Below, one piece after another: positions 1-64,000 of a stretch of 64,000 nucleotides of DNA. The notes beneath the pieces are model-generated. The model saw nothing but the letters and a program-made list of their open reading frames with translations, was not told where the DNA came from and made no database searches. Source of the DNA: Diogma glabrata (taxonomy: Eukaryota; Arthropoda; Insecta; Diptera; Cylindrotomidae); NCBI GenBank assembly GCA_963693315.1, contig OY856188.1:202938050-203002049 (forward strand), in the 5' to 3' direction. The translations under genes and the position numbers were made by a program. Each line of letters opens with the position of its first letter. Within the stretch, counting starts at the first letter, position 1.

Positions 1-246
1 AAACCGTTCAAACATTTATCTGCTGTATCTATTTCTTCCGGTTTTAAATTCCAGTTTTGAAATTGCTGAAAAACATCTGTTCCTTTTGCTTGTAGTAGAA
101 TTTCAATTTGTTCTTCATCCGGGACGTATCCTTAATCTTGATGAAATTAGATTGTTGTTCCATGAACATCTAAAGTTAATGATGCTTTTCTTTATATCAC
201 CTGTTACACTTATTGGATTTGGTAACGGGTAGGATATGGACGCCTC
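1..246 (-). pseudogene. Ty3/Gypsy gag N-terminal fragment (upstream repeat unit)
   Basis: The minus strand encodes the same gag N-terminal stretch as 2511-2755, including a segment reading DVFQQFQNWNLKPEE. It belongs to the preceding tandem unit. An extra C near 131 shifts the frame relative to the second copy. The remainder of this gag would lie left of the window. Confidence 0.65.
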
Positions 247-468
247 ATGGTAAACTCATGGTTTTACTTTCTTTTCATCGTTGTTGGAATCTTTGTTTTT
301 ATTGTGTTGTTTAAGATGAGAATTCTCTAATTCTAGCTGTTGTAACCTTTTATTTAGTTCTCGAATCGCATCTTTTGTAGCTGGATCCGTTTTTCCGTGA
401 AAACTACCCCAACTTTTTCTTAAATATAGATAAAAGAATAAATTTAGTAAGTATTGTGTATTTAATAC

Positions 469-618
469 CTGGGTGGTTATTTTGTAGTGTTATCTCACTA
501 GGTGAGATAAAATATTTGTCTTTGATCGATTATATTAGATAAAAGAAATCATTTAAACATAATTTCTTTATCTCACTATTTATCTCACCTAGTGAGATAA
601 CACTACAAAGTAACCCTG
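469..618. mobile_element. MITE A, first copy
   Basis: The ends are inverted repeats of about 40 bp: the left side reads CTGGGTGGTTATTTTGTAG and the right side gives a close match on the other strand. Both contain the core TATCTCACTAGGTGAGATA, which is itself nearly palindromic. There is no coding capacity. It sits in the leader region of the Gypsy fragment. No convincing target duplication is seen for this copy alone. Confidence 0.7.
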
Positions 619-1196
619 TTTCGTTTTATCTATTGTTTATATTATTTCTTATAACTTGATTATAACTTTTATGGTTTCAAAAATTAAAAATATTAATTAT
701 TATTTTTTTTAATTTTTATCACACCTGAAACCATGTTTTATTGAGTTTCAATTTGAGAATGATGAACTGAGTTTACAATGACTTACGTCAGTTCATGTTT
801 AACAACGAGTTAACGTTCACAATATAACATACCACAGTAGATTTCGGTCTTAGATTTATCTCTGGCGGGATGGATTAATAGGTTAGCTATGCAGTTAAAC
901 CACCATGTCAATGGTCAATCACCAGGTTCCTGTTTCGACTGCGTAAATGATAGCCTATTACGGACCGTTTGTATGCAATCTCGAGGTAATGGAGAATTTT
1001 TCAAGTACTGAATTCGGTCGGTCTGGTTTTGATAGCACAATCATTTTAGTCTGTTCTAGACAACACTCTTTTTAATTGATACTCAGATCCATGCAACATC
1101 ATATGCTTTCCGTATCCAACATAGTGAAGTGAGGAATTAGTAGACCGATGAATTACGTTACGTATGTCACCAGCAATACTGTGCAGGTGCAGATAC

Positions 1197-1246
1197 CAGG
1201 GTGGCTATTTTGTAGCGTTATCTCACTAGGTGAGGTAAATAGTGAG
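1197..1246. mobile_element. MITE B, truncated at the duplication junction
   Basis: Only the first 50 bases of the inverted MITE are present here. The full copy is at 3706-3870. The sequence switches abruptly to Gypsy RT at 1247, marking the tandem-duplication breakpoint. GTATTTAAT occurs both at 458-466 and at 1247-1255, so a 9-bp target duplication around a composite insertion is an alternative reading. Confidence 0.6.
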
Positions 1247-2755
1247 GTATTTAATCTATATGTATCTATCGGTATTTGATATTTTTGTGTTTCTAAAGCT
1301 GAATTCAAATCGCTTGGATCATTACATATACGAAATTTGTCATTACGACGAACTACTAAGATATTGCTTATCCAATCGCTATGATCATTTTCTCGTACTA
1401 TTATTTTGTCTTTTTCCATTTCATCCAATTTTTGTTTTAATTGTTTTCGCAATTTTATTGGAACACGTCTTGCTAAATGTATATCACCTCTTAATTTACC
1501 TATTCCTTCAAAAACGTCTTTATATTTGTTTATTTTTTCCATTGAATTGCTTGTTGAAATATTTTTTAGAAATTTGATAAGATTTAATTGCTCGCTCGTT
1601 TCTTTACTTACTAATACAATTGTGTCGAACTCAACATATATACTTCTACATATTAGGTTTATTTCGCCTTTTGGAATTATTTTTGTTCTCCAAATGACTT
1701 TAAGATTAAGATAATATTCGTATCTGATATTTGTACTTCAGGAATAATTCATTGTTAATAACTGTTTCAAACTCATTATGTTACAACTTGCACCTGTGTC
1801 TATTTGACATAATATTTTTGAAAATTGTTTCTTTTGCATGTTATTATTTTGAAACTCAAGTTCTATGACTGAATTTAAATTATAAAATATAAATATTCTT
1901 TTCTAGTCATAAAATATCGTACTTATCATTATTATCTATTCTGTTCACTGTTTTTGTAATTTTTTTCTGCATTTACTTTCATAATGATTATGTATTCCAC
2001 ATTTATCACATTTGTGCATCCAAACTGGACATTTTCTAATCTAATGTGATTTGCCACATCTCGAACAATTCTCTATGTATTTTTCTTTATTTGAATAATT
2101 TGATTTGGAATACGCAGATCTCTTTCTTGAATTAGATCTTGATCTCAGTTTTTATCTTGAATTGTGTATTATTTTATTTTTATGTTTGTAATTTTCTTTA
2201 ATGTTTATATGATTCACAGTTTCGCAATTTTGTAGTTTTTCTAATTGTATTTTTGTTTGTTCTGAACCTCTACAAATATTTATTGCATCATTTAATGTGA
2301 TATTATTATTTTCCCATAGCCTTTGTTTTATTTTAATATCGTTAATAGATACTATTAGTCCATCTAAGAGAAGTTCATCCTCCATATTGTCATATTGACA
2401 GTTTTTAATTAATTCACGTAAACGATTTAAATAACTGTCTATGTTTTCGTCTATGTTTTGTGTCGCACTATTAAAAATATATCTTTCATACCTTTAAACA
2501 TTTAAACATTAAACCGTTCAAACATTTATCTGCTGTATCTATTTCTTCCGGTTTTAAATTCCAGTTTTGAAATTGCTGAAAAACATCTGTTCCTTTTGCT
2601 TGTAGTAGAATTTCAATTTGTTCTTCATCCGGGACGTATCTTAATCTTGATGAAATTAGATTGTTGTTCCATGAACATCTAAAGTTAATGATGCTTTTCT
2701 TTATATCACCTGTTACACTTATTGGATTTGGTAACGGGTAGGATATGGACGCCTC
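1247..2755 (-). pseudogene. Ty3/Gypsy (Mag-like) gag-protease-RT relic
   Basis: Reading the minus strand, gag begins near 2755 and continues through 2152-2385. Two retroviral-type zinc knuckles follow at about 1965-2060: CSRCGKSH..KC, interrupted by a stop, and then CDKCGIHNHYESKC. The protease active site QIDTGAS lies at about 1780-1810. The start of reverse transcriptase lies at 1247-1542 and contains DWISNILVV and FRICNDPSDLN. Domain order gag-PR-RT and the DTGA motif identify Ty3/Gypsy. The paired knuckles and the gag style suggest the Mag lineage, which is inference. The rest of RT, RNase H and integrase are missing because the duplication junction cuts the element. Stops and frame changes show it is dead. 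Confidence 0.8.
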
Positions 2756-2977
2756 ATGGTAAACTCATGGTTTTACTTTCTTTTCATCGTTGTTGGAATC
2801 TTTGTTTTTATTGTGTTGTTTAAGATGAGAATTCTCTAATTCTAGCTGTTGTAACCTTTTATTTAGTTCTCGAATCGCATCTTTTGTAGCTGGATCCGTT
2901 TTTCCGTGAAAACTACCCCAACTTTTTCTTAAATATAGATAAAAGAATAAATTTAGTAAGTATTGTGTATTTAATAC

Positions 2978-3127
2978 CTGGGTGGTTATTTTGTAGTGTT
3001 ATCTCACTAGGTGAGATAAAATATTTGTCTTTGATCGATTATATTAGATAAAAGAAATCATTTAAACATAATTTCTTTATCTCACTATTTATCTCACCTA
3101 GTGAGATAACACTACAAAGTAACCCTG
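2978..3127. mobile_element. MITE A, second copy
   Basis: This is the tandem-duplicated counterpart of 469-618, with the same termini and interior. Together with the inverted MITE at 3706-3870 it bounds a segment of about 890 bp. Confidence 0.7.
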
Positions 3128-3705
3128 TTTCGTTTTATCTATTGTTTATATTATTTCTTATAACTTGATTATAACTTTTATGGTTTCAAAAATTAAAAAT
3201 ATTAATTATTATTTTTTTTAATTTTTATCACACCTGAAACCATGTTTTATTGAGTTTCAATTTGAGAATGATGAACTGAGTTTACAATGACTTACGTCAG
3301 TTCATGTTTAACAACGAGTTAACGTTCACAATATAACATACCACAGTAGATTTCGGTCTTAGATTTATCTCTGGCGGGATGGATTAATAGGTTAGCTATG
3401 CAGTTAAACCACCATGTCAATGGTCAATCACCAGGTTCCTGTTTCGACTGCGTAAATGATAGCCTATTACGGACCGTTTGTATGCAATCTCGAGGTAATG
3501 GAGAATTTTTCAAGTACTGAATTCGGTCGGTCTGGTTTTGATAGCACAATCATTTTAGTCTGTTCTAGACAACACTCTTTTTAATTGATACTCAGATCCA
3601 TGCAACATCATATGCTTTCCGTATCCAACATAGTGAAGTGAGGAATTAGTAGACCGATGAATTACGTTACGTATGTCACCAGCAATACTGTGCAGGTGCA
3701 GATAC

Positions 3706-3870
3706 CAGGGTGGCTATTTTGTAGCGTTATCTCACTAGGTGAGGTAAATAGTGAGATAAAAAAATTATGTTTAAATGATTTCTTTTATCTAATATAATCG
3801 ATCAAAGACAAATATTTTATCTCACTTTTTATCTCACCTAGTGAGATAACGCTACAAAATAACCACCCAG
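3706..3870. mobile_element. MITE B, full copy, inverted relative to MITE A
   Basis: The 165-bp element begins CAGGGTGGCTATTTTGTAGC and ends with the inverted match up to CCACCCAG. Its interior is the reverse complement of MITE A. It carries the same TATCTCACTAGGTGAG core at both ends. The superfamily is not assigned because no clear target duplication flanks it. Confidence 0.7.
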
Positions 3871-6304
3871 ATTCCAAATTCCAACTAACAAAATCCTTCC
3901 CTCTAGATAAACTCTCAATATTGCCTTTATTCTAAGCATCTTATACATTTACTGTGATGTGGTACCCTCAACTTTTTTATCGTAAGATCCTTCTTGATCA
4001 ACGAGGGGGTTTTCGTGCATCTACCTATGTACTTTTCTGTGCCCATTTAGGCTTTCTTGCAAAGATGATCTTTCCAAAGTATTTATCTCAAACCTGACAT
4101 TCCTTTAATGCTCATGTCTTCTATTCATTTTCAGAAAAAGAGCAAAAGATAGATGTGGAAGTCTGTGTTTCTTCTTATGATTATCCTTAACAAGCACTAC
4201 ATGATTATCATAGTTGTTTCAACTGCAACTATATCTGTGATCTCCCACTTTGAAGATTGTTCATTTATTTTTATTTCTTATTATTGTTATTATAATTATT
4301 ATATTTTGGTTCCCATGAATATAGTACAAGAAAGGATGGTTTGCAATGTTATAGTATTGCCTTGACTTTATATGTTAAAATTACCTTTGATCGTTATCTG
4401 GGATCCAAGTAATCCCATTCTGAACTGTGATATTTGAATAGACTTCCATGCCATACTGATCTTTGGACCCTTTCCATTACACCCTGAGACGGCACTTTTG
4501 CTAATCAATCAGCGTTGTCTGCCCAACATCAAATCAGAACGAGTTATTAATTGATTATAAAGTATTAGACGATTTCGATTTGACTAAAATAGCTGAATTT
4601 AAGGTGAGTTTCGAATGTATATAAAACATAGCAATTAAGATACGTAAAGCAACTGAAGTGATTTGGGTAGTATTATGAGTACATCAGATAAATCTCAATT
4701 TGAATAAATATAATAATGTTCGTCAATTTAAAATGTTTAAATTAATTAATATTTATTATGTAAATAAAAAATATGTAAAAATAAATTTTTCTTCTGTTAC
4801 TCAATTTTTTTAAAGTAAAGTGAAAAAGTATCGTATTCGAACGCTCACTTTACTACAGTTTTTTTCACTTGCTTAAACAAATTAACTTATTTCAGTCAAA
4901 CCGAAGTGTAAAAAACTAAGACTTAAGTAGTCGATTATATTTTCAAGGTCGTTTGATATAAATTTCTCGATAAAAAATACTTTTTCAATCACAAAAAAAT
5001 TGGAATTTTATCAAATAACTTGGTAATTTACTAATTACCATACGATGCCAATTTCATTTACGAAATTCAATTTAATGAATTAATGATTTTATAGAACAAA
5101 CTAATATAATGTAATGTAAACAAATAAAAATAGTTTTTGAAGTGAATCTAGACCGTACAATAAAATCGATTACTGTAATAAAAATAAGATTACTAAACGT
5201 ATATAATTATTGTATATGAAGTAAAAAAATAATGTTAATTAATTAAATAATAAGTTATATGTATATCTTTTCAACCCATTCGCGTAACACAGCTATAAGT
5301 ATTTTACTTACTTTCTCTTTAGCTTAATGTTTCTGTGCTAAATAATTTTGTGTTGTCTGTCAGTTTTAAATTTTTCTTCATATGATATCTTTATGTTAAA
5401 GTACCATTTTCTCCTTTACCTTGCAATTTTCATTTATTTACTTTTTCAAAATGGAAAACAGGGTTTTTGTGTTTTTTCTCTTATTAATTCACTTATAATA
5501 AATAAATAAAAAGTTTCAATATATTCATATCGTAAAAATATTGAATATATATGTTGTATCTTTTGGACTAGAAGTATGGTAAGATATGGCGTTTTGCGGG
5601 CCCCCAACATTCGTGATGTCATATTCTTGGTTACCTAGTTTCCTGTGTTTCGTTTAAAAATCATTAAAAAACGTAATCAACACGTTTTATTGAAGAAGTT
5701 GAAAATTTCATAAAACTGTGTTCCAAACTGGTTATGTGCACGCAATTTTTGGAATAAATAAATCCCAATCACCCTGGCTACTTCACATATATCACGCTTT
5801 TCTGTGATATACCCTCTTAAATTGATCTTAATATTTCTGTCATATAGTAGCCGGATTGTATTCCGCGGATAAGCTCATTTCATAAAACTAATTTACAAGT
5901 TCTTTCAAACTCAAATTTGACCCATTATTTCCAATTAATCGAGATGCTGACGCTTACTTTACAACCTACTTTCTATCATGTTCCCCTCATCAAATTTAAT
6001 AAACAAAACTTCGAATAGAATATAGATGTCGAACACTTAATAAATAATTATTATTACTATTTTTCGAACGACGTAAAGGTTCTAAGAAATCAATCAATAC
6101 ATTAACATCCCATGGGCTTTTTAATATCTAGATCTTTGTTCGCTTGAAACTTTAAGTAAAACATAGAGATTATAATGTTACGCTTCATTCATTTCGACCA
6201 ACAGTATGGCTCCTGAATTCTAATAAACGTCTTTTAACTCCTAGATGACGCCTTCCCGGGTAAGAAAAAGCTAATTTACCAACCCCGCGGCACAGCTTTT
6301 GGGG
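3871..6304. other. AT-rich non-coding stretch
   Basis: No protein homology, RNA gene or clear repeat was recognised. Short open frames such as 4153-4365 have low-complexity translations and no recognisable motif. The stretch may hold old, unrecognisable transposon sequence. Confidence 0.5.
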
Positions 6305-6412
6305 TTTGGGCTAGGAATGGCAAAACCGGTTTCAATAACATAAGAAAACCGGTTTAGAAACCGGTTTTCCTTGTGTTACGAAACCGGTTTTGCCATCCCT
6401 AGTTTGGGCTAG
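6305..6412. mobile_element. Tiny hAT-like hairpin MITE with target duplication
   Basis: An almost perfect palindrome runs 6311-6402, built from GGCAAAACCGGTTT and its complement repeated around the centre AAACCGGTTTAGAAACCGG. It is flanked by the direct repeat TTTGGGCTAG (6305-6314 and 6403-6412). An 8-10 bp target duplication and AGGGATGGCAAAA-type ends fit hAT non-autonomous elements. At about 90 bp it is unusually small and would make a strong hairpin RNA. Confidence 0.65.
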
Positions 6413-6909
6413 GCTTAACATTTTCAAACGACCCAAGTTTGGACCAACCTTGGACTGATGTCCTGGGACCAAGTCTGGCAAATAAGACTTGTGCCAGGTT
6501 TTCCAAACCAATTTTGTCCCCAGACCTCCTTTAAATGTGTGGAAAGAGGTTGTGGAAAAACTAACATATATAAAACTAAAGATAAACATAATATGGCTTG
6601 CACATGTTAACAATACATTAACCTGGTGAATAATGCGTATAATAAACTGAATATAATATAATAAACTGAATATAATATAATAAACTGATTCTTGGTTAAG
6701 TCTAGGCATTTACAATTGGCCCAGACTGAAACCAAAGTTCACTAACCAAGTTTTGGTTCGCCAATACTGGCCCCAGATTGGTTCGGTGTTTGATATTAGC
6801 AGCTCCTACCCGGGTATTTGTTTATAGTGAAAATTGTGTTGTGTAGTAGGAAATACGATGTGTCACTACAACACATAGAAACCATTTACGACATAGGGCC
6901 TACAACAAC

Positions 6910-6995
6910 ATGCTTTTTTAAAGAATGGATAACTAAACAATAAATTCTATCACACAACAAAATATGACATAGGCCAATATTTCATACTAGGTACA
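6910..6995. repeat. Dispersed repeat shared with 51033-51095
   Basis: The segment includes ACAATAAAT..TAT followed by GACATAGGCCAATATTTCAT and recurs, diverged, at 51033-51095. The family is unknown. Flanking sequence at 6413-6909 shows no recognisable coding content. Confidence 0.4.
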
Positions 6996-7344
6996 GATGT
7001 AAAGGTAATACTCATGATAAAATTGGTAATATTACGTAATTTTACTAACGCTGGGTAAAATTGTAATTTCATTCAAACAGGTTGTTATATTTAATAAAAA
7101 ATAGTTTCGTGAACAGGAATTACAATATTTATCACAACAACGCATATATATCTTTCAACAGCTAGTCACAGTAGAAAATTTATTCTGAGGTATTGAATCC
7201 TTTTTTAACCCTTTGTGTATTAAAGTCAATAAAAACTCGGTTCGGACGGAAATGTTCGTCTGCATGATTCATTTAATTTCATTTGTACACTGCGTTTATT
7301 TATATTTATATAAAACGTTTTTTTTGTGCCGTGTATGTTCCATA

Positions 7345-7842
7345 TAGTCCCTGGGCCCACGCCGAGCTCATGTGATGATTACCACATATTTTATACTTCG
7401 TGAGGCGCCTGTCCTTGACGAGCCGGAAAATTTTTGTTCCACGATTTTCTCCGAATCGGCCGGTTTTTCGTTCGGTAAGCTCCGAAAAATGCCGATTGCC
7501 CGCGATCTTGTAAATTTGCTACCACATTTTAACTGTGGGGGTTGGAAATTTGTTTTAGAACACAAGGGTAAGCTGACATTTTGGTCCGACTGACATTTTG
7601 GTATGTTTGGGTTGTCGGACTAGACAATAGCAGACAAATTTTTGTAGGTAAAGGTTACCCTCGTGTTCTAAATCAAACTTCCAACCCCCATAGTTAAAAA
7701 AAAAATTTATAAGCTCTCGGGCAATCGGTATTTTTCAGAGCTTGCCGAACGAAAATGCGGCCGATTTGAGGAAAATCGCAGAACAAAAGTTTTCGGGCTC
7801 GCGAAGAACAGACGCCTCACGAAGTATAAAATATGTGGTAAT
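7345..7842. mobile_element. Foldback element, copy 1 (right end truncated)
   Basis: Arms of about 200 bp are inverted around a centre near 7610. The left arm starts TAGTCCCTGGGCCCACGCCG and continues through ATTTTATACTTCGTGAGGCG and CCTGTCCTTGACGAGC. The right arm returns the same sequence up to GACGCCTCACGAAG, then stops near GTGGTAAT without the outermost terminus. The second copy at 52181-52725 retains both termini, which defines the family. No transposase is encoded. Short overlapping open frames on both strands here are by-products of the symmetry. Confidence 0.75.
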
Positions 7843-7882
7843 ATAGGAACGTAGACTGATAGATAACTAATGTTTTTCAAAA

Positions 7883-8800
7883 AAAGGGCCTGATTAAATT
7901 GATTTCAAAAAATTATAACAAAATCAAAAACTTTTCCAAAGTTCCAAAAATTATAATAAAATCAAAAATTCCAACTTTCTTCAAAATTCCAAAACTATTC
8001 AAGAGAATATTACAAAATCAAAATCAAAATTTTAAATTTTTTTTTCAAAATTCTAAAAATGTTGCGAAAATGGTTACAAAATCAAAGATTTAAACTTTTT
8101 CCAAAATTCTTACAATATTGCAAAAATTATAACGAAACAAAAATATACGAGCTTTTTTCAAAACTTTAAAAATATTTTAAACAATATATTTAAATCAAAA
8201 ATTTAATCTTTTTTCAAAATTCTAAAAATATTCCAAAAATCAAAATTGCAAAAATTATAACATAATCAAAAATTCAAACTCATTTTCCAACTGTTTCTGA
8301 AACATTTTCCTAATAATTACAGTTTTTGTTAAAAAACGACATTTAATCTGCAACAACTTGATGATATTCAACAACTTCAAAAAAATTGGGAAACAAAGTA
8401 TATGAAAATCATTCTTTTCACATACTTAACGATATTTTTGTCACACTTATAACTCAATAATCAAGGTCCTAGTCTCAAATACAGATGCCAATCTTCAAAA
8501 TATCTCCAAATTCAAATTAATACTCATCACTGAAAATTAACATTTTTTAAGCCAAAAATATGAAAATTATTGATACACTTAATGATCTTATGACACACTT
8601 CCGGTACAGCTATCGAACCCATCGCTCAATTAGTAACTCTATTTTTAGAAAAAAAATTTTGAAATCGCTCCAGTAGTTTTATTGTTTTCGTCGATTGTGA
8701 CGGCCGGACAATTTTTTTTTTGCTTTTTTAGAATCGTTATGACCTAAAACATCGAGAAATGCCAAAAAAGTGGGGGCTTTCAGACAGAAGTAATACTAGT
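7883..8800 (+). repeat. A-rich minisatellite block, family copy 1
   Basis: A degenerate motif of roughly 35-70 bp is repeated many times (AAAATTATAACAAAATCAAA, then TTTTTCAAAATTCTAAAAA). It is followed by a conserved tail with GACACACTT repeats, a block near 8660 resembling CTCCAGYRGTTTT, a T-run, and CTTTCAGACAGAAGTAAT. The same architecture and orientation recur at 39460-40600 and 54260-55930, so this is a defined dispersed element and not random low complexity. Confidence 0.75.
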
Positions 8801-8829
8801 AAAATAGTAATTAACTATTTATAGTATAT

Positions 8830-9870
8830 TTTGTTACAAGGGATAAAGATACCGTTTTTCGTGAGGGAACATTCGTTCGCGAGACGCCAGCGTCTAACCG
8901 ATCTAAACTGCACAGTTCTAAATATTGCCTTTGAGCTTTGTTGAAGGTGATTGTAAATGCCAATCGATTTGGTAATGGAGACCCCTTCACCTTTGAAAGG
9001 TTCTGTCAAAATTGTTGACATTGCAACTTCGATAACTAATTTTTTAACTGCACGTCTCGTACCGTTATATATAAGTTTTGAGTGGTTGATATTCAAATGA
9101 TAATTTGCCCATTGATTTTCAATTGGAGTAGATGCAAGGTATCCCTGGCAGATTGAACGAATGCAAAATTCACAATTCTGGTGAAAAACTAACCGCGTAA
9201 TCTGCTTCCACAACAGTGTCGACAAACTTCTATATTACTCCTTCGCTTTGAATGTTAAACTGAATAAAATTATTTGTAATAAGTTCTTGGCCTTAAGAAT
9301 AGTTCTTTCACTCAGCTATATTATCTTTATTTTTAAAATTTGTTAGAATATTGGGAAATAATTTTTCAACCAATTCTTTCGGCGCCATCAAATTGCGAAA
9401 GTTATGAGTCAAGTCAACTTTCGTTACCAATACAACAATTGATGTAAGAATATCCCAGCTGATCGATCGTTTTGTAGATGGACATGCATATTTCTAGTTC
9501 ACTTTAACGTCTCTCTGTGTCGTCACAAGGTAAAATATTTCAAGCAAGCATATTATTTTCAATGGACTGAATGTTCAATGGCAATTTCAAAGCAGAATGA
9601 ACATTTCCTCCATGTAGTAGCAATGTCGGAGCTATTCCGACTGACGCAAAAGCTAATGTTATGTCATTTTAAGATCTCATTGCTGCCAGAATCAATATAA
9701 TTAAAAACGTTTTACCATTTCCCCATGACCCCCTTCTTCTAAGAAGAAGATTTCTTCTACATTGTTATTGATAGTTTGCATTATAAAAGCCATAATGCCA
9801 TTTATCAGCAGCAGCAGCCGATCGATGGCATTTTAAATTGTTGAGCACTTTCAATTTTCATCACAACGAA
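8830..9870 (-). pseudogene. Helitron RepHel relic: Pif1-like helicase C-terminal part
   Basis: The minus-strand translation follows the order of a Helitron Pif1-family helicase. There is a decayed Walker A region (EEGGHGEMVKRF) near 9725-9760. A segment reading LAFASVGIAPTLLLHGG then HSALKLPL lies at about 9590-9660, followed by LTHNFRNL, FVDTVVEADYAV and FNLPGIPC. The 8815-9225 frame holds YNGTRRAVKKL, ILTEPFKGEGVSI and VQFRSVRRWRLA, which correspond to the usual NGTRL, ILTG..KG..V and QFPVRLAFA motifs. Several stops and frame changes interrupt it. The Rep/HUH domain was not found, so only the helicase end survives. The A-rich block just downstream could be related but no Helitron terminus is proven. 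Confidence 0.8.
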
Positions 9871-10811
9871 CCATTGCGGAACCATGTTTCCGCAAGCGCG
9901 TCATTTTGACCAAACTGGTATGTAAATTCAATAGACCAATTTAACCTACAAGTTCTTCTTGAGAGTAATCGGCCTTTTAGCTAACAAATTATCGGTCATA
10001 AAATGTTAATTTAAATATTATTCTAATAGTTGGCTATTAATTAAATTAAAAGATAACGTGAACAGATTTTTCCTTCCAGACCAAAATAGAAGGCTGTTTA
10101 TTGATCATGGGTATTTCAATTAAAAGGCGTGATATGACCATCAATAATAATTTGTGATACAAAAATTGAAAACAAAAAGTGACATTAGAGTTGATCATCA
10201 ATCTATTCAACTTCAAAATCAGTCGTTCAACCATAGTTTATTTCAGAAGATGTATTAGAGAATATTTTTTCTTTTTCTTCCGATACTAAATATAGCTGTG
10301 ATTAATAGTTATTTCCTTCATCGTTTACGATTATTTTTTCTCGATTCGTAATGTTAGTTTTTATTTTATGATCATCAGCTAAATTACATTTTAAAATAAA
10401 TTTTATGTTATTTATCAGTTCAACGGCTTCCAAAAAGAAAAAGTAGTTTAGGAATTGTAGTTTTTTTTAATCCAGTCATGTTCATGGTCAGTAACTGTAA
10501 AAGCAGACATTTAATTTGGAATTAAACAAACTTCTTTCTTTAGCTATCATTTAAACAAGGACAAGAAGCATTAATTTATTGTTGACAAAGTTCATTACAA
10601 CTTACAAATTGTCGACAAACCCGAAATAAGACAAATGCTTAGACTGTTTGGGTGGCATTGATATATTGTTGGTGTCCTTTTACTGAATCGATTAAAATTG
10701 TTAATGTCCTTATCATTTCTGTATTCTGTAAAATTAGTAGAAAAAGTTTTTGTTGATTTGTTTTTTTTTTTAATTTTTTATTCCGGGTGTGAAAACCACG
10801 CGTACTGTTAT
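9871..10811. other. AT-rich non-coding stretch
   Basis: No supported gene was found. This may include further decayed Helitron sequence upstream of the helicase, but no motif was recognised. Confidence 0.4.
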
Positions 10812-10879
10812 TGAAATATAGAGTTAACGTGAGGTGTTACATACATGAAATATAGAGTTAACGTGAGGTGTTACATACC
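10812..10879. repeat. Two-copy 34-bp direct repeat
   Basis: TGAAATATAGAGTTAACGTG followed by AGGTGTTACATACA occurs twice in tandem, at 10812 and 10846. Just to the right, the minus strand is open for about 45 codons (to about 11010) with a globular-looking composition, but I do not recognise a family. Confidence 0.7.
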
Positions 10880-11209
10880 ACTGGTAATCGCAAAGAGATG
10901 TCACAAACCACGATGATTTCTTCAGTGTGCTGGCGGCTGAGCTCTAGTAAGTCAATGAGTGCACTCTCAATATTAGCTACAGCATATTGCTTGACAATGG
11001 TACGTTATTGGAGAGACGAGCCTTTATATAACAGTATACCACTATACATGTGCTTTAATAATTGAGAAGCACAGTGCGTCACAGGATCAATGAATATGTC
11101 GCTATTTAGATTATTGCAAACCCAATTTTAGTTTAATTTAAAAAAAAATGTCGATCCCATCATGAAACATTAGCCCATGTCATATTTTATTATGTGATTG
11201 GATTTCCTA

Positions 11210-12975
11210 TTTAGTTTTTTTTTGTGGCATTCTTGCTTCGCTTCATGTAGGAGCGTTGCCAAGCTAATAGCTAATCAACTTCGAATATGCACCACGGTCA
11301 TTCGCAACAGCGACATAATTACCATGGCAGCCGATTTTTTTAAGGTCGTTTATTACGTCCGTCTCCCATTGCAGTCGTGGTCTACCTCGCGGTCGTCCAC
11401 TCCCTGTCGTACTAACGTATATTTTTTAATCATTCCAGACTGTGAATCGGCTCGTTAAATATGCCCAAACCAAGCAATCCTCTTGGAACGGATACAACCT
11501 ATTATATCTGAACCCTCAAGAAGGTCTGTGATCTCAAAGTTATATCGCGTTCTGTACTCTCCATCGTCTGTCTTAGCTTCAACTCCCTTAATTCGTTCAT
11601 CGCCGCACATCAAATCTTGCTTCTCATATGAATGGTCAAACATTCATATGTTTGGTTTTATCGTAGTTAATTTGAAGACCAATTTTTCAAGCACCACTTT
11701 CAAGCGACTTGAAAGTCTCACTCATAACAGCTTCACTTCTGCCGAGGATGACAACATCATCAGCGTACGCGATCATCTGTACTGAGTTTATTGACAAGAT
11801 ATTGTTGATAGTCGGTAGTTCCTTTTGACGGCACACATATTCCAAGGCTAGATTAAAGAGTATAGGAGAGATAGCATCACCTTGTCTTAAACCGGAGTCG
11901 ACTTTAAAGAACTTTGATATTTCGTTCTCTACTCGTACACAGCATTCAGAGTTCTGTACTGTCATTTTGCATAGTGAAACCAGTTTACCAGGGATTCCCA
12001 TTGATACCAGAGCAGATCATAGAGTCTCTCGTTCGAGAGAGTCGTTGGCCTGCCTGAAATCAATGAAGAGTTGACACACAGGTATGTTGAATTCTCGACA
12101 CTTTTCCAAAATCATCCTTACCGAGAAAAGTGCTTCGGTGGTACCGCCGCACTTTCGGAAGCCACACTGATATTCTTCAAACAGTTATTTAACAAAATGA
12201 TTGATTTTGGCTAGCAAAATGTGTGATAAGATCTTATATGCAGTTCAGAGTAGAACGATTCCCCTATAGTTTGCACATTGTAAGCGATTACCTTTTTTAT
12301 GGGTTGGTATCAGCATAGCTGCGTTCCAGTCCTGTGGTATGGTTTCAATACGCCAGATCATTTGAACAAGTTCAAACAATCTTAAGGATAGATTTTCACC
12401 ACCATGCACAATCATTTCGGATGTTATATCGTCAATACCAGGGGCTTTATTGCATTTTAATTTTGATAGTGCCGCTTTGAATTCCTCTTTGGTGGGTTCG
12501 TCTACATGTACCTTTGACGCACGAACAAGTTTTGCTCGTCATCCGACTTGTTGCTGGTCACTTAAGTTGAGAAGATTCTCAAAATAAGCGTTCCAAGTAT
12601 CTAAAATATTTTTAAGGTCTACTTGTAGCTAGCCATCTTCGTTTTGAATAGCTGTTGATCTAGTTTGAGGTCCCTTCTTTAAGGTGTTAACCTGGTAAAA
12701 GAAGTTACGCGATTGATGTTTCTTATTGAAGCTTTTAATCTCCTCACACTTTCTCTTCCACCATTCTCTCTTCATGCGTCTACATAGCTTTGTAACGACT
12801 TGTCTTGCCAGTTTATAGTTTTCCTTCGTGGACCTGATGTTGCGTCTACAAGGACATTTCAGATAGCAATCTCTTTTGTATTGAATAGCGTCAAGACATG
12901 ATTGATCCATCCATGGCTTCTGGAAGTGGTTTTGTGGTCGTCCAAGTATTCCCTCAGAAGCGCTTTAAACAGCAT
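11210..12975 (-). pseudogene. RTE-like non-LTR retrotransposon: reverse transcriptase and C-terminal region
   Basis: Minus-strand frames carry a reverse transcriptase. The segment at 11687-12001 contains GLRQGDAISPILFNLALE and the catalytic YADD at 11755-11766, preceded by a finger and palm region with frameshifts to about 12600. The frame at 12629-12910 is the linker between endonuclease and RT. The C-terminal domain at 11455-11643 ends RIAWFGHI, matching the usual RLRWFGHV motif, and is followed by a degraded tail (KRPKK..GCHGNY..A.DRGA) at about 11215-11450. Stops and frameshifts make it non-functional. The endonuclease lies further right at 13620-14170. The clade is inferred from the endonuclease, which resembles the RTE-derived domain known from ruminant CFDP2. 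Confidence 0.85.
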
Positions 12976-13619
12976 CTTTGAACAAATGTGTTATATATTA
13001 GCATTGTACTAAATATTTTATTATTTGGCCACACTACAAAAGATTGACTGTTGTACTAAATATATTCTTTCTGTTGCAAAATGTAAAATATGCCCATTCG
13101 TTTTTATACTCTTAAATAATAAAGTTGATAAAATAAATTACAAGTGTTTTACTCAAAACAACATAATAAGTGGCGACGAGGATGCTTAGCATATAGAAAA
13201 TATCCTGAAAAATATTTAATTAAAGTACATGTTAATTAATTTACAGAAATAATTTTTTTATATGCTAATACAAAAATACTACACTTCATTACAAAGTACG
13301 CATTTCAGCCATTTTGATTTTTTATGTACCATAAAAATTCTGGATTCAAATTACGCAATTTATGCAATTACACAAGTTTTATTAATAAAATTTATTTTGG
13401 ATTCACCAATTTACAAAATACATAATTTTTTTTGCCTGAAAAAAGAGAAATTTTACAATGCAGAATTATGCAGCTCTAAAGAATCGCACATTCAGAACGG
13501 TCGTAAAGAAACGTGCTGTTACTAGCACGTGATCATTTAATTTCGAGTGGTTCCATTTGGTTCCTAAGTCTGCTTATGAATCGATCGATGCGGAAAGAAA
13601 GTACTGGCAATTCTCAAAT
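12976..13619. other. Interruption or diverged linker between RT and endonuclease
   Basis: AT-rich sequence separates the two coding parts of the non-LTR element. It may be an inserted unknown element, because coding similarity stops near 12975 and resumes near 13620. No termini or target duplication were resolved. Confidence 0.4.
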
Positions 13620-14170
13620 TATTTCATAATGCAAACTCAGTCGTTCTCTCACCATTATCATTCGAATTCAAATGTAGGCTGTGGGAGCCAACCACACTTC
13701 CATAAGAGATATCTCTTCCAACCTGCCCATTAAAGTCACCAAGAACCATAATGAAGTCGCTCGTTGGTGCTTGTTTTAATGTTTTATAACCTCTTCCAGT
13801 GCTATGTAGAAAGCATCCTTCTCGTCGACGGTCTTAGTTTCATTAGGTGCATGCATGGCAATAAGAGAAATATTGTCGTATATACCGCGTACCCGTAAGT
13901 AGCAGATCCTCTCATTGACCGCGATGAATTTCATCACGGCTTCTCGTATGCGTACACCAACAAGAAAACCAGTTTCAAATTCCCTTCGAGAAGGATGACC
14001 ACTACAGTATAAAGAGTGAATATCCAAATCTAGTTTTCCTATTATTGCAGAACAATAATATCCATCCTATACCTCTCAGCTTCTGTTCCTAGACTTATTA
14101 GAGCATCACGAGCGCTCAGGCGGCGCACGTTAGACGTTCGAATTCGGTAATCTAGTCCTTTTTCACGTCC
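13620..14170 (-). pseudogene. RTE-like AP endonuclease domain (CFDP2-like)
   Basis: On the minus strand the order is RTSNVRRLSAHDALISLG..AERYRMDII at 14060-14140, then the 13776-14027 frame with EFETGFLVGVRIREAV, NERICYLRVRG and NISLIAMHAPNETK..KDAFY. This continues through a segment reading VLGDFNGQVG near 13730-13760 and SHSLHLNSNDNGER near 13660-13690. GDFN and HAP are core motifs of apurinic-like endonucleases that nick target DNA. The frame is broken by stops near 14035-14060. It belongs to the same element as 11210-12975. Confidence 0.85.
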
Positions 14171-14200
14171 AGGTAAAATTTGTGTTTTTTGTCCGGGTCT

Positions 14201-15010
14201 GTTATACTCAGGGTTTCGAACCCGAACCGAACCCGAACCCTGAACCCGCTCCGGAGCAAGATTTTTTAAAAATTATGTGAACCCGAACCCAATCAAAAAC
14301 GCGGTTCAGGTTCAATTTTTAATATAGGAAATTTAGGAAGTTTGCGTAAGAAATTTCATATTTCGCAGAATTTTTTTTGTTTCAAACAAGGTTATTTTGG
14401 TTATTATTTGTTTCAGTAGAGAATTAAATGAAAATTTTTTTCCAAAATAAATATGTGTGTAACATAAATACGGTATATAATGTAACATAAAAAAATAAAA
14501 CTAAAAAATAAAATAAAAATAAAAAAATCCCATATAATGTAAAAACATTTCCATAATATATGGAGTCTAATGACAGTGGAAAAATTCAACTTAAGCAAAA
14601 CTAAATAAGTGATGAAGAAGTTTCAACTTCGAAATTGTCATCGTCTCAACGGCGTAATCGATAGCATGTCTGCCCAAGTATTCGAGTCGGGCACTGACGA
14701 GAAAGGTTCGAAATCATCCGAAACACGAAAAATGTGAATTGGAGTTTTTTTCTGAGAAACTTCAAACCATACCTTTGAATTGAAAAATTTCAATTACTTC
14801 TTTACTTACTTGAGTTTAATTGATCTAAAAAATTCTCAATAAAAAAATATTGAATTCATAAAAAAATTCGAAAAAAATTGTTTATTTTTGTAACAAATTT
14901 GAACCCGAACCCAAACCCGAACCGAACCCGAACCCACTAAATTTTGATGTATTGAACCCGAACCTGAACCTGCACCCAAATTTTTCTGCGTTCGAAACAC
15001 TGGTTATACT
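14201..15010. mobile_element. hAT-type MITE carrying (GAACCC)n, with 8-bp target duplication
   Basis: The insertion occupies 14209-15002. It is flanked by the direct repeat GTTATACT (14201-14208 and 15003-15010), an 8-bp duplication typical of hAT transposons. Its ends are inverted: CAGGGTTTCGAA on the left and TTCGAAACACTG on the right, one mismatch in 12, with the CAG start common in hAT. Each subterminal region is packed with degenerate GAACCC/GAACCG hexamers (about 14216-14310 and 14899-14980), in the same orientation. There is no transposase frame, so it is non-autonomous. It interrupts the RTE-like element between its endonuclease and 5' region. Confidence 0.85.
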
Positions 15011-15350
15011 TTTCTGATTTACAAATTTAACAAATAATTTTTTGCCGGGGTTTAGGGTGTTAACCTTAGGCCCAACCCAAATTGTCGTGAATGAGTCCGT
15101 TCTGCTTCTTAAGATTACCAGAAACAACCTTTTTACACGTTTATATAGCGAACCGCTTGTTTCAAAACAGACGCTTGCTCCACGCCGCCCGTAACATGCA
15201 GAACACACGCTTTGGTCGTATTGGTCTTAAGACGCCAATTCGCCGTGATGTAGCGTCATTGACTACGCAGTTTTTACTCTGCTTGTCTCCGATACACCAA
15301 CCTAATTCTGTCAGCATTAACCAGGCAGCATGGTGTGGACGTCGAATTTC
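15011..15350 (-). mobile_element. RTE-like element 5' region, continuing past the hAT MITE
   Basis: Sequence right of the hAT insertion resumes the element disrupted at 14201. A diverged copy of 15134-15350 occurs at 24489-24700, sharing TTTATATAGCGARCYGCTT, the ACAGACGC block and the TTAAGRCGCCAAT block. This supports a repeated transposon 5' region and not host sequence. Confidence 0.6.
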
Positions 15351-15364
15351 GGATTTATTTAGTT

Positions 15365-15440
15365 ATCCATTCTTTATAAAAAAGTCGGACAAGTGCGAAT
15401 ATAACTCGCTCACCGAGGGTTCCGTGTATATAATATTCTA
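15365..15440. repeat. Dispersed motif GTCGGACAAGTGCG..CACCGAGGGTTCCGT
   Basis: The string AAAGTCGGACAAGTGCGA, then ACTCGC, then CACCGAGGGTTCCGTG resembles a motif I recall as highly repeated in several insect genomes. Its element of origin is not clear from this window. Confidence 0.4.
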
Positions 15441-15671
15441 CGAGAATAGTTCTTTTCAAAACACCATTTTAGAAATAAACCAAAAACGCCTTCGCAAATT
15501 ACAATATAAATTATTTTGAAATGGAAAAAATTGCACTCTCCATATGACCCCCATAGAGTGCCAAGGTCAAAAATAATTTTTTTCTAACTTTCTACTCCCA
15601 ATCCCCTCTAAATAACATTTCAAATAATGAGCCGACCGCTATGGTTTTCATTCAATATTTACATTTCCTTC

Positions 15672-15738
15672 TTTACATAGTGGCATTCGCAGGCAACATG
15701 AAAGCTGATGAACTTGCAAGGGCTGGAGCTGCATGAAA
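15672..15738 (+). pseudogene. Non-LTR retrotransposon RNase H fragment
   Basis: A short plus-strand frame reads GNMKADELARAGAA followed by a stop. This matches the GNEKADELARxGA motif near the C-terminus of RNase H domains in I/R1-type non-LTR elements. Only this remnant is recognisable. Confidence 0.65.
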
Positions 15739-17110
15739 TATTCAGGTTCAGAACCCGTCTTAGGGTTATCCAAAACGTTTGCCTTGTCATTATTAAAGGT
15801 TGATGCCGATCTCAAGATGAACTCCGAAAAAACGGTGGTAGAATCAACTACAAAGCTTGTTTGTTTTTGCGTCTAATATGAACGTGGTTATTTTAACTAA
15901 TGTAGCATTGTCAATTTATTTTAAAAAACGTAACAATTTTCATTATTTAAATCAACAACGGCGAGATCAATTTCCTGGTTCAAATAATCACAAATCACAA
16001 TTGAATTAAGTAGTTTGTTAATGTTTTTGTTTGAGAATTATTGTTTTTGTTAAAATAAAAAACGAGGAGAAACAAAATTCGTTTAATGATAATAATAATA
16101 AACAAAAGAATAGAAAAATAAAAAGTTTTTATACATTTTAGGAAATAATTTACATGCGTTTAATTGAATTGAATAATTTTAATATTATCTGCACATAAAA
16201 CTATGTGTGAAAGGAATTTTTTTGTGAATATAATATCAACAATCTTGTTAAATTAATAGGCCCTTTCCATAATTAATTTTAGTGATTTAAAAAAATTATT
16301 ATATTTTTTTAATATTTTTTATTTGTCTTGTTTCATGTCGATTTATCGATATTTTAAGCTAATTTTTCATAATAATGAGAAAATTATGGAAAATTAGTAT
16401 TATTTTCTATACATAATTCAAATATGCTTTTTAAAAAGAGAGTGCATTTAGATGTTTAAATTTTAGGCTACTTCTTATTTCATATATCCCGCCGTAGAGA
16501 AACCCCTTTCAGTTTTTGTTGAAGTGGGGTTGATAGTCAATAAAGCATTATTTAAACTGTCTAATTTATCTGTTCTTTCTTGAACGAATTTAAATAACAA
16601 AAACGTTTTTTTTAACTATCAACCGCGATTCTCATTACCACTGTTACTGTATCTCGTGTCGTGGAATCGGTAATTGAGCTAATCGCTAGTTGCAGCTTTT
16701 GTTGCTCTGTTACTTTGATGTTCACTGCAAGTGCGTCATTTATATTACAAGATACCTGCAACTATACATAACCCTGTTTTCATCGCTATGAAGGCTGAGG
16801 AGGCGAGAAAGTTTCCACCACAGCAGTTATCTTTGCGTAATCGAAATATTCGTTCGATTGTGGTATAACTCCAGTGTCAAGATATAGAAATAAGGTTATT
16901 AGGTTGTTTTGTTTCTTTTCTGATCCATTCGTTTTCTAATTTCGTTGAGTAAGATTTACTTTAATCACTGTTCAGTTCCGTTAGAGAAGTAAATAACAAT
17001 TTGCATATGCCTTCGGCTGTCATAAGTGTTGAATTTTTTTCACGAAAGTCAAGCACTTTTTGTAATAAAATTATTTCCCTTAAAATATTGAAATTTCGAA
17101 GATTGAAAAT
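15739..17110. other. AT-rich non-coding stretch
   Basis: No genes were recognised. It contains small inverted motifs (GGTTGATAGT near 16527 and ACTATCAACC near 16615) but nothing assignable. Confidence 0.4.
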
Positions 17111-18993
17111 AGGCCAATAGAATAACGGAAAAAGATATGGCTTACGTGTTGTTGCTCGTAACAGGTCAGAAATTTTTTTAATCTCTGGAGTAGGGTACTC
17201 ACATAATGGACATGCCGAGTCCACTCGCTCAGCACCTGGGGACTGGAGTTATGCAACAAAGTGTGCTGGAAATTTTTTTTTTGCTTCCTTGTAAGCGATA
17301 TAACTCGTAAATGGTGCACTTTAGGATACTGTTGCCATGGAACTTTTTTGCTCCTTAAATGTTTTTCTATAACTTAAAATAAAAAAAAAAACAAAAATAA
17401 TTTGTTTTGTTGCAAATTTTTGCGAAAAATGGCGAAAAAATGTCTAAAAATCGATGTTTTTCAATTGAATTTAGTTATTTGCAAATAGTTGTTTATAACA
17501 CAATTGACCCCTTTATCTTGTAGCAGAAACCTCAACGAAAAAAGTAAGGTTCAGAGCGTTTCATTCGGCCTGATAGTTTTTGCACAATTCCATTTTGCAC
17601 TTAATGCCCCTAAAAAAGTTGTTATCTTTGGGCAGGCCGCAAGGTCTGAGTTTTTATCCGATCGCAATTTGCTTAACGGAAATTGAAAGGGTGTAGTTTC
17701 AGCTTTAAATAGCATCTGTGTTGCCTATACCCATATTCAATATTAACAATAACTACAGTTGTTTGAAAAACCCGCGAAAATTCCTTACTTGCAAAATAAA
17801 ATTTCTCAACGAATTTTCCACTTAACGAGATGCGGTTTTAAAATTTGCAAATCCCTTAGAAAACCGAAGTTTTAAAAAGAAACCTCTCTAACATGATTTG
17901 GACCGAGTTATGGCCCAGTTTGTTTTTGAAACCTCGATTGTAACATTGTTTTTGTATGCCATATATCGACTGCAGGAACCGAGAATTTCCCTCCAAAATG
18001 ATACTGTTGTGCTCACAAGATGCTGGGTCTGTGCCTACCCAACACGCGATTGGTTACTCTGACTACTGCTTGTAACGTACTCTATGAAAAAATAAAACGT
18101 CCTGTTTAGTATACATAAAACGTACGTAGCGACACGATGTATAATTGAGTATTATTGTAATGACAAATAAATTTAATGAAAAAGTAATGAACTACTTATG
18201 TGTAATCATGTCCCAAATCATGTTAGAGAGGTCTATTTTCTAAAATCTGAGGTTTTCTAAGCACTTTGCAAATTTTAAAAACGCATCTCGTTAAGTTGAA
18301 AATCCGTTGAGAAATTTAATTTTACAACTAAGGAATTTTCGCGGTTTTTTGAACCACTGTAATTGTTGTTAATATTGAATATGGGTATAGGCAACATAGA
18401 TGCTATTTAAAGTTGACACTACATCCTTTCAATTCTCGTCAAGCAGATTGCGATCGGACGAAAACTCAGACCTTGCGGCCTGCCCAAAGTTAACAACTTT
18501 TTTAGGGGCATTAAGTGCAAAATGGAATTGTGCAAAAACTATCAGGCCGAATGAAACGCTCTGAACCTTACTTTTTTCGTTGAGGTTTCTGCTACAAGAT
18601 AAAGGGGTCAATTGTGTTATAAACAATTATTTGCAAATAACTAAATTTAATTGAAAAACATCGATTTTTAGACATTTTTTCGCCATTTTTCGCAAAAATT
18701 TGCAACAAAACAAATTATTTTTGTTTTTTTTTTATTTTAAGTTATAGAAAAACATTTAAGGAGCAAAAAAGTTCCATGGCACCAGTATCCTAAAGTGCAC
18801 CATTTACGAGTTATATCGCTTACAAGGAAGCAAAAAAAAATTTCCAGCACACTTTGCTGCATAACTCCAGTCCCCAGGTGCTGGGCGAGTGGACTCGGCA
18901 TGTCCATTATGTGAGTACCCTACCCCAGAGATTAAAAAAATTTCTGACCTGTTACCAACAACAACACGTACAATCCGTAATTCTATTGGCCTA
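17111..18993. repeat. Very large inverted repeat (arms about 790 bp, loop about 300 bp)
   Basis: The left arm 17111-17905 and right arm 18213-18993 are reverse complements with only scattered differences. They begin at TAGGCCAATAGAAT on the outside and meet near CTCTCTAACATGATTTGG on the inside. Both arms contain the same 65-codon frame (17489-17686 plus, 18429-18626 minus), which is a consequence of the symmetry. The loop 17906-18212 is unique. No transposase, target duplication or terminal signature was found, so a foldback transposon and a head-to-head duplication are both possible. Transcription across it would give a long hairpin RNA. Confidence 0.85.
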
Positions 18994-19029
18994 AAAAGGT
19001 ATGATGGGATGGAAAACCATTATATTTTG

Positions 19030-19140
19030 GGAGAAAAAAAATATCCGAATATTCGCGTATAAATATTCGAATAACGAATACTTAAAATATACCCAAATTA
19101 ATCGGATATTCGAATACTCGAATATTCGGATTTGAATGCT
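19030..19140. repeat. ATTCGAATA-type simple repeat
   Basis: Degenerate repeats of ATATTCGAATA and CGAATATTCG cluster here just right of the large inverted repeat. They may be part of a MITE but no boundaries are visible. Confidence 0.5.
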
Positions 19141-19411
19141 CTAATACGAACGCTATCTTTATGAATAAAAATGTTTGTCGGGTTTGATGCGAAATACATA
19201 CTTTTAATATAAAAAATTTCAAATATTATATTTACGAAAAAACGAACACATACAAACGTTGAACGCTAAATGGAGAAGTTTTTGAGTAGTTTTCCGAGTA
19301 TGATACACTTGCACTAAACTATGTTAATTTATGATCTGTTATAATTTTCCGGCAACGTATTGATGATTCGTACTAGTTTTGTAATAAACTTCTAAAATTG
19401 TACTTTTACCT

Positions 19412-20340
19412 TAGATTATAAAATACACAGGATAAGTAACATTTAAGTTGAAGTTTTTTTTATTAACATAAAGTAGTGTGCGAATTTAACGAGATAGTAT
19501 TTGCACTGAGAAAACACAGTAGCCTAGAAATTTAAATATCATCCAGGTTTTTCGTTGCTTGACCAAATATGCTTTCAAAATAACAGACTTATGTAAGCCG
19601 TGTTCGATTTGACTGAAGCAACTGATACAACTGACAAATTGAATGTAATTGTTGTTGTTTTTTTCAGTTGTTTCAGTCAAATCGAACGCACCTGTAGATA
19701 TTTCGTATTTAACATTTTTACCAAACAGAAAATGACCAACCTTATTCAAATTTATTTCATTTTTCTCAAAAGTATTTCGATTAAAATAAAACTGATATGA
19801 AAATTTGCTCCTATATCTAAAATTGCGTCATGTACACCTTGGTTTTATTTTCATTTAGAATAATTTTAGAGTGAAATGAATATTGTTTGACGATTGTTTT
19901 TGGTTTTGTTTTTATTATTAGAATGAAATTAAAATAAAATATATATTGTTTGGCAGTTATTTTTTTCTGGCAATAGAAGAATCAAATTATATTTTTTCTA
20001 TAAATGGAAAGAGATAACCTTGTTGCATGGGACCCTGTATTTTTGTGTTTATTTTAACAGGAGCCTTTTCTTTTGTGGAAATTATTTTCAATGCGAAATT
20101 TGAATGTAAAAAACAGCTGCAATTTTTTTTATAGTTTTATAGTGTACATACACAAAATATATAATATATTACTTATCCTGTATATTTTATAATCTAAGAC
20201 TTTTCAAAGAGTTTTATGTTTAATATGCATTGCTGCCAAAAACTAAAAACAATGGCCTTATAAAAGCCTTTTACCGAAAACTATATAAAAATTCTTAACA
20301 CAGACCGAAGTCTTGATTTCTCAGAGCCTTAATATTACAG
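19412..20340. mobile_element. Unclassified inverted-repeat element; related copy at 54000-54260
   Basis: The inverted pair CTTAGATTATAAAATACACAGG.. (19412-19443) and its complement (20168-20200) bounds about 725 bp. Sequence flanking the right repeat (20205-20325: AACTATATAAAAATTCTTAA, then CAGACCGAAGTCTTGATTTC) recurs in reverse orientation at 54070-54180. TATAATTTTCCGGCAACGTA near 19340 recurs near 54250. This defines a dispersed family with no recognisable protein. Confidence 0.6.
19603..19687. repeat. Short hairpin
   Basis: GTTCGATTTGACTGAA..CAACTGA at the left pairs with TCAGTTG.TTCAGTCAAATCGAAC at the right, around a loop of about 35 nt. It lies inside the inverted-repeat element and may be a nested small MITE. 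Confidence 0.6.
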
Positions 20341-23300
20341 TCCCTTCATATTTTTCTTTTGTAATGTTCGAAATTAAGGGGGGAGGTGAAGGGACAGGAA
20401 AACTAGCTCACGTTTATGGTAATAACTCAAAAACTAAGCAGTCGATAATTTGTTGAATTTTTTTGAAATATTTCATTCTTTTTCGATTTTTCTAAATCTA
20501 ACTAGATTCTTTAAAAAAATTTTTGTTTTGCTATCTCCTTATCTATGTCTATAAAACACAGATAAAAATAAATATTTGGAATTCTTTTGTTTTCAGTAGA
20601 CGTGGACAAATACATTTTATAACTGTAAAACTGCTATAGCACTTATAGTTTGTGAGAAATTCGATTATGTAGAAATTCAGCCGGCCATCGAAGTTTCAAA
20701 GTACAGAACTCCGAAAAACATAAAAAAAAATTGCGTAATCAACACCTCAGAACGCATGCGAACGAGATCTAGATCTTAAAATAAGTTGTGGCACATATTA
20801 TTGTAATTCCTACTACACCAGACATTTATAAGTGTCAACGGAGATTTTTTTCAGTTTGTGAGTGTTGCATCCTTAAGTATTCCAGATCTTGAATGTCGCC
20901 TAATTAGGTATTCCTGACTCTGAACAAAGTATATCAAACTAAAATAACAAATTTGGAGAGATCAGCTAGTCAAATTCACTACATAGTCTGAAAAGCTGGC
21001 AAACTTTGAACTACAAAGTTGACATTGGCTATAGTTCTTATCCTATTAAGAATAGTTCTAAATATTTAAATAGTCTGTAGTTAACTTTATAAACCTCTAT
21101 ATGAATTATTTTATTTAACCTTAACAACATTAAATCACGTCCAACAAAATTTGTACACCATGTATCTTGACGCATCACTTTCTTTATGCCAAGGTTAAAT
21201 AACAATCGAACAATATTTAACATTGAAACAAATTCATTTACTTCCCAATTTCAATCACATACTATTTCAAACAATTACATCCATTTTTATCACTCAATAT
21301 CCAAACTTCATGCATTGATGTCTTTTGATATCGTAACACCCGTCAATAACCCTCTCCTTAACACCAAAACATATAAAAACTAATGTTACAACATTACCTA
21401 AAAAGTATTTACGTTTTACGCTCGCGTTTGGATATCAATAAAAAAATTACTATTTCAATTAAATCTTTAATTTTAGATCTAGTGTCTTTAAACTTTTAGT
21501 TTTATTTATAATTTTGACGGTAACGGTTAAGTGAATTAAAGTGGTTGTGTTTTTTAAACTTAAATAAAAGCTTAGTAAAGTTACTGTTATTATTTTAAAT
21601 TGAATTTCTTTACTCATATCTTTAATTTCATAACATTTATTTTTTAGTAAATGAATTCGTTAAAACTTCAAAGTCCGCGATCTAGAGATATTCGATTAAC
21701 ATAAACAATAATAAATAATAAATTACTGAATAAATTAGAAAAAAACAATGATTACAAATACTATAGATGTTCCAGTAGATTTAGTTGGGATTAATAAGAT
21801 TTCTAACTTAAGCAATTTAAATGTAAGTTGTAGAATTAAATTGATTAATTTAAACTGTGAAAATGTCTGGAAATAAGTTTTCTAGGAAACTGCGAAACAT
21901 TTCTGAAACTCAGAACTAATAATTCTTCAATTTTCTCTCGCAATTGTTACAGCTGATTTTTAGTTTTATAATCGACAAATTATTTAATAGGTCAATAATA
22001 AAATCTATTTATGACAGCAAAACAAAAGTTATAAGATTTGTGAAAATGATCTAACTATAGTTGTTGCGGTTAAATGAATTGGATTTCTGCATATTTTTAT
22101 AGTAAAACTTGTGTTACGAGCTTGCATGTTGCTACATTTATTTGATAGACAATACAATTTTTTTATTATGTCTATATAGTAAATATTTGTTAAGGTGAAT
22201 GTTGTTATTTAACATGTCAGTTGCAATATAAATAAACAGTTTCACTTTGTTTTGAAATTATATTTTGTGTAGCCTGTAGTGAGTGGTTTTGCCACTCAAA
22301 TCAATTATTTATCTTCTTCGAAATATTGCTGTGTTGATATTTTTAGTTAAATTAATTAATATTTGATAATTTTAAATTATCTGTTTACTTTGTTGTGTTT
22401 TGTTTTATACCTTTTTCTAATGAAAATAAATTATCCATAATTAAAAAAAAAGCATGCAAAGAGTATACTAACATGTATCTCAGTTGGTTGGATGGGTTTG
22501 AAATTATCATTCTAACTACCTGTGGTATAAATGGTTTTGCATACGTCGCAAGACAAAATAAGCGGACAAGAGAAAATAATTAAAACAAAAAACGGAATAC
22601 CGAATTTATTATAACTTGTGTAATAATTGTAAATAAAAATTTGATTTGTGGTACTTTGGTGATGAAAAATTTGACAAATAAATTGATGCTGTATCTATTT
22701 ACTGACCCTAATATTTATATCATTAATTCACACGTCTATGATAGAAAAATAAAAATATTGTTTGTCAATAATGATCATTTTAAAGTATTCAACAGGGTAT
22801 TTCGCTCCTGTGGTGTGGTGTACATACCAAGGCAAATGATACGCACGTATGACATAGTTATAATCTGCAATGAGGTGTATTACTTCCGGGTATACTAACG
22901 TCAATCTTGAATCGGATACAACTTATTATTTTAAGTAGTACAACATACACTTCTACTAACTAGTGTTCTAGTGTGCGTAATAGTGTATCACCCAAATCTC
23001 ATCAACAGTATAAATATTTTGGAGATAATTTAAAAAAATGCTTTGACCTAAAATCTTTGACCACAAGCTTTTTCGCTTTTTTAACTAAAAAATATCCAAA
23101 TATCGCGTTCGGTGTTTACAAATTTGTGTTGGCTCATTGATCCTCTTCGTTTTATTTTGTTCTACCAACTAAAAATATTTGTTGCAATTACTATTCAAAG
23201 TCTCAAGTTTTTATGCATCAAAGAGCATCTAAAATTTAAAATTAGCTCTTTAATTCAATTATTTTTTACTGATACCTTAGCAGGAAGGCGATTAAATTTT

Positions 23301-24488
23301 TATTGTCGTATACCTTAAGGTCATACAATTCATTATCCATACAGATGCCAAAACTTATTTTCAAGTGTATACCTCAAGTATACCTGCCATAGAAGTTCAT
23401 TTCCTCTCTTGAGTGTTCTCAACTTGACAGTTTCTTCAAACTCGACCGTAATCCAGAGTTCAATCTGTCATTTTGGTAAAAAAATCCCCCATTCGGCAAA
23501 GTATTCGGTGAAGTATTTATTTCAAGTTGTTATTATAACAAGTTTAAAACTTTATCATATTATTGCCCTCGGTAGTAAAAATAAATAATCAAAAATATAT
23601 GTGCGGTCATGTAAAATAATAACTTGTTCTAAATTCAAATATTTCATTCAGAAATCCAGTTTTTTTAGTGAACTTGAAAGTCTTCTTAATTCTTTCTTTA
23701 TCTTCTTTATCTTCGGAACAACTGTTAAATTTTTGTTGTTAGCATTGAAGAGGGCATATGTTTTTTTATTAATTTTAATTTTTCATGCTAGTTAACATGT
23801 CTATTGTTAAACGTTAATTATAAGATATAACAAATCAGTGTTACAGAAATTACAAATCTAAATAACGACTTTGGACCTATTATTATTAATCGATTCATTT
23901 AAACTGAAATTTGTATTTTCTGAATACAAACTTACCTTTATATAGATAGATAATTATAACAGCTGATGATGTAATATAATTTTGCAACCTTTATTATCAA
24001 TTTTACCTCACCTGTTTATTTCCTGGTTATTACCCTTTGAAGTGTTTTACTTTTTAATAGTGCTCTTTTCATTTACACTCAGGTTTGCCTATTTGACAAA
24101 TTGAAAAGGCACTCAATGAGTCGTTGACACTTATAAATGATAATTGTTAGTCACCACAGTTGCTAGTGTTTTGCTTTATGCGGTGTAATTCAATTATGGC
24201 CTTCTTAGTTTCGTTCTTAGAAAAGCCATTTAAACCGGTATTTTTTCTAAAGCCATTTTAACCGGTTGGATTTAACGAATCCGATTGCATCGCTGTCTCC
24301 AAGGAATTGTGTGATTTTTATTTAGACTAAGAACGTTACAGATTGCCTTTTTTAAATCGTAGTCCAGAACAGTTTTCGAGGTCGTTCTTATAATGACTCT
24401 GAGATAACTTTAAGCCATGTGAACAGAGTTCATAACAAATTCATTTTTAATGGAATGGAAATGGAGTTATAGCCCTTCAACCATCTCA
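20341..24488. other. Long AT-rich stretch with no recognised gene
   Basis: About 4.1 kb lack recognisable coding sequence. The longest frames (21186-21383, 22395-22583, 22641-22898, 23112-23318) have biased composition and no motif known to me. A host 5' exon or regulatory DNA could be hidden here, but nothing supports one. Confidence 0.4.
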
Positions 24489-24720
24489 AATTTATATAGC
24501 GAGCTGCTTAATTCTAGACAGACGCCCGCTTAAAGGCTTGAGTTCCATTGGTTTTAAGGCGCCAATGACTTACTGTGATATAGCATCATCTCGTGTATTA
24601 GTATGAGCTGTGTTTCCTCTTGCTCACCCACAACATTATACCCAATTCTGTTAGTGTTACCCAGGTAGTACATCGTGGAGGGAGAGGGATGTTGTCACCC
24701 AATGAATCGATCGTTTAGTG
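24489..24720 (-). mobile_element. Fragment of the RTE-like element 5' region
   Basis: Diverged copy of 15134-15350 in the same orientation, with matching blocks TTTATATAGCGAGCTGCTT, ACAGACGCCCGCT and GGCGCCAATGAC. No coding part follows directly. Confidence 0.55.
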
Positions 24721-24904
24721 CTGTTTTGCTTATGTTATAAACAGTTTTCTGTTTATACCGGGATATTACCAATAATTATAACAAAAAAATATATCAAAAA
24801 GGATTCTGCCCCGGTAAAGATCTCTATGTAACACAAATCTAATATTTCATTTTACTCCAAAAAGACGATGACAAAAAAATATGAAAAAATATAAAAAGAG
24901 AGGA

Positions 24905-25530
24905 ATGCATATTATTTTTTAAATAAAAAGTGTTGTGTAATAGGGTTTAGAATATGTGCCACAACAACACATAAATACCTTTTTAGACCTAGGTCCAAAC
25001 CTAGGTCCCACAACAACTGGCGTTCTAAGGTGCCTAAGGTGTTGATGAACGCTTTTTTAAACCTCTGCGGGTTGAAACCACCTGAGACTAAGGATTCCGG
25101 CAAACTATTTCATTTGTATGCAGTTTGGACAAAGAAGTCTTTCTGCGATCTGCCAGTATGATAGCGCGGGATCTCGACCGCTTCACTGATTGCGGTAGCC
25201 GATTGCCGAGTGGAACTGATTTCATCTGAACACTGCTGATGACGGTATTTGTAAAAAAACAACGAGGTCAGTAACAGTGCGACGATGTAGTAGGGTATCA
25301 AGTTTTGATGTCAAAGCTCGATCACCCACAATTCGTATAGCCCGCCTTTGAACAGAGTCCAAGATGGCCAAGATGGAAACAGAAGCAGCACCCCAAACTT
25401 GACAACAGTACTCCATACAGGGACGAATATAGGACTTATAAACATGGAGCAATTGGTATGGAGTGAAAATTTTTTTGCATCTATTTAGGAGGCCGAGTTT
25501 TTTAGACGCGCTTTTTGCCATCGCCATTAC
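24905..25530 (-). pseudogene. 5'-truncated non-LTR retrotransposon, C-terminal end
   Basis: On the minus strand the 25222-25527 frame reads ASKKLGLLNRCKKIFTPYQL.., YIRPCMEYCCQVWG and LDSVQRRAIRIVGD. This is the region following the RT domain in Jockey/CR1-type elements. After a frameshift the end continues through 24912-25220 with RSQKDFFVQTAYK and LPESLVSGGFNPQRFKKAF. Sequence identity ends abruptly at about 25530, consistent with 5' truncation during target-primed reverse transcription. It is not functional. Confidence 0.85.
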
Positions 25531-26869
25531 ATGATCTTAAAAAACTTCTTATAGCGTTTATTGATGATTGTAAAATTTTTGTAGCATTCTTTCTGGTCTA
25601 GAAACACCAACCGTTGGTTACTGCCTCACCAATATCACTACTCCCATAAATATACTATCCTATCCCCAACTATAAACATATTGTATTCTAATTATTCTAG
25701 TTCATAAAAGTTAGCTGCTGATGTCATCTTAATCTCCACAGCCGTCCAAACGTATCAACTTGACTATTGAAATCAAAACCTTACTAATTAATATAATATG
25801 TTCAACAATGAATTCCTTTAAATATCGTCAATCAATCTTCCTTGCAATACACATGTTGATCATCCTTCTTGTGACCACAAAAATTATAGATAAACATTTT
25901 TTCCTCTCCCAACAATATTAGAGTTCTATTATAAAAGAACTGTATTTTATTTTTCACCGCACAATTACCAGGATTCCAAGGAATTATTCACCAAATTTCT
26001 TTTCTTACTGTATATAAAATAAAACAAATCAAATTCATTTTCCGTGATATTTTTCACATTAATCTTCAATAAGATATTTATTTTTTTCTAATCATTTCTA
26101 ATCATTCAAAAAACGATGATATGTTCATATCAAGATCTAAAGTTATTCTTTTGCATTTATAAAAAAAAACATTTTTTTTCGAAAGTTAAAACTTTTGCTA
26201 AAATTATAATTAAAATGGTTTTACAGAACGAGTTTATTTTCTAAAAAAAAAAAGAAATCCATTTATTCTTTTTTCCTTTTTTCTTCAGAAATCCTTTTTT
26301 CAAATAAACATTACCCATACATTGAAAATCTTGCCGTATAAAAAAAAATAAAAGAAACAGACAGAGAAAAATTATTCAAATAAACCTGTTTAACACCATC
26401 AAATCATAACAATAAGGTCCTTCAAAATTCAAGCAATTATTAATATTGCGAACATATTTCAGTTCAAACATCACAAAATGAAGTACCTTATTATTTATAA
26501 ATGATGTCAAGATCAGCACATCTGCGCAGAATCAATATACTCCATTTCGTTATCTGTTTAACAAAAAAAATACATTTGTTTCTCATCAAAAAAAATTTGT
26601 TAGCCTCATCAACATAAGCTCACGTTTGAAGTGAAACTTCTTTAGATGTAAATGGTGTTCAGATAAGATGATAGATGTAAATGTTGTTTGATGTTGTAAG
26701 TTTTTTAACAGCTTCTATTGTATTTTAATAGAACAACTTCTATTAAAATATAAATCATTTATACGTAGAGTACTAGTAGTTTGAAGTGCCTTAATCCTGT
26801 TCAGCGCAGAGCTAATACACTCAACTCTTACTAATAAGCTTGATTATTTTCAGCACGGCACGAAATTTT
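25531..26869. other. AT-rich non-coding stretch
   Basis: No gene was recognised. Homopolymer runs are frequent between 26150 and 26400. Confidence 0.4.
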
Positions 26870-27074
26870 GCTTATCTGACAATTTTCTTCAAGTACATTA
26901 TGAATGAACGAAATTCCGCAGAGATAAAATCAATTTTACCTGAACCAGCAAATCTATTGCATTACACGAGAACAACTGCTGTGGCCCATCCATTTACGCT
27001 TCAAATAAATGTCGCCTTTCAACGTGATTTTTTCAACAGAGTCTCTCACCTCTGGAATGCATTATGGTCCAAAT
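26870..27074 (+). pseudogene. Non-LTR retrotransposon C-terminal end, part 1
   Basis: The plus-strand frame contains TRTTAVAHPFTLQ and RDFFNRVSHLWNAL, the usual terminal motif (RTxRLWNxLP) of Jockey/CR1-type proteins. The frame is cut right after WNAL by an inserted element. The same protein resumes beyond it at 27740 with PSWVFPDSYN. Confidence 0.75.
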
Positions 27075-27742
27075 ACATGTGCAGAATTCTGCATGCAGCG
27101 AAATTAGAACATCTGTTGTTATATGAGAGCAATTACATGTAAATTCTGCATGCAGAAAAATTATGCAAGATATCTCTAATTCTAATTTCGCTGCACAAAA
27201 GCAGTGCTACCACAATAAAAAAAACAAAAACTATTTGAAAACTCAGATAAAAATGGATGATTTTGACATTTTGTTTGAAAATGAACTATTTTTTTTATAA
27301 CTCAAATGAAAATGATTGATATTTTTTTGAAAATGAAATTATTTTTGTAATGATTATTTGTTTATAAAGATATTCAAATATTTTAAATAATCCAAATTAT
27401 AAAATAATTAAAACTAATATTGTTAATAAATAAATTTTTAGGAAGGATTATCGGAAACAGTGGTTTCTAGTGGATATGTAATTTGAGCTTAAATTTTAAT
27501 TTAGACATAAACGTTTTTACAGGCATTCAATTATTTTCTTCTATCTTTTAATTAAAAAGACAGTTTTCTTTAAATTGCGACAATTTTTACTTATAACTAT
27601 TTCATAATACGTAAGAACACGAACTGTCATTGTTACGAAAATTCTTCACGTCAAATATATAAAAATTCTGCACATCTATTTTAGATGCAGATATGCATGC
27701 AGCACTGCGTGCAGACTTTCTGCACATGTATTTTGGGCATTA
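27072..27742. mobile_element. TIR element inserted in the non-LTR fragment, TTA or longer duplication
   Basis: The pre-insertion coding sequence, TGGAATGCATTACCTTC, is split into GCATTA on the left and GCATTACC on the right. The ends are inverted repeats around AAATACATGTGCAGAA. A second inverted pair, GCAGCGAAATTAGAAC (27097-27112) and GTTCTAATTTCGCTGC-like sequence (27178-27194), lies near the left end. The parsimonious duplication is TTA, as in PIF/Harbinger, though up to 6 bp (GCATTA) is compatible. No transposase is seen. Confidence 0.65.
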
Positions 27743-27830
27743 CCTTCTTGGGTTTTCCCCGATAGCTATAATTCTCAATATTTTAAAGTTAACGTTAGTA
27801 AATTTCTTAATGAAACTTAATTTATTTAAA
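27738..27830 (+). pseudogene. Non-LTR retrotransposon C-terminal end, part 2
   Basis: The sequence continues in the same protein as 26870-27074, reading PSWVFPDSYNSQYFKVNVS and then KFLNE before ending. This proves that the intervening 0.67 kb is an insertion. Confidence 0.75.
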
Positions 27831-28440
27831 CATAATCCTAATCCATAGTTGGCATGGTATCTTCGGATATTCAGAGACGTTAATTTATAGTTTATTAGAA
27901 TTAACACTATAAACATGTCTAACTTTAAATTAAAAAAATGAATTTTTTTCTAATGTGAAATATATAAAACAATTATCTAATCTTTAGTTAAAAATTATGA
28001 ATTTTTAATAAACGTTTATTAAAAAAAATTTACTTAAAATGGTTCAGATAAAATGAAAGATATCTGTTGAATAATATAATTCTTAACTTTCAAATGAGTA
28101 TGTATTACTCAACAATATACAACAACATACAGTAAACAATTGTATATACTTCACAATATATTATTCACAATATTAACAAAACTATTTGACAATATTAAAT
28201 CTTGTTACACTATCAAATCCATGTAAAAACATTAAAAATAAGATTATTATGTATACATACATAAATATAACCATAATTATACTTATCGTTACATAGCGCG
28301 TAACAAAAATTTTAAACAGATGCGTCGCTAAAGAAGTTTCACTTCAAAAATAAAATAAAACACCAATTGATTATACACCGAAATAAAAGATTCGTTAATT
28401 GAGTTTGAACGAAAGATATACATTATGAAGTAAGAAACTA
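27831..28440. other. AT-rich non-coding stretch
   Basis: It probably holds the 3' tail of the non-LTR fragment and then unassigned sequence up to the Tc1 left end. No gene was recognised. Confidence 0.4.
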
Positions 28441-28843
28441 CAGTACCTGATCATTGAATTGTACTCACGATAAAATTTTTAAGCAAATGTAAATTACATA
28501 CCCGTATAAACAATTTTGATACCAAATGTTAGTTTATCCTAAAATTGATTATGATATGTGTGAATCCCCTTGTTAGCTGTCAAAACTTATGCAGTTTAGA
28601 TGATAGTAAAAAGGTAAATTAAAAAAAGATTGAAAAATACGGAGTGAATGATTTTAATATTTTATGCAATTTTGTCTATAAATTAGTGAAAATATTGACG
28701 CATATTTAAGTTTTATAATTTTTTGGTAAGTCTATAATCTTTTACAATACATATGACAAATAATAAGAATTAATTGGGACGCCAATTTCAAGCAATTAGC
28801 GGAAAATTTAAACGCTGTTATAGGTACCGGAAAAACAATTTCC

Positions 28844-29528
28844 GTGGCAGTCAAACTGCAAATTAAAGTGTTACTAGAAGAAACTAATATGAGCCAACGC
28901 GAAATTGCAAAAAAATTCAATGTCTCCCAATCATTAGTAAAAAATATTAGTAAAAAAGTAAAAAACGGCGAAAGTTTGGTGCCACAGTATAAGGGATCAC
29001 AAAGGAAAACCACCTCCAGGGAGGATAGAAAAATAGTACACTGTGCTGAAAATCTTCGACGAAAACCTCTTTGAGTTATTCATCAACATATTTTAACTGC
29101 CGGAGTTCAGGTTTCAGAAATGACTGTCAGAAGACGGTTGAAAGAAGCAAACCTTATAGGTCGTCGTCCAGCAAAAAAACAAAAACTGACTCCGAGTATG
29201 ATTAAGAAGCGTCTGATGTGGGCAAAAAGATATAGACATTATACTGAGTCAGCTTGGATGAAAGTAAGTTCAAAAAGATATTAAACTGTAGTTGTAAGTT
29301 GATAAATTTTAAATTCTTTTAATATATTTAATGTCCATAGGTTTGCTTCTCTGATGAATCTATGATACAGATCACAGATGAGCGAAATATTTTTGTACGT
29401 CGCCGTCCAAATGAAAAGTTTTTGCCCCAGTGTGTTACTCAAACTATTAAACAGCCAACACAAGTTATGATTTGGAGTATGATTTCTGCCAAAGGGGTTG
29501 GAGAAAAACATTTTGTTGATGGTAGTAT
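28844..29528 (+). pseudogene. Tc1-like transposase, N-terminal part, with intron
   Basis: The N-terminus is a helix-turn-helix DNA-binding region (MSQREIAKKFNVSQSLVKNI). After an in-frame TGA at 29072 the second binding domain continues, with VSEMTVRRRLKEANL and a basic linker. A small intron follows at 29264-29340 (GTAAGT..ATAG), after which the catalytic core starts with VCFSDES, where the first catalytic Asp is encoded near 29353. The frame then runs to KGVGEKHFVDG and is cut by the LTR insertion. The stop and the insertion make it inactive. Confidence 0.85.
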
Positions 29529-29870
29529 TGATGAGATCTTTTTAGTTACCAATTAATTAAAACACTTTAGATATAGTTTATTAGAGTTTATTTAAATTAA
29601 TTAATTATATTTATTTAGAAAGGTGTGTACACTTCGTTGTCTAATTAATTACTATATCTATTCTAATAATGTATGCTTTTATTTCGAATGGATTTATGAG
29701 GTAAGCATTTATATTCGACACCGCACATGCCAAATATATTATTTGTTTTCCGGTGCTCGCTTGCACACGCCAAGCATATTTTGCTTACCGTTGCATTTCA
29801 TTATTAAAGAAATATACCTTGTACTTTTCTTTAATAATGAAATATAGTGAGCTCATAAAGACTCACTACA
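29529..29870 (-). repeat. 3' LTR (342 bp)
   Basis: It begins TGATGAGATC and ends ACTCACTACA on the plus strand, giving TG..CA termini. It matches the LTR at 37302-37643 base for base as far as I can read. A 74-codon open frame inside each LTR has no recognisable product. Confidence 0.92.
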
Positions 29871-29883
29871 CCTCCCTTCTTTT
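29871..29883 (-). promoter_or_regulatory. Polypurine tract
   Basis: Read on the minus strand, AAAAGAAGGGAGG lies immediately before the 3' LTR. This is the position and composition needed to prime plus-strand DNA synthesis. Confidence 0.8.
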
Positions 29884-30367
29884 AGTGAATGATGTTCACA
29901 TCATTCATGCCAATCGTCAATATGAAAATTAATTGTATATGCAATTATCGTTATTATTATATTTGAAACGGCGCCTTGTTTCAAATAGTACAATGAACGC
30001 ATTACACTTATTAAAAATAACAACAGTCTCTAAATTACAAATTTTAAAACAATATTTTTTTCTATGTTTATGATCTGTTTGTATGATTTTATTGTACTTA
30101 GAGACTACGTACTCTTCCCTTCCTTTTTTGGAATAGCTGAAGGCTTAGTTTAATTAACAGCATTATTTAAATTCTTAAATTAAAAAAATAATCCATAACG
30201 TATACATTTAAAAAGAATTATCAAATTACTGAAATTCTATTTTTAATAATAATTAACTAACTATAAAAATGAAAATATTTAATTATAATTTTAAAAATAA
30301 TTACTAACTGAAAGCAAAGCATTCTTAATATTAATATTTTTTATATTTAGCTAAATTTGATTAATTC
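29884..30367. other. Untranslated region between pol and the 3' LTR
   Basis: About 480 bp of AT-rich sequence separate the pol stop from the polypurine tract. There is no envelope or other frame, consistent with a non-envelope-carrying lineage. Confidence 0.6.
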
Positions 30368-32703
30368 TTAATTTTTCTTTAATCGATTCTTATGAACGAT
30401 TTTTTCTTTTTTTGTTATGGGATCCTCAATCACTATATTGTGTTTTGGTAGGATTTTTTTTACAATATATGGTCCTGTATAAAAGGATTCTAGCTTATGT
30501 CTATTTTCGTTTGTTAAAAATACTCTATCTGTAATTGATACTTGTAATGGGTTAATGTTTTTATCGTAATAAATTTTTCTTCTTATCTTTTCTTGTTCTA
30601 TTAATGTTTTGGCTCTTTTTAAGGCTACTTGTAATTTGAATTTTAAATGTTTTACATAATCATCAGGGTTATAAAGAGGGTCAACTTTATCATTAAAAAT
30701 TTCGTCAATTGAATTAGCTCTATTACCAAATATTAATTCAAACGGTGTGTAGAGATGGGTTAAATTTGGAGTAGTATTATACGAAAATGCATATATGGAC
30801 AACCAATCATCCCAATCATTGGTTTCTAAATTCATATAATTTCTTAAGAATACATTTATTTCCCTGTGATTTCTCTCTATTTTTCCCAACGTTTCATGGT
30901 GATAGGCAGTGGATATTGCATGTTTAATTCTTAGAGTTTCGCATATATTTTTGATAATTGAATTACAATATTCTGTCCCTTGATCAGATTTTATCGTTTT
31001 CATTGGTCCAAAAACTAAAATAATTCTTTCTATTAAAGCTTTTGCTATTGTAATTGCCTCTTTGTTTGGTATTGGAACGATGATTACATAGTTGGTTAGT
31101 TCACATTGAGCGGTTAATGCATATCTATTATCATTAATAGTTATAGGTAAAGGTCCTATAGTATCTATTTGCACGATATCGAACGCTTTGTTAGGTGTTT
31201 CTGTAATTATTAGATTTTCTTTTGTTTTTCTTAATACTTTATTTTTAGCACATTTGTTGCAATTTTTTATGTAGGTAGCTATGTCCTTAGACATACCTTT
31301 CCATTCGTAAACTGATTTTATTTTTGCTATAGTTTTCCTTTGTCCTGTATGACCACCTAATATTGGATCATCATGATATTTTTTTATTATATTCTCTCTT
31401 TCTTCTTTATTCATAATATTTTTGCGCGCTTTTGTAATAATTATATTTAACATTTTTAAATTGATGTTGGCCAACTTAATAAATTTTTTACTATCAATGT
31501 ATTTAAATATGACGTCATTAGTATATATCTTTAAATTATAAATATTTAATTTGCAAGCTAAGGCCTCTAGCTTCGATAAAAATTGTCCGAAGTCAATTTC
31601 ATCATTCACAAATTTATTAATTGGTAACAATTTTAACTCATTAAAATTGTACACTTCATTTTTAAATTTTTCTTTTCTGTTTTTAGGACATTGTAGCAAT
31701 AGGGTTAAACATTTGTTGTTATTTGTGTCAATAAACTTAAGACATGGAATTTTAACAAGATTATTATCATTATTGTCATACAATACTTTTGTTGTTTCTA
31801 CTGAAATTTCTTTGTCATTTTTAGGATTTAGTATTTTGTTAGACATCGATCTCGTTTGAATGGTTAGAATTGTTTTAATAGAAGATGTTAGAGTTTTTAA
31901 ATCTTCGATTGCGATTCGCGATAACGCGTCTGCGGTAACATTGGTATAACCTCTTACGTGTTCTACTTCAAAATCGTATTCTTCTAGTTCTAATCGAATT
32001 CGTGTTAGTCTGGAGGAAGGATTCTTTAAGGAAAAGAGATGAACTAGGGGCTTATGATCTGATCTAATTAAAAATTTATTGCCAAACACGTATGGTCTAA
32101 AGTGATTTATAGCGAAAAAGATTGCTAATAATTCCTGTTCAATTGTTGACTTGTTTGATTCTCCACGTGTAAAAGTTTTTGAAAAATATGCTACTGGTAG
32201 ATCATTATTGGAATGTTCTTGACTTAGAGTTGCGCCGCATCCAATCTTGGAAGCGTCTGTAGTGATTATAAATTTTTTATTGAAATCTGGGTATTGCAAT
32301 ATTGGAGGATTTTGTAAATAATTTTTTATTATTTCAAATGCCTTTTGGCAGATAGGAGTCCAGTTGAAAGTTTCATTTTTCCTCGTAAGTTTATTTAATG
32401 GAGCGGTTGTTTCTGCAAATTTAGGAATAAATTTTCTGTAGAAATTAGCAAATGCCACGAATCGTCTGGTATCATCTGCATTTTGTGGGACAGGATAATT
32501 TTTGATAGCATGTAGTTTGGATGGATCAATTTTAATTCCATCAGCAGTGCACTGATGTCCAAGAAAGGTAACTTCACTTCTGAAGAAGGAACATTTTTTT
32601 GGGTTTAATTTTAGGTTGAATTTTCTACAAGTTTCAAATACTTGTTGAAGGTTTTTTAAATGATGGTTTTCTGAACAACCAATTACTATTACATCATCCA
32701 TAT
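30368..32703 (-). CDS. pol: pol, downstream part: RT C-terminal half, RNase H, integrase
   Basis: The frame opens with the catalytic MDDVIVIG of reverse transcriptase, continuing through KCSFFRSEVTFLGH. RNase H follows with TDASKIGCGATLSQ, an IEQELLAI segment, RSDHKPL and TADALSR. After a spacer comes the integrase HHCC finger (GGHTGQRKTI..CNKCAKNK). The DDE core follows: first Asp in VQIDTIGPL, second in IKSDQGTEYCNS, and Glu in ETLGKIERNHR. The C-terminus ends with a basic KNRLKKN. The frame is uninterrupted over about 775 codons. Its N-terminal half lies beyond the inserted solo LTR at 32704-33712, so no whole Pol can be made from this copy unless the insert is removed. Confidence 0.93.
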
Positions 32704-33717
32704 TGTTCACGCTGGATCCAGGTTTATGTTGTTATTTTCCTGCAAATATAAAAAAATCATCTTGAAAGTAAATTTAATCTAAAAATGGATCTAAATTTTC
32801 TTATCTCTCTTAAATCCAACGTTGATATCCTCCACAGTCGTTTGTTGCTTTGAAATTAGCTGCAAGAGATAAAAACAAGTATTAATAAGGATATTTTTCT
32901 AGATAATTATTAGATATTGTTTACCTTTTACATTATTTTTTGAAATGTCATTCTGACATTGTTGGTTTGTTTATTCAGCTCAGTTCGCATTTTCACCACT
33001 TTTTAAAAACTGGCGTATCCGTTAGCGATAAAACAGTTTAGTTCAGCAATATTTGTTGAGGTGTTGAAAATGTGTGGCTCTGTTGAAAGTAAAAGGTTCC
33101 ACGTACTCATGTACATTTTGTATTTATAGCTGTGTAATTATAATTGTAATATAGTTTTTTTAGATTTTTTTGAAGTCAAAGTTTGGTCTTCATTTGTTTG
33201 AGTTGTGTTTTCGAAATTAAAATGTTAAGATGTATTCAATATGCTTGCTGTGAAAATAAAGTTGTGAATTAGAGAAGTACATTGTGTTTTTGATAGGAGT
33301 GGGGCTTGAGACGAGTGCTCAAAGGGACTTGATATTGGGCCTCTCATAGTTTTTTCTCTTCAACAGGTGTGGTCGATATTGGGAACCGCCGCCATTGTTA
33401 GGCAACTATAATTCAAAATATTTATCATCGTCATCGAAGCCTATGATTAGGCAAATATATTTCAAAAATAGTTATCATCGTCATCGAGGCCTATGATTAG
33501 GCAAATATATTTCAAAATATTAATCATCGTCATCGAGGCCTATGATTAGGCACATATAATTCAAAATATTTATCATCGTCATCGAGGCCTATGATTAGGC
33601 AAATATAATTCAACTACTTATCATCTGCCGTGATGCCTTCCCGGTAAGTTTTTAGTTCTTCCATCAAAATATAAATACAGTCCACTACTTGCTTGACTGG
33701 GAGGCTTCGCCACATAT
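32699..33717 (+). mobile_element. Putative solo LTR inside pol, 5-bp target duplication
   Basis: The insert 32704-33712 (1009 bp) starts TGTTCACGCTGGATCC and ends GAGGCTTCGCCA, giving TG..CA termini. It is flanked by CATAT at 32699-32703 and 33713-33717. It splits the RT motif between FLYM and DDV. It has no protein frame or terminal inverted repeats beyond TG..CA, so a solo LTR is the best explanation. The orientation is inferred as plus from a possible polyadenylation motif (AAAATAAAG near 33255). A BEL/Pao or Gypsy source is possible. Confidence 0.75.
33385..33615. repeat. Minisatellite of about 58 bp, about four copies
   Basis: The motif TATCATCGTCATCGAGGCCT, then ATGATTAGGCAAATATA and TTCAAAATATT, is repeated about four times with small changes. 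It lies near the 3' end of the putative solo LTR. LTRs with internal minisatellites are length-variable and useful for family identification. Confidence 0.9.
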
Positions 33718-35049
33718 AAAGAAAAGCGCTTTCTGGTGCAACACCAGAAAAAGCCAATGACATCATTCTTTGGAAAGAATTTGGTGCTATTTTTAAACCG
33801 AATGGAACACGGGTGAAACGAAATGTTCCAAAATCTGTAGAAAAAGCTGTGCAATCTCTTGATTCTTCTTCCAATTCTATTTGATGAAATCCACTTAAAA
33901 GGTCTAAGACTGTAAAATATTTTGCCCTTCCTAGCTGATCCAAAATCTCTTCAATTCTAGGAATAGGATAAACATCGCCAATCAGTTTTCGATTCAATTG
34001 TCTAAAATCAACTACAAGTCTGTGTCTTTGTTTGTTACAACCTGGTAGAGATTTTTTCGGTACCAAGAATATAGGACTAGAATATTCAGAAATGCTTGGT
34101 TCAACTATTTTATTATCGATTAGTTTTTGGACTTGTGTTCTTATTTCTTGTTTTTGAGAGTTGGGCAATCGATAGTTTTTAATATAGACTGGGTTATCAT
34201 CCATTAGTCTCAACTTTTGCTTATAAAAATTATTCGAAGATAAAGGTTCATCTTCAAGACCAAAAATGTCGTAATTATTCTTGATTAAATTTTCAAATTT
34301 GTTCCTAATATAACCATTAATATGGTTATTATTTTGAATAATATGATTGTAAATTTGGGTATTTCTGATACTATTTTCATTTGGTTTTTGTTTAAAAATT
34401 TCAAAGTCTGTCAATTTTTCAAAATTAAATTTGGATATTGGTATGTTAATTGAATCTGAATTTGTATTTAAAATTTTAACAATTGGTTTCCCAGAAGAAA
34501 CTATTGAACTTGCTACAAAAACGCCTGGCATTAATTCTTTGTTTAAAATTACCATATCTTCGTTTAACAATATCGGAACAGTTCTAAATACTTCAGCTCT
34601 CGGAGGTATTGTCAGAATGTTTTTATTGAACGATTCGTTAACAGGTATTTCAACACTTTTAGAGCCATTAAAATCAAAATTTAAAGTTAAAGTCCAATTT
34701 TCATAATTTAATATACATTTATAAGTACTTAAGAAGTCTTGCCCTAATATTCCATCTGTAGGTATATTCAAGTCATTTTGTAGTACATGTAATTTTACTT
34801 TAAGTGCATAATTTGGAATGAAAATTTCTGTATTTAAGGTACCCAATGAGTTTACAATGGTATTTGTAACACCTTTTATTTCTATTATGTTTTGCTTGTC
34901 AACATTTGTTATGTTATTATTTTTAATTAAAGAAATTTCAGCACCAGAATCTATTAGAAAAGTTTTAATTCTATCAGAGTTTGATATTTTAAATTTTACG
35001 ACGGTTGCATAATTTAGATTAATAGTATAAACCTGTTTTAATTTTTGTG
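33713..35049 (-). CDS. pol: pol, upstream part: protease and RT N-terminal half
   Basis: The frame overlaps the gag end in the -1 register, so expression by -1 frameshifting is likely. It begins with an aspartic protease whose active site LIDSGAEISLIK is encoded at about 34935-34965, with GILGQDFL further on as the second conserved protease motif. Reverse transcriptase follows: SEYSSPIFLVPKK, RLVVDFRQLN, FTVLDLLSGFHQIEL (first catalytic Asp) and FGLKIAPNSFQRMM. The true frame is broken after FLYM at 33713, where the solo LTR insertion adds a short foreign tail ending near 33614. An alternative shorter start at 34846 would omit the protease active site, so it is unlikely. Confidence 0.92.
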
Positions 35050-35934
35050 TTAGGAGTCTTGATTTAGACTGAGGTTTTGTACTTGAAACCCCAACTCTTC
35101 GTCTTCTGTTACATCAGTTATTGCTCTAACATTTCTTCTAGTATTGTTTGCGTAAGTATTGGTATTGAGCGTATTTGGACGATTTCTATTATAATATGTA
35201 TTGTTGGTACTAAACTGTCTTCCACGGTTGAAATTTGAATTGTAATTTTGACGAAAATTTCTTCTATTAATATTCCCATTAAAATTACGTTCGTTAAAAG
35301 TATTTTGTCTGAAATACTCATTATTTATATGTCCATAACCTCTACCTCCACGGGTAAATCGTAGTATGTTTGCCGCTTTTGCAGTTTTTTCTGCACTAAT
35401 AGCCTCGTTAAACTTGGCTACCATTTCATCTATATTATCATACTCCTGCAACATTGCTGCTTGAATGCTGTTGTTCGTTGCATAAACCATTTTGATGTTG
35501 GATTTAACATCGCTGATTGCTATTTTGTTGGCATTTTCTATCGGCATGCCAAGAGTTTTGTATGCTAAGCATAACTCAGATCTAAGACTTATAATTTTTT
35601 GTATATATTGGTCTTTGTTTATGAGAGTTAAACTATTTAATGCTGATTTTACTTGCTCAACTGTTTTACCAGAGCATTTCCTTTTTAAATTATCAATAAT
35701 TTCATCTATCGTGGTAACATTATCCGGTACAGCTTCTTCAGCCTTCTCTTTTAATTTTGTTAAAATAATAGTAATTGTTTGAGCTATGTTCGCTTCGTTT
35801 GTGATTGTAGTTTTAACTACATTTAATTTTCTTAAGAAATGAGTCAAATCTGTAGCATTTCCATCGTAATTTTCTGTAATGATTTTGTTGACGAGGGAGA
35901 TTATATAAACTGGTGTTAACGCAGTATTCGTCAT
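35050..35934 (-). CDS. gag: gag, nucleocapsid precursor without zinc knuckle
   Basis: The 294-codon frame is intact. The first 170 residues are helical and polar, as in retrotransposon capsid regions (for example LKRKCSGKTVEQVKSALNSL). From about residue 195 the protein turns into an Arg, Gly and Asn rich tail (GGRGYGHINN, NFRQNYNSNFNRGRQF) that should bind RNA. No CCHC knuckle is present, so the basic tail probably replaces it, as in other mdg1/412-type Gag proteins. The Met start at 35932-35934 follows a long leader. The frame ends at 35050, overlapping pol in the -1 frame. Confidence 0.88.
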   Translation of the reverse strand: MTNTALTPVYIISLVNKIITENYDGNATDLTHFLRKLNVVKTTITNEANIAQTITIILTKLKEKAEEAVPDNVTTIDEIIDNLKRKCSGKTVEQVKSALNSLTLINKDQYIQKIISLRSELCLAYKTLGMPIENANKIAISDVKSNIKMVYATNNSIQAAMLQEYDNIDEMVAKFNEAISAEKTAKAANILRFTRGGRGYGHINNEYFRQNTFNERNFNGNINRRNFRQNYNSNFNRGRQFSTNNTYYNRNRPNTLNTNTYANNTRRNVRAITDVTEDEELGFQVQNLSLNQDS

Positions 35935-36725
35935 TGTTTTTGTTTCAACTACGTCAATAGGTGTGTTAAAAAAAATTTTAATTTCGTCAGATTCTACCTT
36001 AGAGAATGGTAGGACGTTTAGAAAACTAAATCTATTATATTCTATTCTAGAAAATAAATCACTAAAAATTATAGGGGAAACCTATAGAACCAAAAAGAAA
36101 GCCAAAACACCTAAAAAAGTATTCTACAAGTAATAAAAAATATTCTACTGAAAACAAGTGTTCTACAAGGTTACTATTGAAATATTCTGATTTCAATCAA
36201 ACAAAAATTCGAACAACAATGTACTTATAACAATACTCAGTAATTTTTTATATCTTATTATTTTATAAAATGTTTTAAAATTCTAAATGACTTTATCGTC
36301 TACCATAATAAAAATAATACCTCAATGAAATCAATTATACCTTAGGAATTATCTTCATCAGCATTTTAAAGAAAATATAACAAAAATCAAACACTAAACA
36401 CATTAAACATATTTTGATCAAATTAATTTCATTTCTTTTATTTTAGTATTTATTTTTTTCGTTTCATTTAACGAAAACAACAAAAAAATTATTAGTAAAA
36501 TTTTAACGAAAACATAACTTTTCTTTGCTTATTCAATTTCATATTTTTCTGTTTTTCTTTTTTTCTTAAAAAAAAAATTGAAAGGTCAGTTAATTATTTA
36601 CTTAATCACTTATTACATAATTAAATTGAAAAAAAAATTCTAATTCTATATTCATTTAATAAATTTAATTTAAAATGATAACTTACAATCTTATTTAAGT
36701 GGTTTTGATCCAAATTCCAAATATG

Positions 36726-36941
36726 TCATCCTTCGTGTAACTTTATCCCATATGTCCCATTTCTTGATGATTTTTTGGATGAGATAATATTTCTTGATGA
36801 TCTTGATGTGTTAATATTATTGCTTGATGATTTTTTTTTTGAAAATATTAAATTTGATGACATCTTTTTAGAATTGATATGAGATCTGCGTGTTGTTACA
36901 TTGTTTTTATACATGATCAAGATCAATGCGAGATCTTGCAA
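36726..36941 (-). CDS. Small basic leader ORF (71 aa)
   Basis: The frame overlaps the end of the 91-aa leader ORF in another register. The product is rich in Ser, Lys, Asn and Arg, with an internal near-repeat (TSRSSRNIISSKKSSRN). I recognise no domain. It could be a spurious frame in an AT-rich leader. The fact that the repeats keep the frame open is only weak support for coding. Confidence 0.3.
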   Translation of the reverse strand: MQDLALILIMYKNNVTTRRSHINSKKMSSNLIFSKKKSSSNNINTSRSSRNIISSKKSSRNGTYGIKLHEG

Positions 36942-37182
36942 TCTCTCTTGTAATGCTTTTCTTGATTTTATTGTTAGCGAGTTGTATGGCTTTACAACAG
37001 CTAAACACTATTATTGCGATTATTATTAAAACTAAAATAACAATCAATATGCTATTTGTGAGTTGATTTGAATTTGTAATGGTGTTAATCACTTCATTGT
37101 GGTTACTTAGCCCTTGATTCTTTGAGTCTTTAATAATTGTGGGCGTTGGTTCTTCAATTTTTGAATATGGAGAGCCCATCAC
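36907..37182 (-). CDS. Small leader ORF with one transmembrane segment (91 aa)
   Basis: The frame starts soon after the primer site. Residues 1-42 are polar, with Pro, Asn and Ser. About 20 hydrophobic residues follow (ILIVILVLIIIAIIVFS), then a Cys pair (CCK) and a basic stretch (NNKIKKS). The plan resembles a single-pass membrane protein with a palmitoylation-type Cys pair. Retroelements of the 412/mdg1 group are known for short ORFs in the leader, but I cannot name a homologue. Function is unknown. Confidence 0.5.
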   Translation of the reverse strand: MMGSPYSKIEEPTPTIIKDSKNQGLSNHNEVINTITNSNQLTNSILIVILVLIIIAIIVFSCCKAIQLANNKIKKSITREIARSRIDLDHV

Positions 37183-37289
37183 TGAACATTACTTATGTTT
37201 GTTTTATTTGTATAAATTGATATTGAAAGTTTCTTTTTTTCACAAAGTAACCACTTCACAAATTATTATATTCACTGTATTATACGAAG

Positions 37290-37301
37290 TCACGGTCGCC
37301 A
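37290..37301 (-). promoter_or_regulatory. Primer binding site, tRNA-Arg type
   Basis: Directly inside the 5' LTR the plus strand reads TCACGGTCGCCA, which equals the 3' end of an arginine tRNA with CCA. Read as the element strand it is TGGCGACCGTGA, the priming site used by mdg1/412 relatives. Confidence 0.85.
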
Positions 37302-37643
37302 TGATGAGATCTTTTTAGTTACCAATTAATTAAAACACTTTAGATATAGTTTATTAGAGTTTATTTAAATTAATTAATTATATTTATTTAGAAAGGTGTG
37401 TACACTTCGTTGTCTAATTAATTACTATATCTATTCTAATAATGTATGCTTTTATTTCGAATGGATTTATGAGGTAAGCATTTATATTCGACACCGCACA
37501 TGCCAAATATATTATTTGTTTTCCGGTGCTCGCTTGCACACGCCAAGCATATTTTGCTTACCGTTGCATTTCATTATTAAAGAAATATACCTTGTACTTT
37601 TCTTTAATAATGAAATATAGTGAGCTCATAAAGACTCACTACA
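37302..37643 (-). repeat. 5' LTR (342 bp)
   Basis: It has the same sequence as 29529-29870. It lies next to the primer binding site, so it is the 5' LTR of the minus-strand element and should carry its promoter. Confidence 0.92.
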
Positions 37644-37647
37644 GTAT

Positions 37648-38030
37648 GAATACTCAACAGTATCTAACTGTAATGCAAACAAGTTTACGACCAGCTTCGA
37701 TCTTGGTTTCGTTGAACGGAGTATTTTGAGTTTATGCAAGATGGAGCACCCTGTCATCGCTCAAAAACAGTCTCTGATTATTTAAAATCAGAAAAAATCA
37801 AGGTTCTCCAGTGGCCAGGCAACTCTCCCGACATGAACCCTATCGAAAATGTCTGGGCAGTTCTAAAAAAAAAATTGAGTGAAGAACAATTGACGAATAA
37901 GTCTGATTTAGTTGAAAAAATAAAATATATGTGGAAAAATGACGGTGACATTAAGAAAACGCATTAAAAGTATGCCAAAAAGAATAAAGCAATTGTTAAA
38001 AAATAAGGGCAAGTGGACAAAATATTAATT
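37648..38030 (+). pseudogene. Tc1-like transposase, C-terminal part
   Basis: After the LTR element the transposase resumes with NTQQYLTVMQTSL, then shifts frame near 37725. The 37734 frame reads MQDGAPCHRSKTVSDYL, carrying the second catalytic Asp at 37740. PGNSPDMNPIENVW follows, with the catalytic Glu at 37845-37847. There are 34 residues between Asp and Glu, so the signature is DD34E, the Tc1 type. The protein ends near 37967-38030. Confidence 0.85.
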
Positions 38031-38199
38031 TTTTTAACCAACATTAATTATTCTTGATTTGTTTTTATGTAAGTGGATGTTCTAATAATTAATAAATTGA
38101 ATTATACCATTTTATGGCTCTATAAAAACTAAAATCTTTGTTTTTTATATAATATTGTTAAAAATTTGAGTGAGTACAATTCATTGATCAGGTACTGTA

Positions 38200-39409
38200 A
38201 TAGATTACTTTATTTATACAGTGAAACGTTGTATACGGCAGATATTATTTATGAAATGATCTTAAGTTGTTTGATAGTACGAAATGAAGGTATGATTAAT
38301 GTGATGACCGTTTGTTTTGGATTTTAAAAGAAAATGTCTAAATGCTCAGAACGGGATAACCACTTAACAGCAAATTTTATTATGATAAAAAAAATTAAGA
38401 TGTTGAAGAAATAAATTATTGATGTTACCGAATTTCACCTGCACCCCTATCCTTGACCGTAGAAGCGAAGGGCTTGTTGAACAGTAGTATTAAATTATTG
38501 TTTTACCTGTCATGTCTCGAAGAAAATGCTCCAGTTGAGACACAGCGGGCCTTAGCATGGCAACACCACCCAAAGTCGTAGTACAAAGCTAGTAAGTATA
38601 TACAAATGAGTCAAAAGATAGATACAAGGGGAGATTTACAAATTAAATAAGTTCTCTTGTAATAAAGGATAAAAATATTGACTATCATGACAATGAAATT
38701 AAGTCCCATACTTGGAAGTCATATCGGGCAATTGTATGTGGAACTAATGGCATATTTGAGTCATTATCTCCTTCTACGCGCATCAGGCTCCCCAAAAGAA
38801 TTGAAAAAAATTCCCAATGCTTTTACTGGGCAGTGCCTTCAAGTACCAAAATTTAAATTAAGGTGCATAAAGAATCAATATTTGCTATTTTTGACGATGA
38901 GGACTATCAAAAAAAAATTAAAAATTTTGGTAGGATATTTGGAAATTAATAGGAGGAGGAAACTAAAACAAACCACAATCAGATAACCGCAGACTGAGAA
39001 AAAATATCACTCTTAAGTGGCGCTCATCTAACCGGAACACGTTAATATGCTTAAACTTTAAAGCATATTGGATAATTTATACCAATTTGCACCACTTAAG
39101 CGATGTTGTCGTACTAAGACTCGCTGTTGTGGTCGAAACGTCCGTGGTCGGATTCGCGTCCGTAGATTATACTGTTCTTAGGTCTTCTTGATTGCAACTA
39201 ATAAATGTTGTTGCACGCTGGATCTGATGGTCGCTAATGGTTCCGCGTGATAAAACTCTTCGACAATTAGATCACCGAGACTATGAAGGGCTTGATCTTG
39301 GGTTCGAACAGTCTGAATTAGATCACCAACAAATCAAAATGTGACACAAAAATCTCTACAAAAATCGATGTGTGGATTGGCAGAAGAAAATTTACGATGT
39401 TTAATGCCG
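38200..39409. other. Unassigned stretch
   Basis: No gene was recognised. The frame at 38678-38986 has no motif. AATGTTGTTGCACGCTGGATC near 39203 slightly resembles the start of the putative solo LTR at 32704, but the match is too short to call. Sequence near 39300-39409 may belong to the retroelement whose protease relic lies beyond the next element. Confidence 0.35.
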
Positions 39410-40746
39410 GCGTCGCACAATGGTTCAAAACCTATTAAAACACGCGCATAAGTGAGAAAACAAATTTTTTTTTTCTCATAACTGACCATTTGTTTATTTG
39501 TTTTGATTACTACTCAAAAACCTCTCCATTTAGCGTTTCGAGAAATATTACAAAATGAAAACATCAAATTTCTTTCAAAATGCCAAACATATTCCAAAAA
39601 TTATTACAAAATCAAAGATTGGAACTTTTTTCATAAAAATATTGCAAAAATTATAAGAAAATCAAAAATTGAAACTTTTTCCAGAATTCTTAAAATATTG
39701 CAAAAATTATAACAAAATCAAAAATACAAACGTTTTTCAAAATTCTAAAAATATTCCAAAAATTATAACAAAATCAAAAATTGAAACTTATTGAAAAATT
39801 CTTAATATATTGCAAAAATAATAAAAAATCAAAAAAAACTTTTTTCAAAATTCTAAAAATATTCCAAAAATATAATAAAACCAAAAAAAAAAAAAACTTT
39901 TTTCAAAATTCTAAAAATATTCCAAAAATTATTAAAAAATCAAAAATTGAAACTTTTTTCAAAAATCTAAAAATATTGCAAAATTCATAATTCACAAATT
40001 GAAAAATTCAAACTTTTTCAAAAATTCATTAGAATATTGTAAAAATTATAACAAAATCATGTCATACAAATAATTAATGTCATACAAATGTTCATGTCAT
40101 ACAAATAATTAATTTTATTTTTTTCCGAAAAATTGGTTAGAAAAATAAATAAAAACCATTTTTGACACACTTGACAATGCTTTTTTGACAAACTTATAAT
40201 ACAATTCTCAATTTCATGTTCAATCACATTTCATGTCATACAAATAATTAATTTCATTTTTTTTCACAAAAAATTGGGAAAAAAACTAAATAAAAAATTC
40301 TTTTGACACTCTTGACAATATTTTTTGACAAACTTACAATGCAAAATCTCAATAATACGTCCTACTGCATGTTCAATTACATTTCATGTCATACAAATAA
40401 TTAATTTTATTTTTTTCCAAAAAATTGTGTAAAAAATAAATGAAAATCTTCTTTTGACACACTTAACAACATTTTTTAACACACTTGACAACAACCTCCA
40501 GCGGTTTTTCCAGATTTCTAAAACGTCGAGAAATGCCAAAAAAGTAGGGATAAGAATTTCACTTTTGGCTCGAGAATGTAATACTTAGGTCTTTCAGACC
40601 GGTTTACTTGATTGATTGATTGAATGATTTACTTTCTGAAAAATAATTTAAACGAAAAATATACTAAACATCCACGTAGAATTATTTAAAAGGGAGCAAA
40701 ATAATAATGCGCGTGTTTCAATAGGTTTTGAACCATTGTGCGTCGC
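39410..40746. mobile_element. TIR-bounded element containing the A-rich minisatellite
   Basis: A 40-bp terminal inverted repeat is present. The left end has GCGTCGCACAATGGTTCAAA, then ACCTATTAAAACACGCGCAT (39410-39449). The right end 40707-40746 is its complement with about two mismatches. TTAA lies directly after the right end and five bases before the left end, hinting at a TTAA target. The interior holds the A-rich minisatellite and its conserved tail (39490-40600). It is non-coding. It is the only one of the three minisatellite copies for which termini are obvious. Confidence 0.75.
39490..40600 (+). repeat. A-rich minisatellite block, family copy 2
   Basis: Repeats of AAAATTATAACAAAATCAAA and TTTTTCAAAATTCTAAAAA run to about 40060. 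ACACTTGACAAC, TTTTTTGACAAACTTA and TCATACAAATAATTAAT blocks follow, repeated three times, and then CCTCCAGCGGTTTTTCC and CTTTCAGACCGG. The order matches copies 1 and 3. Confidence 0.75.
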
Positions 40747-40925
40747 TTAACAATTCTAAGGAATTTCTTCCTAGAAGGCTGATTGCGGCTCCACTATCTA
40801 GAAGTCCAAACACACCGATACATGATATTGTCATCAATTTTTGGAACTATTTCTTTTCTTTCAAGGTGCTAAGAAAATGTTTTCCTACAGTCGATCCATT
40901 TGTACTCTATAGTCGAACATGATTC
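40747..40925 (-). pseudogene. Retrotransposon aspartic protease relic
   Basis: Read on the minus strand, a segment encodes CIGVFGLLDSGAAISLLGRN and then SLELL. This matches the LLDSGAxxSLLG active site of Gypsy or errantivirus-type proteases. The upstream part (FDYRVQMDRL) is broken by stops. The element abuts the right end of the TIR element, which probably inserted into it. Confidence 0.7.
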
Positions 40926-41155
40926 TGGAATTGGGCCATTATGAACTGTTAAACTCGTGTTGTGTGATCTCTCTGACATGCATAGTTATGTTACCACAGT
41001 TTACCAGCTCGGCGATAAAAATACCCTTATATTCCTAATAAACTCTTATTTTGGAAACACCAATTTAATAATCGTTTTCACCACTTTAATAATCGTCTAA
41101 GCTCAATGAAAATGACTGCAAAAATAAATAATAATATTCTTTCTATCTCTTACAG
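40926..41155. other. Sequence upstream of the first visible PAQR3 exon
   Basis: The stretch ends in a good 3' splice site: a pyrimidine-rich tract ATTCTTTCTATCTCTTACAG at 41136-41155. It is therefore read as the end of an upstream intron whose 5' exon was not found. Confidence 0.6.
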
Positions 41156-41719
41156 AATGAAAAGACATCCGAACAATATTTTGAAGAAAGCCGTAGTTAT
41201 TGCTTATCACGGACATGTCAACAACAACAACATACAAATACTGTAAACAATAATAAAAAAAATGAGAAAGAAGAAGAGGCTAACTTTGATGAGTATGATA
41301 AATGCCGGCAGCTTTTAACTTATGATGATGCCCCAAAGCATATGCAATTTAATCCATATATACGAACAGGTTACCGAAGAATATTATCAACAAAAATGTG
41401 CCTTGAAAGTGTCTTTTGGTGGACGAACGAAACAATAAATATTTGGAGTCACGTTTTTGGCTGTTTTTTGTTTATAGCTTTGACAATCAATGATATTGCA
41501 TTTTTGAAGATGCATGCAACATTTACGGATAAAATATTAGTTGGAGGGATATTGTTCTGTTTTCAAGCTTGTATGGTTTTATCATCGATTTATCATACGT
41601 TTTCTTGTCGTTCGGAGAAGGCTTATGAATGTTTTTTAGCTTATGATTTATTTGGAATTGCGTTGTCGTTGCTAGCAATCTATATTAGTGGAATTTACTA
41701 TGCATTTTGGTGTCATACG
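41156..41719 (+). CDS. PAQR3: PAQR3-like receptor, first visible coding exon
   Basis: This 188-codon exon encodes a member of the progestin/adipoQ receptor family. PAQR3 (also called RKTG) is a Golgi seven-transmembrane protein that restrains Raf signalling in mammals. A polar, Gln and Asn rich N-terminal stretch leads to QFNPYIRTGYR and then NETINIWSHVFG, the start of membrane helix 1. FCFQACMVLSSIYHTFSCRSE carries the conserved S..H..SC motif that helps bind zinc in the family. DLFGIALSLLAIYISGIYYAF is the next helix pair. The exon ends in phase 0 before GTAAGC at 41720. It may continue a 5' exon, because an acceptor precedes it and the first in-frame Met is internal (41342). Assignment to PAQR3 rests on my recall of the human protein. 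Confidence 0.88.
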
Positions 41720-42105
41720 GTAAGCTTATTTTATTATGTTTTTTATTAAGAGTAACTTGAAATTTAGTCAATCCAATGGACTTGCTAAATGTCAACAATA
41801 TTGTATGACGTATCGACTAGATGTCACAACAACACACATCTTTAGTATTTTTCATAACTTTTATGCATTGAAACCGGTCAACACTATTGATTTCAGCAAA
41901 TCATTCCATATACTGTCCTAAAACGATCTACACATCTATAGACTTATCCATCGCACACCGATCTGCCTCATCGAATTGCAAATGTGCCCGAAAAATCTAA
42001 CATCAGATGCTGTTTATGTTAAAGTTAAGAATAATATAAGAACTGAATCTAAAAAATTATGGTGCAAATTATGAAACTTTTTGCAATCCATACAATTTTA
42101 GAGCG

Positions 42106-42180
42106 ATCTAGTTTCGAACCAATGAAAAAATTTTAAACTTTAAAAAGTTTATCATTCTCATCAGGGCTAGCCGACTAGAT
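42106..42180 (-). ncRNA. Hammerhead ribozyme, unit 1
   Basis: Minus strand, same 75-nt sequence as 44145-44219, where the fold is described. All core bases are intact. Confidence 0.7.
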
Positions 42181-42559
42181 AAACTCTACCAAAAAATGTC
42201 AACGCTAATAAATATAAACCAAAAATTAGGTTACAACTCTAGCGAAGTGTAAAAACAAAAAATTTACATAAACATACATTTAATAAATTCAGGTTTAGTC
42301 AATTAATTTCTCTGGTGATCACTGTTTTGTTATACTCTAGACATTCTAGTATTGAATAACAAACTTGTATCGGTGAGAGGAAGATGACTAGTCTTCACTT
42401 GTGTCTATTGACACATTATCAACAATTAATTCAGTAAATTATTTGTGATATAACATCACCCCGATGGAAAATCTCCCATCAAGAATAATATAAGAACTGA
42501 ATCTAAAAAATTATGGTGCAAATTATGAAACTTTTTGCAATCCATACAATTTTAGAGCG

Positions 42560-42634
42560 ATCTAGTTTCGAACCAATGAAAAAATTTTAAACTTTAAAAA
42601 GTTTATCATTCTCATCAGGGCTAGCCGACTAGAT
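42560..42634 (-). ncRNA. Hammerhead ribozyme, unit 2
   Basis: Minus-strand copy offset by exactly 454 bp from unit 1, with intact core and stem III. Confidence 0.7.
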
Positions 42635-43013
42635 AAACTCTACCAAAAAATGTCAACGCTAATAAATATAAACCAAAAATTAGGTTACAACTCTAGCGAA
42701 GTGTAAAAACAAAAAATTTACATAAACATACATTTAATAAATTCAGGTTTAGTCAATTAATTTCTCTGGTGATCACTGTTTTGTTATACTCTAGACATTC
42801 TAGTATTGAATAACAAACTTGTATCGGTGAGAGGAAGATGACTAGTCTTCACTTGTGTCTATTGACACATTATCAACAATTAATTCAGTAAATTATTTGT
42901 GATATAACATCACCCCGATGGAAAATCTCCCATCAAGAATAATATAAGAACTGAATCTAAAAAATTATGGTGCAAATTATGAAACTTTTTGCAATCCATA
43001 CAATTTTAGAGCG

Positions 43014-43088
43014 ATCTAGTTTCGAACCAATGAAAAAATTTTAAACTTTAAAAAGTTTATCATTCTCATCAGGGCTAGCCGACTAGAT
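43014..43088 (-). ncRNA. Hammerhead ribozyme, unit 3
   Basis: Minus-strand copy, 454 bp further on, with intact core and stem III. Confidence 0.7.
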
Positions 43089-43467
43089 AAACTCTACCAA
43101 AAAATGTCAACGCTAATAAATATAAACCAAAAATTAGGTTACAACTCTAGCGAAGTGTAAAAACAAAAAATTTACATAAACATACATTTAATAAATTCAG
43201 GTTTAGTCAATTAATTTCTCTGGTGATCACTGTTTTGTTATACTCTAGACATTCTAGTATTGAATAACAAACTTGTATCGGTGAGAGGAAGATGACTAGT
43301 CTTCACTTGTGTCTATTGACACATTATCAACAATTAATTCAGTAAATTATTTGTGATATAACATCACCCCGATGGAAAATCTCCCATCAAGAATAATATA
43401 AGAACTGAATCTAAAAAATTATGGTGCAAATTATGAAACTTTTTGCAATCCATACAATTTTAGAGCG

Positions 43468-43542
43468 ATTTAGTTTCGAACCAATGAAAAAATTTTAAAC
43501 TTTAAAAAGTTTATCATTCTCATCAGGGCTAGCCGACTAGAT
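43468..43542 (-). ncRNA. Hammerhead ribozyme, unit 4, with a stem III mismatch
   Basis: Here ATCTAGT is ATTTAGT on the plus strand. In the ribozyme strand this turns the G at position 15.5 into A, giving an A-C mismatch in the middle of the 7-bp stem III. Core and cleavage triplet are unchanged, so activity may be reduced. Confidence 0.65.
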
Positions 43543-44144
43543 AAACTCTACCAAAAAATGTCAACGCTAATAAATATAAACCAAAAATTAGGTTACAACT
43601 CTAGCGAAGTGTAAAAACAAAAAATTTACATAAACATACATTTAATAAATTCAGGTTTAGTCAATTAATTTCTCTGGTGATCACTGTTTTGTTATACTCT
43701 AGACATTCTAGTATTGAATAACAAACTTGTATCGGTGAGAGGAAGATGACTAGTCTTCACTTGTGTCTATTGACACATTATCAACAATTAATTCAGTAAA
43801 TTATTTGTGATATAACATCACCCCGATGGAAAATCTCCCATCAAGAATAATATATTTCCATCGGGGTGATGTTATATCACAAATAATTTACTGAATTAAT
43901 TGTTGATAATGTGTCAATAGACACAAGTGAAGACTAGTCATCTTCCTCTCACCGATACAAGTTTGTTATTCAATACTAGAATGTCTAGAGTATAACAAAA
44001 CAGTGATCACCAGAGAAATTAATTGACTAAACCTGAATTTATTAAATGTATGTTTATGTAAATTTTTTGTTTTTACACTTCGCTAGAGTTGTAACCTAAT
44101 TCTTGGTTTATATTTATTAGCGTTGACATTTTTTGGTAGAGTTT

Positions 44145-44219
44145 ATCTAGTCGGCTAGCCCTGATGAGAATGATAAACTTTTTAAAGTTTAAAATTTTTT
44201 CATTGGTTCGAAACTAGAT
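44145..44219 (+). ncRNA. Hammerhead ribozyme, unit 5, sense to the host gene
   Basis: Stem III is perfect over 7 bp: ATCTAGT (44145-44151) pairs with ACTAGAT (44213-44219). The cleavage triplet is GTC with C17 at 44152. Stem I is GGCTAGCC (44153-44160), a self-complementary octamer that can close as 2 bp plus a CTAG loop or dimerise. The catalytic box CTGATGA is at 44161-44167. Stem II starts with GAA and ends with TTC, with an internal hairpin TAAACTTT/AAAGTTTA (44174-44191). GAAA is at 44210-44213. All invariant hammerhead nucleotides are present. The short stem I is the main weakness. Cleavage would fall between 44152 and 44153 and cut the receptor's pre-mRNA within its intron. Confidence 0.75.
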
Positions 44220-44598
44220 CGCTCTAAAATTGTATGGATTGCAAAAAGTTTCATAATTTGCACCATAATTTTTTAGATTCAGTTCTTATATTATTCTTGA
44301 TGGGAGATTTTCCATCGGGGTGATGTTATATCACAAATAATTTACTGAATTAATTGTTGATAATGTGTCAATAGACACAAGTGAAGACTAGTCATCTTCC
44401 TCTCACCGATACAAGTTTGTTATTCAATACTAGAATGTCTAGAGTATAACAAAACAGTGATCACCAGAGAAATTAATTGACTAAACCTGAATTTATTAAA
44501 TGTATGTTTATGTAAATTTTTTGTTTTTACACTTCGCTAGAGTTGTAACCTAATTTTTGGTTTATATTTATTAGCGTTGACATTTTTTGGTAGAGTTT

Positions 44599-44673
44599 AT
44601 CTAGTCGGCTAGCCCTGATGAGAATGATAAACTTTTTAAAGTTTAAAATTTTTTCATTGGTTCGAAACTAGAT
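44599..44673 (+). ncRNA. Hammerhead ribozyme, unit 6, sense to the host gene
   Basis: Exact repeat of unit 5 displaced by 454 bp, with the predicted cut between 44606 and 44607. Two sense copies in tandem would release a 454-nt monomer from the intron. Confidence 0.75.
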
Positions 44674-45063
44674 CGCTCTAAAATTGTATGGATTGCAAAA
44701 AGTTTCATAATTTGCACCATAATTTTTTAGATTCAGTTCTTATATTATTCTTGATGGGAGATTTTCCATCGGGGTGATGTTATATCACAAATAATTTACT
44801 GAATTAATTAAAGTTAAGCAGAACACCATATTTTACATTGAATTATGGTATATGAATGCATACACGTACATTCAAAATGATTAAACGACGACCGAATTAA
44901 CGACCATGGAGCTACATTGAACACCGGTAGCAGAAACAATTTAACTGTAAAAAACAGTTCTTGATGACCAAGTGGCGTTTCGTGTGCTTAATAGTTAAAT
45001 TTATAATGCAAAACACAAATTTAAACAAAAAAGTATTCAACAAATGTTTTAATTTTATTTCAG

Positions 45064-45252
45064 GCTCTTCGAAATTTCTACACAATTACGGTAGGCGCCA
45101 TTTTTGCAACTGCTATGATAATGCAAATTCCAAAACTAAATGTCAACGGTCATCTTAAATTATGTATGTTTGTTGCATGGGCTGCATATGGTGTTGTTCC
45201 AACATTACATTGGGTCCTTGAAATGGGTGGATTTGAAAACTCAATTGTTCGT
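45064..45252 (+). CDS. PAQR3: PAQR3-like receptor, second visible exon
   Basis: 63 codons lie between a CAG acceptor at 45061-45063 and a GTAAGT donor at 45253, phase 0 on both sides. The exon encodes LRNFYTITVGAIFATAMIM, LKLCMFVAWAAYGVVPTLHW and VLEMGGFENSIVR, which are two membrane helices. The GVVPTLHW motif is characteristic of PAQR3 in my recollection. The intron before it (41720-45063) contains the hammerhead array. Confidence 0.9.
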
Positions 45253-45576
45253 GTAAGTAATATAAATAAAACTTATTTTAAATTAATTTTATTTATCTAT
45301 TATTTTATTTCCAATCACGTTATCGTAATACAATCAATTAAATTTTAACCGTCTTTCAATAATCAAGGTCATTCCAATTAAATAATAAAAAAATAACATA
45401 AAAAGTGAAATTATGTAAGAAAGTTATAATATGTATGTTAAATAGATTCGTATTTTTTTATATCAGTTTGTAATAGTTTCTTTACCATATTTTTACATAA
45501 TAACATTTTTTGTGGTCGCATTTTATTGTTTCTTTTTGTTTTTACTTTTTTTACATTTTTTCTTAACTATTTTTAG

Positions 45577-45748
45577 CTACTTTTACCACGTGTTGCTGGA
45601 ATGTATTTACTGAGTGGTATTGCTTTTTTGATTTATATTACAAAAACACCAGAACGTTGGTTTGCTGGACATTTTGATTTCTTTGGACATTCACATAATT
45701 GGTGGCATTTCTTTGTATTAGCTGCATTATACTATTGGCATAATACAG
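45577..45748 (+). CDS. PAQR3: PAQR3-like receptor, third visible exon
   Basis: The exon follows TTTTTAG at 45570-45576 and ends in phase 1 before GTTAGT. It encodes LLLPRVAGMYLLSGIAFLIY, then KTPERWFAGHFDFFGHSHNW, and WHFFVLAALYYWHNT. The HSHNWWH segment supplies the two C-terminal His residues (H-x3-H) that bind zinc in PAQR proteins. Two membrane helices flank it. Confidence 0.92.
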
Positions 45749-46785
45749 GTTAGTTACACAAAATTTATGAAATCATTAATATATACATATTTTTCACATA
45801 TACATTTCGCGTGATTACGATCCAACTTATATATTGTTTACTTAATAGAGCAATTTGTGTATTCATTTTTGTGTAAGACTTTCAAATAATTTTTATCTCT
45901 TTTGAAACTATGATTGCACAAATCTTTGAATGTACATAAAAATTATTTTGTTAACTTTCGATTTATGCTTTCTTAAAGAGAACTTATGTAACTGCTTAAT
46001 ATAGCCAAGTTGTTATATTTTTTGTATTATTATGAATATAACATTCAAGAAACAATGTTGAAATAAGTGTTTGTCGTTTTCTTATTTTCAAATTAAACAC
46101 AGATAATTGCTACACACCTAATTTATACTGATTAATCGAAAATGAATAGACGGTTCTTAGGCCTGTTTTGTAATCAAAGTAGAGCGTTTTCCTTTCAGTA
46201 ATGTAATCTGATGTTTAAAAATTTTAATTGTAATGTGCTCCTTAAAATAATACGATTCGTTTAGGATTTTGAAACACGTTTGAAAATGTCATGACATGAT
46301 TATGTTTTATGTTTTCTTGGGTTGTTAGAGATATTAGACGAGTTATTTTCTTTTAAAGTGTGGATGAAGATCTGCAGCTGGAGAGGTAGGTGATAATAGA
46401 AAATGTATAATACCGTGAACTTTAATCTAAAGTTTAGGCTCAATCGCGTTCAAACAAGCGATCGATATTCTGACAGTTTTAACAAGTTTTATCTGATGAG
46501 CGAGCACTGACAAAGATGATTTTAGTGATTGATTTTTCAGGTGTTCCTTTTATTTAAAGAATAAAGCGTGCGTTTAACACAAGGTGGAACACATTTGGTC
46601 TCAAACTGAACAATTAACGGAATTTGAATTTGTGTATCGGTATGGAATATTTAGAAACTGATTAAAATCGTATAAAAACCAGTCGTATTAGGAAATCTTT
46701 ATTTAAAGTAAAAAAGTTGTATATATAATTTTAGCAGTGATGATAATTATAAAACAAATACTTGAAACAAGAGTGAACATTTTAT
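45749..46785. other. Start of the 16.3-kb last intron, unassigned part
   Basis: AT-rich intron sequence after the GTTAGT donor. No gene or element was recognised before the Copia LTR. Confidence 0.5.
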
Positions 46786-46898
46786 TGAAACGAACAACCG
46801 ATTGAATTAAAGAATATTTTATTAATGAAAAAACTTCAGACAAAAACATAAGCATAAAAAGCAATGCAACTAGGATTATATTATTAATTGACTCTCCA
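46786..46898 (-). repeat. Copia 3' LTR
   Basis: It matches the right LTR from AACAACCGATTGAATTAAAG through TTAATTGACTC, with small differences at the outer end. A purine-rich tract, GAAGGGGCGTAT on the minus strand, lies directly inside it (about 46899-46910) and should be the polypurine tract. Confidence 0.8.
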
Positions 46899-46925
46899 AT
46901 ACGCCCCTTCAATTAATATTCATCT

Positions 46926-47614
46926 TCATGACATGGAGCTATGTTTGATTTTGTTGAAATTCTTCGTCATGATATCTGCCATGTTCCCTTCTGATGAAAC
47001 ATATTGAAGATCAATTAATTTTTTCTCGAAAATCTCCCGTACGAAAAGAATCTTGATATCGATGTATTTTGTTCTGTTGTGATATACTGGGTTCTGAACA
47101 AGTTTGATTGCTCCAAGATTATCCTTATGAATTTTTGTAGGTTGATCAATGAACTGTGTAAGTCCAATTTCTGTTAGCATATTCCGAAGATATACAGCTT
47201 CCTTTCCAGTAGAGCAAAGGTCCATATATTTTACTTCGGTATTAATCAAGGCGATTGTAGGCTGTAATTTGCTCTCCCACGTAACTGGACCGCCAGCTAA
47301 ACAAAAAATGTAACAAGTGAAAGAACGCCTACTCTGTGTTTGACTAGCCTAATCTGCATCGCAGGAAGCGAATAGTGATTTTCCTTGCTTAACGTACGAA
47401 ATGCCATAGTCAAGTCAATGGTGTTCAGCAAATACTTAGCAGCGTGCTTTGCAGCAGTGAAGTGCTCCTTGTGAGGATTAGAATTCATCTGAGACAATTT
47501 AGAAATCGAGTGAAGAATATCCGGTCTTGTACACGGTCCAATGTGTAGGAGATATTCTATCAATGATTGATAAATAGTATTATTTACCTTATTACATTCT
47601 TCATCACACTGCAC
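46926..47614 (-). pseudogene. Copia RNase H and connection region
   Basis: Frames 47297-47614 and 46926-47249 carry IEYLLHIGPCTRPDILHSIS and SQMNSNPHKEHFTAAKHAAKYL, typical of the Copia RT-RNase H link. RNase H follows with EVKYMDLCSTGKEAVYLR, KDNLGAIKLVQNPVYHNRTK and IDIKILFVREIF. The two frames are out of register near 47250-47300. Confidence 0.85.
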
Positions 47615-47651
47615 GCACTTTGTAAGGATTGCTTTAGAATTGATTGATGTA

Positions 47652-48353
47652 CTACATATTCTTAAAGTTGAATTCTTCCAGCATTTTTCGAATAGACTGC
47701 TTCTGAGTAACTCTTACAGCTCCATTCTCCCCCTCTCTCAATACTTCCATGCCCAGAAAGTAATTGAGAGCACCTTTGTCCACACAATCAAATGTGTTCT
47801 TGATTTCTTTCTTTAGTGAGATAAGTACTTCCAGAGACTTCGAAACTACCAATTTGTCGTTGACTTAAACCACCAAAATTGTGTTGCCATTCTTCGAATT
47901 ATTTCTTACATACAAACAATTCTCAATTTTGAGTCTCTCGAAGCCCATTCAAACGAACTCCTTATGCAGCGTTTCATTCCACTCACGACCAGATTGTTTG
48001 AGTCCATATAGCGACCTTTGAAGTTTGCACACCTTTTTGGGATTTTCTTTACTCACAAAACCTTCGGGCTGTTGCATAAAGATCTCATGATGAAGTTGTC
48101 CATTCAAATATGCCCCAACCACATCTATTTGGTGAACATACATCTCCAACTCCACAGCTACTGCAAACAACAAACGAATTGTGGAGGATCGGGTGACAGA
48201 CGCAAACGTCTCTTCAAAATCAAATTCTTCCTTCTGGTTGAAACCTTTGGCTACAAGTCTGGCCTTGTACTTTTCAATACTACCATCGGAGAAACTTAAT
48301 CGCAAAGACCCATTTACATTTGATAGCCTTGAGATCTTTGGCTTATCGATCAA
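47652..48353 (-). pseudogene. Copia reverse transcriptase
   Basis: Frame 47949-48353 reads KARLVAKGFNQKEEFDFEET, RLLFAVAVELEMYVHQIDVV, GAYLNGQLHHEIFMQQPEGF and SLYGLKQSGREWN, the standard Copia RT series with the first catalytic Asp in QIDV. The YVDD box near 47860 is destroyed: the frame reads ILVV, a stop, then VND, so a stop and a D-to-N change remove activity. Frame 47652-47852 continues with SKSLEVLISLKKEI and YFLGMEVL. Confidence 0.88.
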
Positions 48354-49565
48354 AATCTAGGTATCTTTCTCTTCCAACTGTGCAATTTCTTTAGCCATTG
48401 TCTTTCTCCATAGCTCATCACGTTCTAGTGATTCCTTGAAATTTTGTGGTGTTGATAATTCAGAGTAAGCAACTGATTTGTTTACAGCAGCTACAAACTC
48501 TCCATATCTGTCAGAAACCTTCTTCGTTCGTACCGTTTTTTGACTAACCTCTGGAGTCGGAGTGTTTCGAATAACTTGATGTAGACCTTACACATTTTCT
48601 GGAACGTAATCATCTGTGCTCTCATACTCCTCTTCTCCATCCGAAGAAATTGTCTGCACCAACTCAGCATTTTGAACTTTGACTATCAATGGAAAAAATA
48701 TTAGTTCAGGTTCATTCAATTTCTTACCTTTATGTTCTGAGAATGAATTTTCAATAAACTTTACATCGCGCCTAATGTTGATCGTCTTGTTCTGCAGATT
48801 AAAACATCTATAGCTCTTAGATTGCTCGCTGATCGTACCCAACATAAATATGTTTAACACCTCTGGCTTCAAATTTTCCGTGACCTGGCTTCTTGTCCAG
48901 TGAAACAACTCTTGAACCAAACACCTTCAAATCCGTGACAACTAGCTTCACTCCAAACCATATTTCGTGAGGCGTTTTGTCTCCAAGAATCTTTGTTGGA
49001 CTTCTGTATCTTAGGGAGACTGCTGTGTTGATTGCTTCCACCCACAGAAACATGGGTACACCGGACTGCAACATCATGCATCGAACCATGTCTAAGGTCG
49101 TTCTGTTCCCTCGCTCAGCAACTCCGTTCTGTTGTGGAGCATAGGGAATGGTAAGCTCTCGCCGGATGCTACTATTTTCAAGATGCTTCGTGAATCCTTC
49201 AATTAAAAACTCACCGCCATTGTCAGTTCAAATCGCTTTTACACGTTTGCCACAATGATTTTCGGCAAAAAAATGGAAAACTTTGAACTTTTCGAGAGCC
49301 TGCGACTTCGTCTTCCAAAAATATACGAACTTCATACGTGAGTAATCAGCAGTTGTTTGAAAAAAGTAATTCGATCCACACTTCTCATCAGTCCACATAG
49401 ATCTGCATGGACAATCTCCAACAACTCCGTACTTCTTGGTTTACTTTCTTTTGGAAATGGTTTTTTAACAATCTTTCCTTTCATGCAAATTTCACACTGC
49501 AAATCCGAACCGGGATCCGCAAAATCCAAGCCATCGAACATATTTTTGTTCTTCAAATCTTTCAA
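48354..49565 (-). pseudogene. Copia integrase
   Basis: The minus strand carries the remnant of the HHCC finger ending LQCEICMKGK (49332-49565) and VHADLCGLM with the first catalytic Asp. Near 49170-49230 it reads TDNGGEFLIEGF (second Asp), and PYAPQQNGVAERGNR with the Glu lies near 49110-49160. MMLQSGVPMFLWVEAINTAV, KTPHEIWFGVK and FGSRVVSLDKKPGHGKFEA follow in 48817-49089. The spacer 48588-48920 is the variable linker to RT. Frames change several times and the finger's second His appears to be Cys. Confidence 0.85.
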
Positions 49566-49715
49566 GCTTCTAACATTTAGACACCCGTACCTATCATGCT
49601 ATTTTCGTAGATCAAATCCACTTCTGACAGCTCCCAATATTTGTTTCTTTACTTTGTATGCGCACAAATCATCTTCTCTAAAACCTCTGAGAATCAGTTT
49701 TTTTTATCATTTCTT

Positions 49716-50018
49716 TTAAAGTTCATTGTGTCGAATGATGACCTTCAATCCACCTGCAGTCATTTTAGGTATCGATAGGAAATTCAGCTTCGCATCTGGG
49801 ATGTAATGGACATTCTTCAACTCAATACTTCCATATTCGGTTTCAAGAATGACTCTTCTTATTCCTTCAGCTTTCACGGAACTGCCATCTGCCAATGTCA
49901 ATTTGTCCGAGATTGGATTAATTTCAGAAAACATCTCATTTTTGCAGCATACATAGCACGTAGCGCCACTAGCGAATATCCAGGTGTTGTCCCTATTCTC
50001 TTTGAATGCGCAGAACAA
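49716..50018 (-). pseudogene. Copia protease with catalytic Asp lost
   Basis: The frame reads DNTWIFASGATCYVC where Copia proteases have WIxDSGAT. The catalytic Asp is replaced by Ala. SDKLTLADGSSVKAEGIRRV and IELKNVHYIPDAKLNFLSI follow, typical of the family. The protein would be catalytically dead even where the frame is open. Confidence 0.85.
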
Positions 50019-50072
50019 TCCGAAATATGTCTTGTTCGCAGATTCTGTTGCTTTCTTCTTCTCGTTTGATGG

Positions 50073-50700
50073 ACAATTTTTGGAAAAATGTCCAGTTTTA
50101 TGACACTTGAAACATTTCAGCGGTTTTTATTTTCTTTCGAAGAATTTTCACGTTTCTGGTAAAAAAACTCTTTCGTCCTTCGAAACCTCAGAGTTCCTCC
50201 TTATTGATTCCTCAATCAACTTATTCTTTATCGAATTCAATGGTTGAATTTTGCAACTTTGAAATTTTCGTAGCTTTTCGGTAAAGCGTTCAACAGAATA
50301 CTCGCTAAAAGCCCTTCAGAAAGATGTTCGTCGAAAATCTTGATTCGTCCAACAAGATCAAAAAACGTCTTCAGGAACTCTGTCATTTTCGTTCCATCTT
50401 CCATTTTAATTGTCAACAATTGAGTTGTTAACATCATCACCGTTGCAGGAACCTTTGACTCAAATACTTCGATCAGCTTATCCCATGCTCCATTTGTAGT
50501 TTCGCATTCGGATATATTACATAATTGTGACGGCTTCAAGCAAAGCGTGATGGTGGCTAACGCTTTAGCATCATTCGTATCCCAATCTTTTTCCTTGGGA
50601 TTGGCTGCATCTTTAGTGTACTTACACATGTCGTTGTGGATGAGCACCGAACTCGTCTGATTTTTTCAAGATGGAAAATTTTCACCGTCCAACTTTTGAA
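50073..50700 (-). pseudogene. Copia gag with zinc knuckle
   Basis: The 50237-50647 frame contains KALATITLCLKPSQLCNISE, AWDKLIEVFESK and MTEFLKTFFDLVGRI, typical of Copia Gag. A CCHC knuckle CFKCHKTGHFSKNC is encoded near 50073-50113 after frame changes. The N-terminus near 50690 begins MENFPS and then meets a stop. Confidence 0.85.
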
Positions 50701-50737
50701 TAGCGTATAACGAGGACATTCAGTTACTGTTTAATTT

Positions 50738-50763
50738 ATTTCCGGGACCTGGGCGTATAACCT
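50738..50763 (-). promoter_or_regulatory. Copia primer binding site, initiator tRNA-Met half-molecule type
   Basis: Immediately inside the 5' LTR the minus strand reads AGGTTATACGCCCAGGTCC. This resembles the internal, anticodon-region initiator tRNA site used by Drosophila copia, with two or three changes. Confidence 0.65.
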
Positions 50764-50765
50764 AT

Positions 50766-50875
50766 TGGAACAACCGATTGAATTAAAGAATATTTTATTA
50801 ATGAAAAAACTTCAGATAAAAAACATAAGCATAAAAAGCAATGCAACTAGGATTATATTATTAATTGACTCTTCA
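50766..50875 (-). repeat. Copia 5' LTR
   Basis: The plus-strand sequence starts TGGAACAACCGATTG and ends GACTCTTCA, TG..CA bounded. It matches 46786-46898. Confidence 0.8.
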
Positions 50876-52180
50876 ACCCATTTAACTAAAAGTTAAAGTT
50901 GTTCTAATTAGAAATATTGTGTTTACTATTATCGACGCTGTGTTTTGTCTGAAAATTTTTCCATAATAACCCATTGGAAATTTTGGAACTATAGAAAAAA
51001 ATATTCTAGTTGAAAATGGTTGTTATTTGTAGCAATGGATAGGTAAACAATAAATCTTATGATGACATAGGCCAATATTTCATAATAAGATAAATGAAAT
51101 AAAAATAAAGAGATAAAAAGCAATGTTGTTAATTAATTTGCAGGAACAAAACTAAAATGGGTCTACCAATAATCCAGTTAGTGGCATAATTCTTGATCAT
51201 CGTTAGCTGCCTTACCTGACCGCTTTTTAATTTTAAAATCAGGATGGTGATAATTTCTTTGTTTCATTTTTTGAACAACCTTGACTTTAAATTTTTATAG
51301 AGTAAACAATAAAATTGGACAAGCTGTATTTTTCAAAAGCCATAATGACATCAATGGTCACATTTGCAATACGGCTTTTTTATTTTGTAGTTTTTGATCC
51401 TGTGTATTCCTATTTGTACCTATCCACCGTGCAAGACAAACGATTTAAGAGGTAGTAAAACTACGAGGAATTTCCACCTTATTACCAATTATATTTTAAC
51501 ACTCAAGATTAGATGCCCACAAAAAAATATGCTGGGACGAAGTACAACAATCATTAAAAAGAGGATAGATGTATGTTTTGGTCGAAATTTTTTTAATGGA
51601 TGTGGGAACGAAGATTATTGATTGTATCCCTAACATTCATATCTCCTCAAAGACTCAAACGATTGCCTTCATTAATCGTTTTGCCAAAAAAGCACTGAAA
51701 ACTAAAATCAACAAAAATTGTTCATCACAACAACGACTTAAGATACTGTACCTAGACTATGGTATAAAAATGATAAAATATAATAAGGTTTAAAAAACTT
51801 ACAAGCTGTATACAGCAATTACTTAAGAGCGTGTATCAACATTACTCATTGCCTAATCAACAATACTATCTCCTTTCACTCAATATGCGGATATGCGCAT
51901 TAGGAAATCGCGATCAAATACAACACAGCAATCGTTAATAAACAAACATTTACTCAGCTAAAACAGAAGATAATAAAAATCTGCTCTGCCTCGAACTCAA
52001 GAATTTGTTGTGCTACCACGCCGATATATTTAAACACATCCCAATTTTTATTTAGCGTATGGTTTTTCTTTGTGATACATAAACATAACAAATTAAAATT
52101 AATAAAATTTTAAAACATAACATGAATACACATTAAATGAGCTTACGATGGATTTGATTGCGCGTTCTATAGTTAAAATC
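50876..52180. other. Intronic sequence with an unassigned dispersed repeat
   Basis: 51033-51095 resembles 6910-6995. The plus-strand frame 51569-51793 contains IDCIPNIHISSKTQTIAFIN but no family was recognised. The remainder is AT-rich and non-coding. Confidence 0.4.
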
Positions 52181-52725
52181 GTCCCTGAACCCATGCCGAT
52201 TTCATGTTCCATTCCGATTACCTAATATTTTATACTTCGTGAGGCGCCTGTCCTTGACGAGCCCGAAAACTTTTGTTCTGCGATTTCAAATCGGCCGCTT
52301 TTTCGTTCGGCAAGCTCCGAAAAATGCTGATTGCTCGCGATCTTGTAAATAAAAAGCACATTTTTTTTTTTTAACTGTAGGGGTTGGAAATTTGTTATAG
52401 AACACGAGAATTCACTTGTCCGACTAAAATCTGTCCGACAACTGACATTTTGGTATGTTTAGGTTGTCGAACTAGACAAAAGCAGACAAGTTTTTTTCGG
52501 ACGTGGTTACCCTCGTGTTCTAAATCAAATTTTCAACCCCCATAGTTAAAGAAAAAATTGCAAGATCCCGGGCAATCGGCAACTTTCGGAGCTTGCCAAA
52601 CGAAAAAGCGGCCGAATCAAGAAAAATGGCAGAACAAAAATTTTCGGACTCGGCAAGGACAGGCGCCTCACGAAGTATAAAATATGTGTTAATCATCACA
52701 TTAAATCGGCGTGGACCCAGGGACT
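52181..52725. mobile_element. Foldback element, copy 2 (both ends present)
   Basis: The left end GTCCCTGAACCCATGCCGAT and right end ATCGGCGTGGACCCAGGGAC are inverted. The arms share ATTTTATACTTCGTGAGGCG, CTGTCCTTGACGAGC and TTTTCGTTCGGCAAGC with copy 1 at 7345-7842. Arms are about 200 bp with about 130 bp of asymmetric centre. No transposase is present. Confidence 0.8.
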
Positions 52726-52783
52726 AAAAGGGAAAATGTTAAATATGGGAGCATTGGGCATTATTAAATTTGATTTTTGAACA

Positions 52784-53370
52784 TTAGATATTTACATCGA
52801 GTGATTCTATCCATGCAACTACATCAGGAGTGACCAAATGGATGTCTGAGATGTCGCCAATGTATCGTCTAGTTGGACACACAGTTGCAATGTGTTTTAT
52901 GGTTTGTTGTGGAGCTCCGCAGTCACATTGAGGAGACTCAGAAATACCCCACTTGTAGAAATAGTCAGCACAACGTCTATGATTTACTCTTATTCGGTTT
53001 AGTGTAGTCCAGGAATGACGTGGCAGATCGAAACCGGGCTGGGTAGAAGTCGGGTTAGTAATAGAAAGGCCAGGTGTGTTGTAATGATTCCAGGAGGTAT
53101 TCCAGGCATACAAGATATTAAAATCAGTTGCCAGCAGGTTGCTGGCAGTTTTTTGGGAAGCTTTCTTGACTTCAATCGACAACGAGTGTGGTCACCGTAA
53201 TATTCGTGCAAGGGTAACGTGATGTTGTTGGATACCTTTTTATGTTCGCACATGAGCGTATCCGAGCGTCTGAGTGCAGTTGGAGCGATATTGCTTAACA
53301 CAGCGAGCCAAGGTAAAAGAGTGGATCTGATAGTACTATAAATGTGGCTCTCAGCCTTATTACAAATTAA
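52784..53370 (-). pseudogene. Non-LTR retrotransposon C-terminal domain
   Basis: On the minus strand, LPWLAVLSNIAPTALRR, EHKKVSNNITLPLHEYYGD and RLKSRKLP (52999-53360) are followed after a frameshift by LPRHSWTTLNRIRVNHRRCA, SPQCDCGAPQQTIKHIATVC and ESLDVNI (52784-53182). The CDCGAPQQT..HI..C motif is the post-RT/RNase H end of I or Jockey-type elements. It is 5' truncated near 53370. Confidence 0.85.
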
Positions 53371-53504
53371 AATGCACTTCATTAAAATATTTTATATTTT
53401 CAAAATAAAATAACTTATTTATTTTTTACTTTTGTACATTAATTATTTCATAAAAAGTTAAACAAATTTTATTTTTATAACTTGAATTTATTCAATTATA
53501 ATTG

Positions 53505-53781
53505 GGTGATTTTTTTAACCTGAAACTATGAATCGAACAAAATTTTTTAGTCAAATCGTACGTACTTTTAGCCGTAGAATCCGTATCTGCAATAAAAATT
53601 TGGGGTTCCTATTTTAGATTCCAAGCTACCCCCGCCCACCTACAAAGATGGGGGGTGGGGGACCATTTTTTTGCACTAATGTATTTCCCCCGCGGAATGA
53701 TTAAATTTTGATTATCGACATTTTTTCCGTAGAGTGCTTATTTTTCGAGATATTTGAAAGTTTCAGGTTAAAAAAATCACC
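53505..53781. mobile_element. MITE with perfect 22-bp terminal inverted repeats
   Basis: GGTGATTTTTTTAACCTGAA..C at 53505-53526 is matched exactly by its complement at 53760-53781. The 277-bp element is non-coding and contains a G-rich stretch (GATGGGGGGTGGGGGACC near 53647). No target duplication is evident. Confidence 0.8.
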
Positions 53782-53999
53782 TTTACTAAACATTCCAATG
53801 AAAATGTAAAAGCAGAATGATTCTATATTAATTTTTTATTTCATTTTGAAATTCTAAATACGATAGTATTTGTTTTATCAAACAGCTACCGAATTTAGAA
53901 TAGGCGAGATGACATCATTTTATTATATATTTAAATCCACTAACACAAGTAAAATATATAATGGCTTTTTGTGTTAATAAAAAATCCTCCCCGTTACAT

Positions 54000-54260
54000 T
54001 GTTGATATTTTCTTCTTTTATAATCAAAAATAAAAATATGGAGGGGCTGAAATCTCACAGTTCTGAGATATCAAGACTTCGGTCTGGGTTAAGGATTTTT
54101 ATATAGTTTTCGGCAAAAAACTTTTATGAGGACGTGGTTTTTAGTTTTGGGCAGCGATGTATATCAAACATAACTCTTTGTTAAAGTACAAGTATTTTTA
54201 TCTCTGTTTAAAAATTTATTAAAAAACTAACACGAAACATCAATACGTTGCCGGAAAATT
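54000..54260. mobile_element. Second copy of the 19412-20340 family (reverse orientation)
   Basis: The blocks GATATCAAGACTTCGGTCTG, GATTTTTATATAGTTTTCGG and TTTTTAGTTTTGGGCAGC correspond in reverse to 20205-20325. CAATACGTTGCCGGAAAATT matches 19340 in reverse. It ends at the minisatellite. Confidence 0.6.
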
Positions 54261-55930
54261 ATAATCAAAATTCCAAACATATTGTTAAATTAAATAAAAT
54301 CAAACTTTTTCAAAATACCAAAAATATTCCAAAAATTAGAATGAAATCAAATATTTAAACTTTTTCTAAATTCCGATAATATTCCAAAAATTATTAAAAA
54401 TTCAAACTTTTCCAAAATTCTAAAAATATTGCAAAAATTATTACAAAATCAAACATTAAAACTTTTTTCAAAATTCGAAAAATTATAATAAAATCAAAAA
54501 TTTAAAATTTTTCAAATTTCTAAAAATATTCCAAAAATTCTTACAAAATCAAAAAATGAAACTTTTTTCAAAATTCTAAATATATATAAAATTCAAAAAT
54601 TCTATTTTTTTCAAAATTCTAAAAATATTGCGAAAATTATAACAAAATCAAAAATTGAAACCTTTTTCAAAATTTCAAAAATATTCCAAAAATTAGAATG
54701 AAATCAAATATTTAAACTTTCTAAATTCCAATAATAATCCAAAAATTCTTAAAAATTCAAACTTTTTCCAAAATTCTAAAAATATTGTTAGATTAAATAA
54801 AATCAAACTTTTTCAAAATTCCAAAAATATTCCAAAAATTAGAATGAAATCAAATATTTAAACTTTTTCTAAATTCCGATAATATTCCAAAAATTCTTAA
54901 AAATTCAAACTTTTCCAAAATTCTAAAAATATTGCAAAAATTATTACAAAATCAAAAATTGAAAATTTTTTCAAAATTCCAAAAATTATAACAAAATCAA
55001 AAATTAAAAATTTTTCAATATTCTAAAAATATTCCAAAAATTCTTACAAAATCAAAAATTAAAACTTTTTCCGAAATTCTAAAAATATTGCAAAAATTAT
55101 TACAAAATCAAAATACAAACTTTTTCAAAATTCCAAAAATATTTCAAAAACTATAACAAATTCAAAAATTTCCATGTCCAATTTCATTTTCAATTACATT
55201 TAGTCATGAAAACCTACATTTTTTTTCCAAAAAATTGGCTAAAAAAATAAATGAAATCATTTTTGGACACACTTGACATTATTTTTTGACAAACTTATAA
55301 TGCCATAATTCTCTATAATAATAATAAAATTTCATTTCAAACAAACAATTTTATTTTTTTCCAAAAAATTGGGTAAAAAAATAAATAAAAATCTTTCTTT
55401 TGACACATTTGACAACATTTTTTTGACAAACTTGCCATAATTCTCAATAATAATAATAAAAGTTCATTTCAAACAAACAATTAAATTTATTTTTTTTCCA
55501 AAAAATTGGGTAAAAAATAAATAAAAATCTTTCTTTTGACACACTTGACAACATTTTTTTGACAAACTTATAATGCAATAATCTAGTTTTTGATCTCACA
55601 TACCAATTCCTACCATCAAGATTTCTCCAAATTTAATGTTCCTACTCGTAATCACTTAAAATGAACGTTTTTTAAGCCAAAAATATGAAAATTTGCTATT
55701 TTTGACACACATAATGATTTTTTTGACGCACTTCCGGTACAGTTATCGAACACAGCGTCCTTTCGGACCTGTCCCTTGAGTATACCTATTTTTAGAAAAA
55801 AAAATTTTGAAATCCCTCCAGCGGTTTTCCCCGCAGCGTAGGTAATGACGGACGGCCGGCCGGCCGACAGACACATACATTTTTTTTTTGCTTTTTTAGA
55901 ATCTTTCAGACCGAAGTAATTGATTATAAA
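54260..55930 (+). repeat. A-rich minisatellite block, family copy 3 (longest)
   Basis: Many repeats of TTTTTCAAAATTCTAAAAA, TATTCCAAAAATTA and AAAATCAAA fill 54280-55170. Three tail units with GACACACTTGACAACATTTT and GACAAACTTATAATGC then occur. The end has CCTCCAGCGGTTTTCC, GGACGGCCGGCCGGCC, a T-run and CTTTCAGACCGAAGTAATTG. A possible higher-order repeat is visible, as 54290-54410 resembles 54785-54915. Confidence 0.8.
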
Positions 55931-55974
55931 CAAATACACTTTGCAACAATACTGCTTTGCTTTCCAATAAAATT

Positions 55975-57130
<1,156 letters not shown>

Positions 57131-58382
57131 CCGTTTGAATAATAATATTTTAATAAAATTTAAAAATATTGAATATTTGAACCTTTTTTTATCATTTTTA
57201 TACAGATGACTACTTTGATGTTTCAGGTTCCTCAAAAATCAGCTGTTTTAAAAATTTACTAAACTTTGCTGCCCTTGATCTAGCTGAAATGGCCAAGCAC
57301 ATATTTGAAAACTTTTTTTCACGTACTTAAAATATAAATCTTTCCAAAATTTTCAAAAATAATAGTTTATGTCTAACGGTTGAGACCCTACGGCTGTTGA
57401 AATGAAAACAAACGCAAAAGGCAATGCTTTCATCATGTTTCAGTTTATGTTATTTAAATTCATCTTAGCTTTTAAACATATTTTTCAACTATAGCCTCAA
57501 AAAATTTCAGCTTTCTAACCCAAAAGGTTCCATTTTTATAAGCATTATAATGCAACCCTTACAAGAAAAATATCAACCCATTTAATACCATAGAAAAATT
57601 ATCAAAATCTCTTTTGTTTTTATTTTTTTTACTAAGTAACCGTTTGAAAAAAGATTAAATAACAACCGACCACCATAACTAATATTAATCGTGATTGATC
57701 TTCTGTCAAATCGTTTTTTTGTTTGTTTGTTTTCCTTTATTTCTCTGAGAGAGAAACCGGTTTGTCTTCCCAAAGACGTGCATAAATTTTTCATTTGATT
57801 CAAAATTGCACAATTATTGCGAGTTTCTTTTAAATCTATAAGAAAAAAACCTACCACAAAAAAATAATAGTTTCTCCCTCACTGCTACTATATAAAAAGA
57901 AATAAGAAAAATGACAGATTAGGATTTGATTCTAACCAAACATATAAATTTTAATCTTTTATCTATTAAAAATAAACTACACAATAATGAAAAGTTGGTC
58001 GCCAGCTAGTTTTCATAATATACTTTCAGGATGTATACATAACTTAAATATTTGCACATTTGCATTATAAAATAATAAAATATTCACTATTATAAAATCA
58101 CTGGAAATAACACAATAAATGTAAAATACTCTCGTAATTATTTTCATTCATTTTATAAAAATTAGCACAACTAAAAATAATAGATTGTACTTTTTGTTTC
58201 GTTTTAAATTATTTAATTGTTTTTAATTTATAATTTAATACAATAGTTGGTTGTTGTAAATAAACAGAAATGCAAATGGCGAAATGAGAAATTGAATATG
58301 ACATATTAGCAATCACGATTTCTTATGTCTCTCTTCATACAATTTTAAAGTTATGTTCTCTCTATATTTATATATACTCTAA
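57131..58382. other. AT-rich intronic stretch
   Basis: No gene or element was recognised. The minus-strand frame 57582-57857 has no motif. Confidence 0.4.
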
Positions 58383-58880
58383 TGTCGTGTTCTTTGGCTT
58401 GATTGAAAAAAGATTGATTTATTTGCTTGCCAACGAACAGATTAAAATAAATCAATCTACTTTTGTAAATGTAGTAGTAAATTGTTTTGACTTTTTGTTC
58501 TATCAGTTGATATGTTTGGTTATGTTTACATTTGAAAATGATAGATTTCACGTTTTATCATTTTATTTGTAATAACTTTATTATTAATTAGTAATTTAAA
58601 TAATAATAAATTATTTTTAAACAAAATAATAATAATAGTTAAATTGGCGGGTTTTTTTGTTTACATAAATTTGACAATTAAAAATTATAAATCAATGTAT
58701 TTGTAAAATCTACCAAAAAATCTAGATTTTTAAAACTTGATCTAGATCAGAAAATAAATCAATCTTTTTTTGCCAAAGAACACAAACTGACAGCTAATTT
58801 GATCTGACAGCTAATTTTTTTGATCTCAGATCAAGTTTTTTTGATCTCAGATCAATTTTTTTTTGCCAAAGAACACGACA
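58383..58880. mobile_element. MITE with TGTCGTGTTCTTTGGC ends and TAA flanks
   Basis: TGTCGTGTTCTTTGGC (58383-58398) and GCCAAAGAACACGACA (58865-58880) are perfect inverted repeats. TAA flanks both sides, a possible 3-bp duplication of PIF/Harbinger type. The right half repeats GATCTCAGATCAA and holds a second internal GCCAAAGAACAC (58774). It is non-coding. Confidence 0.75.
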
Positions 58881-59204
58881 TAAGTTAAATAAGAACAAAA
58901 AAACACAACAACAAAAGATGATTTTGAAATAAAATTGCTTCATAATGTTTGATTATAAATTATGTGTGATGGTATAATTGTAGTTGTGACGTAGTTCATT
59001 TGATCTTTGGTAGATTTAATATGTTATTAAAAGTAGTTTAAACCAACTTAAATAAAACTGTTCCGAAATTGTATTGATGGAGTTAGTTCGGATAATGTAT
59101 TTAATTTGGTTCGATAATTTTTTTGAATTATTCTGTTTCTACTTATATTTTTTATTTAAACTAATCTGACTTATCTAATTTTATTTGGACACAAAACCGT
59201 CTGA

Positions 59205-59350
59205 CCCCGAAATCTACCTATTTCTAGCGGATATACCTGCCGCTGGGATTTTTTATAAAGTAATCTGATAAATCCGATTCTAATTGCACACATAAGTGTC
59301 TGATCCCGAAATCTACCTATTTCTAGCGGATATACCTGCCGCTCGGACTT
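59205..59350. repeat. Two copies of a 100-bp repeat
   Basis: CCGAAATCTACCTATTTCTA then GCGGATATACCTGCCGCT occurs at about 59207 and 59307. The element type is unknown. Confidence 0.7.
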
Positions 59351-59589
59351 TTTGAATTCAAACCGTTTATTATTTTAATTGTTACGTCGCTTTCGCGTAT
59401 GGAAGTGGATCGGCATAGTACCACTTATAGTGCGCATCGTGGCATGGAGCTGCCAGTCAACTTTTTGAGTATGTGTGCTATTCAACTGGTGCGCCGTACT
59501 CAGCCACTGAGTGCACGAGACTTGGAACGGTTATGCAAAGGGTAGGTGGAGTAGCACCCCATGTTGTCCCGGTCAGTTTGTGTAGCATA

Positions 59590-61640
59590 TTATTTCTCGG
59601 TTTATGTTTTTTTTGACGTATTCTCTAAGTGGAGTTTAAAAGAAAGAGTTCTATCGAGAGTAATGCCCAGGCACTTTGGTTGTTGATTATATTTAATAAC
59701 TACAGTGCCGTTAAATAACACTGATAGTTCGTGTTTTACCAGTTTGTTACTTAAGTGGAAGCATGAACTTTCGGTCTTACTTAGATTAGGAAATAAGCTC
59801 CACGCTCGGAAATATTCATTCATTATTGTCAGGTCAGTTGAAAGCAAATCTTTGAAGACTTTGTTTGTGTGGCCAGAGTCTAATTATTGGCGTAACAAAA
59901 TTTCTTTGATGTTGTATCATGGCATCCCATGAATGTACAAATTAAAAAGTAATGGCGCCAGGACGGAACCTTGTGGCAAACTGTTGTTAAGAATTTTGGA
60001 CCTACTACACTCTACAGGAATTGTTTAGATGTACCTTAAATACACGATTACTTAGCATGTTTTTAATTAAACGTGACATGGTGGTACAAGGAATTGCATT
60101 GAATAGCTTATATTTAAGCCCAATTCGCCAGACCGTGTCATATGCTGCAGTGAGATCGATGAATACTGCGCCTGTTTTTAATTGTTTTTGATACCTAGGA
60201 TGTAGGATGATATAGGATGTTAAAGCGAGCAGTTGGTCAGTACAACTGCGATTGGGACGGAAACCAGCTTGTTTGGCTGGAATCTGGCCATTCAAGATGG
60301 ATGCGATACGGTTTTATATGAGTCGTTCTAGCAATTTATAGCAGGTGCTCAAAAGAGCAATTGGGCGATAGCTTTCTGGTTTATTGGATAGTTTACCTGG
60401 CTTAAGTATCGCTATCACTTTCGTAGCCTTAAAATTTTTTGGAAGATTGCCGGTTTCTAGGATATTCGAGAAAAATTTAGATAGCCCTTGTTTTATATTT
60501 TTTCTTACATTTCTAAGAAATTCTGAAAAAATACCATCGTACCCAGCTGCTTTTCCGTTTTTCGTTTGGGACAGAGCGGAATCTAGTTCTTCCCTACAAA
60601 AAGAGTTCGCTTACTTCGATGTAGACGAGCAATTGCGCTTCATTTCTCTTAATTCTGTTTAATGGTTCTCTTATGAAGACGAATAATAGAAGAACGAGGC
60701 ATGTTTACGATATGATTTGCAATGTTCTCTGAATTTATTTCATTGGTTAGCACGAGTAATTGAGTTTGAGCCACTCAGCTGCCGAAGGAGACTCTAATTG
60801 CTTCCCTGCTTGAATAGGAAAAATCGATGTTTTCAACAGCGTTAATCCACTTTTGTGTCCTCGCGGGGTCCAGTGAGTATATTAAGTCACCAGCCACGTC
60901 TGCTTCACCAATTTTTAGGAATGGGTTGGATCCAGCGAATCACTGCATCCAACTCCGACATATATTTAGCCCAGTCAGCTTTGTTAAAATTCCATCTAAG
61001 TTGAGGACTAGAGTTAACGAGTAGGATTTGGATACCTACCTCAAGAATTACTAGACGATGTTGAGAGCGTGGAAAACCTTGTAAGACAGCCCTAGATATT
61101 AGAATATGGCTATGTTGTTCGTTTTTGTGGAAAACAGAGTTTGTGATTGTAATCACTTCGCCATCTACCGGATCTACAGGTTTTCATATCTTTCCCGTCA
61201 TATACCAGGAACATATTGTTACCATCAGACCGGACCGGTCAGTCAGTTGTATGTCATAGGGATTGTTGTTTGAGTAGGTTCACTGAGTGTGATGGCTATT
61301 GAAATCACCAGCGCATATTCCTGGGTTGTGAAATAATCGTAGAGTAGCAGCTGGTCACGCCGTATTTGGAGGCTTATATACGTTAACAATCTTCGTGTCC
61401 GATATATCAACAACAATAAGATGTATGTCGTTGTCCGTCTGTGTAATTACATGGGTGCAATACATGATTTCTGACTTAATATACGTGGCAGATCCATATG
61501 CTTGATGGTAAATTGCACTGATAAGTTTGAAACCAACAATGTTTCCTCTAGAGGTAAGTAACACATCCCAATATACTGAATAGATATCAGGAATCACATA
61601 CAGGTTGAAAGAGTATGAAATCCGTTAAGAAGTGCCATCC
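59590..61640 (-). pseudogene. Jockey/CR1-like non-LTR retrotransposon, endonuclease plus RT relic
   Basis: Reading the minus strand, an AP endonuclease remnant (61355-61597: ISAIYHQAYGSATYIKSEI, DNDIHLIVVDI and KIVNVYKPPN) is followed by 60905-61156 and a broken linker. RT has KQAGFRPNRSCTDQLLAL and GAVFIDLTAAYDTVW (60005-60295, first catalytic Asp region), SLPQGSVLAPLLFNLYI near 59950, and a YADD box mutated to YANN near 59890. NEYFRAWSLFPNLSKTE and PKCLGITLDRTLSFKLHL (59602-59847) close the RT. Frame changes and the YANN mutation make it inactive. Confidence 0.88.
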
Positions 61641-62081
61641 AACTCACAAGGATAGGACAGGCTTCTTACTACATTAAACGATTTCAATACCAAAAGAAAT
61701 CAATTATTACATCCACAGCTTGCCTCACAGTTATACAAACCAATTATAATGAACAATATAAGCAGATCTAATAGCATTGTTTTTTAATTGTGGGAGTTGT
61801 GTTATGCATCATAATGTAAATAGGAGTGATTTATATTGCAACATAGTGTTATTTTTCCAAAACAGTTGGCTTAAGACTGTAAATAATAAAAAAGAAAATT
61901 TGAATTATTTGGATTTAATTGTAGTTGACACTTGTTTTTTTTATTATATGTATAACTAACACTGGTAATCACTATAACAAATTAAATAACATAATCTATC
62001 TTTTTTGTTTTTTATGACCAATATATAGCTTTTAGCTACCATTGTTTATGTATAAAGAAAATCTGTTTTTTTTTATTATAG
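61641..62081. other. End of the last PAQR3 intron
   Basis: AT-rich sequence ends with a T-rich tract and ATTATAG acceptor at 62075-62081. Nothing else was recognised. Confidence 0.6.
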
Positions 62082-62173
62082 GAATGCAATATGCAATGTA
62101 TATGATTGATAATGGATGTGCTATTGACAGAGAGAAATGTTATAACCTTCCGATAACTAATAAACTAAATTAA
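62082..62173 (+). CDS. PAQR3: PAQR3-like receptor, last exon
   Basis: After TTTTTTTTATTATAG the exon completes a Gly codon with the preceding exon (phase 1) and reads MQYAMYMIDNGCAIDREKC, then YNLPITNKLN and a TAA stop at 62171-62173. This is the short tail after the seventh helix. The exon lies 16.3 kb from its predecessor because the intron is filled with transposons. The visible exons together encode about 338 residues, close to the family's usual length. Confidence 0.88.
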
Positions 62174-64000
62174 ATTTAATTAAAAATAATAATTTGAAAA
62201 CATTTTTTTCTTTCTATTAAGTTGTAACATAAATTTATTGGTTAGGCTAGATTTTAATTGTTAATAAAAATTTTTTTGACTGTTGTTATGTAAATATTTA
62301 TAAAGATCGTTCAATGTGATAAATAGTTACATAAAAGTATTAATTGAATTTTTTCTTTAAACTCCAGAATTATACGCGAGGCGCTATGGAGTTTAATAGA
62401 GAAACTTATAATTTTTTCTCATTTTATATAATAAAATGAATTAAATTGAACAGTAATTTTATGAATAAAAAATAAATAAATAATTTTTAAAAGCATTACT
62501 GAAATTATTATATCTTTTGTAATTTACTTTTTGTTTTTTTTTTCTCGTAAAAATACTGTTTTAATTTTGTTGCTTGTTTTCTTTCTTTTTAATCAAAGAA
62601 ATATGATTTAACAAAAACAAAACTTGTTCAAGAATTTAAAGTTTAATAAATTTTCAAGATAACAACAAGAAATAATCATAATAATAAATAAATAATAATT
62701 AAAATAGTTTTTAGGTTATGTCTGTATAGTGAATTTTTTTTGTAACTGAAATAATATTTTCAATTTTAGGTTTTTAGGTTAACATATTTTGTTTGTTATT
62801 TTATGTTTGTTTTGGTTGTTGTATATATTTGTTGTATGTTTGTTTATTATTATTTAACAACGTTATTGACTGAAGAAAGGCTTTAGGAATATTTTGAGTT
62901 GGTTTTTTGAATAAAAGTTTGAAAGTTACATACCTAAAATTACTTTTTATATAATGTCATAAGTTTAGAGTGTTACCACAAGTCATCATATGAACATGAG
63001 GCTCTGTAAACTTGGAGGTGTTGCATGGCAGTGTTTTACTTGATTTTTTAGGATCTCATACACTCTACACACAGCATGATTGACTAGAGCAACCAATTTC
63101 AACCGAAAATTATCAAAGTCTAAGATGAATCTAAAGTTAAAGTTTTAAGGGACTAGTAGCACTAGTTTTTACGATTATGTTTTCTATCTTATTCAGATAT
63201 ATCACTCTTAAAAATAGCTCTATAGTCGATCTGGTTTCAAACTTTTAAAAAGGCATTGAATTTATAATTCAACCGCTGTCACCGAAGTCACTAGTTCCGA
63301 ATTTGTTCGCTGCTACAAATATGCATAACATCAAAATTACGTTTTTAGTAATTCTCAATGCTAACTACATGGTTTATATCATTAAAAGCCTCAATCATTT
63401 CACATCATTTCATTACGATCAAATTTATTCTTTAAAATAAATCAAGAAAACAAATTTTCAACTTACAGGTATGATATACGTGGAATTTCGTATGAATCAT
63501 GGTTGTGCAACTCATTTAACGACTGTTTGAACTAAAAAAATTAAAGAGTATAAAATCTGATATTAATAGGTTTAGAGAAGGGGAAGAGATCTGCTTGTGA
63601 AATCTTCAACTATAGCTATCTTTTACCTGGTTTGGTTGAGACTTCTTCAATATAAGTTACAAATTATAGTTTAATTTTGTTATTATTATTATCATTATTT
63701 TACTTTTTAAGTTATTTTTATAAGTTTTGTTGTTTTTAGCTATAAATTGTGTAAAATAAATATTTAGTTTTGTTTTAGTAACACATGATACTTACACACG
63801 CCGGCTACCATACGTATGAGATAGTTCAACTCTTAAATAGTTCAACTTTAAATAAAAATTATATTGTAAAAACAGCGTATAGCTTTAGAGAAACAGTTTT
63901 CAGTATATATTAAGAAGTTAATGGCATTACTTATTTACTTATTTAATCGAAATAATTAAGATCATTTAAATAGAACTTTCGAGGATATTATATGGAAACA
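62174..64000. other. PAQR3 3' UTR and downstream sequence
   Basis: Several AATAAA-type signals occur (AATAAAAATT near 62265, ATAAAATGAATT near 62430, AATAAAAAATAAATAAAT near 62465), so the transcript probably ends before about 62500. Beyond that no gene was recognised to the window end. Confidence 0.5.

What the first reader, a model, noticed from the sequence alone, without database searches (positions are those of the whole stretch)
42019..44818. Tandem and inverted 454-bp units each carrying a hammerhead ribozyme, inside a receptor-gene intron
Six near-identical units each contain CTGATGA, GAAA, a GTC cleavage triplet and a perfect 7-bp stem III (five of six) at fixed spacing. The combination of all invariant hammerhead bases with complementary stem III is very unlikely by chance. 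Tandem monomers with hammerheads are the hallmark of retrozymes and self-cleaving satellites, which spread as circular RNA. The suggested 9-11 bp target duplication (TTAAAGTTAAG) around the whole array implies it arrived as one multimeric insertion. I do not know a described insect family with this monomer.
Basis: partly seen in the sequence, partly recalled or inferred. Interest (0 to 1): 0.92.

Follow-up and report, generated by a model that had tools for sequence, protein, structure and literature searches.

The report
Hammerhead retrozyme carried by Penelope elements
A fly genome carries many copies of a small non-coding mobile element with a likely self-cutting RNA motif, and the way its copies sit in the DNA points to the jumping-gene machinery that inserts them and to a circular RNA as the likely template.

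Summary
Window 42030-44807 holds six 454-bp units (about four on -, two on +, head-to-head) between exact 11-bp target duplications. Five of six have an intact hammerhead motif; 0 of 20,000 shuffles do. No Rfam hammerhead model hits, even at E<=10, so self-cleavage is inferred, not shown.

The unit is a dispersed family (194 matches; 40 of 1152 candidates scored). In 22 arrays with mapped edges, 38 of 41 RNA-sense 3' ends lie at two sites about 63 nt apart. Of 16 arrays with 9-13 bp duplications and both ends known, 15 use one site on each side. The 5' ends are scattered, none at the cleavage site (33 stops). This is the head-to-head, one-end 'tail' signature of Penelope-like elements (PLEs), seen here in 8 of 8 PLE insertions with clear duplications.

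Best reading: a non-autonomous retrozyme-like element copied by PLE protein from both cut strands, probably from circular RNA. It differs from described animal retrozymes by a type III hammerhead with a palindromic stem I. A 2020 review calls their mobilising partner undeduced.

The parts
42019..42029 (.). left target-site duplication TTAAAGTTAAG
   Evidence: exact copy at 44808-44818
42030..43854 (-). minus-strand multimer, about 4.0 units; RNA-sense 3' end at the left edge (monomer 143-146 = start site 1), 5' end at the junction (monomer 135)
43855..44807 (+). plus-strand multimer, about 2.1 units; 5' end at the junction (monomer 157), 3' end at the right edge (monomer 201-203 = start site 2)
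44808..44818 (.). right target-site duplication
44135..44230 (+). hammerhead motif, predicted cleavage between 44152 and 44153
   Evidence: descriptor
44589..44684 (+). hammerhead motif, predicted cleavage between 44606 and 44607; with the previous one it would release one 454-nt monomer from a host sense transcript
43457..43552 (-). hammerhead motif with stem III broken by the change at 43470
43003..43098 (-). hammerhead motif, C17 at 43081
42549..42644 (-). hammerhead motif, C17 at 42627
42095..42190 (-). hammerhead motif, C17 at 42173
44750..44807 (+). 58-nt 'tail' present at the right end only (between start sites 1 and 2)
   Evidence: two-site rule
41135..41719 (+). open frame holding the PAQR3 exon upstream of the host intron; a GT follows at 41720 (read by eye)
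   Evidence: Pfam HlyIII; sequence, frames
45064..45252 (+). next PAQR3 exon (AG before, GT after, read by eye)
   Evidence: sequence, frames; homologs

Best explanation
The array is one insertion of a 454-nt non-coding, retrozyme-like retroelement. Steps: (1) a genomic multimer is transcribed (inferred); (2) hammerheads, probably paired through the palindromic stem I GGCUAGCC, cut the RNA into 454-nt monomers, which are ligated into circles (inferred from motif, conservation and anatomy); (3) a Penelope-like (GIY-YIG + reverse transcriptase) protein made by the host's own PLEs binds the RNA and cuts both target strands about 11-12 bp apart (inferred from target duplications and PLE-type ends); (4) each cut strand primes reverse transcription at its own fixed internal site (monomer ~137-146 on one strand, ~201-205 on the other; the ends show the sites), and the enzyme runs one to many laps round the RNA (multimers shown; circular template inferred); (5) the two cDNAs stop at arbitrary places and are joined head-to-head (shown by the junctions).
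For: Motif: 5 of 6 units, 0 of 20,000 shuffles. Core and stems 3 of 1442 differing cells against 61 of 6331 elsewhere in 33 arrays; two of the three changes keep a G.U pair and the third keeps an NUH triplet. Dispersed family with 194 matches. Ends: 38 of 41 RNA-sense 3' ends of 22 arrays at two sites; 15 of 16 arrays with duplication and both ends known use one of each (a2's duplication). 5' stops scattered: 33 stops of 18 arrays, Rayleigh p 0.68, none within 3 nt of the cleavage site. Head-to-head in 20 of 24 arrays whose orientation could be read; 3 one-directional, 1 rearranged. Array B's units are identical to each other in the parts compared but for one inserted base, while B is about 97% identical to A. 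PLEs: 150 GIY-YIG matches, all over the cut-off (150 of 4129 candidates scored), frames up to 840 aa; reverse transcriptase beside GIY-YIG in 4 of 5 frames tested, one of the four under Pfam's cut-off; neighbouring copies within 12 kb -+ 17, +- 0, same strand 9; a tail at one end only in 8 of 8 PLE insertions with a clear duplication. Published PLE biochemistry gives both-strand cutting and extension and two adjacent internal start sites = tail (PMC11167929, main text).
Against: No Rfam hammerhead hit. Nearest-neighbour folding prefers a structure that buries the core (-25.6 against -15.3 kcal/mol for one hammerhead; -59.5 against -44.5 for the pair). The variability test by sites is not significant (3 of 45 against 42 of 373, p 0.45), and the arrays are related, so the cell-level p of 0.002 overstates. 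No sequence similarity between the unit and nine PLE ends, so no partner PLE is named. Six of 22 edge-mapped arrays lack a clear duplication (a4, a5, a10, b2, b3, b8). PMC11167929 saw no difference in start site between the two strands in vitro, unlike the one-site-per-side rule here. No expression data.
Confidence: 0.83

Rival explanations
1. A PLE-mobilised tandem element whose hammerhead is a relic: the template is an uncut multimeric read-through transcript, not a circle.
For: The purified PLE of PMC11167929 used uncut RNA, and ribozyme mutants still inserted. Competing folds bury the core.
Against: Core and stems vary less than the rest by cells. Multimers of at least eight units occur (C15 locus). 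5' stops are scattered rather than at a cleaved RNA end, although an uncut transcript would also give scattered stops.
Confidence: 0.25
2. Ordinary satellite DNA amplified by unequal crossing-over or rolling-circle DNA, with a chance hammerhead.
For: Tandem units; AT-rich monomer, 29% GC.
Against: Dispersed copies with target duplications and fixed ends, head-to-head order; fewer changes in the core; 0 of 20,000 shuffles give the motif.
Confidence: 0.03
3. L1-like twin priming of a linear multimer by a LINE enzyme.
For: Inverted 5' parts with overlaps of a few bases at the primed ends; array A alone would fit one linear multimer with a 10-nt gap.
Against: In twin priming the second priming site is arbitrary (recalled); here 15 of 16 arrays use the same two sites, and array B does not fit one linear multimer. 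The tail is described as a signature unique to PLEs (PMC11167929, abstract).
Confidence: 0.06

Closest known systems
Metazoan non-LTR retrozymes (PMC7229834: abstract and three sections read)
   Same: tandem low-GC repeats with hammerheads, duplications longer than the 4 bp of plant retrozymes, coexistence with PLEs
   Different: those carry type I hammerheads, repeats of 150-450 bp and circular RNAs of ~170-400 nt; here the connectivity is type III with a very short palindromic stem I and a 454-nt unit; PLE involvement was proposed there as likely, while here an integration footprint is shown
Penelope-like elements (PMC11167929 abstract and main text; PMC3846280 passages)
   Same: head-to-head copies, duplications, tail at one end; a hammerhead-like core 187 and 217 nt before the tail end in 2 of 9 PLE ends tested here, 193 and 197 nt in arrays A and B
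   Different: no ORF (longest stop-free stretch 46 codons), 454-nt unit
Plant LTR retrozymes (PMC7761336 passages and one section)
   Same: type III hammerhead, non-autonomous
   Different: 9-13 bp and not 4-bp duplications, insect host; LTR, PBS and PPT were not searched for
HDV-like circular RNAs of termites and toads (PMC7761336 passage)
   Same: type III hammerheads in animals
   Different: those are HDV-like circular RNAs, not genomic repeats; no sequence comparison made here
pDo500 satellite of Dolichopoda cave crickets (PMC2837043 abstract and passages)
   Same: insect repeat of about 500 bp with a hammerhead, a double form proposed
   Different: in the proposed double form stem III pairs within one strand; here stem I is the palindrome; no sequence comparison was possible

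Membership tests
Retrozyme (broad: non-autonomous retroelement with hammerheads spreading through circular RNA) | tandem non-coding units, one hammerhead each | tested here: met
   (one of six units has a broken stem III)
Retrozyme (broad: non-autonomous retroelement with hammerheads spreading through circular RNA) | multimeric insertions with target duplications | tested here: met
   16 of 22 edge-mapped arrays, 9-13 bp
Retrozyme (broad: non-autonomous retroelement with hammerheads spreading through circular RNA) | self-cleavage and circular RNA | not testable with these tools
   needs RNA
Metazoan non-LTR retrozyme as described | type I hammerhead | tested here: not met
   stem III is the open one, stem I closed by 2-4 nt: type III connectivity
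Metazoan non-LTR retrozyme as described | low GC, no ORF | tested here: met
   GC 29%, longest stop-free stretch 46 codons
Metazoan non-LTR retrozyme as described | no LTR, PBS or PPT | not tested
   no specific search made
Plant LTR retrozyme | 4-bp target duplication | tested here: not met
   9-13 bp
Penelope-like element | GIY-YIG + reverse transcriptase ORF | tested here: not met
   no ORF in the unit
Penelope-like element | tail at one end, two fixed RT start sites, head-to-head copies, duplications | tested here: met
Rfam hammerhead families | covariance-model hit | tested here: not met
   no positive control (the control rang in 0 of 14); the scan also misses the PLE cores

The most novel reading that the evidence does not exclude
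A single circular RNA is copied at the same time by two Penelope-type reverse transcriptases, one primed from each cut target strand. The two must start at different, fixed sites because they share one RNA molecule, which would explain why only one end bears a tail, in these arrays and in PLEs alike. The circles come from a type III hammerhead that works as a pair through a palindromic stem I, a mirror of the pairs through stem III described for newt and viroid hammerheads. Animal retrozymes would thus be to PLEs what SINEs are to LINEs.
Probability: 0.4. Interest if true: 0.9.

Novelty: new variant of a known kind. Interest (0 to 1): 0.8.

Why it matters
A 2020 review states that metazoan retrozymes show no conserved motif from which the autonomous partner could be deduced, and names PLEs as likely candidates (PMC7761336). 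These arrays carry an integration footprint, in young insertions, in a genome with many long-ORF PLEs, so the partner question becomes testable. The one-site-per-side rule also bears on the later steps of PLE integration, which PMC11167929 leaves to be validated.

Tried and rejected
Rfam scans of window, array and six loci: no hammerhead; most other low-scoring matches there are miRNA models on inverted-repeat junctions. RF00008 over the genome: nothing, and its control rang in 0 of 14. Unit 20-mer in viral contigs: 0. A stem spanning start site 1 seemed shared between the unit and some PLEs but does not clearly exceed shuffles in any of 10 sequences (12 to 55 of 60 shuffles reach it): rejected. 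Sequence similarity of the unit and nine PLE ends: none, p 0.44-0.90. A single linear multimer for array A (10-nt gap) was considered; array B does not fit it. A random sample of 60 kb held one fragment, 93.8% identical over 130 nt: too little for a copy number. The genome-wide list is ranked and cut (40 of 1152 candidates scored), so the arrays used are biased to young copies.

Rows set aside. Of 22 edge-mapped arrays, a4 (203/201, rearranged, only a 6-bp match), a5 (278/204) and a10 (205/292) lack a clear duplication; b2, b3, b8 are one-directional without one; a11 (141/150) is the exception among the 16. a2 is counted on the 13-bp duplication; the stricter script returned none for it. The two scripts differ by up to 4 nt in placing edges. 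No shuffle control was run for the duplications. a12, b6 and b10 have one end unresolved. b11-b14 and the single units were not edge-mapped. Of 15 PLE loci whose ends were printed 9 went into; L023 there has only a low-complexity 9-bp word inside its repeat arm and is not counted as clear; L016 and L014 have 8 and 1 residual bases at the tail-less end. L013, L015, L017, L024, L027 and L028 were left out for microsatellite or unclear ends; L020, L021, L026, L029 and L030 were not tried. Junction stops in stretches not fetched, or cut from the list, were not read.

Full report
What is there. The window's insert (42030-44807, 2778 bp) consists of a minus multimer of about 4.0 units and a plus multimer of about 2.1 units of a 454-bp monomer, joined head-to-head at 43854/43855, between exact copies of TTAAAGTTAAG. 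Only two bases in it depart from one monomer. It lies in an intron of PAQR3 (HlyIII domain; best named homologs are mosquito PAQR3 at 73%, the best hit of all is unnamed at 76%), so the host is probably a nematoceran fly; the genome has 1.33 Gb.

The hammerhead. On the RNA-sense strand the monomer reads stem III strand, GTC, GGCTAGCC, CTGATGA, stem II, GAAA, stem III strand. Five of six units satisfy a strict descriptor; 0 of 20,000 shuffles of the unit and none of 60 of the window do. Stem III is 7 bp, and further pairs lie beyond an internal loop. Stem III is the open one, so the connectivity is type III. Stem I has at most 3 bp and a 2-nt loop, but GGCTAGCC is a palindrome: two copies pair through 8 bp and gain about 14 kcal/mol over two single hammerheads. 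Against activity: the free minimum-energy folds bury the core, and Rfam gives no hammerhead hit. The hammerhead-like cores of this genome's PLEs also escape that scan, and one PLE hammerhead is reported to cleave only with its protein added (PMC11167929).

The family. A second array, B, turned up by chance 0.1-0.3 kb from a PLE: about 97% identical to the window unit, its own units identical in the parts compared but for one inserted base, head-to-head, with an 11-bp duplication. After many busy answers the genome search gave 194 matches, with 40 of 1152 candidates scored. I fetched edge windows of 20 further arrays, then extensions and the edges of three more.

The ends. For 22 arrays with mapped edges there are 41 RNA-sense 3' ends: 38 fall at monomer 137-146 or 201-205; the others are at 150, 278 and 292. 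Three further single ends (a12 202, b6 139, b10 205) also fall there. Sixteen arrays have duplications (9-13 bp; a2) and both ends; 15 of 16 have one end at each site (p 0.0003 against an even coin). Leaving out the first two arrays, 27 of 28 ends of the other 14 fall in the two windows; those windows were drawn with the data in view. The 5' stops, read at junctions and one-directional ends, are scattered: 33 stops of 18 arrays, Rayleigh p 0.68, none within 3 nt of the cleavage site (the first 17 alone gave 0.89). The 3' ends are thus specified and the 5' ends are not, as expected of internal priming on a template without an effective end.

The Penelope link. The genome holds many PLEs: 150 GIY-YIG matches, all over the cut-off (150 of 4129 candidates scored), with frames to 840 aa; reverse transcriptase lies beside GIY-YIG in 4 of 5 frames tested, one of them under Pfam's cut-off. 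Neighbouring matches within 12 kb are ordered -+ 17 times, +- never, same-strand 9 times. In 8 of 8 PLE insertions with a clear duplication (12-15 bp) one end bears a tail of 30-62 nt and the other ends 0-8 nt from the shared point; a ninth, L023, looks alike but its duplication is doubtful. Arrays A and B have tails of 58 and 65 nt. In two of nine PLE ends (L025 and L023) a hammerhead-like core lies 187 and 217 nt before the tail end; in arrays A and B it lies at 193 and 197 nt; seven ends had none. PMC11167929 (abstract and main text) reports that a PLE protein cuts and extends both strands and starts inside its RNA at two adjacent sites that correspond to the tail; it saw no difference in start site between the strands, which the rule found here does not match. 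PMC3846280 (passages) describes head-to-head order and the optional tail at one of the inverted copies.

Conservation. In 33 arrays, core and stems show 3 differing cells of 1442, the distal part of stem II 13 of 1188, the rest 61 of 6331 (deletions counted, insertions not). The three changes are C7T (G.U in stem I), A64G (G.U in stem III) and G452A (GUC to AUC). One array has four extra bases in the stem I loop with both stem strands kept, another two extra bases in the loop beyond stem III. By sites the contrast is not significant (3 of 45 against 42 of 373), so conservation is supportive rather than decisive.

What is shown and what is inferred. Shown: motif, insertion anatomy, two fixed 3' ends, one per side, and the same kind of ends in this genome's PLEs. 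Inferred: cleavage, circularisation, PLE protein acting in trans, copying of a circle. Multi-unit cDNAs speak against cut linear monomers as templates but not against uncut multimeric transcripts.

Consequence for the host gene. Two sense hammerheads in the PAQR3 intron (44152, 44606) would, if active, release one 454-nt monomer from the host transcript (inference).

Novelty. Searches of the held library listed, by title and start of abstract, no paper on this element, on a type III hammerhead retrozyme of an animal, or on the tail signature in retrozymes; most listed papers were not opened and papers outside that library were not seen. Type III hammerheads are reported in HDV-like circular RNAs of termites and toads (PMC7761336 passage). 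Cervera and de la Pena 2014 is not held and Lunse et al. 2017 was seen only as a reference. Of PMC3088659 and PMC10085705 I saw passages only; the former's legend describes pairs of hammerheads through palindromic stem III.

Noticed in passing
window 30371-36081 (-): LTR retrotransposon of gypsy type in long open frames (protease, reverse transcriptase, RNase H, integrase domains); observed only.
   Followed up: no
window 46929-50665 (-): Fragmented copia-type element (RVT_2 and SH3_retrovirus domains, further pieces in broken frames).
   Followed up: no
window 8019-8240, 39546-40491, 54265-55582; L038 3000-3400: AT-rich 56-bp and ~150-bp tandem repeats of similar consensus recurring in the window; in L038 similar AT-rich repeats abut an old fragment (93.8%) of the hammerhead unit.
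   Followed up: partly
L021 (G000:C598:1-10000) and matches to 17122 on that contig: Six PLE GIY-YIG matches about 2869 bp apart on one strand; the 10 kb fetched is a head-to-tail repeat at 99.6% identity: PLEs themselves form long multimers, as if copied from a circle or a long read-through RNA.
   Followed up: partly
arrays b2, b3, b8: The three one-directional insertions without duplication all end at start site 2, none at site 1: site 2 may be the first one used.
   Followed up: no
L002, L004, L005, L007, L025, L023: PLE loci with hammerhead-like cores (CTGAGGA or CTGAAGA, perfect stem II, GAAA) near their ends.
   Followed up: partly
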